In this document: one piece after another, positions 1-37,034 of the stretch
Position numbering within the stretch: the first letter of the stretch is position 1
Layout of the letters: each line of letters begins with the position of its first letter
IMG/VR virus record: IMGVR_UViG_3300045253_000012
Coordinates: 1-37,034 of that record
DNA from: a virus
DNA: 37,034 nucleotides
Direction: 5' to 3' (one strand)
Program-made: the position numbers and the translations under genes
Notes under the pieces: model-generated
What the model was told of the DNA's origin: nothing
Seen by the model: only the letters and a program-made list of their open reading frames with translations
Databases searched by the model: none

Positions 1-147
1 TGAAGGACCAAAAAATGCAAACTGATTTTGAAAAGATTTCAAAAGTCTTAAAATATTTTCCAGAAACAGGAGATATTTATAGGATAAATAAATCTACGGG
101 CGAAATTGGATTAAAACCTGCTGGCTCAATAAATGGCGAAGGATATA
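1..147. repeat. Left copy of the terminal direct repeat (circular join)
   Basis: Bases 1-147 match 36888-37034 at 146 of 147 positions. The only difference is C at 47 against A at 36934, a third-codon-position change (Val in both) inside the HNH gene. The repeat begins inside the ribosome binding region of that gene and ends mid-gene, so it is not a natural gene boundary. It is best read as the overlap of a circular or circularly permuted assembly, as expected for headful-packaging P22-like phages. Confidence 0.9.
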
Positions 148-509
148 GAGCTATATATTGCTGTGGCAAACATTACCTATGTCATAGGATCGCATGGTTG
201 CTTACTTATGGCGATTGGCCGCATGGTCAAATTGATCATGAAAATCATGTAAGAAATGACAACAGAATATGCAATCTAAAAAATAAAACGAATCAAGGAA
301 ATCAGAAAAACCGCTCTTTAAGCAAAAATAATACAAGTGGTCATTGCGGAGTATCTTTTAGCAATTCTCGTGGAAAATGGATGGCTTCTATATCCACAAA
401 TAACAAAGATAAATATTTAGGGTATTTCGATGTATTGGAAGACGCTGTAAAGGCGAGAAAACAAGCTGAGAAAGATTATGGATATCATGAAAACCACGGG
501 GCTAAATAA
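15..509 (+). CDS. HNH endonuclease with AP2-type DNA-binding domain
   Basis: A 164-aa free-standing homing-type endonuclease. Residues about 45-95 carry the HNH core: a CHRIAW segment, then IDHENH, then NDNRICNL followed by Asn-rich turns. Residues about 105-160 look like an AP2 DNA-binding repeat (NNTSGHCGV, then KWMASI, KYLGYFD and a final helix with KARKQAEKDYGYHENHGAK). The family nicks or cuts phage DNA to spread itself. The start follows AAGGACC by 5-6 nt. The gene is clearly AT-rich compared with the 756-1568 gene, suggesting separate acquisition. A paralogue lies at 1561-2127, and the 5' part is repeated at the right end of the window because of circularity. Family call is firm; the target site is unknown. 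Confidence 0.9.
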   Translation: MQTDFEKISKVLKYFPETGDIYRINKSTGEIGLKPAGSINGEGYRAIYCCGKHYLCHRIAWLLTYGDWPHGQIDHENHVRNDNRICNLKNKTNQGNQKNRSLSKNNTSGHCGVSFSNSRGKWMASISTNNKDKYLGYFDVLEDAVKARKQAEKDYGYHENHGAK

Positions 510-510
510 A

Positions 511-753
511 ATGCAAAATTTCACACATGAAGATATTGGATATGTTCGCGCATATCTGCAACGCTCGCCTTCGGATTCGTTGAAGAAGGAGGCAGACCAA
601 GTTATCGGTTTTCTGCAAAATCAAGTTGAGTTCTTGAAACAAGAAAATGAAGAGCTTGTGCGTTCGTCTGATGCACGTACTCAATCGCTTGCCGATCAAC
701 TTGCAGAAGCGCAACAAAAATGCAATGACTACATGCTGAAAGCAAAGGTCTAA
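511..753 (+). CDS. Small coiled-coil phage protein, unknown function
   Basis: An 80-aa product. An upstream in-frame ATG at 478 would overlap the HNH gene by 32 nt, so the ATG at 511, one base after the HNH stop codon, is preferred. From about residue 28 the sequence is a continuous amphipathic helix rich in Gln, Glu and Leu (QVEFLKQENEELVRSS, then SLADQLAEAQQKCNDY), typical of a short coiled coil. It is followed after 2 nt by the next gene, so the two are probably co-transcribed. No family recognised beyond coiled coil. Confidence 0.7.
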   Translation: MQNFTHEDIGYVRAYLQRSPSDSLKKEADQVIGFLQNQVEFLKQENEELVRSSDARTQSLADQLAEAQQKCNDYMLKAKV

Positions 754-755
754 TC

Positions 756-1568
756 ATGGACATGACAATACAACAAGCAATGCAAGTTGCTGCTGATTTG
801 GAAGAACGTGGTTGCTTGAATGAGCCTGCTAAAGCTGCACGTGTTCTGCTCGCGCACATCAACAGCCTGGCATCGCCGCAAGTAACGGATGAGCAGATCG
901 CAGTACCGCGTGATCGTATTGAAGAGTTACTGGAATATTCGGACAAAGAATATGTGCCGAATGCCCTGTTTGCCGAGTTCCGCGCCCTTCTCTCAGCACC
1001 GCCAGCAGCAGAGACGCCCGAAGTGCCGTACAACCTACGCACCCAGTTCGAGAAGTTCATGGTGCTGTGGTCTGAGCATCTTTATGGCGCTCCTGTCGAC
1101 ACCGATAAGAAACAAGATGAAGACCTCGGCCTGACCTATAAATCTCAGTTCATGGCTGGTGCATGGTTCATCTGGCAATCTGTCGCTGCCGGTAGCGTCA
1201 AACTTCCAGAGGGCTGCTTGCCAATGCTGCCAGCGGCATCGAAATTCGTGCATGGCTACTCGGAAAGTCAGGTGATCGAATTTGCGGGGAAGGTGCTTGC
1301 TATCACATCCGGCGCAGGAAATTCCTTCGACGGCGATCCGCCAGAAGGAAGCAGTCAAGCAAAGTGGCGCGAGATGGCGCGTGAATATAGCAACTCATCC
1401 GACTTCTATCGCGGCATCGTTGTCCAAATCGGCGAAATGTTCGGTGAAGCTGCGCGCACGTCCGATGATGGCTCGATTCAAAGTGGCGTTCTTGCCTTAA
1501 AGGTGCCGGAACTGGTCAAAGCTGCACTGGCTCCAGCAGCGAGCCAAGAGAATATGAAAAATGGCTAA
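756..1568 (+). CDS. Hypothetical phage accessory protein (Ead/Ea22-like layout)
   Basis: A 270-aa protein with an AAAGG ribosome binding site. The N-terminal 50 residues are helical (QQAMQVAADLEERG, KAARVLLAHI). Proline/alanine-rich linkers follow at about 83-92 and a mixed middle domain with WSEHLYGAP and WFIWQSVAAG. The layout of short helical modules joined by Ala/Pro linkers resembles the variable Ea22/Ead-like early proteins of lambdoid phages, but I cannot name a domain. It ends 8 nt inside the downstream HNH gene. No catalytic motif seen. Confidence 0.65.
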   Translation: MDMTIQQAMQVAADLEERGCLNEPAKAARVLLAHINSLASPQVTDEQIAVPRDRIEELLEYSDKEYVPNALFAEFRALLSAPPAAETPEVPYNLRTQFEKFMVLWSEHLYGAPVDTDKKQDEDLGLTYKSQFMAGAWFIWQSVAAGSVKLPEGCLPMLPAASKFVHGYSESQVIEFAGKVLAITSGAGNSFDGDPPEGSSQAKWREMAREYSNSSDFYRGIVVQIGEMFGEAARTSDDGSIQSGVLALKVPELVKAALAPAASQENMKNG

Positions 1569-2127
1569 GCCGATGACCATTACTCAAGATCGTCTGAAAT
1601 CGATACTTCGATACGATCCTGATACTGGTCGACTCTTCTGGATTGCTGCGCGGCGCAACAAAATTCAGCCAGGATCAATGGCGGGGAATCTTAACCCAGA
1701 TGGGTATCGGCGTATCAAGATCGATGGACGCCAATTCTTTGTGCACAAAATCGTGTGGCTATACGTCCATGGCGTAATGGCTAAAGACCAACTTGACCAC
1801 ATCAACCACTGCAAAGACGACAACCGAATTGAGAATTTGCGTGAGGTATCGAATCAAGAGAATCATCGAAATCAGCCGATATACAAAAACAACACTAGCG
1901 GGGTGCCGGGAGTTTACTGGAAGAAGCCCGCGAACAAGTGGCAGGCACGGATTATGACCGGCATGGGGATAAAAAACCTAGGCTACTTCAAAGACTATTT
2001 CGAGGCAGTTTGTGCGCGCAAATCAGCCGATTTAACATTTGGATACCACGAAAATCACGGAGCAAAAAGATCCGTGAGTAGAAACATTTCTCCATTCTCA
2101 GCAACCCCACCAGAAAGTAAGCCATGA
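1561..2127 (+). CDS. Second HNH endonuclease with AP2-type domain
   Basis: A 188-aa paralogue of the 15-509 gene. It shows DPDTGRLFW near the N-terminus, FVHKIVWL, the HNH core LDHINHCKDDNRIENLREV, then NNTSGVPGVYW and KWQARI of the AP2-like domain. Both proteins share the closing motif GYHENHGAK. Here the frame continues for 19 residues of Ser/Pro-rich sequence that the first copy lacks, and this tail carries the stop into a 4-nt ATGA overlap with the next gene. It also overlaps the upstream gene by 8 nt. The fit suggests a clean insertion of a selfish nuclease gene between two accessory genes. Target unknown. Confidence 0.9.
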   Translation: MAKPMTITQDRLKSILRYDPDTGRLFWIAARRNKIQPGSMAGNLNPDGYRRIKIDGRQFFVHKIVWLYVHGVMAKDQLDHINHCKDDNRIENLREVSNQENHRNQPIYKNNTSGVPGVYWKKPANKWQARIMTGMGIKNLGYFKDYFEAVCARKSADLTFGYHENHGAKRSVSRNISPFSATPPESKP

Positions 2128-2798
2128 CCTTAGACATTGAGAAAGAACGGCCTTTGTTCGAGGCAGCGATGATCGAAAGCAGCAAAGGACTTCCCGCGCC
2201 CAACTTAGCGCGGCATCCAGGTGATCGTGGCTACTCAGGATATGTTGACCCAAGGGCTGAGCATGCGCTCGTAGGATGGCTACTCGCCAAGCGCACCGCG
2301 GCGGTGCGCGCGGAACCGGTGCCTATGAAGGATGCGCCAGCACGAATTTATCTGGTCATCGAAGACGGCGGCGACGCCTACAGTTCGTTTGCCGATGCAA
2401 GAGAGCAAGCGAATATGAGCGACGGCATCAAGTGGTGTGAAGACCGATTTAGCGACCGCGACGTACCGTACGTGCGCGCCGATTTCATCGCCCCTCCAGC
2501 GCCTGTAAGTGCGGAGCCGGTGAAACATGCGTCAGCTGAGGATTATTTGCGCGGCAAGTATGGCGCGTATCGCGGGCATCATGCGTGGCGCGAGCTGGAG
2601 CAGGCGTTCAATGCAGGCGTAGCAAGCGCCCCGCCATCCACAGATGCGAAGGACAGCGTCGGCGCGCAGATGGCGAACGTGATGTTCAACATGTCGCAGA
2701 TGCCTGGACAGCCGATCACGCAGGAACACTGCAAGATCATGGACGGATTGAGAAAGCGTTGGGACGCAGCTATCGCAGCAAAGGGGCGGGAGCCGTGA
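2124..2798 (+). CDS. Hypothetical phage protein, 224 aa
   Basis: Start overlaps the HNH stop (ATGA), so translation is probably coupled. The N-terminus has ERPLFEAAMIES and the spaced Gly/Asp-rich stretch HPGDRGYSGYVDP. Residues about 65-120 read as a small alpha/beta unit (ARIYLVIEDGGDAYSSFADA, then DVPYVRADF), and the C-terminus has EDYLRGKYGAYRGHHAWRE. Modules of this kind recur in combinable phage accessory proteins of the early region. No enzymatic motif is visible and I assign no function. Confidence 0.65.
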   Translation: MTLDIEKERPLFEAAMIESSKGLPAPNLARHPGDRGYSGYVDPRAEHALVGWLLAKRTAAVRAEPVPMKDAPARIYLVIEDGGDAYSSFADAREQANMSDGIKWCEDRFSDRDVPYVRADFIAPPAPVSAEPVKHASAEDYLRGKYGAYRGHHAWRELEQAFNAGVASAPPSTDAKDSVGAQMANVMFNMSQMPGQPITQEHCKIMDGLRKRWDAAIAAKGREP

Positions 2799-2917
2799 AG
2801 CGAAAAACAGTCCTCTCATTTCCCGAATACGTGGAAATCGTCAGAAGCATCTTGTCGTTCGATGTTGGCGATATACAACTTCGATCATATTGGTTTCAAG
2901 GTTTTTCGCCCTTATAA
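2795..2917 (+). CDS. Small ORF with GTG start, 40 aa
   Basis: GTG at 2795 overlaps the previous stop as GTGA and is preceded by a purine-rich GGGGCGGGAG. The product is 40 aa (KRKTVLSFPEYVEIVRSIL, then DVGDIQLRSYWFQGF). Coupled overlap and the ribosome binding site favour translation. No family recognised. Confidence 0.5.
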   Translation: MKRKTVLSFPEYVEIVRSILSFDVGDIQLRSYWFQGFSPL

Positions 2918-2964
2918 GTTAAGGATGTTGAAACTGCGAAGCGCAACAAAAAGAAGGAATCCCC

Positions 2965-3348
2965 ATGAGCCACCAGCCTACCCAACCTTGCCCGTTCTGC
3001 GGAAGCGGCAACATTTCTGACGGCGAAGTATTGACCGCTGATGTCAGCGGAAAAACGTCGACGCAGTCCATGTGCAACGATTGCGGCGCTTTCGGACCGG
3101 CTGCCCATCTTGAAGAGGGCGAAATTGATTACGGCGATGTGAAGGCGATTGCAGCATGGAACGCCCGCGCCATTGCCAGCGTGAAGCGGGAGCCGCTGAG
3201 CGAGCCAGTGATTCAGGATATTGCCGAGCAAGATTTTTACCAGCCTGATGCTGGAAGCATGGATATTCGGCTACACCGATTTGCACGTGCCATCGAACAG
3301 GCCCACGGCATCACCGCTACTACTGCCAGCAGGGAGGATGGGGAATGA
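2965..3348 (+). CDS. Lar-family restriction alleviation protein
   Basis: A 127-aa protein with a strong AAGGAATCCCC ribosome binding site. The N-terminal zinc ribbon is clear: CPFCGSGN at residues about 9-16 and MCNDCGAFGP at about 35-44, giving a CxxC...CxxC pair, followed by the Lar signature in which an acidic stretch leads to AIAAWNARA. Lar of the Rac prophage reduces restriction by host type I enzymes, possibly by stimulating modification. The C-terminal 60 residues beyond the Lar core are unassigned. It lies one gene upstream of a DNA methyltransferase, consistent with an anti-restriction cluster. Confidence 0.8.
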   Translation: MSHQPTQPCPFCGSGNISDGEVLTADVSGKTSTQSMCNDCGAFGPAAHLEEGEIDYGDVKAIAAWNARAIASVKREPLSEPVIQDIAEQDFYQPDAGSMDIRLHRFARAIEQAHGITATTASREDGE

Positions 3349-3560
3349 GCCAGACACGCAAAGGATCATTGGCCGAGGCGTGCATGAACGTTGCTATCGG
3401 ATATTTTGTCGCATTGCTGGCTCAAGGCGCCATCTTCCCATTGTTTGGATTCTACGCATCCACCGCGCAGCATGCCGCAATTGGCGCCCTATTCACGATT
3501 GTGAGTCTGGTCAGGTCGTATTGCCTGCGTCGGCTCTTTAACTGGATTTCATCAAAATGA
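3345..3560 (+). CDS. Small membrane protein, DUF7220-like
   Basis: A 71-aa protein whose ATG overlaps the previous stop by 4 nt. It starts with MSQTRKGSLAEACMNVAIGY. A first hydrophobic helix runs about residues 15-34 and a second about 40-58, and it ends with the basic SYCLRRLFNW. Phage proteins with the same start, two membrane segments and ending SYxLRRLFNW are annotated DUF7220. I recall the pattern, but the function is not known. Probably an inner membrane protein. Confidence 0.75.
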   Translation: MSQTRKGSLAEACMNVAIGYFVALLAQGAIFPLFGFYASTAQHAAIGALFTIVSLVRSYCLRRLFNWISSK

Positions 3561-4069
3561 GCCTGTCTTCCCATCAATCTGCGCGCATGAAGAACGATGA
3601 ATGGTTGACGCCCCCGGGAATCATCGCTGCGCTCGGCCAGTTCGATCTGGACCCTTGTGCGCCGGTCATTCGCCCATGGTCAACAGCAGAGCGCCATTTG
3701 TCAATTCAGGACGATGGTTTATCAACCGAATGGAGCGGTCGTGTATGGCTAAACCCTCCGTTCGGGCGCGAAGCGGTGAAATGGTTGCGCCGTATGGTCA
3801 AGCACGGAAATGGTATCGCTCTGGTCCCGGCACGCACCGAGACTGCCATGTTCTACGAATGCATCTGGTCGCAAGCCCACGCTGTCCTGTTCATGCGTGG
3901 TAGGCCACACTTCCATTATGTCGACGGAAGGCGAGCAGCAGCCAACTCCGGCGCACCTATATGTCTTGTGGCATACGGGATTGAAAACGTAGATGCGCTC
4001 CGAGAATCAAATCTTGGAATAGTGCTTACGCTTGATGCCAACTTTGAAGTGGAATATTTCCAGCAATGA
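3557..4069 (+). CDS. Phage DNA N6-adenine methyltransferase (Dam-like family)
   Basis: A 170-aa product. ATG at 3557 overlaps the previous stop; ATG at 3587 (KNDEWLTPP) is an alternative start. Diagnostic features are NDEWLTPPGI, FDLDPCAP at about residues 29-36 (SAM-binding motif region) and the catalytic VWLNPPFG at 63-70, which contains the N6-adenine NPPF motif. This is the compact phage N-6-adenine-methyltransferase family, which methylates adenines of phage DNA and can block restriction. Its neighbours Lar and HNH suit an anti-restriction/self-modification role. Recognition sequence not predictable. Confidence 0.9.
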   Translation: MSLSSHQSARMKNDEWLTPPGIIAALGQFDLDPCAPVIRPWSTAERHLSIQDDGLSTEWSGRVWLNPPFGREAVKWLRRMVKHGNGIALVPARTETAMFYECIWSQAHAVLFMRGRPHFHYVDGRRAAANSGAPICLVAYGIENVDALRESNLGIVLTLDANFEVEYFQQ

Positions 4070-4088
4070 TGAACCCAACACCACCAGC

Positions 4089-4104
4089 ACCAGGCACTGA
4101 GGAA
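4089..4104 (+). repeat. 16-bp direct repeat (second copy at 4301-4316)
   Basis: The 16-mer starting ACCAGGCACTGAGG occurs at 4089-4104 and 4301-4316, 212 bp apart. In both copies it encodes PGTEE near a C-terminus. The first copy lies in a 14-codon reading frame (4066-4110) that overlaps the methyltransferase stop and the next start (TAATG). It may be the remnant of a duplicated small gene or simply a leader peptide. Confidence 0.6.
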
Positions 4105-4109
4105 TCGTA

Positions 4110-4328
4110 ATGGCTGATACGTTTATCATCCTATTTCACATTCCTTCTAAGGAAATTGTGGCTTTCAATGACGTTTCACACATCCCAAAAATAAATATGG
4201 ATCTCACATTGATGGAGTTACTGCTTAGCAGCATATTGGATGACGACTATATGTATCTCTATTCCAGAAATGGCATCCTCAAGCGGGGATATGAGCAATT
4301 ACCAGGCACTGAGGAAGAGACGAATTGA
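4110..4328 (+). CDS. Hypothetical protein, 72 aa
   Basis: The start is preceded by GAGGAATCGTA. The product starts ADTFIILFHIPSKEIVAFND and ends in the acidic LPGTEEETN tail that carries the 16-bp repeat. A short beta-rich N-terminus is followed by a leucine-rich helix (LMELLLSSIL). The gene lies in the same operon as the methyltransferase. No family recognised. Confidence 0.6.
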   Translation: MADTFIILFHIPSKEIVAFNDVSHIPKINMDLTLMELLLSSILDDDYMYLYSRNGILKRGYEQLPGTEEETN

Positions 4329-4534
4329 CAAACAAATATCAGAGACTTGTACCATCAACAACAATTGATGTGTACGACGTTTTGATGGCATGGAACGTAA
4401 CAAACCCAGCTATTCAACATGCTATTAAAAAGCTATTGCAGCCAGGACAGCGCGGGCATAAGACTAGAGCAGAAGATTTGCAAGAGGCTTTAGTTAGCTT
4501 GCAGCGCGCAATTGAGATTGAAGATAGCTATTAA
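4325..4534 (+). CDS. Hypothetical protein with TTG start, 69 aa
   Basis: TTG at 4325 overlaps the previous stop (TTGA) and follows GAGGAAGAGA. The product contains TTIDVYDVLMAWNVTNPAIQ, a basic KKLLQPGQRGHKTRAEDL and a helix ending QRAIEIED. Similar short phage proteins (VYDVLxAF...NPAxxHAxKKLLxAGxRGxK) are common next to other accessory genes. Function unknown. Confidence 0.65.
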   Translation: MTNKYQRLVPSTTIDVYDVLMAWNVTNPAIQHAIKKLLQPGQRGHKTRAEDLQEALVSLQRAIEIEDSY

Positions 4535-4535
4535 A

Positions 4536-4604
4536 ATGAGCAAGAAACCACGTAGAGACGAACGCCGTAAAGCACGCGATCAGAAACGTAACCCTAACCG
4601 GTAA
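4536..4604 (+). CDS. Very small basic peptide, 22 aa
   Basis: ATG at 4536 follows the previous stop by one base. The 22 residues are almost entirely Lys, Arg, Asp, Asn and Gln (SKKPRRDERRKARDQK). It has no ribosome binding site of its own, but translational re-initiation is plausible. The strong charge bias and tight packing are the only support. Nucleic-acid binding is a guess. Confidence 0.4.
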   Translation: MSKKPRRDERRKARDQKRNPNR

Positions 4605-4609
4605 CTATC

Positions 4610-4690
4610 ATGCCAAGACTATTACGCAGACTTATCGTTTCAATGCGCTTGCATGATCGTAGAATGCGTAAGAGGTTTATCGGCCTATGA
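4610..4690 (+). CDS. Very small arginine-rich peptide, 26 aa
   Basis: An ATG five bases after the previous stop opens 26 codons rich in Arg and Leu (PRLLRRLIVSMRLHDRRMR). The end overlaps the convergent Rz spanin gene by 14 bp, marking where the rightward and leftward blocks meet. No terminator is visible at the junction. Low confidence as a gene; the amphipathic basic character is unusual. Confidence 0.35.
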   Translation: MPRLLRRLIVSMRLHDRRMRKRFIGL

Positions 4691-5141
4691 TTAAGTAATC
4701 AGCCTGAGCGTTCACTTTGTCAGCGAGTCTTGCAGTTTCTTTTGCCAACTCGCTGTATTTGTCTGAGCATTCTGCAAATAGGTCGATCCCGATTTCTCCT
4801 TTGTCGCTAGTTCCGTTGGAACCGGTGGAGGCTTGGGACAATCGACGCTTGTAATCGGCAATTGCGTTGCGCAAGCTGAGATTAGAACTGGTAAGAGTAA
4901 CAACGGCAGATTGCGTGTTAGCTTTTGCTTGATCATATGCATCATCCTTTTGCTTTGCTTGGGTTTGCCAATCTTGCTCTTTCTTCCTGTATTCCTCAGA
5001 TACCTTTTCTGCGCGTGCTGTAGCCTCTAGGTTGGCTTGGTCAAACCCTTTTGAGTATTGATGGCTGCCGTAGAAATAAACGCCTGCAATTGCGATTAGA
5101 AGACCTCCGAGGAAGATTGCAATCTTTGTTTGAATTAGCAT
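4677..5141 (-). CDS. Rz: i-spanin (Rz-like)
   Basis: A 154-aa type II membrane protein. The N-terminal anchor runs about residues 7-24 (IAIFLGGLLIAIAGVYFYG), followed by a long periplasmic charged coiled coil (EATARAEKVSEEYRKKEQDW, then YDQAKANTQSAV). It is the inner-membrane half of the spanin pair, which fuses inner and outer membranes in the last step of lysis. An Rz1-type lipoprotein is encoded entirely inside it in another frame. It follows the lysozyme gene with a one-base gap. Length and nested partner are typical. Confidence 0.9.
   Translation of the reverse strand: MLIQTKIAIFLGGLLIAIAGVYFYGSHQYSKGFDQANLEATARAEKVSEEYRKKEQDWQTQAKQKDDAYDQAKANTQSAVVTLTSSNLSLRNAIADYKRRLSQASTGSNGTSDKGEIGIDLFAECSDKYSELAKETARLADKVNAQADYLIIGR
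4712..4945 (-). CDS. Rz1: o-spanin lipoprotein (Rz1-like), nested in Rz
   Basis: A 77-aa lipoprotein fully embedded in the Rz gene in a different frame. It has a basic start, a hydrophobic LPLLLLPVLISAC with lipobox LISAC (lipidated Cys at about residue 25), then a proline-rich stretch CPKPPPVP and a short helix. Rz1 proteins sit in the outer membrane and bind Rz across the periplasm. The nested architecture is the classical lambda/P22 arrangement and is strong evidence for both genes. Confidence 0.9.
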   Translation of the reverse strand: MMHMIKQKLTRNLPLLLLPVLISACATQLPITSVDCPKPPPVPTELATKEKSGSTYLQNAQTNTASWQKKLQDSLTK

Positions 5142-5142
5142 A

Positions 5143-5583
5143 TCAACCTGTCGTCATCATCTTGGCTAGGCGTTCAGTCCGGCTCGGAGTCTGGGAATAC
5201 CATTTGCTTTTTCGCATGCCGTCAGCCGCATCGTCAAAACGCCCTTCTTTGATAGCTTGAAGAGTATTTTTAAATCCAAGTAGCCCATCAATTCCAAGTT
5301 GAAAAGCCATGTTAGCTAATACACGTTGACGAACATAGCTAAGTTCTCGCCACCAAGATAGCCGGGAATCTAATGATTTAAACACTGATTCAAGATCGTC
5401 CGATAATAGCTTATCTACTTGCCAATCGCTCAATGGATATTGCCAATCAGGCGGGATAGGTTTTGCTTTTAGATTGTGACCTACGCCAACAGTAAGAACG
5501 CCAACTGTATCAGTGTAAGGAGAATATCTAACGCCTTCATCGCGGCGTAATTCTTGGTTTAGGATCGTATCAATTGGATTCAT
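5143..5583 (-). CDS. T4-type phage lysozyme (endolysin, GH24)
   Basis: A 146-aa muramidase. The GH24 catalytic triad spacing is exact: Glu16 in RRDEGVR, eight residues, Asp25 in YTDTVG, five residues, Thr31 in LTVGVGHN. The C-terminal half is helical (RQRVLANMAFQLGIDGLLGF), and ends near WYSQTPSRTERLAKMM, the usual end of this family. There is no signal or SAR anchor at the N-terminus, so it should accumulate in the cytoplasm and need a holin to reach the cell wall. It overlaps the upstream membrane-protein gene by 4 nt, completing a holin-endolysin-Rz/Rz1 cassette. Confidence 0.95.
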   Translation of the reverse strand: MNPIDTILNQELRRDEGVRYSPYTDTVGVLTVGVGHNLKAKPIPPDWQYPLSDWQVDKLLSDDLESVFKSLDSRLSWWRELSYVRQRVLANMAFQLGIDGLLGFKNTLQAIKEGRFDDAADGMRKSKWYSQTPSRTERLAKMMTTG

Positions 5584-5948
5584 ACAATATCCTTTGCGTC
5601 TTTGATGATTTCTCCGATATCCTTGTCTTCTCGATTATGCATCCATACTGCTATGCCACGCGTGATAAACCATGCTGGCGCTCCAATGAATGCATAGAAA
5701 ACACCTGGAAACTCATGAGCTTTCACCATCGGTAGAACTCCATCAACAACTGATACAAACCAATCCCCAAGCCACGTTGAGAATATGATCGCAGCAGCCA
5801 TTCGGCAGATGAACTCTTTACGATTAAATGTGCCATCTTTGTTTAAAGGTGGCAAAGCTAAGTAAAGCATAGAAACTCCTATTGCCCCACAAACGGCTTT
5901 AAAGCCATACGCTTTTATAAGCCCGAGCACCCCTGCTTCGTAGGACAT
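5580..5948 (-). CDS. Putative holin (multi-span membrane protein)
   Basis: A 122-aa protein with a good AGGGGATTTAC ribosome binding site and a 4-nt overlap with lysozyme. Hydrophobic segments lie at about residues 12-32, 48-66 and 82-102, separated by charged loops, and the C-terminal tail is charged and cytoplasmic (HNREDKDIGEIIKDAKD). Position directly upstream of a signal-less lysozyme plus three membrane spans make it the best holin candidate. The sequence family itself is not named here, so the role is inferred mainly from context. Confidence 0.7.
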   Translation of the reverse strand: MSYEAGVLGLIKAYGFKAVCGAIGVSMLYLALPPLNKDGTFNRKEFICRMAAAIIFSTWLGDWFVSVVDGVLPMVKAHEFPGVFYAFIGAPAWFITRGIAVWMHNREDKDIGEIIKDAKDIV

Positions 5949-5983
5949 GTAAATCCCCTGTTAAATTTTATGAACTATGAAAT

Positions 5984-6226
5984 TCATTCCGGCATTATCC
6001 AATAGCCACCGTCTGCATCGTGACCATCGAACTGCCAGTCAGCAAATGTAGGACGATTAGGATTAGGAACCCAAATTGCGCCATAAGCTGGACGTTGCGG
6101 AACTTTCATATCTTCCCATCGGTCAGCAACATAACCGGCATAATACCAGCCTTGTCCCATATTACCGTTGCCATAAGCAATCCAGTATTCGAGTTCATCA
6201 ATGGTATCAGTTTGATTTTTAGACAT
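5984..6226 (-). CDS. Hypothetical protein downstream of the tail fibre, 80 aa
   Basis: A soluble, Trp/Tyr-rich 80-aa protein (YWIAYGNGNMGQGWYYAGY, then FADWQFDGHDADGGYWIMP). It follows the fibre gene by 2 nt and precedes the lysis genes. Location and size are compatible with a fibre-associated or fibre-folding protein, but there is no recognisable chaperone motif. Function unknown. Confidence 0.65.
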   Translation of the reverse strand: MSKNQTDTIDELEYWIAYGNGNMGQGWYYAGYVADRWEDMKVPQRPAYGAIWVPNPNRPTFADWQFDGHDADGGYWIMPE

Positions 6227-6228
6227 GA

Positions 6229-7866
6229 TTAGTAGTCCCTTCTGATTTTAAGTCGAGCTTGCCAATTTGCCAAAGTAGTTGTGGCACCAGATGTTCCGGG
6301 GCGCGCCAGCAAAATATCCCATGTTGAATTTACTGTCATTAATGCAATCGTTTTCGAAAGGTTAGAAACTGCATTACCTAAAGTCCCGGTTCCATTGGAG
6401 GAAGTTGTCCAATTTCTAATGTTCCCAGCGACATAGCCTGAGTCTGCTGTTATACATTGGATCTCTGGATAAATTGTGTATCTTTGCGTTCCCATTCCAT
6501 GAGCAAAAAGCGTTTCCGTTGTTGTTGCTGATGCGGTTAATGGGGATTCATAATAACCACGATAAGGACGGTTACGGATAGCAGTAATTACCGTTGGGCT
6601 AGTATCTATCTCAGCTAAAATAATGTGCTGAACTGGAACGGCTGTAGCACCATTGCCAAGGTACATAATCCAATTCAGATAATCGAGTGTGTACAAACCA
6701 CTCGTAACTGCTGGAGTTCCACCATATGTATCGGTATCGCTTACAACGGTCTTGACCAAGATATTATTGATCTTGTCATAAGCGATAATATTGGTAGAAC
6801 TTGCAGTCAATCCCGTGATGCTCAAATCTGCATTGAGCAAAACGTTGATGTTGTTTGGAGATCCATCGGCATTAAATCCACTTGCAATCGATAATAGAGT
6901 TGCCTTAGTGGAGAATTTTGCTGTAGCTCCAACAGCAATGGTATTGCCGATTTGCGATGCGGGGAACAATGCAGATTGTGCAGGCGTTCCTACAGTAGGT
7001 CCATATTGTCCAGATTGGCGCACCGCGATTTGCATTGGGACAATCGGATTAAGCACGACAAACCCGGCCGTAGTGCGCCGGATCTTATGCGCCCCATTCA
7101 AAGCACCTGCGCCAGGAACAGTTCCATTTTGAAGAACAATTGGCTGAACACCAAGACCATCCAGATTTAGAGTAGGTGAAACAGTTCCATCATTAGGGAT
7201 AGAAAAATTTATCTTATATTCTTCACCCAATACAAGATTGGCTATGCCGACCGTAGCTACATATGTGTTTGTGCCAGTTGTCGAAGCAATGCGTTCAGGA
7301 AGAGAGAGAACTCGTGAACGCAAGATAGACAACTGAACACTAGAAAGCCCCGAATCGAGGACTTGCGTACCATCCATTTGTACTGTGACGGTAGTTAATG
7401 TGGTGAATACGGATGTTAGAATTGTGCCGTATACAGTCCCGGCAGTAGTTTGAAATTTCTGGCGACGGCCTTGATGAAATTGGGTCGTTTGGTCGCCTAC
7501 AAGTGTGTAGCTGGAAGCAGACACGAAAAGAGGCGTAACACCACTATCTACCCATTCATCCGTCGTTGTTGTCGCGCCCGGAACGCCAGCGACATTATCA
7601 ACCGTATCAATCAGATTATTGGCAGCATCAAACAGTTGAAATTTATATAGGAGTCCAGAGGTCAACCAGATTTCACCTAATGTAGGTGCGCCACGTGAAT
7701 TCAGGATGATAGGATTCGATTGCTGAACTGTTCCAGAAGCGTCAGTAAATGTCGTTAATGGCGTTGAGGAGGTGGCTGCAAATGTTTGAATTTTACCGCC
7801 AACAAGAGGGTTTCCATTGGCATCAATAAATTGCTGGTTACCCCAAGGGCTGAATAATACTGCCAT
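6229..7866 (-). CDS. Tail fibre / tailspike-like protein
   Basis: A 545-aa structural protein. The N-terminal about 105 residues (LFSPWGNQQFIDANGNPLVG, then TFTDASGTV, LNSRGAPTLGEIWL and YKFQLFDAANNLI) look like the virion-attachment domain seen at the start of podophage fibres. The rest is Thr/Ser/Gly-rich beta sequence without transmembrane segments, with a C-terminal domain around RPYRGYYESPLTASATTTET. It should trimerise and bind the host surface. The start has a GGAGCAAAC site. The receptor and any depolymerase activity cannot be read from sequence; I see no catalytic motif. Confidence 0.8.
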   Translation of the reverse strand: MAVLFSPWGNQQFIDANGNPLVGGKIQTFAATSSTPLTTFTDASGTVQQSNPIILNSRGAPTLGEIWLTSGLLYKFQLFDAANNLIDTVDNVAGVPGATTTTDEWVDSGVTPLFVSASSYTLVGDQTTQFHQGRRQKFQTTAGTVYGTILTSVFTTLTTVTVQMDGTQVLDSGLSSVQLSILRSRVLSLPERIASTTGTNTYVATVGIANLVLGEEYKINFSIPNDGTVSPTLNLDGLGVQPIVLQNGTVPGAGALNGAHKIRRTTAGFVVLNPIVPMQIAVRQSGQYGPTVGTPAQSALFPASQIGNTIAVGATAKFSTKATLLSIASGFNADGSPNNINVLLNADLSITGLTASSTNIIAYDKINNILVKTVVSDTDTYGGTPAVTSGLYTLDYLNWIMYLGNGATAVPVQHIILAEIDTSPTVITAIRNRPYRGYYESPLTASATTTETLFAHGMGTQRYTIYPEIQCITADSGYVAGNIRNWTTSSNGTGTLGNAVSNLSKTIALMTVNSTWDILLARPGTSGATTTLANWQARLKIRRDY

Positions 7867-7874
7867 GTTTGCTC

Positions 7875-8240
7875 CTAATTTTGTAAGACGATGATGCGGA
7901 AAGTATTCGAAGCAGGCGTGATACCTGCACCCGTGAAATTCTTAGCGTAAATTGTGACGACGTTTTGTGCAGTAACAACACCGGTGAAAATGATCCCGAT
8001 TTGATTATTCATCGGAGTAATCTGCACTGCATTACCCAGAGTCACGCCGGGAATGGGAAATCCAGACGAAGCTAATTCGCTGTTAGCAGCTACTAGGCCA
8101 AAAGCATAATCAAACGTGAATGAATAGGACTCTTCCCAGCGAAGGCATTTGAAGACCTGGGTGAAGAAATTTGACCACGTATTCGACCATGCTTTTCCAT
8201 CTGTACCCGCAGGTTCAGTAATAGGCGGGAGATTTTTCAT
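7875..8240 (-). CDS. Small structural protein between gp10-like protein and fibre
   Basis: A 121-aa protein overlapping the gp10-like gene by 4 nt. It starts KNLPPITEPAGTDGKAWSNT, then WSNFFTQVFKCLRW, then a beta-rich C-terminal part (VQITPMNNQIGIIFTGVVT, ending FRIIVLQN). A short N-terminal linker plus beta sandwich next to a fibre gene fits a tail-needle or fibre-adaptor protein. This role is inferred from context only. Confidence 0.65.
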   Translation of the reverse strand: MKNLPPITEPAGTDGKAWSNTWSNFFTQVFKCLRWEESYSFTFDYAFGLVAANSELASSGFPIPGVTLGNAVQITPMNNQIGIIFTGVVTAQNVVTIYAKNFTGAGITPASNTFRIIVLQN

Positions 8241-9871
8241 TTGAGAACTGAGTAATCCATATAAGCATTTGTGATAACGATTTTAATGGGATCTGTAATC
8301 CTGAATTTGAATACCCAATCACGACCAACACCAAGACGACGCCAGATAACTCGGTATTTGTATTCGCCAATCTTCCCTGCGGATGACCAGATTTCATTTC
8401 CGTATGTATGCCCACCATCTTTGGAAATCTGCATCATTACTTGTGGGTCTTGGCCTTGCCCTGTAATCAGTCCAAGACCAGATTCAAACTCAATTTGCAA
8501 AACGTCTACACGAACTCGTTTCGCATCTGAAAAGAAATGTCGCGAGATGATTTCTCTTGGAATAGGTATTCCATTGTCCGTATAAACGTCAGGAGCTAAC
8601 GTGTAGACGTTCCCATTTTCAAAATCAGTGACACGAGTTTTATTAAGATAGTCTGTGCGAATCTCTGCTCGGCTTCGGCCGCCAGAAAGACCCGATTCGA
8701 TGGGAGACCAAAGATTAGACTGAGAATCAAACAACCATGCTTTGCCTACACTTGGAAAATTGATTTGGTAAAACGGATGGCCTCCAACCATATACGACAA
8801 TGCAGACGCATCGGCGATAGTTGCATATCCATTGATAACATAGTCAATTTCTGTAGAGCTAATCGGGACTAAAGCATGGCCCTTCATCATCATGACTTGA
8901 GACTGTCCCATGCTGCTTTTAAACAAGCCAGCAAGAGAATCGTTGTATTTAACCAGCGAACTAGGCGCTACCAATCCGAACTCTAAAGTAGCCCCTCGTT
9001 GATTCGCATAAGGGAAGTCTTGCGCACCAGTATTACCCCAAAACTCGACAGTTTGTGGGCCAAGTAGGACGACTTCCCCATGATCTGCAATGACTCGCAA
9101 TAGACCATCAGGATTAGATTCTGCATTCGCAAAATCCAATACATCAACGGTAGTTGCATCATTAGGAGCAGAAATCTGCCAGCGGCCATTATCAAACCCA
9201 AAAATGCTGTATTGGTCCGCATAGGTCACATCAATTGGGTTCTGAAAGAGTCCCGATGTGATAATAGAAAAAGAGGAGGAAACCGTGTAAGAACCGACTA
9301 CCGTTGCATTTCCGCCTGGGTTGGAAAGCATCGTATAAGTGAAGGTGTTTGCTCCTGTTACTGTAATGACGAATGTTCCGCTGTAAGCTGCTGAAGTCGT
9401 TCCGGCGATGATTACGGTGTCACCTGTCGATCTTCCATGTGCAACAGTCGTTGTTAGCGTGGCTAGGGTGCCAACATTCGTAATTGTAGAAATTGGCTGT
9501 GCTGTCTGGTTAATTGTGTATGAATATGCCTGACGGCCATCTACAACAACAATCTGCCTCCCATTGAACGACATTCTGACTTTACCTACAGTCGTCAGCA
9601 AAGTGCCCAATGCAGTACGAATGCCTGCGTTATTAACTGCCCACAATGTCCCGCGATGCACTTCGTATTTCAGGTCATCCGTTGCGATACTTCCTCGAAC
9701 AGGAGTATCCCCGTAGGAATAATCTAGCGTAAGACCGGGAGTATTATAAAAAACCAGAGAACTTTTATCACGATCAGGAACAATTTCTGCATACAATCCA
9801 GTATGTTTCTGCGCAGTGGCTGTAAAAGATTTGCCTTTTTGCGACACTCCGAACAATGGTGCTAAAGGCAT
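8237..9871 (-). CDS. P22 gp10-like packaged-DNA stabilisation / tail hub protein
   Basis: A 544-aa protein with a GGAG ribosome binding site. Family hallmarks are the N-terminal beta strands with SLVFYNTPGLTLDYSYGDTPVRG, FGFDNGRWQIS, VLLGPQTVEFWGNTGAQDFPY, the central SSMGQSQVMMMKGHALVPIS and the C-terminal SGGRSRAEIRTDYLNKTRVTD. P22 gp10 is 472 aa and closes the portal/gp4 channel while anchoring tailspikes. Residues about 128-197 are an apparent insertion (HGRSTGDTVIIAGT, then YSGTFVITVTGANTFTYTML), an Ig-like beta module common in phage tail proteins, which explains the extra length. Confidence 0.85.
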   Translation of the reverse strand: MPLAPLFGVSQKGKSFTATAQKHTGLYAEIVPDRDKSSLVFYNTPGLTLDYSYGDTPVRGSIATDDLKYEVHRGTLWAVNNAGIRTALGTLLTTVGKVRMSFNGRQIVVVDGRQAYSYTINQTAQPISTITNVGTLATLTTTVAHGRSTGDTVIIAGTTSAAYSGTFVITVTGANTFTYTMLSNPGGNATVVGSYTVSSSFSIITSGLFQNPIDVTYADQYSIFGFDNGRWQISAPNDATTVDVLDFANAESNPDGLLRVIADHGEVVLLGPQTVEFWGNTGAQDFPYANQRGATLEFGLVAPSSLVKYNDSLAGLFKSSMGQSQVMMMKGHALVPISSTEIDYVINGYATIADASALSYMVGGHPFYQINFPSVGKAWLFDSQSNLWSPIESGLSGGRSRAEIRTDYLNKTRVTDFENGNVYTLAPDVYTDNGIPIPREIISRHFFSDAKRVRVDVLQIEFESGLGLITGQGQDPQVMMQISKDGGHTYGNEIWSSAGKIGEYKYRVIWRRLGVGRDWVFKFRITDPIKIVITNAYMDYSVLK

Positions 9872-9907
9872 ATGGTATGCTCCGAATTATTAACCGATGG
9901 AGGATAT

Positions 9908-9988
9908 ATGAGTGAAGGCGAAATTTCCGCAGCAGTCGTACTTATTGGCTGGATCATCTGCGCGTACATCAAAAGCAAAAGTAAGTAA
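9908..9988 (+). CDS. Antisense-oriented membrane micropeptide, 26 aa
   Basis: ATG at 9908 is preceded by an excellent ribosome binding site (GGAGGATAT). The 26-codon frame encodes SEGEISAAVVLIGWIICAYI followed by a basic KSKSK tail: one hydrophobic helix with a positively charged end. It lies on the opposite strand to all surrounding late genes and fills the gap between the genes at 8237-9871 and 9989-11656 exactly, ending one base before the latter. No convincing promoter or terminator was found. It could be a small moron (superinfection or membrane-modifying peptide). Confidence 0.5.
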   Translation: MSEGEISAAVVLIGWIICAYIKSKSK

Positions 9989-11656
9989 TCATCGTTGCTC
10001 ATCATTCTGCGATGGCATACCGAGAACAGGTGAAATCATCAGGGCATTTCGTGGCGATTGCGAATTTGCAAGTGCGGCATTGCGTAAACGATTCTGTACC
10101 GTGTCCGATAATGCTAATTTACGTGCAAGTGGGCGAGCCAATACGCCAGCCATATACATTGGGTTCGCTGTAACTCCGCTAACTGCGCTTGCAGTACCAA
10201 AATCTAGCGGGCTTACACCAGGTAAGCTACCCATTTTCTCGGGTGTTTGAACTGCCTTTGGGAATGATTGACCAAATTCGGCAATTTGCTTCAATTGGTC
10301 GGAAAGTGGCTTGCCCTTCTTTAACTCATTCGATAACTTAGAAGCATCAATCGTACCTGTAGCGGGATTCATTGCTTTTTCTACAGAGTAAGTCTTAGCA
10401 ATCAACTGGCGCGCTTCGGCCAATGCCGGAATTAGGTCATCACGACCAATACTTTTTGCGTAGTCTTCTAATTCTTTTTCCAGTCGATTTGCATCTGACC
10501 GCGATTGATTAGCCTGCTTCAACGCATCAGGGCTAGCTGTTCGTTTGTAGTTCTCATACCAACCTGTAGCATCGTTACGAGCCTGACGAAGATCAAACAA
10601 TGCTTTCTTTGGATCGAGTTCAGGAGCAGCAGCACGGTTTTCAATAGTGCTCCCAACTGTTGCGGGCCGAACAGGCAAACTCCCTATCGCTTCATATGCC
10701 TTCCCCGCTTCATCACGGACAGCTTTTAATGCCGCTGGGGTAATTGCTTGATCTGCTGGCAATCCAATTGCCTGTTTTGCAAGATTATCAGTTACAGCTT
10801 GATTCTTTGCGCTAGCATTCTGCGCCGTGGTCAGTTTTCCGCTGAAACCTTCGATAGCGCGGTTCGCAAGTGAAGGGTTCCCTTGAGTAGGCGGAACTAC
10901 ATACCCAGCATCGCGTGCAGCATTCACGGCGTTATTAGTAGATTCGGATACGCCAGGGCCAGTCACTGTGCGGCGTCCTGCTGCAAGCGCATTTGTAGCA
11001 ACTGGTACGGCTAATCCGCTAGCCATAGACAACGCTGTACGCGTAGGCTCATTTAGTCCTGAATCCTTTGTCACCGCATCAACAGCGCCAGAAACACCGG
11101 CAGATGCAATCTGATTCCCCGCATTTGATCCTAGGGAAGTTGCAATATTTTTAGCGCCACCCCTAACCAATCCGCTTACAGCATTTGCGCCAGCCACTGG
11201 AACAGCGCCCATAGCCATACTTTTTGCTACAGTACCAACGCCTTCCTCAAATGCTCCTTGTGGCTTTGGCAAACCGATCATATCGGCCAGACGTGAACCG
11301 GATCCAGATTGAAATCTATCTTGTGCAGGCGTACCAGTAACCAATCCTGTAAGATTTTGCTGTTTCGGAGTAACTAGATTCAATGCGCCACGAATAGGAG
11401 AAGAAGCAAGATCAAGCATATTGCCCATGCCTTCAAGCCCATAACGAGCAGTCAGGCCAACTTGACGCGGAATATCTTTTGCAGCAGCCACGGCATTATC
11501 AATAAAGCCTGATTCTTGCGCTGGTTGTGTTGACGATGCCGAGGATGAATCAGACTTAGCTACTTTATAGGCGGCGGCAACAGTATCAAATTCAGGAGTG
11601 CCCTTCTTATCAGCATTCTTTACGATCCAAGCCGCATATTCGTCAGCAGATGCCAT
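9989..11656 (-). CDS. Injection-type internal virion protein (gp16-position), 555 aa
   Basis: Starts ASADEYAAWIVKNADKKGTP (a short N-terminal helical motif common in phage internal proteins), then long Ala/Gly-rich membrane-active-looking stretches (GSRLADMIGLPKPQGA, VAKSMAMGAVPVAGANAV, SALSMASGLAVP-type segments) and charged helices at about 330-460. Size, Ala-rich composition and place as last of three such genes before the gp10-like gene match P22 gp16, which is ejected with DNA. Sequence identity to gp16 is not evident; the role is inferred from position and composition. Confidence 0.7.
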   Translation of the reverse strand: MASADEYAAWIVKNADKKGTPEFDTVAAAYKVAKSDSSSASSTQPAQESGFIDNAVAAAKDIPRQVGLTARYGLEGMGNMLDLASSPIRGALNLVTPKQQNLTGLVTGTPAQDRFQSGSGSRLADMIGLPKPQGAFEEGVGTVAKSMAMGAVPVAGANAVSGLVRGGAKNIATSLGSNAGNQIASAGVSGAVDAVTKDSGLNEPTRTALSMASGLAVPVATNALAAGRRTVTGPGVSESTNNAVNAARDAGYVVPPTQGNPSLANRAIEGFSGKLTTAQNASAKNQAVTDNLAKQAIGLPADQAITPAALKAVRDEAGKAYEAIGSLPVRPATVGSTIENRAAAPELDPKKALFDLRQARNDATGWYENYKRTASPDALKQANQSRSDANRLEKELEDYAKSIGRDDLIPALAEARQLIAKTYSVEKAMNPATGTIDASKLSNELKKGKPLSDQLKQIAEFGQSFPKAVQTPEKMGSLPGVSPLDFGTASAVSGVTANPMYMAGVLARPLARKLALSDTVQNRLRNAALANSQSPRNALMISPVLGMPSQNDEQR

Positions 11657-12861
11657 TACTTGCCTCCGTTAAGAATTGCGTCTGCCTGCGAGCGGATATC
11701 TTGTGTTTGACTATTTTTCTTGCTGGAATTAGGAACCATTCCAAGATATTTCTCGTTGAGATTGCGTATGGTATCCGCAGCAGCTTGCTTGGTAGCCGCT
11801 GGAATGTTTGGATCGCCAATTTGGCCGGCCATTTGCTTGTAAAGCAAAACATCTTTGTCCGATTGTGGACCGGACATCTTAGGCATTTTGGAAACTAATG
11901 CGCCCTCAAGTGCACGGAGCTTAGCAGCCGCTTGAGCCCCAGGAAGACTTTGCCCAAATGCCTGTGCCGCCACATCAACACCCTGACCAATATAGCCTTG
12001 AGTTGATTTCTTGAACAACGGCTCTGCCATATCGAGAATATTCAAAACATCCGTTGCATCTTGGCTCTTTTGTGCTGTTTCCTTATTGTTTTTAACATCA
12101 GCAGGACCACCAGAAATAGCCGTCATGCTTCCGTCTGGATTCATGCGATAGCCAGGAGGCGTTTTCCCTTGCTGCAATTGTTCTTTTGCCCTCGCATCAG
12201 TCAAGTTTTGACCCCGAATAGTAGCGCCGACTGTCGCCGAATTATTCGCACGAGAAGTCGAGTTAGTTTCTTGATTATTTTGGCGTGAGGTATTGTTGTT
12301 GGCAACGGTATTGGCATCGGGAGTCGTATATTTCATCTCCTCCCATTTTTGCTTAAGCTGCTGCTCTACTGTCAATGCTTTCATACGATTTTCTTCAATC
12401 AACCTTGGATCGTATTGTGCCGGAAGTTGAGCAGCTTTTTCAGGCCCAAAGATTTCTGCGGTTTGCTGGCGCGCGCGATCCCATGATTCTTGATCTTTTA
12501 CACCATTCATGATTTGACCGGCAACTTGGAAATTCTTCAAGTGTTGTTCAATCTGGGCTGTCGCTGCTTCACGTTGCTGTTTTGCTAGTTCTGCAGCTTG
12601 CTTTGTATAGGCAATAGATTGTTGACCATAGCCTTGTTGCGCCAAACCCTTTGCAACTGCTGTAGAGTCACCGCCTTGCGATATTAACTGAGCTAATGCA
12701 TTGTCGCCAGACACTTGACGTTGCTTATCTTGCAAAGCAAAATCAGCTAATTTGTTTTGACTTTGCGCTTGTTGAAGCTGCGAGATACCAAGCAATGCGT
12801 TGACTGGCGAATCCGGCTTAGTATTTTGGATGTTCCCATAAATCGAAGCATCAATAGGCAT
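11656..12861 (-). CDS. Injection-type internal virion protein (gp20-position), 401 aa
   Basis: Gln/Ala-rich helical protein: PVNALLGISQLQQAQSQNKL, AQQGYGQQSIAYTKQAAELA, then AATAQIEQHLKNFQVAGQI and a C-terminal helical domain (LRALEGALVSKMPKMSGPQ). Such Gln/Ala helices are typical of podophage ejection proteins that form a trans-envelope channel. It overlaps both neighbours by 1 nt, part of a tightly coupled three-gene set. The N-terminal PVNALLGISQLQQ motif recurs in related phage proteins. Exact family is not certain. Confidence 0.7.
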   Translation of the reverse strand: MPIDASIYGNIQNTKPDSPVNALLGISQLQQAQSQNKLADFALQDKQRQVSGDNALAQLISQGGDSTAVAKGLAQQGYGQQSIAYTKQAAELAKQQREAATAQIEQHLKNFQVAGQIMNGVKDQESWDRARQQTAEIFGPEKAAQLPAQYDPRLIEENRMKALTVEQQLKQKWEEMKYTTPDANTVANNNTSRQNNQETNSTSRANNSATVGATIRGQNLTDARAKEQLQQGKTPPGYRMNPDGSMTAISGGPADVKNNKETAQKSQDATDVLNILDMAEPLFKKSTQGYIGQGVDVAAQAFGQSLPGAQAAAKLRALEGALVSKMPKMSGPQSDKDVLLYKQMAGQIGDPNIPAATKQAAADTIRNLNEKYLGMVPNSSKKNSQTQDIRSQADAILNGGK

Positions 12862-13910
12862 TAGAAGCTCCCATAAGAATTATCACCACCATAATAGCCC
12901 CCATTTGTAGATCCAGTATTGCCAGAGCCATAATTTATATTGCCGGAACCGAAATTGCCATTTTGGAAGCTATTTAACAGATTTGCTTGTTGGTAGTTAT
13001 TGTAACCATTAACAAGTCCATTGCTCAGTGCATTTCCTTGAGCAATTGCACTAGCACCACGTGCATTTCCTAGTCCCAACTGAGTACTAGAAACATTGTT
13101 GGCATAATTCTGACCAGCGGACGAAACATTATTTACGGCTGTTTGCCCTGTACCAGAAATTCCAGCAAGTTTGTTATAGACATTGTTCTTGTCTGCTTCA
13201 TACCGATTGTATGCACCCTCAGTTTTGGTTGTCGCATAATCATTGCCAAACCGTGTAAGGGCTTTAGCTACTGCGCCAGAATCATAACTACCGGCCGCCG
13301 CAGCACCACGGTTAATAGCCTTAGCACCCTCATTCAAGCCAAATTGAAGCCCATTTTGATAAACAACATCGTTATTTAAATCATTAGCATCAAACTTCTT
13401 GAGCAGAGAGCCATAAGAATTATCACCTGATGTGGCTTCGCCAACTTGCTTGTTGTAAGCATTAATGTCAAATCCGCGAGAAGCTAACTCACCAGGCAAA
13501 GCACCAGCGTTAGAGCCACCTGTACTATCTGGACCCTTTCCATATTGTGCTTGATGATCCTTAATGAAACTGTCCCATGCTTGACGATACTCTGGCGAGT
13601 TTGCATACAACGTAGCGTTAGGCGTCCATGCGCCAGTCGTATTGCCAAGCTGAGCTTTTGATACTGGACCGCCTTGACCTTGCGCGTTTGTTCCGCCGAT
13701 ACCAAGCAAGTAAGCAAGCCGGTTATTCCCCGCTACTCCGTTTTGCTGGAATGGCGCATTATCTGCACGCGTCGTATCGTACATATATTTTTGCGTTGCA
13801 TTAGCATCGCCAGCCCCAGCCGATTGTGCTTGTTCTGCACTGCCCGCACTGCTCATTTGGGAGATTGTTCCTATAGCGGAAATCCCTGCTCCGACCCAAG
13901 CGACACTCAT
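12861..13910 (-). CDS. Injection-type internal virion protein (gp7-position), 349 aa
   Basis: N-terminus VAWVGAGISAIGTISQMSSA is a glycine-rich hydrophobic helix, followed by an Ala/Gln stretch and DTTRADNAPFQQNGVAGNNR, a pattern I know from phage DNA-injection proteins. The central part carries GELASRGFDINAYN, and the C-terminal 70 residues are extremely Asn/Gly/Ser-rich (FGSGNINYGSGNTGSTN), likely disordered. It is the first of the three ejection genes. Function inferred from context and composition. Confidence 0.7.
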   Translation of the reverse strand: MSVAWVGAGISAIGTISQMSSAGSAEQAQSAGAGDANATQKYMYDTTRADNAPFQQNGVAGNNRLAYLLGIGGTNAQGQGGPVSKAQLGNTTGAWTPNATLYANSPEYRQAWDSFIKDHQAQYGKGPDSTGGSNAGALPGELASRGFDINAYNKQVGEATSGDNSYGSLLKKFDANDLNNDVVYQNGLQFGLNEGAKAINRGAAAAGSYDSGAVAKALTRFGNDYATTKTEGAYNRYEADKNNVYNKLAGISGTGQTAVNNVSSAGQNYANNVSSTQLGLGNARGASAIAQGNALSNGLVNGYNNYQQANLLNSFQNGNFGSGNINYGSGNTGSTNGGYYGGDNSYGSF

Positions 13911-14380
13911 GGTGTTTCTCCTATATATTCAATAGCTAAATCAGCATAATTTTCACATGCGATTTCTTGCTCCACTTCTTCGACGGTCGTTTTATCCGTC
14001 CGAAACACGTTGATGAACATCGTGTCTTCATGTGCAATGCCAACCTTCATAATCCCGGCTGGAGAAACTAATGTGAAACCTGCCTTCACCCGTGCAAATC
14101 CTGACTCTGTAAGCACAGAAATATCTCCATACTCGACAAAGTTAATGCATGGTTTCTTGTGAATCTTGCCGACGACAATCTGCCCCTTGGGAGCGAACAT
14201 CTTTCGCATATACATGCCATCAAAAAAGACATGCTCAACAGGGAATTCTACTTTTTCATCAGATGGAAGCGCCATCAATGCATCTTTGAAATGCATGATC
14301 CTTTCGCGCATTAACTCAGGATTTTCTCCATTATAGTTGAACGCTAATTCACCATTCTTGACGACAATTAGATCGCTCAT
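13907..14380 (-). CDS. Cupin-like conserved phage protein, 157 aa
   Basis: It overlaps the gp4-like gene and the first injection gene by 4 nt each. The central section (FFDGMYMRKMFAPKGQIVVG, KIHKKPCINFVEYGDISVLT, VKAGFTLVSPAGIMKVGIAH, TMFINVFRT) follows the strand-turn pattern of a single-domain cupin. The His in KIHKK and the His in IAHED are in the right places for a metal site. Proteins of this type occur among head-tail genes of podophages without known role. The C-terminus is an acidic helix (TVEEVEQEI). Fold assignment is inference. Confidence 0.65.
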   Translation of the reverse strand: MSDLIVVKNGELAFNYNGENPELMRERIMHFKDALMALPSDEKVEFPVEHVFFDGMYMRKMFAPKGQIVVGKIHKKPCINFVEYGDISVLTESGFARVKAGFTLVSPAGIMKVGIAHEDTMFINVFRTDKTTVEEVEQEIACENYADLAIEYIGETP

Positions 14381-15084
14381 CCGATGTAGTTACCAGTTTG
14401 ATCGTAGAATCCACGACCAGTAGGAATAGCCGGGTCAAGTTCCTGCACAAGTGGTTGCCAGTTGGTCCTCTTCAACCATTTCTTCGATGTGGCGGCATGA
14501 CGTACTGTCATTGGGTCAGGCATGATTCCGAACGATGGTGCAATCTCAAGGGCTAGATTCCATTGCAATGCGCGGTCGTATCCTGGCGGCATGTTGATAA
14601 CGTCTGTCAGTGAAGTAAATACCGTGAAAGGCTTGCGCAACTCAAGATAGATCACTGCCGAATTATCATTGGGCGTTTGAAACAGCTTCAATGTCGTCAG
14701 CGGGAAACCAGCGTCCACGTAAAGCACATAGGGGATTTGATTTGGCGACGACTTGAGCGGAATTCCATCGTATTGGTCTGTATTGACGATGGAGAGAGGG
14801 TAGTCAATTTGATTCCATCGGACATAACCACTGTCTACAGTGACCGGACGAGTCGTGTTGAAATTACCACCAGTGCCAATCGTGTATGTATTCTGACCAG
14901 AAATAAGAGAGAAATTCTCAAGCGACAACTGATAAACCATCAGCGTTTCACTTGCCCATGTTTGCAGCAGAGAATTCAACGAGGAAAGCCCATCGCTTGC
15001 ATCTTCTGCACTCAATACCTCGGCGGAACCAAGAATATTGAGACTCTTTGCTGCACGCGTAATGATTTCGTATGCTGTTGTCAT
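14377..15084 (-). CDS. P22 gp4-like tail accessory factor / head completion protein
   Basis: A 235-aa protein with the helical N-terminus YEIITRAAKSLNILGSAEVL and SAEDASDGLSSLNSLLQTWA typical of gp4-type head-to-tail adaptors, an inserted beta region (LISGQNTYTIGTGGNF), LTDVINMPPGYDRALQWNLA (the most characteristic stretch), and a C-terminal KKWLKRTNWQP. P22 gp4 (166 aa) binds the portal after packaging and carries muralytic activity. I see no clear hydrolase motif here. Family call is good. Confidence 0.8.
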   Translation of the reverse strand: MTTAYEIITRAAKSLNILGSAEVLSAEDASDGLSSLNSLLQTWASETLMVYQLSLENFSLISGQNTYTIGTGGNFNTTRPVTVDSGYVRWNQIDYPLSIVNTDQYDGIPLKSSPNQIPYVLYVDAGFPLTTLKLFQTPNDNSAVIYLELRKPFTVFTSLTDVINMPPGYDRALQWNLALEIAPSFGIMPDPMTVRHAATSKKWLKRTNWQPLVQELDPAIPTGRGFYDQTGNYIG

Positions 15085-15098
15085 TGGCTATCCTAGTT

Positions 15099-15116
15099 CT
15101 CCCGCCGAAGCGGGAG
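15099..15116 (-). terminator. UUCG-capped hairpin between capsid-linked gene and gp4-like gene
   Basis: On the leftward mRNA this reads CTCCCGC-TTCG-GCGGGAG: a 7-bp perfect stem with the very stable UUCG tetraloop. No T-run follows, so it is not a standard intrinsic terminator. More likely it protects or punctuates the abundant coat transcript. Site is directly visible; function is inferred. Confidence 0.6.
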
Positions 15117-15125
15117 ATTTATTGC

Positions 15126-15545
15126 TTAGTTACGGACGGTTTGGCCTTGTGGATTGACGATAATCCAATCAATGAACGTGGTTGCCGTCGCATTAGCAGT
15201 GCCATAAATAGTAATCGTGCCAGGCAGGCCAGCAGAAGCACCGGAAGCAGTCAGGACACGTTCAACGCGTAGCAAAGTACCATCAGCGGCAGCTTGAGCT
15301 ACAACTGCAAAAACCTTGCTATTTTTGTCGATATTGCTATTTGTGATAACCACCGAGCTAGAACCCGCTGGGATTGCTGCTGTACCCATATAGGTATTTG
15401 CAATAGCGTTACCGGTTGTAATGGCGTTGTCAGCAGCATTCGAGGCGAGGCCCTGAGCAATCAATGCAGCTTCTGCATCTGTCGAAAGCTCAACAGTTGC
15501 ACCGGCTGCATAACCAGCATAAGAACGATTCAGAAGAATAGTCAT
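15126..15545 (-). CDS. Capsid-associated protein next to the coat gene, 139 aa
   Basis: The N-terminal LLNRSYAGYAAGATVELSTD and AEAALIAQGLAS form a small domain (strand, then helix) often placed directly after coat genes. The remainder (GSSSVVITNSNIDKNSKVFA to FIDWIIVNPQGQTVRN) is beta-rich, like a minor capsid or decoration protein. It starts about 18 nt after the coat gene with ribosome binding site AAGGAAATATC. No named family; a decoration role is inferred from position. Confidence 0.7.
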   Translation of the reverse strand: MTILLNRSYAGYAAGATVELSTDAEAALIAQGLASNAADNAITTGNAIANTYMGTAAIPAGSSSVVITNSNIDKNSKVFAVVAQAAADGTLLRVERVLTASGASAGLPGTITIYGTANATATTFIDWIIVNPQGQTVRN

Positions 15546-15563
15546 GATATTTCCTTTAAAAGA

Positions 15564-16775
15564 TTAGACGGTGTAGATCTTGTCCGACAATTCTGGATAC
15601 GTCGCAGCCCAGCCGAACAGGACATCAAGACGCATGATGGAGTTGTCGTTCACGCCGTCGTAAATATCTGTGACCTTGACGGTGAAACCGTTGTGAGTTT
15701 GTTGCGATACCTTCACGCCCAAGCCTTCTGGAACCCACATAGGGACCATAGCCAGAGTGAATGCGTCACGGTGGTAAGCAACGTTCACGCTGTAGCTAGT
15801 CGATGCAGCACCTTGAATAACGTAAGGCGCACCAGTAGTCGGCGAAGCGCTGACGTTTTGGTATGGGCCAGAAGTCACCAGAGCGGGGCTAACAGGGATG
15901 CTAGTCGCACCAGCAGCAACGTCAGCAGTCACGACGAAGTTAGCCAGAACACCAGTCGAGTTACGGGTTTGTGGATTGACAGCGAAGACGCCCGGCAGAG
16001 TGATTGTAGTGCCACGTGTCAATGTACCGCCAGCGACAGCAACAACAGTGATCGCCGAACCAGTTTGACCAGCGCCGTTGATATTGGTAGCAGTAGCTGC
16101 ACCGTTGGTGTGGATATCCACGTTTTGGTCAAGACCTGGATCAATACCAAATGCATTGTTCATCACGCCGCTGTTGTATTGCTTATTCAACTGAGCTTGG
16201 TTATTGAACATGCCTGAGAAGCCGCCAACCAGAGCACCATTCAAACCGGGACCCATGATCAACTTACGAGCATTGTCACGCGGTGCGGCCATTTCATCCA
16301 AGCGACGGTTTGCATCAGTGATGATTTGAACTGCGGCTTGCTGGGTTGTCGGCAGAGCGCCAGCGGCGTTGGTGGTGTTGTAGGTCGAATAGTGAGCCAG
16401 TTGCAAACCTTGGCGGTCAATTTCATTGGCAACAGCAGCAAGTGCCGACATCAATTTGTTTTGAATGTGATCCGAGGAAATCGACAGCGTGCGTTCGAAC
16501 GCGGTGAAGTTCAGATCGCAACCACCTTGCGACAGGGTCAGCGGGACAGTTGTATCAACCGATGCTTGCGGAACCGCCACACGGCCAGCACGATAGGTAT
16601 AACGCGATGGACGTTTGATGTTGATCGTAGCGCCTGGCTCATAACCACGCGACAGATTCGATTGGAATTCCGGCTCGTAATCACGATTGACGCCCTTCGA
16701 GAAGGACAGCATGTTCTCCAAAATTGGCAGAACTTCTTTTGCAACAATGCTGCTGGTGATAAGGGTATTAGACAT
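15564..16775 (-). CDS. Major capsid protein, P22 coat family
   Basis: A 403-aa coat protein. P22-family cues are the N-terminal helical arm with VAKEVLPILENMLSF, the strand RGYEPGATINIKRPSRY, LNFTAFERTLSISSDHI, the middle ALVGGFSGMFNNQAQLNKQY and an inserted beta region (ITLPGVFAVNPQTRNSTG) matching the telokin-like I-domain area. The ending is VKVTDIYDGVNDNSIMRLDV then LFGWAATYPELSDKI. P22 gp5 is 430 aa with HK97 fold. It lies directly after the scaffold gene with ribosome binding site AGGAAAATACC. Function is firm. Confidence 0.9.
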   Translation of the reverse strand: MSNTLITSSIVAKEVLPILENMLSFSKGVNRDYEPEFQSNLSRGYEPGATINIKRPSRYTYRAGRVAVPQASVDTTVPLTLSQGGCDLNFTAFERTLSISSDHIQNKLMSALAAVANEIDRQGLQLAHYSTYNTTNAAGALPTTQQAAVQIITDANRRLDEMAAPRDNARKLIMGPGLNGALVGGFSGMFNNQAQLNKQYNSGVMNNAFGIDPGLDQNVDIHTNGAATATNINGAGQTGSAITVVAVAGGTLTRGTTITLPGVFAVNPQTRNSTGVLANFVVTADVAAGATSIPVSPALVTSGPYQNVSASPTTGAPYVIQGAASTSYSVNVAYHRDAFTLAMVPMWVPEGLGVKVSQQTHNGFTVKVTDIYDGVNDNSIMRLDVLFGWAATYPELSDKIYTV

Positions 16776-16793
16776 GGTATTTTCCTATAAAAA

Positions 16794-17585
16794 TTAATTA
16801 GCCCAACGAGCGCCTTGTTTGGCTCGATACGCGATGTATTCGGCCATCGACATGTTTTCAGGCGACTTCGATGAGACTGCATTACCTTTTCCGATTGGGT
16901 TAATCGGTGCGGGCGCTTTGCTAACTTTTGGGGCAGAGGAAAGACGTTCCTCAAGCTTCCCGATTTCTGCAAGCTGGCGTTCCTGCGACAGGCGAGCAAT
17001 GCGATCAGCTTCGGAAGGATTGGAATAGAGGTGTTTAGCGACTTTATCAGCCATGTCTGATTCAACGATTGCCTTAGCCATCGCATCAGAAATGGGCAAT
17101 TTGTTCCACTTTGCCTCGTCAAAATCTGGCATATCGACAAGTTCAGCATGTAGTTCTGCTGCCTTTGTCTCAAAATCAGATCTTGTTACTTGAGTCTTAG
17201 CGGCCTGCTCTAGGCGGTCTCGCTTACCCAATTCCCACTGGGCCACATCGTTTGCATAACGATCAACATCATCGTAATTTGCAGGATTTGGCCGACCTTC
17301 GTCCTTTGGAACAGATACTTTTGCAAGCTCCCTTTCCAACTCTTGACGTTTATTGCGTTCTGTATCTCGGATACGTTGCAGCTTTGCGGTTTTCTTTTCA
17401 AGAATCTCATCCAACTCTTTCTGAGTGAATGTTTTCTCGGCCTGACCTTCTTCGCCAGCGGGAGCGTCAGTCTCTCCAGCTTGGGGCGCGGATTTATCCT
17501 GTTCCGCTACAGTTTCTACGACTGGTGTTTCAACTACTGCTTCCACTACGGGCGCGATTGAACCGCCGATTGCTTCATCCGACAT
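16794..17585 (-). CDS. Scaffolding protein
   Basis: A 263-aa acidic, highly helical protein. It starts with a Val/Glu/Thr/Ala low-complexity segment (PVVEAVVETPVVETVAEQDK), then a charged coiled coil at residues about 52-95 (FTQKELDEILEKKTAKLQRI, NKRQELERELAKV), then helical DRYANDVAQWELGK, and a basic-aromatic C-terminus (MSMAEYIAYRAKQGARWAN), where P22-like scaffolds bind coat. It sits between the fibre gene and the coat gene, the P22 order. Ribosome binding site ACGGAGAAATAA. Confidence 0.85.
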   Translation of the reverse strand: MSDEAIGGSIAPVVEAVVETPVVETVAEQDKSAPQAGETDAPAGEEGQAEKTFTQKELDEILEKKTAKLQRIRDTERNKRQELERELAKVSVPKDEGRPNPANYDDVDRYANDVAQWELGKRDRLEQAAKTQVTRSDFETKAAELHAELVDMPDFDEAKWNKLPISDAMAKAIVESDMADKVAKHLYSNPSEADRIARLSQERQLAEIGKLEERLSSAPKVSKAPAPINPIGKGNAVSSKSPENMSMAEYIAYRAKQGARWAN

Positions 17586-17621
17586 TTATTTCTCCGTCTA
17601 AGGGATCGCTTTACGCGAGGC

Positions 17622-17637
17622 CCGGTGAGCGCACCGG
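17622..17637 (-). other. GC-rich hairpin ahead of the scaffold gene
   Basis: CCGGTG-4 nt-CACCGG makes a 6-bp perfect stem in the 63-nt gap between the 404-aa fibre-like gene and the scaffold gene. No T-run follows on either strand. It may be an mRNA processing or stability element separating early head genes from the scaffold/coat transcript. Role inferred. Confidence 0.45.
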
Positions 17638-17648
17638 TACGTTACCGC

Positions 17649-18863
17649 TTACATCAAAACTTCTTGGCCTACCCGATAGGTAAATGTCGGAGTACCAGTG
17701 TTATTCACTGTGCGAAGACGTGCATAATAGCCGGCAGGAACAAAGCCTGACAGGACGCCTGTTTGTGTTTGAACTGAATTCAGAACTACAGCCAAGGAAA
17801 TAGCTTGAGCATTCTGTGTGATAGACAGCGTCTGGACATTTGTCGTAAAGCCCGGATCGCTTGCAATCTCAAGGATTACGTCTCCATCCTGATTTCCGCC
17901 GATACTTGCGGTAGTGGTAATGCGAATGCTATAAGTCACCAATGAAGGACGCGTTGCGCTAACTTGGAATGCAGAGTTAAGCGTGCGTGTTTGCGCTGAT
18001 TGCGATGCGTTTGTGCCAGCAGTCACGCGGCCTTGTGCATCAGTCGTAACGCTGGAATATGTGCCAACTGTACCTGTCGCAGGCATTGAAATCGTTCCGC
18101 TAGTCGTGAATGTCCCGCCACTCAGCCCAGTTCCGGCGGTGACGCTAGTTACAGTCCCGGTCCCTGGCGCATAATTTGGGATATTAAGAACACCAGTACC
18201 AGAATTATAAGTAGCAGCACCAGAAGTCCCTGTCGTAGTCAGCGAAACAGCCGACCGAGCGCCAGCCTGAGTGATATAGCCGGAATCATTTGTGAATGCA
18301 GATACGTTTGTCGGTATAGTAGGAATAGTCGGTTTGTTAAGGATCTGCGAGACGCCAGATACTGAATTCCAATCGGCATTGACCTGAGCGACTGGAGCCA
18401 CTGGAGTAGGAATGTTAATAACGCCGGTAGTATTGTTGTAAGTAGCTGCTCCGCTTCCTGTAGTCGTCAACGATACGGCACTACGTGCGCCAGCTTGATT
18501 CACATAAGCGGCGTCATTAGAGAAGAACGAAACTGCGGTTGGGAATGTAACAAGAGACCCATCCCCAGCGAGATATTGACCAGCGTTACCGGTAGGAGTA
18601 TCAAACTTCCCAGCCAAGGTGGTTGGATTGATGCCAAGAACTAGGCCCGAAAGTGTCAATGTTGAATCATAGGTTGCCAACTTCGGCAGATTCAAAGATG
18701 CGCTATAAACATAAATGCCATTTGCGCCACCTGCTGGCAAAGGCATCAAGCGATTGATCATGCTTGTGCCGAACTGGTCATATTGCTGGCCGTTCAGATC
18801 CCAAGGCGCAGCCTGAGCAATCGACGTAATTGCAAAGAGAGCCGAAAAGAGTAGTTTTTTCAT
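17649..18863 (-). CDS. Fibre-like structural protein with a signal peptide
   Basis: A 404-aa protein. Residues 1-19 are a textbook Sec signal (KKLLFSALFAITSIAQA with an AxA cleavage site, then APWD). The rest is Thr/Ser/Gly/Ala-rich with a duplicated module: QAGARSAVSLTTTG, then AATYN and TGV, then NIP, at about residues 125-150 and 205-232, separated by WNSVSGVSQILNKPTIP. The last 110 residues form a beta-rich domain (YSIRITTTASIGGNQDGDVI). Repeats and composition resemble phage fibres. A secretion signal is odd for a virion protein assembled in the cytoplasm. It overlaps neither neighbour and follows the 270-aa gene by 1 nt. Function uncertain. Confidence 0.75.
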   Translation of the reverse strand: MKKLLFSALFAITSIAQAAPWDLNGQQYDQFGTSMINRLMPLPAGGANGIYVYSASLNLPKLATYDSTLTLSGLVLGINPTTLAGKFDTPTGNAGQYLAGDGSLVTFPTAVSFFSNDAAYVNQAGARSAVSLTTTGSGAATYNNTTGVINIPTPVAPVAQVNADWNSVSGVSQILNKPTIPTIPTNVSAFTNDSGYITQAGARSAVSLTTTGTSGAATYNSGTGVLNIPNYAPGTGTVTSVTAGTGLSGGTFTTSGTISMPATGTVGTYSSVTTDAQGRVTAGTNASQSAQTRTLNSAFQVSATRPSLVTYSIRITTTASIGGNQDGDVILEIASDPGFTTNVQTLSITQNAQAISLAVVLNSVQTQTGVLSGFVPAGYYARLRTVNNTGTPTFTYRVGQEVLM

Positions 18864-18864
18864 A

Positions 18865-19677
18865 TTATTGTGAATCGGTAGAGAACAGTTCCAGTGTGTA
18901 ATTTTGCAGCGTGCAAATTTCTGCGCCGGTCGTCATTTGTGAGGTGATCGACATATACATGATATTTGTATCTGGGTTAGAGATCGTCACAGCAGCAGGA
19001 TATGCGCCTGCACTCGCGCCTGTGTAGCTCAAATCGGTCGATGCATTGCCTTGTTTTTGCATGGCAGTTGCCGCAGTACGTTTAAACTCAAGAATGAAGC
19101 CTTCACTTTGGTTTGTCGTAGCAAGCGATGTGATTGTTGCCAAAATTGGGTCCGCAACTGTTCCTAGGGGGCCGAAACGAATGTTGATCGTTGCCGAATC
19201 AACTGTCCCATTCTTAGAAAGTGAGCAGTACAACCGGATCCGATCAAAGATCCCGATTACACCAGCAGGGATAGCAATGTGATTTGGGTTTAGATTCTGT
19301 TCAGTCGTATTTGCCACAGCCGAATTAGCTGTATCTACGGAGTCTAGCAATACATCTTCGTTCACCGGCTTCCAACGAGTCCCGTTAGAGAAGAAGAAAT
19401 TGCCACCACCTGCCCCAGTGTTGCCGCCAACATCGGTAAATCGAATCGAAGTTCCTGGAAATAGCGCCGCACTTGGGCGCGCGATCCATGTCATAGCAGC
19501 GCCTGCAATAGTGGGCAGCGGAAATCCAAGAACGTTATTTGTATCCAATGCTTTCAACGTCTGAACTAGCGTTTTCGCATAGTCATCGTTGTAGGGGACG
19601 TAAGCCGAACCAACTACGAGCAAGCGGCCATACTCATCGAATACGTTAGGCTTGAGAATTGTGACTGTAATAGGCAT
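18865..19677 (-). CDS. Head-fibre / structural protein, 270 aa
   Basis: It overlaps the portal stop by 1 nt. The N-terminal half has DEYGRLLVVGSAYVPYNDDY and a glycine-rich GGNTGAGGGNFFFSNGTRWK (the SNGTRWKPVN type of linker common at phage fibre domain junctions). The C-terminal half is a beta sandwich (GIFDRIRLYCSLSKNGTVDS, then EICTLQNYTLELFS), like a receptor-binding or decoration domain. It may form head fibres with the next gene. No named family; structural role inferred. Confidence 0.65.
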   Translation of the reverse strand: MPITVTILKPNVFDEYGRLLVVGSAYVPYNDDYAKTLVQTLKALDTNNVLGFPLPTIAGAAMTWIARPSAALFPGTSIRFTDVGGNTGAGGGNFFFSNGTRWKPVNEDVLLDSVDTANSAVANTTEQNLNPNHIAIPAGVIGIFDRIRLYCSLSKNGTVDSATINIRFGPLGTVADPILATITSLATTNQSEGFILEFKRTAATAMQKQGNASTDLSYTGASAGAYPAAVTISNPDTNIMYMSITSQMTTGAEICTLQNYTLELFSTDSQ

Positions 19678-21857
19678 TATTGGCCTTCCATTTCGTTTTG
19701 TTCAGGTTGTTGTGGGGCCATTTGTTCAGGCGGCTGCATAGGTGGTTCTTGCGCTTCTGCTTGTGGCGATTCGTCAGGCACGATTACAGGAACTGGCTCA
19801 CGCCCAGTATAAATATCAGCTGAATCCTTTACTTGCAAACCAACGCTAGCTGCGATTTCTTGCAAAGATTCAGGCGTCATGTAAGGCATGATCAGTTTCA
19901 GGCGGTCAGTTTCAGCCTTGAATCGATCGACTTCTTTGCCTTCTTGATCCACTCTGATTCGTGCACCTTCAATCTCTTCTTTCGATTCCAGTTTCTCAAC
20001 TTCTTTACTTGCGTTAGTAAGCGCGCCCTCAAGTTGCTGAATATGCTCTTGCTGTTGCTGCATTTGCTGCTGAATTTGAGGAGGAATCTGAGGCTTACCC
20101 TTCTGATCCTGCAATTGAGGTGGTAACAGTTTCTCAGCACGCTTAGCCAATTGGTCCGAGTAAGGCACGTCCGATGCGCGGAAGAAGATATCGCCATAGT
20201 TCGGCAGGAACGATTTATCCGAACGCGCCAACTCAGTCATCATCGTGAACGATTCTTGGCGCTGTGTTTGGAACGATGGGCCGGTATCAATCACAACGTC
20301 ATATTTACCAACCGCTGGATTGAATATCTTTTGAATATCCTCTGCTGTTGGGTCATCCGATTCAGCCTCATCATATGCTTGTGGCATATCCGGATTCAGC
20401 GTGACTTGCTGCTCTTTTCCATCTAACCCAAGGATACGGACAACGCGGCGTGTGTCGTAAATCTTAGGGATTAGGTCAATCAGCACTTTGGCTTCATAAC
20501 GTAGACCACGCACTTGGTTGTCAGGGAAATGGAAAGTAGCAATCTCACCCTGTGCTTTGAGGCGTTGAATACCTATACCACTAGCAGCCTCAGACTTGAT
20601 GCCAAAGTTCGCGTTTTGCTGACCAGAAGCCGCACGCATTTGCTCGGTCGAAAGCTGGAGCATCTGGACTTGCGCAGCAGGAAGTACACTAGGCTGCTGG
20701 CGTTCGGGCTTAGGATTAGCGTTACCTGCGTCATCGTAAGCATTCCAAGGAAGATAGGAGTCATTGGACTGATTCGCATTCTTCCAGGCATTCTCATAGC
20801 CCTCAATCGCCTCAGCCGCTGCGATATAAGGAACTTTGTTCTGCAATGCAATAGTCTGGACAGCTTCCGAGTAGCTGAAATTGACCATGCGAGCAGGGTC
20901 TTTCAGGTCGCGGACGATACCCTTAATAACCAACTCGCCATCAACGTTCACTTCTTTGCCGATAACTGAGATGATAGGCAGATAGGAACCAGCCCAATCC
21001 TTTTCGTCAGCAGGCTTATCAGAACCGCCTACAAGCTTGTACCACTTCCATGATTTACGCTTAGTAGGGCGCTCTTGTGCAATCGCACCAGCAGCCTTTA
21101 ATTGGTCGTACTCATCTGGCTTGAAATCACTCTTAAGTGCTTCGCTCTCATCCATCAGCAACAGAGCAGTGTCGTCTACATACTGACACTCGTAATACTC
21201 AGCGATACGCACAGAATCTTGCGTTACCCAGCCCTTAGGGCAATCCATCCAAGATGCAGGCTCAAGATCCTTCCATTCGCGCTTAGCCTTATCCTTGTTG
21301 ATGTCATCAAAGATGAATCCCCACTCCGCATCCGACTTGTCTAGTTTCTTCGCGTCACAGTCGATGTACACCAATTGCGGATTGCTCAGCGCCTCAATCT
21401 CAATGCACTGATTGAATGATGTATCACTCTCATACTTCGTGATGACGCGCCAATAGCCCTCACCACCATAGATAGAATGCTCTGCTGCAACATCATGCGC
21501 GTCATCTGCGTTCGATGATGTTTGGATATTGCGAATGAGTCCGCCGAAGATTTCAGCCGTCTTCTTGTCTGCACCGCCATCAACAGGGAGAACACGGCAT
21601 TGTGGCCGATTCTGACGCATGTTGTTGATGATCTGATTGCAATGCTGAGCGGTCAGATTGACAGTGAGAACTACCTTCTGCTCAACGTTGCGTGACTGAC
21701 GAATACCTTCCGGCCATTGCCAACCATTATCACTATCGCCCATGGCAAAGCGCGTGTCTTCAATAGCTAACTGGCGAGTGCGCGAGTATGCTGCTTTGGC
21801 GCGCTCAAAGCGTTCCTTAGCTCGCTCTACTACGGTGCTATCGTCTTTGCTATCCAT
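19677..21857 (-). CDS. Portal protein, P22 family
   Basis: A 726-aa portal, similar in length to P22 gp1 (725 aa). Features in order: N-terminal helix AKERFERAKAAYSRTRQLAI, the family segment WQWPEGIRQSRNVEQKVVLT and LTAQHCNQIINNMRQNRPQC, DPARMVNFSYSEAVQTIALQ, the crown/stem region VQMLQLSTEQMRAASGQQN, and a Gln-rich C-terminal helical barrel (QIQQQMQQQQEHIQQLEGAL, then Pro/Gln/Glu tail). It forms the dodecameric DNA channel at one capsid vertex. It overlaps the GNAT gene by 8 nt. Firm call. Confidence 0.9.
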   Translation of the reverse strand: MDSKDDSTVVERAKERFERAKAAYSRTRQLAIEDTRFAMGDSDNGWQWPEGIRQSRNVEQKVVLTVNLTAQHCNQIINNMRQNRPQCRVLPVDGGADKKTAEIFGGLIRNIQTSSNADDAHDVAAEHSIYGGEGYWRVITKYESDTSFNQCIEIEALSNPQLVYIDCDAKKLDKSDAEWGFIFDDINKDKAKREWKDLEPASWMDCPKGWVTQDSVRIAEYYECQYVDDTALLLMDESEALKSDFKPDEYDQLKAAGAIAQERPTKRKSWKWYKLVGGSDKPADEKDWAGSYLPIISVIGKEVNVDGELVIKGIVRDLKDPARMVNFSYSEAVQTIALQNKVPYIAAAEAIEGYENAWKNANQSNDSYLPWNAYDDAGNANPKPERQQPSVLPAAQVQMLQLSTEQMRAASGQQNANFGIKSEAASGIGIQRLKAQGEIATFHFPDNQVRGLRYEAKVLIDLIPKIYDTRRVVRILGLDGKEQQVTLNPDMPQAYDEAESDDPTAEDIQKIFNPAVGKYDVVIDTGPSFQTQRQESFTMMTELARSDKSFLPNYGDIFFRASDVPYSDQLAKRAEKLLPPQLQDQKGKPQIPPQIQQQMQQQQEHIQQLEGALTNASKEVEKLESKEEIEGARIRVDQEGKEVDRFKAETDRLKLIMPYMTPESLQEIAASVGLQVKDSADIYTGREPVPVIVPDESPQAEAQEPPMQPPEQMAPQQPEQNEMEGQ

Positions 21858-22179
21858 GTGCTTGTCGGGCCATTAAAAGTGGTTTGTGTTGAAGCTCAAT
21901 GAATCCGAAGCCTTTGTAGAATTTCTCTAGTTTCTTCTGTGGCATGCCGCCATCAGCAACAGGCTCAAGGAATAGAACGATACCTTTGCGATCAGCCTCA
22001 TAGCAGACCTGATACATCAGAGCAGTCGCGTCGCCCTTCTTGCGTTTATCAGGCGCTACGAACAAAGATTTCAGCTCACGAATGCCGTAACGCATCTCTT
22101 CCGGCACGGCTTCTGTAAAGCCAAGTTCCAGGCTGGCATTGCCGCTGATGCGCTTTCCTTCCATGCTTATCGTAACCAT
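21850..22179 (-). CDS. GNAT-family N-acetyltransferase
   Basis: A 109-aa short GNAT. Motif A is visible as RELKSLFVAPDKRKKGDATA at about residues 33-52 (strand, then V-x-P-x-x-R/K-x-x-G-x-A acetyl-CoA pyrophosphate loop), and motif B as KLEKFYKGFGFIEL at about 83-96. The N-terminal strand of the usual 140-150 aa fold is reduced. It lies between large terminase and portal and overlaps both. Substrate unknown; phage GNATs may modify host or virion proteins. Confidence 0.75.
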   Translation of the reverse strand: MVTISMEGKRISGNASLELGFTEAVPEEMRYGIRELKSLFVAPDKRKKGDATALMYQVCYEADRKGIVLFLEPVADGGMPQKKLEKFYKGFGFIELQHKPLLMARQAHG

Positions 22180-23414
22180 GATTGGCTTCCATGTTGGTGA
22201 TGAGCATGTTTGTTATCGTCAGAATCTGCTTTAGGCTTCTTGCGAGCAGCGCGACGAGCACCTTCACATGCATATCGCAATGCATCAATGAGGTGGTTAT
22301 CTTTGTCTTCCAAAATGGGGAGTATCTTGCTTTCGTCTAGAGGATCTGTTTTGTAACTGTAGAGCGTCAGTTCATCAATCACATGCTTACAACGTGGGTG
22401 AACGATGATATCGAACGACTTTAGGAACTCAACACCCTCTTCAAGCGACTTAGCGCCCTTGACCGCAGACATGATCTTAGGAAAGCCATGACGCTGCATA
22501 TAACTAATCGTTTCCGGCCTTGCCGAGTCAGCAGTGATAGGCCATTTCTCAGCGTCAGGAACCGACATAAACAATGCTGGAAGCGCATCAATCTCGCATC
22601 CCACTAGATACGCTTCGTAATCAACGTATAGCCTCTTGCCATCAATGTCGCATCGAACCAATACGCTAGGGTCGATACTAAATCCCCAGTCTGCGCCCAA
22701 ACGATGGATAGTTCCCGCTGGACGCTCGAACTCTTCAACGGACCAATTGCGGAATACTCTTGCGCTGCTGTTTTGCTGATACTTGCCAAGCCAAATGTGA
22801 GCGTATTTGTCGGGATCACGCTGCCTGTCATATTCCATTTCATCAAGCAATTCCTTAGGGAACCACGGGTTATCCACATAGTTCGCCTCGACAACAATCG
22901 CGCCTTTAGGCTTGCTCTCGCCTGCTAGTAACTGTTCGATAGGATCTGTTGGGAATCGAGGATTCCAACTAAACCACAATTCTGATCCTGGCTTGCGTAA
23001 CGTAGGACGGAGCAAGTCTAAGCTGCGCTGACTAGCTGATTGCGCCTCTTCAAACCATGCGATATCGAAACCCTCAAGCGACTTGATACTGTCCGCCGTG
23101 TGGTCCTGCATGCCTTGGAAAATGATGATGCCGCCGTTACGCGCTTTGATTACCTTGTCTTGTACATCAAAGTAAGCACCTGCGTTCATGCTCTCAATCT
23201 TCGATTCAAGCAGCTTCTTAACCGAGAACTGCAATGACTTCTGGACTTCGCGCAAACATACCGCGTCAGTCTTCTTTCTAATGCTCTCTTCTATCAGCAA
23301 TCCACCGAAGAAATGAGACTTGGCCGAACCACGACCGCCCTTAGCACCTTTGTAGCGCGATGGATACAGCAAAGGCTCATAGACCTCTGCCGTTTCAATC
23401 TGTAGGACAGTCAC
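22167..23414 (-). CDS. terL: Terminase large subunit (TerL)
   Basis: A 415-aa packaging motor with a GTG start overlapping the small-subunit stop by one base. ATPase: Walker A GGRGSAKS at residues 26-33, Walker B FDIAWFEEAQ at about 116-125 with catalytic Glu, coupling motif FSWNPRFPTDP at about 148-158. Nuclease: Asp242 in GADWGFSIDP, Asp296 in TADSARPE, and an Asp in KDNHLIDALRY at about 371-381. This is the PBSX/Terminase_3 type used by Sf6/P22-like headful phages. The C-terminus is His-rich (KHAHHQHG) and overlaps the GNAT gene by 13 nt. Firm call. Confidence 0.95.
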   Translation of the reverse strand: MTVLQIETAEVYEPLLYPSRYKGAKGGRGSAKSHFFGGLLIEESIRKKTDAVCLREVQKSLQFSVKKLLESKIESMNAGAYFDVQDKVIKARNGGIIIFQGMQDHTADSIKSLEGFDIAWFEEAQSASQRSLDLLRPTLRKPGSELWFSWNPRFPTDPIEQLLAGESKPKGAIVVEANYVDNPWFPKELLDEMEYDRQRDPDKYAHIWLGKYQQNSSARVFRNWSVEEFERPAGTIHRLGADWGFSIDPSVLVRCDIDGKRLYVDYEAYLVGCEIDALPALFMSVPDAEKWPITADSARPETISYMQRHGFPKIMSAVKGAKSLEEGVEFLKSFDIIVHPRCKHVIDELTLYSYKTDPLDESKILPILEDKDNHLIDALRYACEGARRAARKKPKADSDDNKHAHHQHGSQSWLR

Positions 23415-23872
23415 TAGTCTGGACGAACAATCTTGCGTTCGATAACAGAAAACTCTACTGGCCCGCCATTGGGGCCAACAAGCTCAGTCGTGCTTTTCTC
23501 GCCATAGACTTTAGGCCGAAGCTTGCCAGCCATCCACTTACGTGCATCAACTCGCAACCTGGCTCGACCAATAACCTCTTGGTCAGTCTTCATGTTACCG
23601 TGATCATCTAAGTAAGTATCAGACCTAGAATCATCAGCGATTGTCAGGATTTCATCAAACAGAGAATCAGCTTGTGTTTCTCTTGCCTTCGCGTATTGGT
23701 CGCTAAAACTCTTGTCTAGAGCAAGCCAGCGGAACACAGTAGCCTTATTCGGCATACTTTCTTCTCGGCAAATCGCCCTCAGACTTTCTCCATCTGCTAT
23801 ACGCTCACATAGAATGTCGGCTAGTTCTTTTGTGAATGTAGTTGGGCGACCAGGCTTACCTTGATCGTTCAT
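23414..23872 (-). CDS. terS: Terminase small subunit (Sf6 gp1-like)
   Basis: A 152-aa protein. Residues 8-55 hold the DNA-binding HTH (FTKELADILCERIADGESLR, AICREESMPNKATVFRWLAL), followed by FSDQYAKARETQADSLFDEI and LTIADDSR, the oligomerisation helices of the Sf6 gp1-like family, and RLRVDARKWMAGKLRPKVYG at the C-terminal side. It recognises the pac site and loads TerL. First gene of the late block, behind a terminator at 23937-23966. Ribosome binding site AAGGAACTATC. Confidence 0.9.
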   Translation of the reverse strand: MNDQGKPGRPTTFTKELADILCERIADGESLRAICREESMPNKATVFRWLALDKSFSDQYAKARETQADSLFDEILTIADDSRSDTYLDDHGNMKTDQEVIGRARLRVDARKWMAGKLRPKVYGEKSTTELVGPNGGPVEFSVIERKIVRPD

Positions 23873-23914
23873 GATAGTTCCTTTTGGGTCATTTACTGAC
23901 GCTGCCTTTCGGCC

Positions 23915-23927
23915 CCGATGTGATCGG
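23915..23927. promoter_or_regulatory. Palindrome in the terminase leader (possible operator)
   Basis: CCGAT-GTG-ATCGG is a perfect 5-bp-arm palindrome 42 bp upstream of the terminase start and just past the terminator. It may be a protein-binding site, a pac-associated site or chance. Visible in sequence; function inferred. Confidence 0.4.
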
Positions 23928-23936
23928 TACTGGTAT

Positions 23937-23966
23937 AAAAAAAGCCGCTACCAGTTACGGTGCGGC
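23937..23966 (-). terminator. Intrinsic terminator upstream of terminase genes
   Basis: On the leftward strand GCCGC-ACC-loop-GGT-A-GCGGC is followed directly by seven T. This is a convincing Rho-independent terminator lying in the 213-nt gene-free stretch (23873-24085) between early/middle genes and the late block. Read-through would need antitermination, or a late promoter must lie below it. The rest of that stretch holds a 6-bp inverted repeat (ATTCTC/GAGAAT) and a weak TTGCAT-17-TATTCT promoter-like pair above the terminator. Confidence 0.85.
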
Positions 23967-24085
23967 TTGAACTCGGCGGTGACGCGACGAGGGGAGGAAA
24001 TTGTTGAAACTGGATTCTCCATAGGAGATACATGCTTCGGATACAGAGAATACTACTTAGTTTGTAGGAATGCAATAGGTTGTTG

Positions 24086-24481
24086 TCAGAAAAGATAACC
24101 AGTATCGAAGTTCTTCTTAAGCAACGGCAGCAACTCTTTAGTTGCTTCGTCGTAAGTTTCTACCAAGTCAGCAAAGTTGAATCGGATTACCTGGCCAATA
24201 CCCAATGTCTTGTAGATTGCCCACTTAAGACGCGGCTTGAGGCTTTCTATGCATGCGTTGGTTGCTGCGCCTACCTTTGTGTCTTGAGCTAGTTGGGCTT
24301 CATGCGGATCTTTACCATAGCCATCTGCGTTCGCCGTCATTCCGCCCATTGGCTTAGCTTCCAGGCTAGCGTATTTAGTTGAGCTCATGAAATATTTCCA
24401 GCATTCAAGGCAATAGCTCACTTGATCGCTGCGGATGTCTGCGTGCTTTTGGTATTCTTCTTTGGTTACGCGTCTTAGCAT
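24086..24481 (-). CDS. Conserved phage protein at the late-regulator position, 131 aa
   Basis: ATG at 24481 with GGGGATAAA is preferred over upstream in-frame starts inside the preceding gene. The product has YCLECWKYF (single CxxC), KPMGGMTANADGYG, a helical TKVGAATNACIESLKPRLKW and AIYKTLGIGQVIRF, and ends DTGYLF. I recognise this ending pattern from phage genes next to small terminases but know no function. It lies where Q-type antiterminators sit in lambdoid phages and directly above a terminator, so a late-regulator role is possible but unproven. Confidence 0.65.
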   Translation of the reverse strand: MLRRVTKEEYQKHADIRSDQVSYCLECWKYFMSSTKYASLEAKPMGGMTANADGYGKDPHEAQLAQDTKVGAATNACIESLKPRLKWAIYKTLGIGQVIRFNFADLVETYDEATKELLPLLKKNFDTGYLF

Positions 24482-24491
24482 TTTATCCCCA

Positions 24492-24737
24492 TCATGGATT
24501 ATTGCGCACAGTGGAAGCCATCCGATCATCTTTATCACCCCCATTTAAGCCTGCTAATCTGTTAGCAGAATCCGCACTTTGCCCCATGAATTTATTGTAA
24601 ACATCATATTGAGATGTATTGTAAGCAGCATTAAGACGCTGGAGAATAACGCAAATAGACTCAAATTCCTTTTTGTTAATTTTATGGAATTCATATACAA
24701 TTTTTAGAGCTTTCCCATATTCCTCTTCTGGACTCAT
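24492..24737 (-). CDS. Hypothetical helical protein, 81 aa
   Basis: ATG at 24737 with AAAGGAAAACC is chosen; a longer frame would run into the tRNA gene. The sequence is helical (SPEEEYGKALKIVYEFHKI, NKKEFESICVILQRLNAAYN) with a polar C-terminus (GGDKDDRMASTVRNN). It is the first coding gene after the tRNA island. No family recognised. Confidence 0.6.
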   Translation of the reverse strand: MSPEEEYGKALKIVYEFHKINKKEFESICVILQRLNAAYNTSQYDVYNKFMGQSADSANRLAGLNGGDKDDRMASTVRNNP

Positions 24738-24751
24738 AGGTTTTCCTTTAA

Positions 24752-24828
24752 TGGTGCGATGACAGGGACTCGAACCCAAACTATCGGCTTCACAAACCGA
24801 GGTGCTAACCAGTTACACTAATCATCAC
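24752..24828 (-). tRNA. tRNA-His (GTG), with CCA encoded
   Basis: The leftward strand folds as a 77-nt tRNA: acceptor GTGATGA with TCATCGC, D arm GTGT/GCAC with a GG loop, anticodon stem TCGGT/GCCGA around loop TT-GTG-AA, T loop TTCGAGT, and 3' ACCA. Anticodon GTG reads His codons. Oddities: discriminator A, an extra nucleotide on the 5' side, and one mismatch in the T stem. An eight-pair 5' extension resembling the His-specific G-1 arrangement is possible. Confidence 0.8.
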
Positions 24829-25082
24829 TTAAACAGTTCTTGGTTGTTATGGTATCGAACCACGTAGCCAGTCAACCAAGCGCGCCCATGAGTTTCCATC
24901 ATGCGATCTCGCGTCTTATAACTTTATTCGTGGGGCCAAACAGATTTCATGCCATCCCCCCGACTGGAAGAGAAATACAACAATCATCTGTGCGGGGGAA
25001 GACCGCCCTTCATCCTAATCCCGCATTGCCTTCAACCTCTCTCGGCCAGTCAGCCCGATACCCATTGAATATTCTTTGAAAC
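24829..25082 (-). other. Hairpin-rich spacer between the two tRNAs, no convincing gene
   Basis: This 254-nt stretch carries no credible coding gene. On the leftward strand it holds perfect-arm hairpins: CTTGGTTG/CAACCAAG (24839-24846 with 24873-24880), enclosing a T-arm-like GTGGTTCGATACCAT; CATGA/TCATG (24887-24891 with 24899-24903) inside CGCG/CGCG (24881-24884, 24910-24913); TGCGGG/CCCGCA (24991-24996 with 25020-25025) with inner GAAG/CTTC. At about 25027-25050 it has a tRNA-Ser-type D-arm string (TGGCCGAG...GGTTGAAGGC). A 25-codon frame at 24825-24902 is possible but overlaps the tRNA. Confidence 0.55.
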
Positions 25083-25156
25083 TGGAGCAGGTAGAGAGAA
25101 TCGAACTCTTCTATGCACAGCTTGGAAGGCTGGCTACACGCCTTGTGCTTACCTGC
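25083..25156 (-). tRNA. tRNA-Gly (TCC), with CCA encoded
   Basis: A 74-nt cloverleaf on the leftward strand: acceptor GCAGGTA with TACCTGC, anticodon loop CT-TCC-AA on stem CAGC/GCTG, T arm with loop TTCGATT, discriminator T, encoded CCA. The TCC anticodon reads GGA (and GGG by wobble). A regular, functional-looking tRNA. Confidence 0.9.
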
Positions 25157-25466
25157 GTATTGAATAGGTGGCATAGCGCATCTCTATGCTTTCCAGACTG
25201 TTTAGAACTGGTAGCGCACATTCACCTAACGACTGCTGACTGCCAGCACACAAACTCTGGTCCACTGTGTGAATCGAAGAGGCCCCAGCCGGGACGTTCC
25301 AATCAGCATGCGTTAAGTGCCTGTCTTTCCAGGCTGTCAGCACCAGTCGCAGACAAAAGTCATAGACAGTGACGTCGTGGTAATTAATCGCCGGACCCTG
25401 CGCCAATAGCCATTGGTCGCACATCTTCAATTGCTTTTGGTCGTTTGTCGCCGCGTGGTCGAACAT
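25149..25466 (-). CDS. Doubtful ORF upstream of tRNA-Gly, 105 aa
   Basis: An open frame of 105 codons (LVLTAWKDRHLTHADWNVPA among its readable parts) whose 3' end overlaps tRNA-Gly by 8 nt. A strong AAAAGGAG site precedes it, but the best-spaced start behind that site is ATG at 25470 in another frame, giving only 28 codons (25384-25470; DVRPRGDKRPKAIEDVRP). The interval also contains hairpins (GCCTG/CAGGC, CACACA/TGTGTG), so it may be non-coding. No family recognised for either frame. Confidence 0.3.
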   Translation of the reverse strand: MFDHAATNDQKQLKMCDQWLLAQGPAINYHDVTVYDFCLRLVLTAWKDRHLTHADWNVPAGASSIHTVDQSLCAGSQQSLGECALPVLNSLESIEMRYATYSIRR

Positions 25467-25493
25467 CCATAATCATCTCCTTTTAACCCATTC

Positions 25494-25521
25494 ATCATAG
25501 CAAATGTACTATGAAATACAA
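25494..25521 (-). promoter_or_regulatory. Extended -10 promoter for the tRNA island and late block
   Basis: Leftward: -35 TTGTAT (25516-25521), 16-bp spacer, -10 TATGAT (25494-25499) with an upstream TG one base away (TGCTATGAT), an extended -10 element. It lies in the gap after the 54-aa gene and 24 bp before the ATG at 25470, at the border between small accessory genes and the tRNAs. Good match to sigma70; activity unproven. Confidence 0.55.
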
Positions 25522-25530
25522 GGACTAATT

Positions 25531-25695
25531 CTACGGCCTAAGATAAATTACACGCCAACCAAATGGAAGTTTTATAAATTTTTTAAAGGTTCTTTCAGAG
25601 AAAGTCAGCCCATGCATTTTAATATTTTTAAAATGGAGGCCGTATCCTAAAATTCGAAACCATACAAATCCTTTTGAATAATAGAAACGTATCAT
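25531..25695 (-). CDS. Conserved small phage protein, 54 aa
   Basis: ATG at 25695, 3 nt after the previous stop. The product starts IRFYYSKGFVWFRILGYGLH, continues with MHGLTFSERTFKKF and ends GWRVIYLRP: basic, aromatic, with no membrane span. The YYSKGFVWFR...GLHFK...FSER layout matches a group of very small phage proteins I have seen annotated only as hypothetical. Last gene before the promoter and tRNA island. Confidence 0.65.
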   Translation of the reverse strand: MIRFYYSKGFVWFRILGYGLHFKNIKMHGLTFSERTFKKFIKLPFGWRVIYLRP

Positions 25696-25698
25696 TTT

Positions 25699-25842
25699 TC
25701 AGCTCGCAATTTTTTCTACAACTTTCCCATTCCAGTCATCTCTTTTAGCACTTTCCTCTAATTCTATGCGTTGATTAATCGAACTTAAAAAACCTTCCCA
25801 TAGCACTTTCTGTAATTCTTTTTCTGTAAGAATATTATTCAT
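25699..25842 (-). CDS. Small acidic helical protein, 47 aa
   Basis: ATG overlaps the preceding stop as ATGA and has an AAGGAGAGAAAGA site just upstream. The product NNILTEKELQKVLWEGFLSS then INQRIELEESAKRDDW is a short amphipathic helix pair. Coupled overlap and ribosome binding site make it likely to be translated. No family known. Confidence 0.6.
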   Translation of the reverse strand: MNNILTEKELQKVLWEGFLSSINQRIELEESAKRDDWNGKVVEKIAS

Positions 25843-26327
25843 TCTTTCTCTCCTTCCTCAATCCGCTTGCAGTTAAGGCACTGACCCCCAGGCCATGACC
25901 CACAAAGACATGCATGTACAATGTTTCCTTGATCGTCCATATCCGGCACGCTATCCCCGTATTCCATCCAAACAATCAGCCGACACACTGCAATCAATGG
26001 GGTGTCACCGCAGGCATCGTACTTTACTCCGTCTTTCATTGCTACCCATATGTCTACTTCTTTTGGCAATGAAGCCGTATGCAGTCCAGATGACAGGTCT
26101 ATTTTCTTCTTATCCAACAATGGACCCAGCAGATCCCAATTGGTTGATGGGTTAAAAGGAACTTGTTTTATATTTACAAAGCAATCACTAAGATATATAG
26201 TCGGCCATGTGTTTTCAACACAAAACCATTCCTCCTCCCTCTGGTGCTTGATGATCTTTACATTCTTACCTAATGCTTTCCCAACATAGTAGTCCAGCAA
26301 ATGGCCGGAAAGTTCAGAGGTCTTCAT
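25839..26327 (-). CDS. Phage ABA-sandwich (DUF2591-like) protein with C-terminal Cys cluster
   Basis: 162 aa. The N-terminal MKTSELSGHLLDYYVGKALG and the motif FNPSTNWDLLGPLLDKKKID, then GDTPLIAVCRLIVWMEYGDS, are the typical marks of the phage ABA sandwich family found in many early regions. Function of the family is unknown. The C-terminus adds HACLCGSWPGGQCLNC, a CxC...CxxC cluster that could bind zinc. Overlaps both neighbours, so it is translationally coupled. Confidence 0.8.
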   Translation of the reverse strand: MKTSELSGHLLDYYVGKALGKNVKIIKHQREEEWFCVENTWPTIYLSDCFVNIKQVPFNPSTNWDLLGPLLDKKKIDLSSGLHTASLPKEVDIWVAMKDGVKYDACGDTPLIAVCRLIVWMEYGDSVPDMDDQGNIVHACLCGSWPGGQCLNCKRIEEGEKE

Positions 26328-26527
26328 CAGTAATCTCCGTCATCATAGTAAATGACTTCCGGTGATCTACTTAACAGAATGATCTTTTTTAACTCCGGTT
26401 TATCATCGGGATAAACTGACCTCATTTCTTGCAAGAGAGTCCCATAAGCCTCTATCTCACTTTCAGCGTAGACAACTGCGTTGCCGCCAAGATATGAGCC
26501 AGGGAACTCATAAATGTAAATCTTCAT
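26327..26527 (-). CDS. Hypothetical protein, 66 aa
   Basis: The sequence starts KIYIYEFPGSYLGGNAVVYA, followed by ESEIEAYGTLLQEMRS and a strand VIYYDDGDY. It looks like a small alpha/beta ferredoxin-like fold. It shares its last base with the start of the next gene and begins 1 nt after the previous gene. No function assigned. Confidence 0.65.
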   Translation of the reverse strand: MKIYIYEFPGSYLGGNAVVYAESEIEAYGTLLQEMRSVYPDDKPELKKIILLSRSPEVIYYDDGDY

Positions 26528-26528
26528 G

Positions 26529-26909
26529 TTATTCCTCTATCTCGATAGGAACAGCAATAGCAAAGAATTTCTCTTGACAATTAGATGCCACATTTCTTGC
26601 CATCTTTTCCGTTTCATAAATGAAATAATCTGGCCTTTTTGCAACCGTAATCTTTTCATTAACATCCCATAAATTTGCATAAACAGTCTTCTTTACTGTT
26701 TTCATGAAAATATCACATGAGTTTTCCAAACCATCCATAAGTAGTCCTGTTTCTGGAAATTCATAGACCATCATGCATTTATCGACATGAATCAAGACTC
26801 GTCTGTTAAAAATACATTCCGGCACATGCGCAATAAACTTCGCATCTCTCCCATCACGGGTAACGAGTGGCTTGCCTGCTTTTGCTTCCTCTAAATTGAA
26901 TGCGCGCAT
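26529..26909 (-). CDS. Conserved phage hypothetical protein, 126 aa
   Basis: N-terminal RAFNLEEAKAGKPLVTRDGR then DAKFIAHVPE is the hallmark of a widespread phage early protein that begins 'F(D/N)xE(A/K)A.AG.P(L/V)xTRDGR'. The middle contains CDIFMKTVKKTVYANLW, and the end is AIAVPIEIEE. The pattern is well known to me from phage annotations but has no assigned biochemical role. One-base overlap with the upstream gene. Confidence 0.7.
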   Translation of the reverse strand: MRAFNLEEAKAGKPLVTRDGRDAKFIAHVPECIFNRRVLIHVDKCMMVYEFPETGLLMDGLENSCDIFMKTVKKTVYANLWDVNEKITVAKRPDYFIYETEKMARNVASNCQEKFFAIAVPIEIEE

Positions 26910-27229
26910 TATTTATCCTTAAGATAATACATATCAGTCTTCAACATAATTCGACCATTATCACACTGATAATATGGAACTGGCCCACGCCCTGCGTAAC
27001 CTACAACTTGGCAGTTATGATTCATCATGTAAGCCCTAGCGCGCTCTTCTCTGCCCCAGCCCATCATTACGGATGCACTCATAATTAGAATAGCTACCAA
27101 GCCAATAATAAGTGTCACGACCCACCAGAATATTTTCCAATACTTATTCATTTCTGGCTCTTTGAACATATCGTCCCAAGACTCCATCAAAACAATGCCA
27201 CAGTATCTTTCATTTGGATGCGGTATCAT
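26909..27229 (-). CDS. Single-span membrane protein, 106 aa
   Basis: ATG at 27229 overlaps the previous stop as ATGA and follows AAAGGAAATATAAA. One strong transmembrane helix at about residues 34-53 (FWWVVTLIIGLVAILIMSAS) is followed by an extracytoplasmic-looking domain with a Cys pair (NCQVVGYAGRG, YYQCDNGRIML) that could form a disulfide. Inner membrane location likely. Role unknown. Confidence 0.6.
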   Translation of the reverse strand: MIPHPNERYCGIVLMESWDDMFKEPEMNKYWKIFWWVVTLIIGLVAILIMSASVMMGWGREERARAYMMNHNCQVVGYAGRGPVPYYQCDNGRIMLKTDMYYLKDK

Positions 27230-27375
27230 TTTATATTTCCTTTAATTGCGTCAACAATAGATTGACCAATAAAACCAATGACTACAAAAGCTCCCCACAC
27301 AACAACAGCATATTGTTGTTTATAAACACAAACCGCAGCACTGATGCCAACAACAAAACAATATAACAAAATCAT
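27226..27375 (-). CDS. Small membrane protein, 49 aa
   Basis: A frame of 49 codons with AGGAGAAAAATA ahead of the ATG. The start shares one base with the upstream stop (TAATG) and the stop overlaps the next start (ATGA). Two hydrophobic segments (ILLYCFVVGISAAVCVY and YAVVVWGAFVVIGFIGQS) predict a two-span inner membrane peptide. The precise packing between neighbours is strong support. Function unknown. Confidence 0.7.
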   Translation of the reverse strand: MILLYCFVVGISAAVCVYKQQYAVVVWGAFVVIGFIGQSIVDAIKGNIK

Positions 27376-27593
27376 TATTTTTCTCCTCTTGCCGCATTGA
27401 TGGCCGTAAGCCTATTTGCCTTGTAGCTGGACTTTCTTATTTGCCAGGATAATCGAGCCTGCTCTACCTCATACTCATCGTATGGCTCTGTATCGTCATT
27501 CATGTGCTTAGTGAAATAGTCGAGCCAAATACCTACGAATACTGTCAGCATGATAACTATGCCAATACCGATTAAACCGTAATAAGTGGTCAT
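27375..27593 (-). CDS. Single-span membrane protein, 72 aa
   Basis: ATG at 27593 with AAGGAGAAAGC is chosen, overlapping the upstream stop by 4 nt; a longer frame exists but lacks a site. An N-terminal membrane helix (YGLIGIGIVIMLTVFVGIWL) is followed by a charged cytoplasmic tail rich in acidic then basic residues (DDTEPYDEYEVEQARLSW, then RKSSYKANRL). Unknown role. Confidence 0.65.
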   Translation of the reverse strand: MTTYYGLIGIGIVIMLTVFVGIWLDYFTKHMNDDTEPYDEYEVEQARLSWQIRKSSYKANRLTAINAARGEK

Positions 27594-27850
27594 GCTTTCT
27601 CCTTGATTGTCTCTTTTGTTGCTTCTTCCATTGGAAGACCGCTTACAGGCTTGAGCCAACTATCTGGGATTGAAGTGATATCCATATCATTTCCAGTTGA
27701 TCCCATAATTGGAGAAAGTGGCTTGCACTCCCAAACTAATCTATCAGTATCTTCTATGTCGCGATTTAATATTTCTACCAATTTACCGAAATCACATTTA
27801 TAAACGTCATCTCGAATGATGATTGCCAAATCTCCCGGTTTGCAGTTCAT
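27590..27850 (-). CDS. SH3/KOW-like small phage protein, 86 aa
   Basis: It starts NCKPGDLAIIIRDDVYKCDF then GKLVEILNRDIED, a beta-barrel pattern (GDLA.I...G.LV.I) common in small phage proteins, then LVWECKPLSPIM and IPDSWLKPVSG. The closing 'IPDSWLKPVSG' type segment is frequent in this group. It overlaps both neighbours by 4 nt. No biochemical function known. Confidence 0.7.
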   Translation of the reverse strand: MNCKPGDLAIIIRDDVYKCDFGKLVEILNRDIEDTDRLVWECKPLSPIMGSTGNDMDITSIPDSWLKPVSGLPMEEATKETIKEKA

Positions 27851-28182
27851 ATCAATCCTCCATTTTTTAGACTCCGTGATGCCTCACAAGCGTCCATGTG
27901 TTGTTTCAAGTTGTAGATGCCCAGTGGCTTCCAATCAACAGTCCGGCTTTGCGCAAAAGCGCCAGGTTCCGCAACGACAACTGTCTTGCAATGCCAAACC
28001 TTCGTATTCCTTGTATTCTCCATTTCAATCAAGCCCTGCTCATGCAAAGAGTGCAGGCCCGGCGAGATTCCATGCGGGCTGATCCCGATTTTCTTAGCAA
28101 TCTCCGACGACTTGAACTTAGTACCTCGCCATCCTTGGAGAAAATCTAGGATTGATTGCATATTAGGCGTCATGCTGGACAT
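27847..28182 (-). CDS. Winged-helix DNA-binding protein, 111 aa
   Basis: Residues about 8-60 form a winged helix: MQSILDFLQGWRGTKFKSSE, IAKKIGISPHGISPGLHSLH as HTH, and EQGLIEMENTRNTKVWHCKT as wing. It is MarR/IclR-like in layout but very short. The remaining 45 residues are unassigned. Its start overlaps the LexA-N-like gene by 13 nt, so two small DNA-binding proteins are co-expressed. A regulatory role in the phage cycle is inferred. Confidence 0.7.
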   Translation of the reverse strand: MSSMTPNMQSILDFLQGWRGTKFKSSEIAKKIGISPHGISPGLHSLHEQGLIEMENTRNTKVWHCKTVVVAEPGAFAQSRTVDWKPLGIYNLKQHMDACEASRSLKNGGLI

Positions 28183-28448
28183 AATTGTTCCCTCTCAAAA
28201 TACTGTTCACGGATACTGTGGCAATCTGGATGATTCCAGTTAATCACAATCGAACGATGCCGGAAATGGTTGCGATGTACTGCTTTGTTCTTTTCCAGTG
28301 CCAGGATATGCGCTCCTGTTGCATTGGTTGATGCAAACCCGAACTTATCGCAAATAGCCTGACGTGTTGGAGATCGACCATCCTTTATTACTGTTTCGCA
28401 GATGTAGGAAAGTATTTCTAATTGGCGAAGCGTTAGTTTTGAGATCAT
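28170..28448 (-). CDS. LexA N-terminal-like DNA-binding protein, 92 aa
   Basis: The sequence matches the LexA DNA-binding domain layout: KLTLRQLEILSYICETVIKD, GRSPTRQAICDKFGFASTNA and TGAHILALEKNKAVHR (LexA: T.RQ.E.L.fI...G..PT..EIa...GF.S.NA...HL.aLe.KG.I). There is no S24 peptidase domain after it, so it cannot self-cleave. It might occupy SOS-box-like sites or act as a phage-specific regulator. It lies in the middle of the leftward early block. Confidence 0.75.
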   Translation of the reverse strand: MISKLTLRQLEILSYICETVIKDGRSPTRQAICDKFGFASTNATGAHILALEKNKAVHRNHFRHRSIVINWNHPDCHSIREQYFEREQLCPA

Positions 28449-28470
28449 GACAATCCCCTAATGTTGTGAA

Positions 28471-28680
28471 TTACTTCTTGATTGCTTTGTTCATGATTTC
28501 CCACGCCTCCAAGAAACCAACGTCATAGCCAAAGCAGTAATGTTCATGCACTCCAGCCGGAGGAATAATCGTGCCATATGGGTCTGTACAATACCCATTA
28601 GGGAATTGCATAGGCTTTGCATTGCGGTTATCAGCATCAATTCGCAACTGGTTTAACAGTTTTTGCTTTTCATCGTCCAT
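28471..28680 (-). CDS. Hypothetical protein, 69 aa
   Basis: Ribosome binding site AAAGGAGAGAATA. Sequence: DDEKQKLLNQLRIDADNRNA, then MQFPNGYCTDPYGTIIPPAG and YCFGYDVGFLEAWEI. Helical ends flank a Pro/Gly-rich aromatic centre. It precedes the LexA-N-like gene by 22 nt. No family recognised. Confidence 0.6.
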   Translation of the reverse strand: MDDEKQKLLNQLRIDADNRNAKPMQFPNGYCTDPYGTIIPPAGVHEHYCFGYDVGFLEAWEIMNKAIKK

Positions 28681-28703
28681 TATTCTCTCCTTTAATGTCG
28701 AAA

Positions 28704-28901
28704 TTATTTCAATGGTGAATCGGGTTTTTCAACGAAGATAGAAACAATGCACGAGATCCACAGCAATCCAAAAATTGTTCCAGTTACTCCCCATACCCAA
28801 CCAGAGGCATCTAATCGGTCCAACAACAACCACATCGTGATAGAAAACGAAACCGGCAATGTTGTTGGGATATTTTGACGATTGAAAACGCGTTTCTTCA
28901 T
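28704..28901 (-). CDS. Two-span membrane protein, 65 aa
   Basis: A strong AAGGAGAAGTAAAA site precedes the ATG. Basic N-terminus (KKRVFNRQNIP), hydrophobic segments at about residues 13-28 and 33-56 (WVWGVTGTIFGLLWISCIVS), then a charged end. Predicted inner membrane peptide of unknown role. Confidence 0.6.
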   Translation of the reverse strand: MKKRVFNRQNIPTTLPVSFSITMWLLLDRLDASGWVWGVTGTIFGLLWISCIVSIFVEKPDSPLK

Positions 28902-28932
28902 TTTTACTTCTCCTTAGTGTCTTACGATATTT

Positions 28933-29121
28933 TTAACCTGCTTGCGGAATTTCCTTGATACCCATTGCTTCTTTTGCAAATGCAACTTGCAAAACCGTAA
29001 TATCTTTGTCACCACGTTCAGCGCGATACAAAATCCTCTTGGCCCATGCTTTGTGATCTTGCCCCTGTGTTGTCCAAACAGGATATTTAGCATCTGCTTC
29101 AAACTTGATTGCCAAACTCAT
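28933..29121 (-). CDS. Hypothetical protein, 62 aa
   Basis: ATG at 29121 with AAGGATAG. The frame gives SLAIKFEADAKYPVWTTQGQ, DHKAWAKRILYRAERGDKDI and TVLQVAFAKEAMGI. An overlapping frame at 28914-29102 has a shadow-like composition and no ribosome binding site, and was rejected. It lies just after the helicase-loader-like gene (2-nt gap). Small phage proteins with WAKRILYRAERGD are common near replication genes; function unknown. Confidence 0.65.
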   Translation of the reverse strand: MSLAIKFEADAKYPVWTTQGQDHKAWAKRILYRAERGDKDITVLQVAFAKEAMGIKEIPQAG

Positions 29122-29123
29122 TT

Positions 29124-29768
29124 CTATCCTTTCAATGTCAAAAGAAGCGCCTTGACTCGCTGCTTACCTTCTTCACTTGGCGGCGCAAGAAGTGGATGAT
29201 TTTTTACCCCAACCATCCGAATTACTTCCGTTGCATGCTCTGGCAAGACTTCTATTGCCCTATCAATACCAATCTGACCGCATTTAACGGCACTAGAAAG
29301 CATTTGTATGCGACCGTTGGTATCAGCCCCCCAACTCGGAAAATAAACCGGTCTACGGCCTTCTAATTTCGCTTTGTCTGCTAACCGGTTATAGGCATCT
29401 CGAAACGCCATCCTGGCTCCGTTCGTATCTCTGTTCTCCAAAAGCGGTCTTGCAATGTTCCAAGCCTCGGCTGATTCATTTGTCAGCATGCAAGATTCGC
29501 TTTCCGACTTCGCAATCCTTGACCATGCTTCATCGGCTCCGAGCCAATCACCATCAAGCTGTGCTTTGCATCGGTCGATCAGGTCTGCAAGGTGAGGTTT
29601 GAATCGACTAGTACGGAGAAAATCAGCAACGGCCTTGTTCAGCACAGCATCGTCAAATCCTGCAAGTCCTTCGCCCCATACATCGCGGCGGTTCTCGTCA
29701 ACTTGGAAATCGGGGAATTCAGTTTTCAAGAGCGCCAAGCATTTTGAGATTTCCTTACGACTTGCCAT
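29124..29768 (-). CDS. Probable helicase loader / P-like replication protein, 214 aa
   Basis: N-terminal KEISKCLALLKTEFPDFQVD, LNKAVADFLRTSRFKPHLAD and LIDRCKAQL match the helical domain of phage helicase-loader or inhibitor proteins (G39P/P-like), in which a set of about 70 residues binds DnaB. The middle holds GDWLGADEAWSRIAKSESES, and the C-terminus is short. It overlaps the O-like initiator gene by 14 nt, and an O-P gene order supports a role in loading host DnaB at the phage origin. Domain call is moderate. Confidence 0.7.
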   Translation of the reverse strand: MASRKEISKCLALLKTEFPDFQVDENRRDVWGEGLAGFDDAVLNKAVADFLRTSRFKPHLADLIDRCKAQLDGDWLGADEAWSRIAKSESESCMLTNESAEAWNIARPLLENRDTNGARMAFRDAYNRLADKAKLEGRRPVYFPSWGADTNGRIQMLSSAVKCGQIGIDRAIEVLPEHATEVIRMVGVKNHPLLAPPSEEGKQRVKALLLTLKG

Positions 29769-30537
29769 TCTCTTCCTCCAAAACCCATTGTTGCAACATG
29801 GAAAGCGTTTGATTCATATCTTGACTAGCCCCATTCGGTGGGCCTTTTCCTGCCAAGACGATGAATTTATCCACATTCGTTGCGTTTCGGCAAATCAACT
29901 CGATATCGTCATATACCGTACCGCTATCGTTCTTCCCTTGGTGGTACTCACTGTACTTGCAGCCCTCAATCGCTTTGCAAAGCTCCCCAACCGAATACCC
30001 GTCTTTCAGCCTCGCCTTGATTGCCCTTGAACGCTTGTCGTCAAGTTTGGCTTGTGGATGATTGTGAAACGTTTTCCAGTAGTCGAACACTTCATGCGTT
30101 TCGCCGGAAGGCGAGACAATGGTTTTTATATTCTGTTTCTTATCTGATTCTGTATCTGTATCTAGGGCGTCACTGTGACGTTTCTGTGACGTCACAACTT
30201 CTTTTTTGCCGTTTTGCTTCTCTAGTTTTTTACGCTCACGATACTCTCTAGTCCGCTCTGCGCTTGAGTCTGAGGAGAATTGACGCCTATCCCAATTCAC
30301 TAAATCCCAATCCTCATTTATGAAACCTTTTTTGATAAACAGCGCCTTTGTTTCTTCCAAATCTTCGTCACTTATTCGAAGTTGAAATGCAAGCTCTTCG
30401 TCACTGAGCGTCACTGTGACGTCACAACATCTCAAGCAAAAAAGCATCACTAATCGGCGCTGCATTGGCTCAGTCATGCTCTGTACTTTCGCATCAGTAG
30501 CATATTCTGAATACATTCTGAACCACGGATTAGCCAA
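29755..30537 (-). CDS. O-like replication initiation protein, 260 aa
   Basis: The start is TTG at 30537, 7 nt after GGGGGT. From there the product reads (M)ANPWFRMYSEYATDAKVQSM, the usual beginning of this replisome-organiser family; a farther upstream TTG lacks a site. Residues about 25-90 form a winged helix (RRLVMLFCLRCCDVTVTLSD, ISDEDLEETKALFIKKGFI), then a charged linker (AERTREYRERKKLEKQNGKK) and a C-terminal domain (FDYWKTFHNHPQAKLDDKRS). The linker would be where an origin usually lies; two TGACGTCACA-like repeats occur at 30183-30198 and 30408-30428 within the gene. Confidence 0.8.
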   Translation of the reverse strand: MANPWFRMYSEYATDAKVQSMTEPMQRRLVMLFCLRCCDVTVTLSDEELAFQLRISDEDLEETKALFIKKGFINEDWDLVNWDRRQFSSDSSAERTREYRERKKLEKQNGKKEVVTSQKRHSDALDTDTESDKKQNIKTIVSPSGETHEVFDYWKTFHNHPQAKLDDKRSRAIKARLKDGYSVGELCKAIEGCKYSEYHQGKNDSGTVYDDIELICRNATNVDKFIVLAGKGPPNGASQDMNQTLSMLQQWVLEEENGKS

Positions 30538-30557
30538 AACACTTACCCCCAAGACGC

Positions 30558-30651
30558 AAAAAAGCCGCTGTAGTCTGCACTCTTGCCCGGTGGTGAAGTT
30601 ACAGATACGATGATCTCTGTAACAACAGGCAAAAATGCATACTAAAGCGGC
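30558..30651 (-). terminator. Long nested hairpin ending in a T-run, leader of replication genes
   Basis: Leftward strand: GCCGCT/AGCGGC (30646-30651 with 30564-30569), TGCA/TGCA (30636-30639, 30576-30579), TTGCC/GGCAA (30628-30632, 30583-30587) and an apical GTTACAGA/TCTGTAAC (30616-30623, 30598-30605) are perfectly nested, and the outer stem is followed by six T. It is much larger than a normal terminator and sits 21 bp ahead of the O-like start. It may be an attenuator, a put-like antitermination RNA or a stand-alone small RNA. Confidence 0.8.
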
Positions 30652-30692
30652 CTATCATCGTGTTATAAAATCTGCACCACACAGACAAACTA

Positions 30693-30721
30693 ATTATCTA
30701 TATACTCCGTCAGACTTGCAA
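30693..30721 (-). promoter_or_regulatory. Promoter upstream of the nested-hairpin leader
   Basis: Leftward -35 TTGCAA (30716-30721), 17-bp spacer, -10 GATAAT (30693-30698). Transcription from about 30686 would produce a roughly 130-nt RNA ending in the T-run of the nested hairpin, or continue into the replication genes. The 30553-30771 gap has no gene; this promoter and the hairpin are its contents. Confidence 0.55.
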
Positions 30722-30771
30722 GAAGAATCTGTCAGAAAGTCGGAAAATTCCTACACCGTTGGGCAACTTTT

Positions 30772-31032
30772 TTAGCACCAATATGGCACAGGGAACTTGA
30801 ATGCCTCTTTAGCTGCCCGTAAATTCTCTCGTTGCATGAAATAGTAGAATGCCTGGCATGGAGTATCGCCAAGAGTGCCGCGAAGGATATGGCGCTCTGT
30901 ACGACTGGCTGTACATAGCCAGTGACCGTCTACGCGGCGTAGGTGCGGCCTCATTGCTATACTTCTGGCTAATTCGGCATCTCTTTCCATTCCGTACTGG
31001 AGAAGAGCTGATTGTAATATTTCGCCGATCAT
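30772..31032 (-). CDS. Hypothetical protein, 86 aa
   Basis: Contains IGEILQSALLQYGMERDAEL, then RPHLRRVDGHWLCTA and AKEAFKFPVPYWC. The HWLCTA...PYWC spacing gives two isolated cysteines. The overlap with the upstream gene is 4 nt. No family recognised. It is the last gene before the promoter/terminator leader of the replication genes. Confidence 0.6.
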   Translation of the reverse strand: MIGEILQSALLQYGMERDAELARSIAMRPHLRRVDGHWLCTASRTERHILRGTLGDTPCQAFYYFMQRENLRAAKEAFKFPVPYWC

Positions 31033-31370
31033 TCCTCATTCTCCTTATCATCTATGTAACGGCGGATAGCTGCGTTGGCGACGGCAAAAACAGCCGCAAT
31101 TCCTGCGCCATGAACAGAAATCAATTTGCTGTCATACTGACAAAAAATGTCTGATAATTCCTGATCCGTCAAATTTGTCTTAGGATATTCACGCGCTGGC
31201 TTAATGCGGAATTCAAAATATAGGCTACTATCAAACGTGCCCAAAATCAGAACTGGCCTAAATGTGTCTTCATCAGCAAGCGATCCAGTAGTGTTCTTCT
31301 TGCGGTATTCAACATCACCGCCGCCAACAAAATATTCGATCATATCTGCATGCTTATGCGGCTTACCCAT
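31029..31370 (-). CDS. Hypothetical protein, 113 aa
   Basis: ATG at 31370 with AGGGAGAATAACC is chosen over an upstream in-frame ATG at 31418 that has no site. Sequence: GKPHKHADMIEYFVGGGDVE, EDTFRPVLILGTFDSSLYFE and FRIKPAREYPKTNL, then a C-terminal helix with HGAGIAAVFAVANAAIRRY. The FRIKP...P segment recalls a small phage fold often annotated hypothetical. Role unknown. Confidence 0.6.
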   Translation of the reverse strand: MGKPHKHADMIEYFVGGGDVEYRKKNTTGSLADEDTFRPVLILGTFDSSLYFEFRIKPAREYPKTNLTDQELSDIFCQYDSKLISVHGAGIAAVFAVANAAIRRYIDDKENEE

Positions 31371-31533
31371 GGTTATTCTCCCTATCTTCCCTGAATTGAT
31401 CAATCCTACCTTGTGCATTAGCTCCTTGGAGCATGTTTACTACTATCGAGTATTCTACGGAGCCTGGAACTAGGTTAAGCAAGTTGGCAGGGTCTTGTGT
31501 GGCTAGGTAGTGGTCAGCGTTGAATTGGGTCAT
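31363..31533 (-). CDS. Small protein, 56 aa
   Basis: The ATG at 31533 overlaps the preceding stop as ATGA and follows AAAAGGAG. The frame encodes TQFNADHYLATQDPANLLNL, VPGSVEYSIVVNML and ends DRENNHG, overlapping the next start by 8 nt. The sequence is helical and polar. Coupling and ribosome binding site support translation. No family recognised. Confidence 0.6.
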   Translation of the reverse strand: MTQFNADHYLATQDPANLLNLVPGSVEYSIVVNMLQGANAQGRIDQFREDRENNHG

Positions 31534-31889
31534 TTCATCTCCTTTTCAGTTTCAGCGGCAGCACGAACAATAGCGCGACGAGTAGCCGCCGCTTTGTCAG
31601 CGCCCCAATTTTCACATGCATATTCTCTTGGCGATTTGCCGACGTATGCATATGTGGAACTTTCATATTCTTCAATGTCCACACTCATATTTAACTTCAT
31701 CGCTAACCGTAGAGCATCACCATCATTCGACAATGGATTCCACAGTTCAGCATCACTCATATGTCCCTTGTAATTCCAAAGAGCGCCTCTAAGATTAGAG
31801 CCGACTGGATATTCCGATTCTGTCCAGCAATTAGGAAAAAATCCATAAACCTTTGCGGCCAATTCCAGTAATTCTCGGTCAGTTTGCAT
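31530..31889 (-). CDS. Phage ABA-sandwich-like protein, 119 aa
   Basis: Start set at ATG 31889 with AAGGA; a TTG two codons earlier is less likely. Features: TDRELLELAAKVYGFF, ELWNPLSNDGDALRLAMKLN, and a C-terminal RAIVRAAAETEKEM. The W-NPL-x-ND-GDALRLA motif is the standard mark of small phage proteins of the ABA sandwich/Ead type. Function unknown. It overlaps the NinG gene by 11 nt. Confidence 0.75.
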   Translation of the reverse strand: MQTDRELLELAAKVYGFFPNCWTESEYPVGSNLRGALWNYKGHMSDAELWNPLSNDGDALRLAMKLNMSVDIEEYESSTYAYVGKSPREYACENWGADKAAATRRAIVRAAAETEKEMK

Positions 31890-32439
31890 TTTCAAGTTCC
31901 TTTTTCATCTGTTGAAACTTCTTCTTCATTTCGATAAGCTCAGGGATTGTCCATTTAGCCGGAGTGTTGCAGGACTCCAATGCTGCCACGCGATCAATTC
32001 CAATCCGTGCGATAAGTCCAATACGGTAATCGACAGCTCTTCCCGCACCATAGCGGTTACATTTTTTTGTTTGTCCATGCGCGTTATCTTCATTGAACCT
32101 AAGATGCGGCGCTGATCCACAAGAGCGATAATGTCCGCAGTCAAAGCCACCGCCGATTGCCTCCAAGGTGAGGGGCTCCCCGCAGCAAATGCACGGTTGA
32201 TGGCGATCCCTAGTGCGGATATACGCATTGAATGCAATCTGTGTCTCCTTGATGTAATCTGAACGTGTCTTTAACTTGTCCAACTTTAGCTTCGTTTCTT
32301 TCCGTTCTGCCATCTGCTTCTTTTTTAGCTTCTTGGCGCGCTCTTGTTCGATCCAGGCTAAAGCACAGTCAACGTTACTGCATACCTTGTGCGAGATACT
32401 GCGCTTGACGAACTCGGTTCTGCATATCTTGCAGCGCAT
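31879..32439 (-). CDS. ninG: NinG (Rap) recombination protein
   Basis: 186 aa from ATG 32439. N-terminal zinc cluster: RCKICRTEF and SHKVCSNVDCALAWIEQ (two CxxC-type pairs), then a basic helix ERAKKLKKKQMAERKETKLK, the core CICCGEPL, GFDCGHYRSCGSAPHLRFNE, NAHGQTKKCNRYGAG and YRIGLIARIG. NinG/Rap is a Holliday-junction and D-loop endonuclease in lambda, with an HNH-like Cys/His fold here. It fits with ERF and NinB as a Red-type recombination set, though on the other transcription unit. Confidence 0.9.
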   Translation of the reverse strand: MRCKICRTEFVKRSISHKVCSNVDCALAWIEQERAKKLKKKQMAERKETKLKLDKLKTRSDYIKETQIAFNAYIRTRDRHQPCICCGEPLTLEAIGGGFDCGHYRSCGSAPHLRFNEDNAHGQTKKCNRYGAGRAVDYRIGLIARIGIDRVAALESCNTPAKWTIPELIEMKKKFQQMKKELENAN

Positions 32440-32440
32440 A

Positions 32441-32833
32441 TTAGGTGAACAACCAAAAAAGTCCGTAGCCGACACCGCCCACAAACAAAGAAGCTACAGG
32501 CAAGAAAATAAATCCCATGAATCCAAACATTGCATAATCTACAAAATCGTTGTGATAACTGCTTTTGTGCGCTTTATAAAATCCAACGAGCATGCCGATA
32601 ATCGCAATGACGAAAATCACTTTAAATGCAATCACTCCACTTGGAGAAACATCACTAGGATAAACAGTATCAACACAATCAGCGTATTGCTTCATCTGAG
32701 CCATGGTAGCTGTCTTGGAATCAAAGCTATCTATGTTTGTTTTACACGCGATAATCTTTGCTTCTCTTGCTTGGGCTGCTGCAATCAATGCAGTTGTGTT
32801 TGCTGAACTGGCGATAGCCACGGATACACTCAT
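32441..32833 (-). CDS. Membrane protein, 130 aa
   Basis: ATG 32833 (AAAGG site) begins just after the NinB stop. An N-terminal soluble helix (SVAIASSANTTALIAAAQAR) with two cysteines (IIACKTNIDS, YADCVDTVYP) is followed by membrane helices at about residues 70-87 and 102-124 (FGFMGFIFLPVASLFVGGVG). It is a typical small phage inner-membrane protein between Nin genes. No known role. Confidence 0.65.
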   Translation of the reverse strand: MSVSVAIASSANTTALIAAAQAREAKIIACKTNIDSFDSKTATMAQMKQYADCVDTVYPSDVSPSGVIAFKVIFVIAIIGMLVGFYKAHKSSYHNDFVDYAMFGFMGFIFLPVASLFVGGVGYGLFWLFT

Positions 32834-32834
32834 T

Positions 32835-33278
32835 TCAGAACCTTTCATTAGGTGAAGCATGGAATTCAACACCAAGCGAGCAACCTAAAACATATACTTG
32901 TTCCAGATACTCGCTCATGCCACGCGTTGTTAGCTCGGTAGTGCTACCTACTAGGATACGATCACCTTTCGGCGTGTAGTCCCATTTAACGTATCCTGGC
33001 AGCGTTAGAATCGGGTCGAATTCTTCTGGTAGGAACTCTTGCTTACAGTATTCGTGCCATGTTTTCTCAGAATATTTTTTCCCGTCAGAATAGGCTTGTT
33101 CGGCAAGATCCTTTAACGGGCCAGTCCACATCAAAGCATTCTGCGACAACTTGCGTACTTTAGTCTTCGGCTGAATGATGACTTCCATCGTGCCATCAAT
33201 CGGAAGATTGCGGATGATTGCGATAGCACGGTCTCGGCGAGTTTGGTCAACGAGGACGATTTTCTGGCGATCAGTCAT
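32835..33278 (-). CDS. ninB: NinB recombination protein
   Basis: 147 aa. Family marks: QTRRDRAIAIIRNLPIDGTM, EVIIQPKTKVRKLSQNALMW, KYSEKTWHEYCKQEFLPEEF, and the C-terminal MSEYLEQVYVLGCSLGVEFH. NinB (Orf) in lambda is a DNA-binding recombination mediator that loads the annealing protein and displaces RecFOR. It is encoded with NinG in the leftward block; ERF and SSB lie in the rightward block. Family call is firm. Confidence 0.9.
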   Translation of the reverse strand: MTDRQKIVLVDQTRRDRAIAIIRNLPIDGTMEVIIQPKTKVRKLSQNALMWTGPLKDLAEQAYSDGKKYSEKTWHEYCKQEFLPEEFDPILTLPGYVKWDYTPKGDRILVGSTTELTTRGMSEYLEQVYVLGCSLGVEFHASPNERF

Positions 33279-33466
33279 TTGTAACCAAACCTCTTGTGAT
33301 AGTCTTTAACAGGATATTGACCTTGAAATGGCAATTCGTGATCGAAGTACCCATGTGCCCAATAGCCAATCAATTCTTTGGCTTCGTTGTAATATGCTTT
33401 TTCCAAAACAATATGACCATCTAACGTATCAACGATCTTTTCATAGACATTACAGTTGTCACTCAT
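33275..33466 (-). CDS. Hypothetical protein, 63 aa
   Basis: Starts SDNCNVYEKIVDTLDGHIVL and ends FQGQYPVKDYHKRFGY. Soluble, beta-rich. Start overlaps the micropeptide gene and stop overlaps NinB by 4 nt. No family recognised. Confidence 0.6.
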   Translation of the reverse strand: MSDNCNVYEKIVDTLDGHIVLEKAYYNEAKELIGYWAHGYFDHELPFQGQYPVKDYHKRFGYK

Positions 33467-33546
33467 GGCAGTCTTTCAATATAGGTAGTAATCAATAACA
33501 AAGCTGCTATTGCCAGGAGTGTTAGACATGGGAACTTAGTCGTCAT
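33463..33546 (-). CDS. Membrane micropeptide, 27 aa
   Basis: ATG at 33546 follows GGGAG and overlaps the upstream gene end by 11 nt; the stop overlaps the next start (ATGA). The peptide TTKFPCLTLLAIAALLLITT then YIERLP is a single transmembrane helix. Tight double overlap is good evidence for a real gene in a packed operon. Confidence 0.6.
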   Translation of the reverse strand: MTTKFPCLTLLAIAALLLITTYIERLP

Positions 33547-33808
33547 CACAACGCTCCCGATCAAGTGCTTCGCCATATTCAACTTTCATGTTCTCCATTT
33601 GCTCATTAAGTGAGCGAATCTCTTCACGGGCTTCTTCCAATTCTTTTGCTAACTTTTCATATTCGTTGCAAGCCTTAGCGATAAATTCGGCATCAACTTT
33701 TCCTTGTTCGCCCATCCCAAAATTACCCATCACTAAAGTTGCATTGACTAGTCGTGTATAGCCGTCAATATTTTCTGTCCACCATGGCAGCGTAGAATGA
33801 TTGATCAC
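33536..33808 (-). CDS. Phage protein with DAEFI-type motif, 90 aa
   Basis: Start set at GTG 33808: it overlaps the preceding stop as GTGA and follows AAGGAG by 6 nt, while the upstream ATG at 33826 has no site. Sequence: INHSTLPWWTENIDGYTRLV, MGEQGKVDAEFIAKACNEYE and a C-terminal coiled coil (REEIRSLNEQMENMKVEYG). 'DAEFIxKACN' is a well-known motif of small phage early proteins of unknown function. Confidence 0.7.
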   Translation of the reverse strand: MINHSTLPWWTENIDGYTRLVNATLVMGNFGMGEQGKVDAEFIAKACNEYEKLAKELEEAREEIRSLNEQMENMKVEYGEALDRERCDDD

Positions 33809-33969
33809 CTCTCTCTCCTTCGGCATTGGTTACAAGTTTCAGAACCTTCTGCATATTGCCCCATGCTTCTCCGCTTCTTGCAAACTGAACACGTCTTCTG
33901 AGTGTGCGAATAATGCAGCATGTTTCGTGTGTTATTGCGGAAGGCTGCGAGTTGGTCAGGGCTGCTCAT
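33805..33969 (-). CDS. Small zinc-finger-like protein, 54 aa
   Basis: The ATG at 33969 overlaps the HTH stop (ATGA) and the stop overlaps the next GTG start (GTGA). A CxxC pair (TCSVCKKRRSMG) and another (TCNQCRRRER) about 17 residues apart make a zinc ribbon with a strongly basic surround. Encoded second in the leftward block right after the HTH regulator. It could bind nucleic acid; no target known. Confidence 0.7.
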   Translation of the reverse strand: MSSPDQLAAFRNNTRNMLHYSHTQKTCSVCKKRRSMGQYAEGSETCNQCRRRER

Positions 33970-34142
33970 TTCTTGGCTCGCTTGAAATAGTTTTCCAATG
34001 CGATGATAGTTACACGGCTACGCTTTGCCTCTGGATCATTGATGATGTTCTTCATCGTCTGAGCTGTAACACCTGTCTTTGCTTCAATGACTGCCAGGTT
34101 ATCGCGCTCTTCATTAAGTTTCGTTGCTAGTTGTTGATACAT
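33966..34142 (-). CDS. Small HTH regulator (Cro-like), 58 aa
   Basis: The first leftward gene, with a near-perfect GGAGGTAAGA site. Sequence: YQQLATKLNEERDNLAVIEA, KTGVTAQTMKNIINDPEAKR, SRVTIIALENYFKRAKK. Residues about 16-35 make the helix-turn-helix (LAVIEAKTGVTAQTMKNII) of the Cro/CI fold, with a C-terminal helix. Its gene begins 28 bp below the leftward -10 box, and a 7-bp-arm inverted repeat between the divergent promoters is its likely operator. No other stand-alone repressor is evident, so this is the prime candidate for the main switch protein. DNA binding inferred. Confidence 0.8.
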   Translation of the reverse strand: MYQQLATKLNEERDNLAVIEAKTGVTAQTMKNIINDPEAKRSRVTIIALENYFKRAKK

Positions 34143-34169
34143 TCTTACCTCCGTTTGATCGACAACTGA

Positions 34170-34197
34170 ATCGTAGCATATCTACGCCAAACTTCAA
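34170..34197 (-). promoter_or_regulatory. Leftward early promoter (PL-like)
   Basis: -35 TTGAAG (34192-34197), 16-bp spacer, -10 TACGAT (34170-34175) with extended TG (TGCTACGAT). It drives the HTH gene and the whole leftward block. The -10 overlaps a CGTAG/CTACG inverted repeat at 34172-34186, a possible second operator. Confidence 0.6.
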
Positions 34198-34221
34198 GAT
34201 AATAATTTCAAATAATATCTT
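34195..34221. promoter_or_regulatory. Inverted repeat between divergent promoters (operator candidate)
   Basis: CAAGATA (34195-34201) and TATCTTG (34215-34221) are perfect 7-bp arms separated by 13 bp. The left arm overlaps the leftward -35 and the right arm overlaps the rightward -35, so one dimer could block both promoters. A-T-rich centre, typical of Cro/CI-type operators. Confidence 0.65.
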
Positions 34222-34246
34222 GCACTTTATTTTTCAGCGTGTAGAA
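34219..34246 (+). promoter_or_regulatory. Rightward promoter (PR-like)
   Basis: -35 TTGCAC (34219-34224), 16-bp spacer, -10 TAGAAT (34241-34246). Transcription would start near 34253 and first produce the structured non-coding stretch, then the 34700 operon with ERF and SSB. Confidence 0.55.
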
Positions 34247-34253
34247 TACTAAT

Positions 34254-34690
34254 CATGGAAACGCAGAAACAAGCAGGCGATGGCGAACAAAAGACCGTCT
34301 CTATATATGCGTAACTTGTTTTGATGGATATACGTCACGTACTCGATTAAATTTCGTACAGTACGTCAGAAACCATACCTAACCTGACCGGGTAAGCGTC
34401 AGGGCCAACATAGAAGCGGCGGCGTTGAGGGAAACGCAGAGTGCAAATAGTAGACGGAGGTTCTGGCGCACACAAGGGCGCAAAGAGGCCAGTAGGATAT
34501 GCACAAAGAGGCATTGACAAAGGGCATAGGCTCACGCTGGGTAAAGCCAAGTAGACCGAACCGATATGCACATAAGTCCGACAGCCGGAATCAATCCCGG
34601 TCCGCTTCTATGTTGGTTATCATTGGATATGAAAATTCTTGACGGGTTTTAGTCAGTTCGATTCCGGCTACCAACTTCAATTTATAGGGA
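34254..34690 (+). ncRNA. Candidate large structured RNA in the divergent control region
   Basis: About 437 nt between the rightward promoter and the first rightward gene with no convincing gene (only a 19-codon frame without site). Perfect helices: AAACAAG/CTTGTTT (34267-34273, 34315-34321), CCTGAC/GTCAGG (34383-34388, 34398-34403), a 15-bp long-range helix CCAACATAGAAGCGG with CCGCTTCTATGTTGG (34405-34419, 34602-34616), an internal GCGTT/AACGC, and AGCCGGAATC/GATTCCGGCT (34583-34592, 34660-34669) that crosses the long helix as a pseudoknot. Loops are purine-rich on this strand. It matches no RNA class I can name. Confidence 0.6.
34612..34675 (+). ncRNA. Degenerate tRNA-like cloverleaf at the 3' end of the structured region
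   Basis: 64 nt that can form acceptor GTTGGT/ACCAAC, D-like hairpin TCAT-TGGAT-ATGA, a 5-6 bp anticodon-like stem with 7-nt loop CT-TGA-CG, and a T arm with perfect loop TTCGATT (one stem mismatch). It lacks CCA and is shorter than real tRNAs. Its 5' strand is shared with the 15-bp helix, so the two folds exclude each other. Could be a tRNA mimic, a tRNA relic or an att-site relic. Confidence 0.4.
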
Positions 34691-34699
34691 GAGAAGAAA

Positions 34700-34912
34700 A
34701 TGAAGAAGCCTCAAGCATTTGAAAATAAAATTGGATTTGTAGAATCTGCTGATGAATTAGTGAGATATTGCAAACTTCTTGGTGACCAATTCCGGGATGT
34801 TGAGTCATATGACGATTTTGTATGGACAATGGCATTTGAAACTAGAATTAAAGGCATTGAGACATTGCTTGACCTAGTTAAAAGGTATGGAACGGAAGTA
34901 GTTAAAAAATGA
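34700..34912 (+). CDS. Hypothetical protein, 70 aa
   Basis: First gene of the rightward block, with AGGGAGAGAAG ahead of the ATG. Small helical acidic protein (FENKIGFVESADELVRYCKL, then LVKRYGTEVVKK). AT-rich like the following three genes. Stop overlaps the next start (ATGA). No family recognised. Confidence 0.65.
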   Translation: MKKPQAFENKIGFVESADELVRYCKLLGDQFRDVESYDDFVWTMAFETRIKGIETLLDLVKRYGTEVVKK

Positions 34913-35082
34913 AATACATCTACACACTAGCCTTTCTACTTTCTCTTGCTTATCTGATGACGATGCCAATTCAAGAGGCCAAGCCACCAGTAATCAAGCA
35001 AGTAAAGAAAGAGCCATTCTCCCAAGAATGGGAGCAGCTTTTGAAACGTGCCGAATACATGACAGGAATGGGGTATAAATAA
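34909..35082 (+). CDS. Signal-anchored small protein, 57 aa
   Basis: ATG at 34909 overlaps the previous stop. A hydrophobic N-terminus (KYIYTLAFLLSLAYLMTM) is followed by a Lys/Pro linker (PIQEAKPPVIKQVKKEPF) and a short helix. It is either a membrane-anchored peptide or exported. The stop shares one base with the next ATG (TAATG). Function unknown. Confidence 0.6.
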   Translation: MKYIYTLAFLLSLAYLMTMPIQEAKPPVIKQVKKEPFSQEWEQLLKRAEYMTGMGYK

Positions 35083-35318
35083 TGAATATTACATTTGATA
35101 TTGAACCAATTGTTCTTGCTGAAAGCTATGTTGACGCTCTTATGCATGACAATGATGCGCATGGGAAAATTGTTGATTTTGTAATGATGATTGATCGCCA
35201 ATGTGCTGATATGGATTTTACAATGGAGCTTTTGAAAAAACTAATTCATTCAGTGGCTTGTGATGGCGAGGAGTTTCTTTCATCAATTGAAAAAATGGTA
35301 AAGAAAGAAATGGAATGA
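35082..35318 (+). CDS. Hypothetical acidic protein, 78 aa
   Basis: Contains NITFDIEPIVLAESYVDALM, then HGKIVDFVMMIDRQCADMDF and ends SSIEKMVKKEME. Helical, acidic. Overlaps the next gene by 4 nt. No family recognised. Confidence 0.6.
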   Translation: MNITFDIEPIVLAESYVDALMHDNDAHGKIVDFVMMIDRQCADMDFTMELLKKLIHSVACDGEEFLSSIEKMVKKEME

Positions 35319-35500
35319 AATTCATCGACCGATGCCGAGCAGGAGAATTCCGCAATCATCCTGTACCAACAGAAGAGGATCGCCAAGCCTATCTACGCAC
35401 CCATCCGATTTCTTATAATGGGACAATTAAAATTGAGATAACCAAAAGTGAAAAGGAGGAAAGAGAAGCATTGATCGCAACAGGTATTTTGCCATTTTAA
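35315..35500 (+). CDS. Hypothetical protein, 61 aa
   Basis: KFIDRCRAGEFRNHPVPTEE, DRQAYLRTHPISYNGTIKIE, then a basic/acidic helix and the ending GILPF. Ends 24 nt ahead of the ERF gene. No family recognised. Confidence 0.55.
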   Translation: MKFIDRCRAGEFRNHPVPTEEDRQAYLRTHPISYNGTIKIEITKSEKEEREALIATGILPF

Positions 35501-35524
35501 TTTTTAACCAACTCTAGGAATAGT

Positions 35525-36106
35525 ATGGAAGTCTATAAATCAATTGCCGCAGTGGCAGGCGAACTCGCCACTAAAGGTATCTCTAAAGACAGTCGTAACC
35601 AGGCGCAAGGATTCAACTTTCGCGGTATCGACGCCGTCTACAACGCATTGGCCCCTCTTCTCGTTAAGCACAGCCTCTGCATCCTTCCTCGATGCATTGA
35701 GCGTAACTGTGTTGAGCGTGTTAATCATAAGGGGACCGCGCTTTTCTACGTCACTGTCAAGTGTGAATTCGATCTTGTAAGTGCGATTGATGGGTCTAAG
35801 CATACTGTTGTCACGTTTGGGGAGGCGATGGATAGCGGCGACAAGGCAACGAACAAGGCCATGAGTTCAGCCTATAAGTATGCTGCCTTCCAAGCATTTT
35901 GTATTCCTACTGAGGAAACAAGTGTTGACGCTGATGCGGAATCGCATGAAGTCCAGTCCGACAAGCTGATGGATTTGATCGCATGCTTGGATGCGGCTGA
36001 AACATTGGAAGAACTCAAGACGGTCTTTGCAAGTGCATGGAAAGAATCCAAGGGCCATGAATCAATCAAGAAACACTACGATAGTTTGAAGGGGAAATTA
36101 GCATGA
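35525..36106 (+). CDS. erf: ERF-family single-strand annealing protein
   Basis: 193 aa. ERF marks: N-terminal SIAAVAGELATKGISKDSRN, NFRGIDAVYNALAPLLVKHS, FYVTVKCEFDLV, GEAMDSGDKATNKAMSSAYK and YAAFQAFCIPTE. ERF is the P22 essential recombination function, which anneals ssDNA and circularises phage DNA. The C-terminal 50 residues form a helical oligomerisation or interaction domain (DLIACLDAAETLEELKTVFA). Next to SSB and coupled to it by overlap. It is followed by no obvious exonuclease. Firm call. Confidence 0.9.
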   Translation: MEVYKSIAAVAGELATKGISKDSRNQAQGFNFRGIDAVYNALAPLLVKHSLCILPRCIERNCVERVNHKGTALFYVTVKCEFDLVSAIDGSKHTVVTFGEAMDSGDKATNKAMSSAYKYAAFQAFCIPTEETSVDADAESHEVQSDKLMDLIACLDAAETLEELKTVFASAWKESKGHESIKKHYDSLKGKLA

Positions 36107-36492
36107 ACGTAATTACAGTTGCAGGAAACGTGTCTCAAGAAGCTGAGGTGCGATTTACTCCGGGCGGCGATGCTGTCGCTAACTTCTCAGTTGCCGACAA
36201 TCAAGGTAAAGATAAGGATGCATTGTTCTGGCGCTGCTCATTGTTTGGCAAGCGTGCTGAGTCGCTGTCTACGTATCTTGTAAAAGGGCAGGCCGTAACC
36301 GTGTCCGGCACAGTCTCTAAGCGAGATTGGACAGATAAGGATGGAAATAAGCGCGAGCAGTACGATATTCGTGTGAATGATGTTGCTTTGCAGGGAGGCA
36401 GGAAAGAGGCAAGCCCACCACAAGAGCGTGCTCCAGCCAAAGCGAAGCCAACGCCTAATTTTTCGGATATGGACCAAGACGTGCCATTTTAA
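36103..36492 (+). CDS. ssb: Single-stranded DNA-binding protein (SSB)
   Basis: 129 aa with start overlapping the ERF stop. OB-fold core: NVITVAGNVSQEAEVRFTPG, GDAVANFSVADNQGK, DALFWRCSLFGKRAESLSTY, VKGQAVTVSGTVSKRDW, YDIRVNDVALQGGR, then a disordered Pro/Ala-rich linker and the acidic tip SDMDQDVPF that recruits partners. A typical phage SSB, likely working with ERF in annealing. Firm call. Confidence 0.9.
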   Translation: MNVITVAGNVSQEAEVRFTPGGDAVANFSVADNQGKDKDALFWRCSLFGKRAESLSTYLVKGQAVTVSGTVSKRDWTDKDGNKREQYDIRVNDVALQGGRKEASPPQERAPAKAKPTPNFSDMDQDVPF

Positions 36493-36494
36493 TC

Positions 36495-36788
36495 ATGAAA
36501 AACCTAGACGATATCTCAACAGAGACGTTCATTGCTCGCGGAAAATATAGCACGCTTAACGCTGAATTGAAGGAGCAGGTTAAGCGCCTATCTATTTCAT
36601 GCGAAACGATGATGCATGCTACACAACAGATTCTTAAGCGGTCGCAGGATGATGACGTAGACGAGGCACTTCCAGGCTTGCTCGGTAACGCTCGAAAGAG
36701 TCTGGAGACGATGGAAACTTTGTCGAAAGAAATCATCGAACTGACCTCGCAAAAGAATGAGTTGAAATCGCTTGCGTGGCCTAAGTAA
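36495..36788 (+). CDS. Coiled-coil protein downstream of SSB, 97 aa
   Basis: Starts KNLDDISTETFIARGKYSTL, then LNAELKEQVKRLSISCETMM and ARKSLETMETLSKEI: a helical, charged coiled coil. It begins 2 nt after the SSB stop without a clear site, so it depends on coupling. Partner or function unknown; it could be a recombination accessory protein given its neighbours. Confidence 0.65.
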   Translation: MKNLDDISTETFIARGKYSTLNAELKEQVKRLSISCETMMHATQQILKRSQDDDVDEALPGLLGNARKSLETMETLSKEIIELTSQKNELKSLAWPK

Positions 36789-36794
36789 TTGTCC

Positions 36795-36866
36795 TAAGAT
36801 AGTTTTGTGGCGCTCGGATTAGCTATCTTAAAGACAGGTTCCTCTCCTTCACCCTGTCACGCGCCA
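36795..36866 (+). ncRNA. Pseudoknot-capable leader element before the first HNH gene
   Basis: In the 113-nt gap before the HNH start: TAAGATAG/CTATCTTA (36795-36802, 36823-36830) makes an 8-bp hairpin, GACAGG/CCTGTC (36833-36838, 36853-36858) a second, and TGGCGC in the first loop (36808-36813) is complementary to GCGCCA just after the second (36861-36866), giving a pseudoknot. The HNH start lies 36 nt further. No T-run, so not a terminator. Cis-regulatory or element-boundary role inferred. Confidence 0.5.
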
Positions 36867-36887
36867 TTTCTTGAAAGAAGGAATGGT

Positions 36888-37034
36888 TGAAGGACCAAAA
36901 AATGCAAACTGATTTTGAAAAGATTTCAAAAGTATTAAAATATTTTCCAGAAACAGGAGATATTTATAGGATAAATAAATCTACGGGCGAAATTGGATTA
37001 AAACCTGCTGGCTCAATAAATGGCGAAGGATATA
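36888..37034. repeat. Right copy of the terminal direct repeat
   Basis: Matches 1-147 with a single A/C difference at 36934 (47 in the left copy). Marks the assembly join of a circular or permuted molecule. Confidence 0.9.
36902..37034 (+). CDS. HNH endonuclease, partial (same gene as 15-509)
   Basis: The first 44 codons of the HNH/AP2 endonuclease, cut by the window end. Upstream context here shows what precedes the gene in the circular genome: GAAGGAATGG and AAGGACC sites and the pseudoknot-capable leader. The only change from the left copy is synonymous. Confidence 0.85.
   Translation, partial: MQTDFEKISKVLKYFPETGDIYRINKSTGEIGLKPAGSINGEGY

Follow-up and report, generated by a model that had tools for sequence, protein, structure and literature searches.

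What occupies the gene-free stretch between the divergent operons of a P22-like phage, at positions 34254–34690 of IMG/VR record IMGVR_UViG_3300045253_000012, is the question raised by this locus. The 37,034 nt of that record (positions 1–37,034) form the window, i.e., the whole stretch of DNA that was analysed. We infer, without transcript data, that the stretch encodes a structured leader RNA of about 420 nt at the start of the rightward operon, further downstream in which Erf-like and SSB proteins are encoded. The open reading frames tested inside 34254–34690 have no Pfam or PHROGs match, which agrees with the original prediction that the stretch is free of genes. It is bordered by the following features.

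34220–34247, plus strand: possible sigma-70-like promoter, read by eye (TTGCAC at 34220–34225, a 16-nt spacer, TAGAAT at 34242–34247)
34674–34692, plus strand: leader ACTTCAATTTATAGGGAGA, running into the start codon, from sequence comparison
34700–34912, plus strand: first gene of the rightward operon, 70 aa, belonging to no family

The two boxes of the promoter, which had been called plausible, remain so by eye, but the score falls under the threshold of a promoter scan. The motif AATTTATAGGGAGA is unlikely to be a promoter for a phage RNA polymerase, given its single copy in the window. The 19-nt leader is identical in seven metagenomic contigs, among which several of the following genes differ; as far as these sequences can tell, the leader moves together with the RNA element despite those differing genes.

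The RNA had been proposed on the strength of an inverted repeat of 15 bp, which is indeed exact (CCAACATAGAAGCGG at 34405–34419 and CCGCTTCTATGTTGG at 34602–34616, with 182 nt enclosed). Chance does not readily produce it: none of 2000 dinucleotide shuffles of 34254–34690 reaches 15 bp, and one reaches 14 bp. The local hairpins that accompanied the repeat in the prediction are also found, e.g., CCTGAC/GTCAGG at 34383–34403, referred to here as D2. The parts of the element needed below are these.

34255–34321, plus strand: 5′ domain with closing strands ACGCA (34261–34265) and TGCGT (34308–34312), from sequence comparison
34383–34403, plus strand: hairpin D2, CCTGAC..GTCAGG, immediately 5′ of strand A and present in all group-I homologues compared
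34405–34419, plus strand: strand A, the 5′ side of the long helix, whose CCAAC competes with strand C
34602–34616, plus strand: strand B, whose GTTGG (34612–34616) is able to pair with A or C
34671–34675, plus strand: strand C, CCAAC, the 3′ side of a tRNA-like acceptor

The folding energy of the whole region is unremarkable (z = −1.19), and the case therefore rests on comparison rather than on energetics.

Other phages have the element too: homologous loci were found in Aeromonas phage ST4 and in no fewer than seven metagenomic phages. A conserved protein encoded across the region, which would have refuted the RNA reading, was looked for in Pfam and PHROGs, and none is recognisable. Scanning IMG/VR for one helix arm, for two sequence landmarks and with the protein of the adjacent leftward gene as bait yielded L049, L030, L002, L054, L055 and L059 (L002 and L057 are the same contig, as are L054 and L058, and L055 and L056), while the locus L072 was retrieved by a gapped DNA pattern. 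The gapped-pattern matches other than L072 and the known loci were rejected as coding-looking or repetitive sequence, and none of the three matches in bacterial genomes resembles the element. BLASTN from the homologues led to ST4 and, weakly, to Caulobacter phage DMCA, and a search with ST4 led to HK620, swi2, STGO-35-1, 62AhydR11PP, phiEt88 and SopranoGao. BLASTN of the window region and of 23 kb of the phage gave no match among cultured phages, and no match was obtained with the 70-aa downstream gene as bait.

The closest comparison is between the window and L002, where the flanks are 86% and 94% identical over short stretches and the neighbouring protein is 93% identical, whereas the interiors give no alignment, such that the interior seems, from this comparison, to have been swapped as a cassette. 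A loop motif of the 5′ domain, GGCGAACAAAAGAC (34282–34295), is common to the window, L002 and L054; its closing stem is spelled with different letters in L002 and L054, with complementarity kept as judged by eye. In L059, the product of the gene 3′ of the RNA (2366–3271) is 301 aa long, and its C-terminus, GCWGSGSCAGVFFLGCDWPVNCYDYIGFRC, looks by eye like the C-type-lectin variable proteins of diversity-generating retroelements.

Covarying base changes across homologues had been named as the check on the long helix, and they are strong. The registered alignment A2 contains ten elements cut by hand at conserved landmarks, with a 2-nt bulge taken out of the L002 and ST4 rows. Across these ten sequences, 99% of the cells of D2 and the A–B helix are paired, with two-sided changes at 13 of 20 pairs; D2 alone is 100% paired and changes on both sides at 4 of its 5 outer pairs. 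The covariation score of D2 plus A–B is 0.622; shuffling lowers it to 0.163, and sliding the partner gives no value above 0.174. The A–B duplex is predicted at − 34.5 kcal/mol for matched and − 21.0 kcal/mol for mismatched strands (0/20000 permutations). Independent events are fewer than cells, since some rows have stems in common: the window, L049 and L030 are one such set, L002 and ST4 another, and the two L072 copies a third. When only the five distinct A–B stems are used, 152 of 20000 permutations do as well as the true matching or better, a rate close to the minimum possible of 1 in 120. From the two-sided changes and the near-complete pairing, we conclude on comparative grounds that the long helix and D2 are under selection as RNA.

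The same comparison does not support a second helix of 10 bp that had been proposed to cross the long one as a pseudoknot. This helix is exact in the window (AGCCGGAATC at 34583–34592 with GATTCCGGCT at 34660–34669), but it is not conserved in homologues: the partner is no better than chance in L049 (6/10) and L030 (7/10), where the 5′ strand is the same or a variant. Because the partner is absent in both, the crossing helix is probably not a real pseudoknot and is not counted as structure. Both of its strands are T-arm-like, and they look alike.

No Rfam family matches the window element or its homologues. The GOLLD and ROOL models, in particular, give no match at the gathering cut-off or at E up to 10, and none in the homologues. 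Matches to the SAM-III riboswitch (22 bits vs. a cut-off of 45, over the start region) and to the hairpin ribozyme are under cut-off and absent from homologues, and both were rejected. Neither Rfam nor ARAGORN calls a tmRNA in the window, and no tag reading frame is shown. A literature search of incomplete coverage found no description of the architecture. Taken with the homologues, the covariation and the lack of a recognisable protein, these results support the central proposal, namely that the structured RNA is undescribed and not plainly a GOLLD or ROOL RNA.

A feature missed by the original prediction is that GUUGG of strand B is complementary both to CCAAC of strand A upstream and to CCAAC of strand C downstream, so that A and C compete for B. 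Group-I elements have the CCAAC of strand C downstream of B, in most of them just 5′ of the leader, with imperfect C strands in ST4 and in the first L072 copy. The B–C helix is paired in 92.9% of cells, with two-sided changes at 2 of 7 pairs and seven compensated cells, and no permutation out of 20000 matches the true pairing over all 17 instances. Within group II alone (HK620-type, with GUUGUGG), B–C covariation is not significant (3421/20000). The predicted structure is one of two pockets on one shared strand, in which A–B closes slot 1 and B–C closes slot 2, and it is well supported by the aligned elements. The window meets the family features, namely the D2 hairpin, the A–B helix and a B–C helix sharing GUUGG or GUUGUGG. 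The pattern in a single sequence is not rare: a loose generic A-B-C detector returns about eight chance hits per window and was rejected, as too unspecific, as the sole finder of new cases. This detector found no convincing copy in the closest phages by terminase (Xanthomonas phage PBR31 and the Manatee Spring phages), which does not exclude one.

Constrained folds favour A–B by 5–9 kcal/mol in most elements (5.9 in the window, 7.7 in L072), and by only 0.3 kcal/mol in L049 and 0.9 kcal/mol in L059. As nearest-neighbour folding favours A–B in the window and L072, a switch would need tertiary folding, proteins or kinetics outside the model. The exchange from A–B to B–C involves just 5–7 bp, and the inner part of A–B can stay.

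The contents of the two slots suggest what is exchanged. L072 carries an intact tRNA-Val in slot 2, with strand B as its 5′ acceptor strand and strand C as its 3′ acceptor strand, and L059 carries an intact tRNA-Tyr within slot 1, with leader and trailer zipped by A–B. For both, the tRNA fold is unobstructed in the B–C state and is zipped or blocked by A–B. The corresponding features of the window are as follows.

34420–34601, plus strand: slot 1 cargo, with a D-arm-like hairpin GCGTTGAGGGAAACGC (34422–34437) and a T-arm-like hairpin GCCGGAATCAATCCCGG (34584–34600)
34612–34675, plus strand: slot 2, read by eye as a shrunken tRNA, in the position equivalent to the tRNA-Val of L072
34652–34668, plus strand: T-arm GTCAG-TTCGATT-CCGGC, 4/5 pairs with the consensus loop TTCGATT, directly 5′ of the acceptor C side

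The slot 1 ends of the window resemble those of L049, L030 and phage DMCA, in place of which L059 has its tRNA-Tyr. In DMCA (L060, 2500–2625), a stand-alone copy of the window slot 1 module lies between transposase and integrase genes. Slot 2 of the window meets the criteria of a tRNA acceptor stem (GTTGGTT/TACCAAC, 6/7 pairs) and of a T-arm with a consensus loop, one such arm being found in the region vs. 0.01 expected in shuffles. A very short D-arm, CAT-TGGAT-ATG, and an anticodon-arm-like AAATT-CTTGACG-GGTTT are added by eye. Neither ARAGORN nor the Rfam tRNA model calls a tRNA there, and the slot reads, from its letters alone, as a shrunken tRNA. Only the window and L072 have a slot 2 with clear likeness to a T-arm, other contents being present in several homologues, so tRNA cargo appears from the comparison to be one slot option among several.

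A second possible array lies on the minus strand of the window (25334–24752), with a D2-like hairpin GCCTGGAAAGACAGGC, strand pairs CACTTAACG / CGTTAGGTG / CACCTA, a broken tRNA with T-arm (25110–25094), a hairpin CTTGGTTG..TTCGATA..CAACCAAG (24880–24839) and tRNA-His. A 105-aa reading frame without family matches (25149–25466) overlaps its first part, leaving the array uncertain.

The same kind of architecture, also missed by the original prediction, is present and unannotated in cultured phages, often beside tRNAs or in tRNA clusters. HK620 has a chain of hairpin plus tRNA-like modules between its late promoter and the holin gene, and such a chain lies near tRNA-Met in swi2 and STGO-35-1 and near tRNA-Phe in phiEt88. 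Sequence related to the 5′ part of the chain is found inside the tRNA cluster of a Felixounavirus (TP1) and, in the Kuttervirus PhaxI, within nearly 2 kb that is free of genes. A query with the STGO element matched 942 phage records, many through the first 130–150 nt, and among the records listed the matching sequence is mostly unannotated. What connects the window with group II is shared modules and architecture; homology of this 5′ part to the 5′ domain of the window is not shown, as far as the alignments go.

Several further observations concern these phages. A sequence block of 130–150 nt, which starts AGATAGTTTTCGTGAGCGACTTTGCGG (L064, 1220–1375), is conserved in Ackermannviridae, Ounavirinae, N4-like and lambdoid phages, mostly without annotation. 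Gene-free stretches of 1.4–2 kb in PhaxI (L076, 554–2528) and phage St11Ph5 (L079, 1078–2500) are packed, as judged by eye, with tRNA-like modules with T-arms, which are unannotated and uncalled by ARAGORN or Rfam. In Klebsiella phage Magnus (L077, approximately 1375–1480), one module has the look of a tRNA-Leu derivative, with the sequence GGAAATTGGTAGACG and T-arm AAAGG-TTCGATT-CCTTT, and short hypothetical proteins are annotated over such RNA. An ARAGORN tmRNA call in swi2 (L063, 1406–1780) spans two modules plus a tRNA and is probably false.

We propose that exchange between A–B and B–C gates the maturation of a tRNA or tRNA-like cargo, a reading that fits both real-tRNA cases (L072 and L059). 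Gating is inferred without transcript or processing data, and we give it a probability of roughly 0.4. During transcription, A–B would form first and the cargo would stay unprocessed, a slot 2 tRNA being held back by the occupation of its 5′ acceptor strand in A–B and a slot 1 tRNA by the zipping of its leader and trailer. In general, leader–trailer pairing or the absence of an acceptor stem hinders RNase P. Once C emerges, an exchange of 5–7 bp to B–C would allow the tRNA or tRNA-like fold to form and to be excised by host tRNA enzymes, leaving an mRNA with the conserved 5′ leader. The freed tRNA-like RNA would then work in trans, its likeliest roles being to supplement the tRNA pool or to serve as a decoy for host factors that bind or cut tRNA. 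Such a role for the RNA released in the window is an inference by analogy, and it is plausible because amplification of a phage tRNA locus reportedly allows escape from a tRNA-Tyr-cutting defence (PMC13096335), and because parallel lines adapting to a host acquired a mutation in the T4-like RNAD region (PMC12685909).

The main rival to gating is that the RNA acts only in cis, as a leader controlling translation, stability or antitermination of the rightward operon, with its tRNA likeness incidental or fossil. The position directly 5′ of the start codon, with the conserved leader in the window and most close homologues, speaks for such a role, as does the weak SAM-III-like match over the start region, but that match recurs in no homologue and several downstream genes differ between phages. 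Both slots, moreover, carry real tRNAs in some phages, and the architectures of HK620, swi2, phiEt88, 62AhydR11PP, PhaxI and Felixounavirus TP1 stand alone or in tRNA clusters, not before a single gene; we consider a purely cis-acting leader unlikely, though it remains a serious contender. An ornate scaffold akin to GOLLD or ROOL, which multimerises or binds protein and whose slots merely tolerate inserts such as tRNAs, would suit a large, structured, phage-borne RNA near tRNAs, sometimes with one inside, all the more as tRNAs occur in GOLLD linkers too (PMC12286853). However, there is no Rfam match, size and sequence are different, and homologues show little conservation of the 5′ domain and inserts, making this scaffold a weak candidate.

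Another rival is a decaying tRNA array, i.e., recombination-shuffled tRNA remnants whose hairpins are kept only through recent common descent. Many modules do resemble broken tRNAs, the contents are highly variable and interiors are swapped between similar flanks (window vs. L002), yet it is difficult to account for two-sided compensatory changes in A–B and D2 unless pairing is under selection, and the pattern recurs in unrelated phages; we judge decay slightly less credible than the scaffold. A DNA-level element, e.g., a recombination or replication site using the inverted repeat, is very improbable: the long inverted repeat at the divergent switch and the cassette-like exchange of the interior speak for it, but DNA sites do not usually combine a 15-bp repeat with a spacer of 182 nt, and bulges, wobble pairs, a one-direction hairpin chain, embedded tRNAs and a ribosome-binding leader all favour RNA.

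Gated maturation could extend beyond this locus. It is conceivable, though we would not bet on it, that the element belongs to a class of phage RNA that has gone unrecognised despite being very widespread, in which chains of strand-sharing pockets hold tRNAs or their mimics and release them by strand exchange. If true, this would be an RNA-only gate for tRNA-like effectors, deployed against host defences that target tRNA or to retune translation. Phage tRNA clusters and the stable RNAs adjoining them (e.g., T4 RNAC and RNAD) have no known function, and a covariation-backed architecture with one strand choosing between block and completion of a tRNA acceptor stem offers a concrete and testable rationale for such RNAs. 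Since hundreds of sequenced phages, cultured ones included, have related sequence that lacks annotation, the proposal is directly testable.

Of the known kinds, T4 RNAC/RNAD and GOLLD/ROOL come nearest. T4 RNAC and RNAD (species 1 and 2 RNAs) are, like the window RNA, phage non-coding RNAs of unknown function. The T4 pair adjoins tRNAs and is expressed late by Northern blot (PMC9697503). RNAC has a T-arm, CCGGG-TTCGAAT-CCCGG, ahead of its 3′ end and folds strongly (z = −4.57). The two differ from the window element in being 139 and 119 nt long, in lying within a tRNA cluster, in having no demonstrated A-B-C chain and in showing no sequence similarity to the window. Against criteria of the RNAC/RNAD type, the window element has a tRNA-like 3′ end, whereas there is no tRNA cluster at 34.4 kb.

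GOLLD and ROOL share with the element a large, structured, phage-borne RNA near tRNAs, and GOLLD linkers can carry tRNAs (PMC12286853), whereas the window element has no Rfam match to them, is shorter and is chain-like with a shared strand. Phages L and Sf6 have tRNA genes at the start of the late operon, with tRNAs near the 5′ end (PMC8022706); those tRNAs are annotated as functional, whereas the element has a hairpin over the acceptor strand and a cargo mostly unrecognisable as tRNA. The sRNAs of lambdoid prophages (Pas and STnc100) are likewise phage RNAs and frequently lie close to tRNAs or sequences that resemble them (PMC13192938), but they are base-pairing sRNAs of E. coli prophages, and the window element has no Rfam STnc100 match. 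tmRNA resembles the element in having a tRNA-like fold with the anticodon part replaced. Membership is shown for none of the families tested, and the element is best placed among the tRNA-associated phage RNAs.
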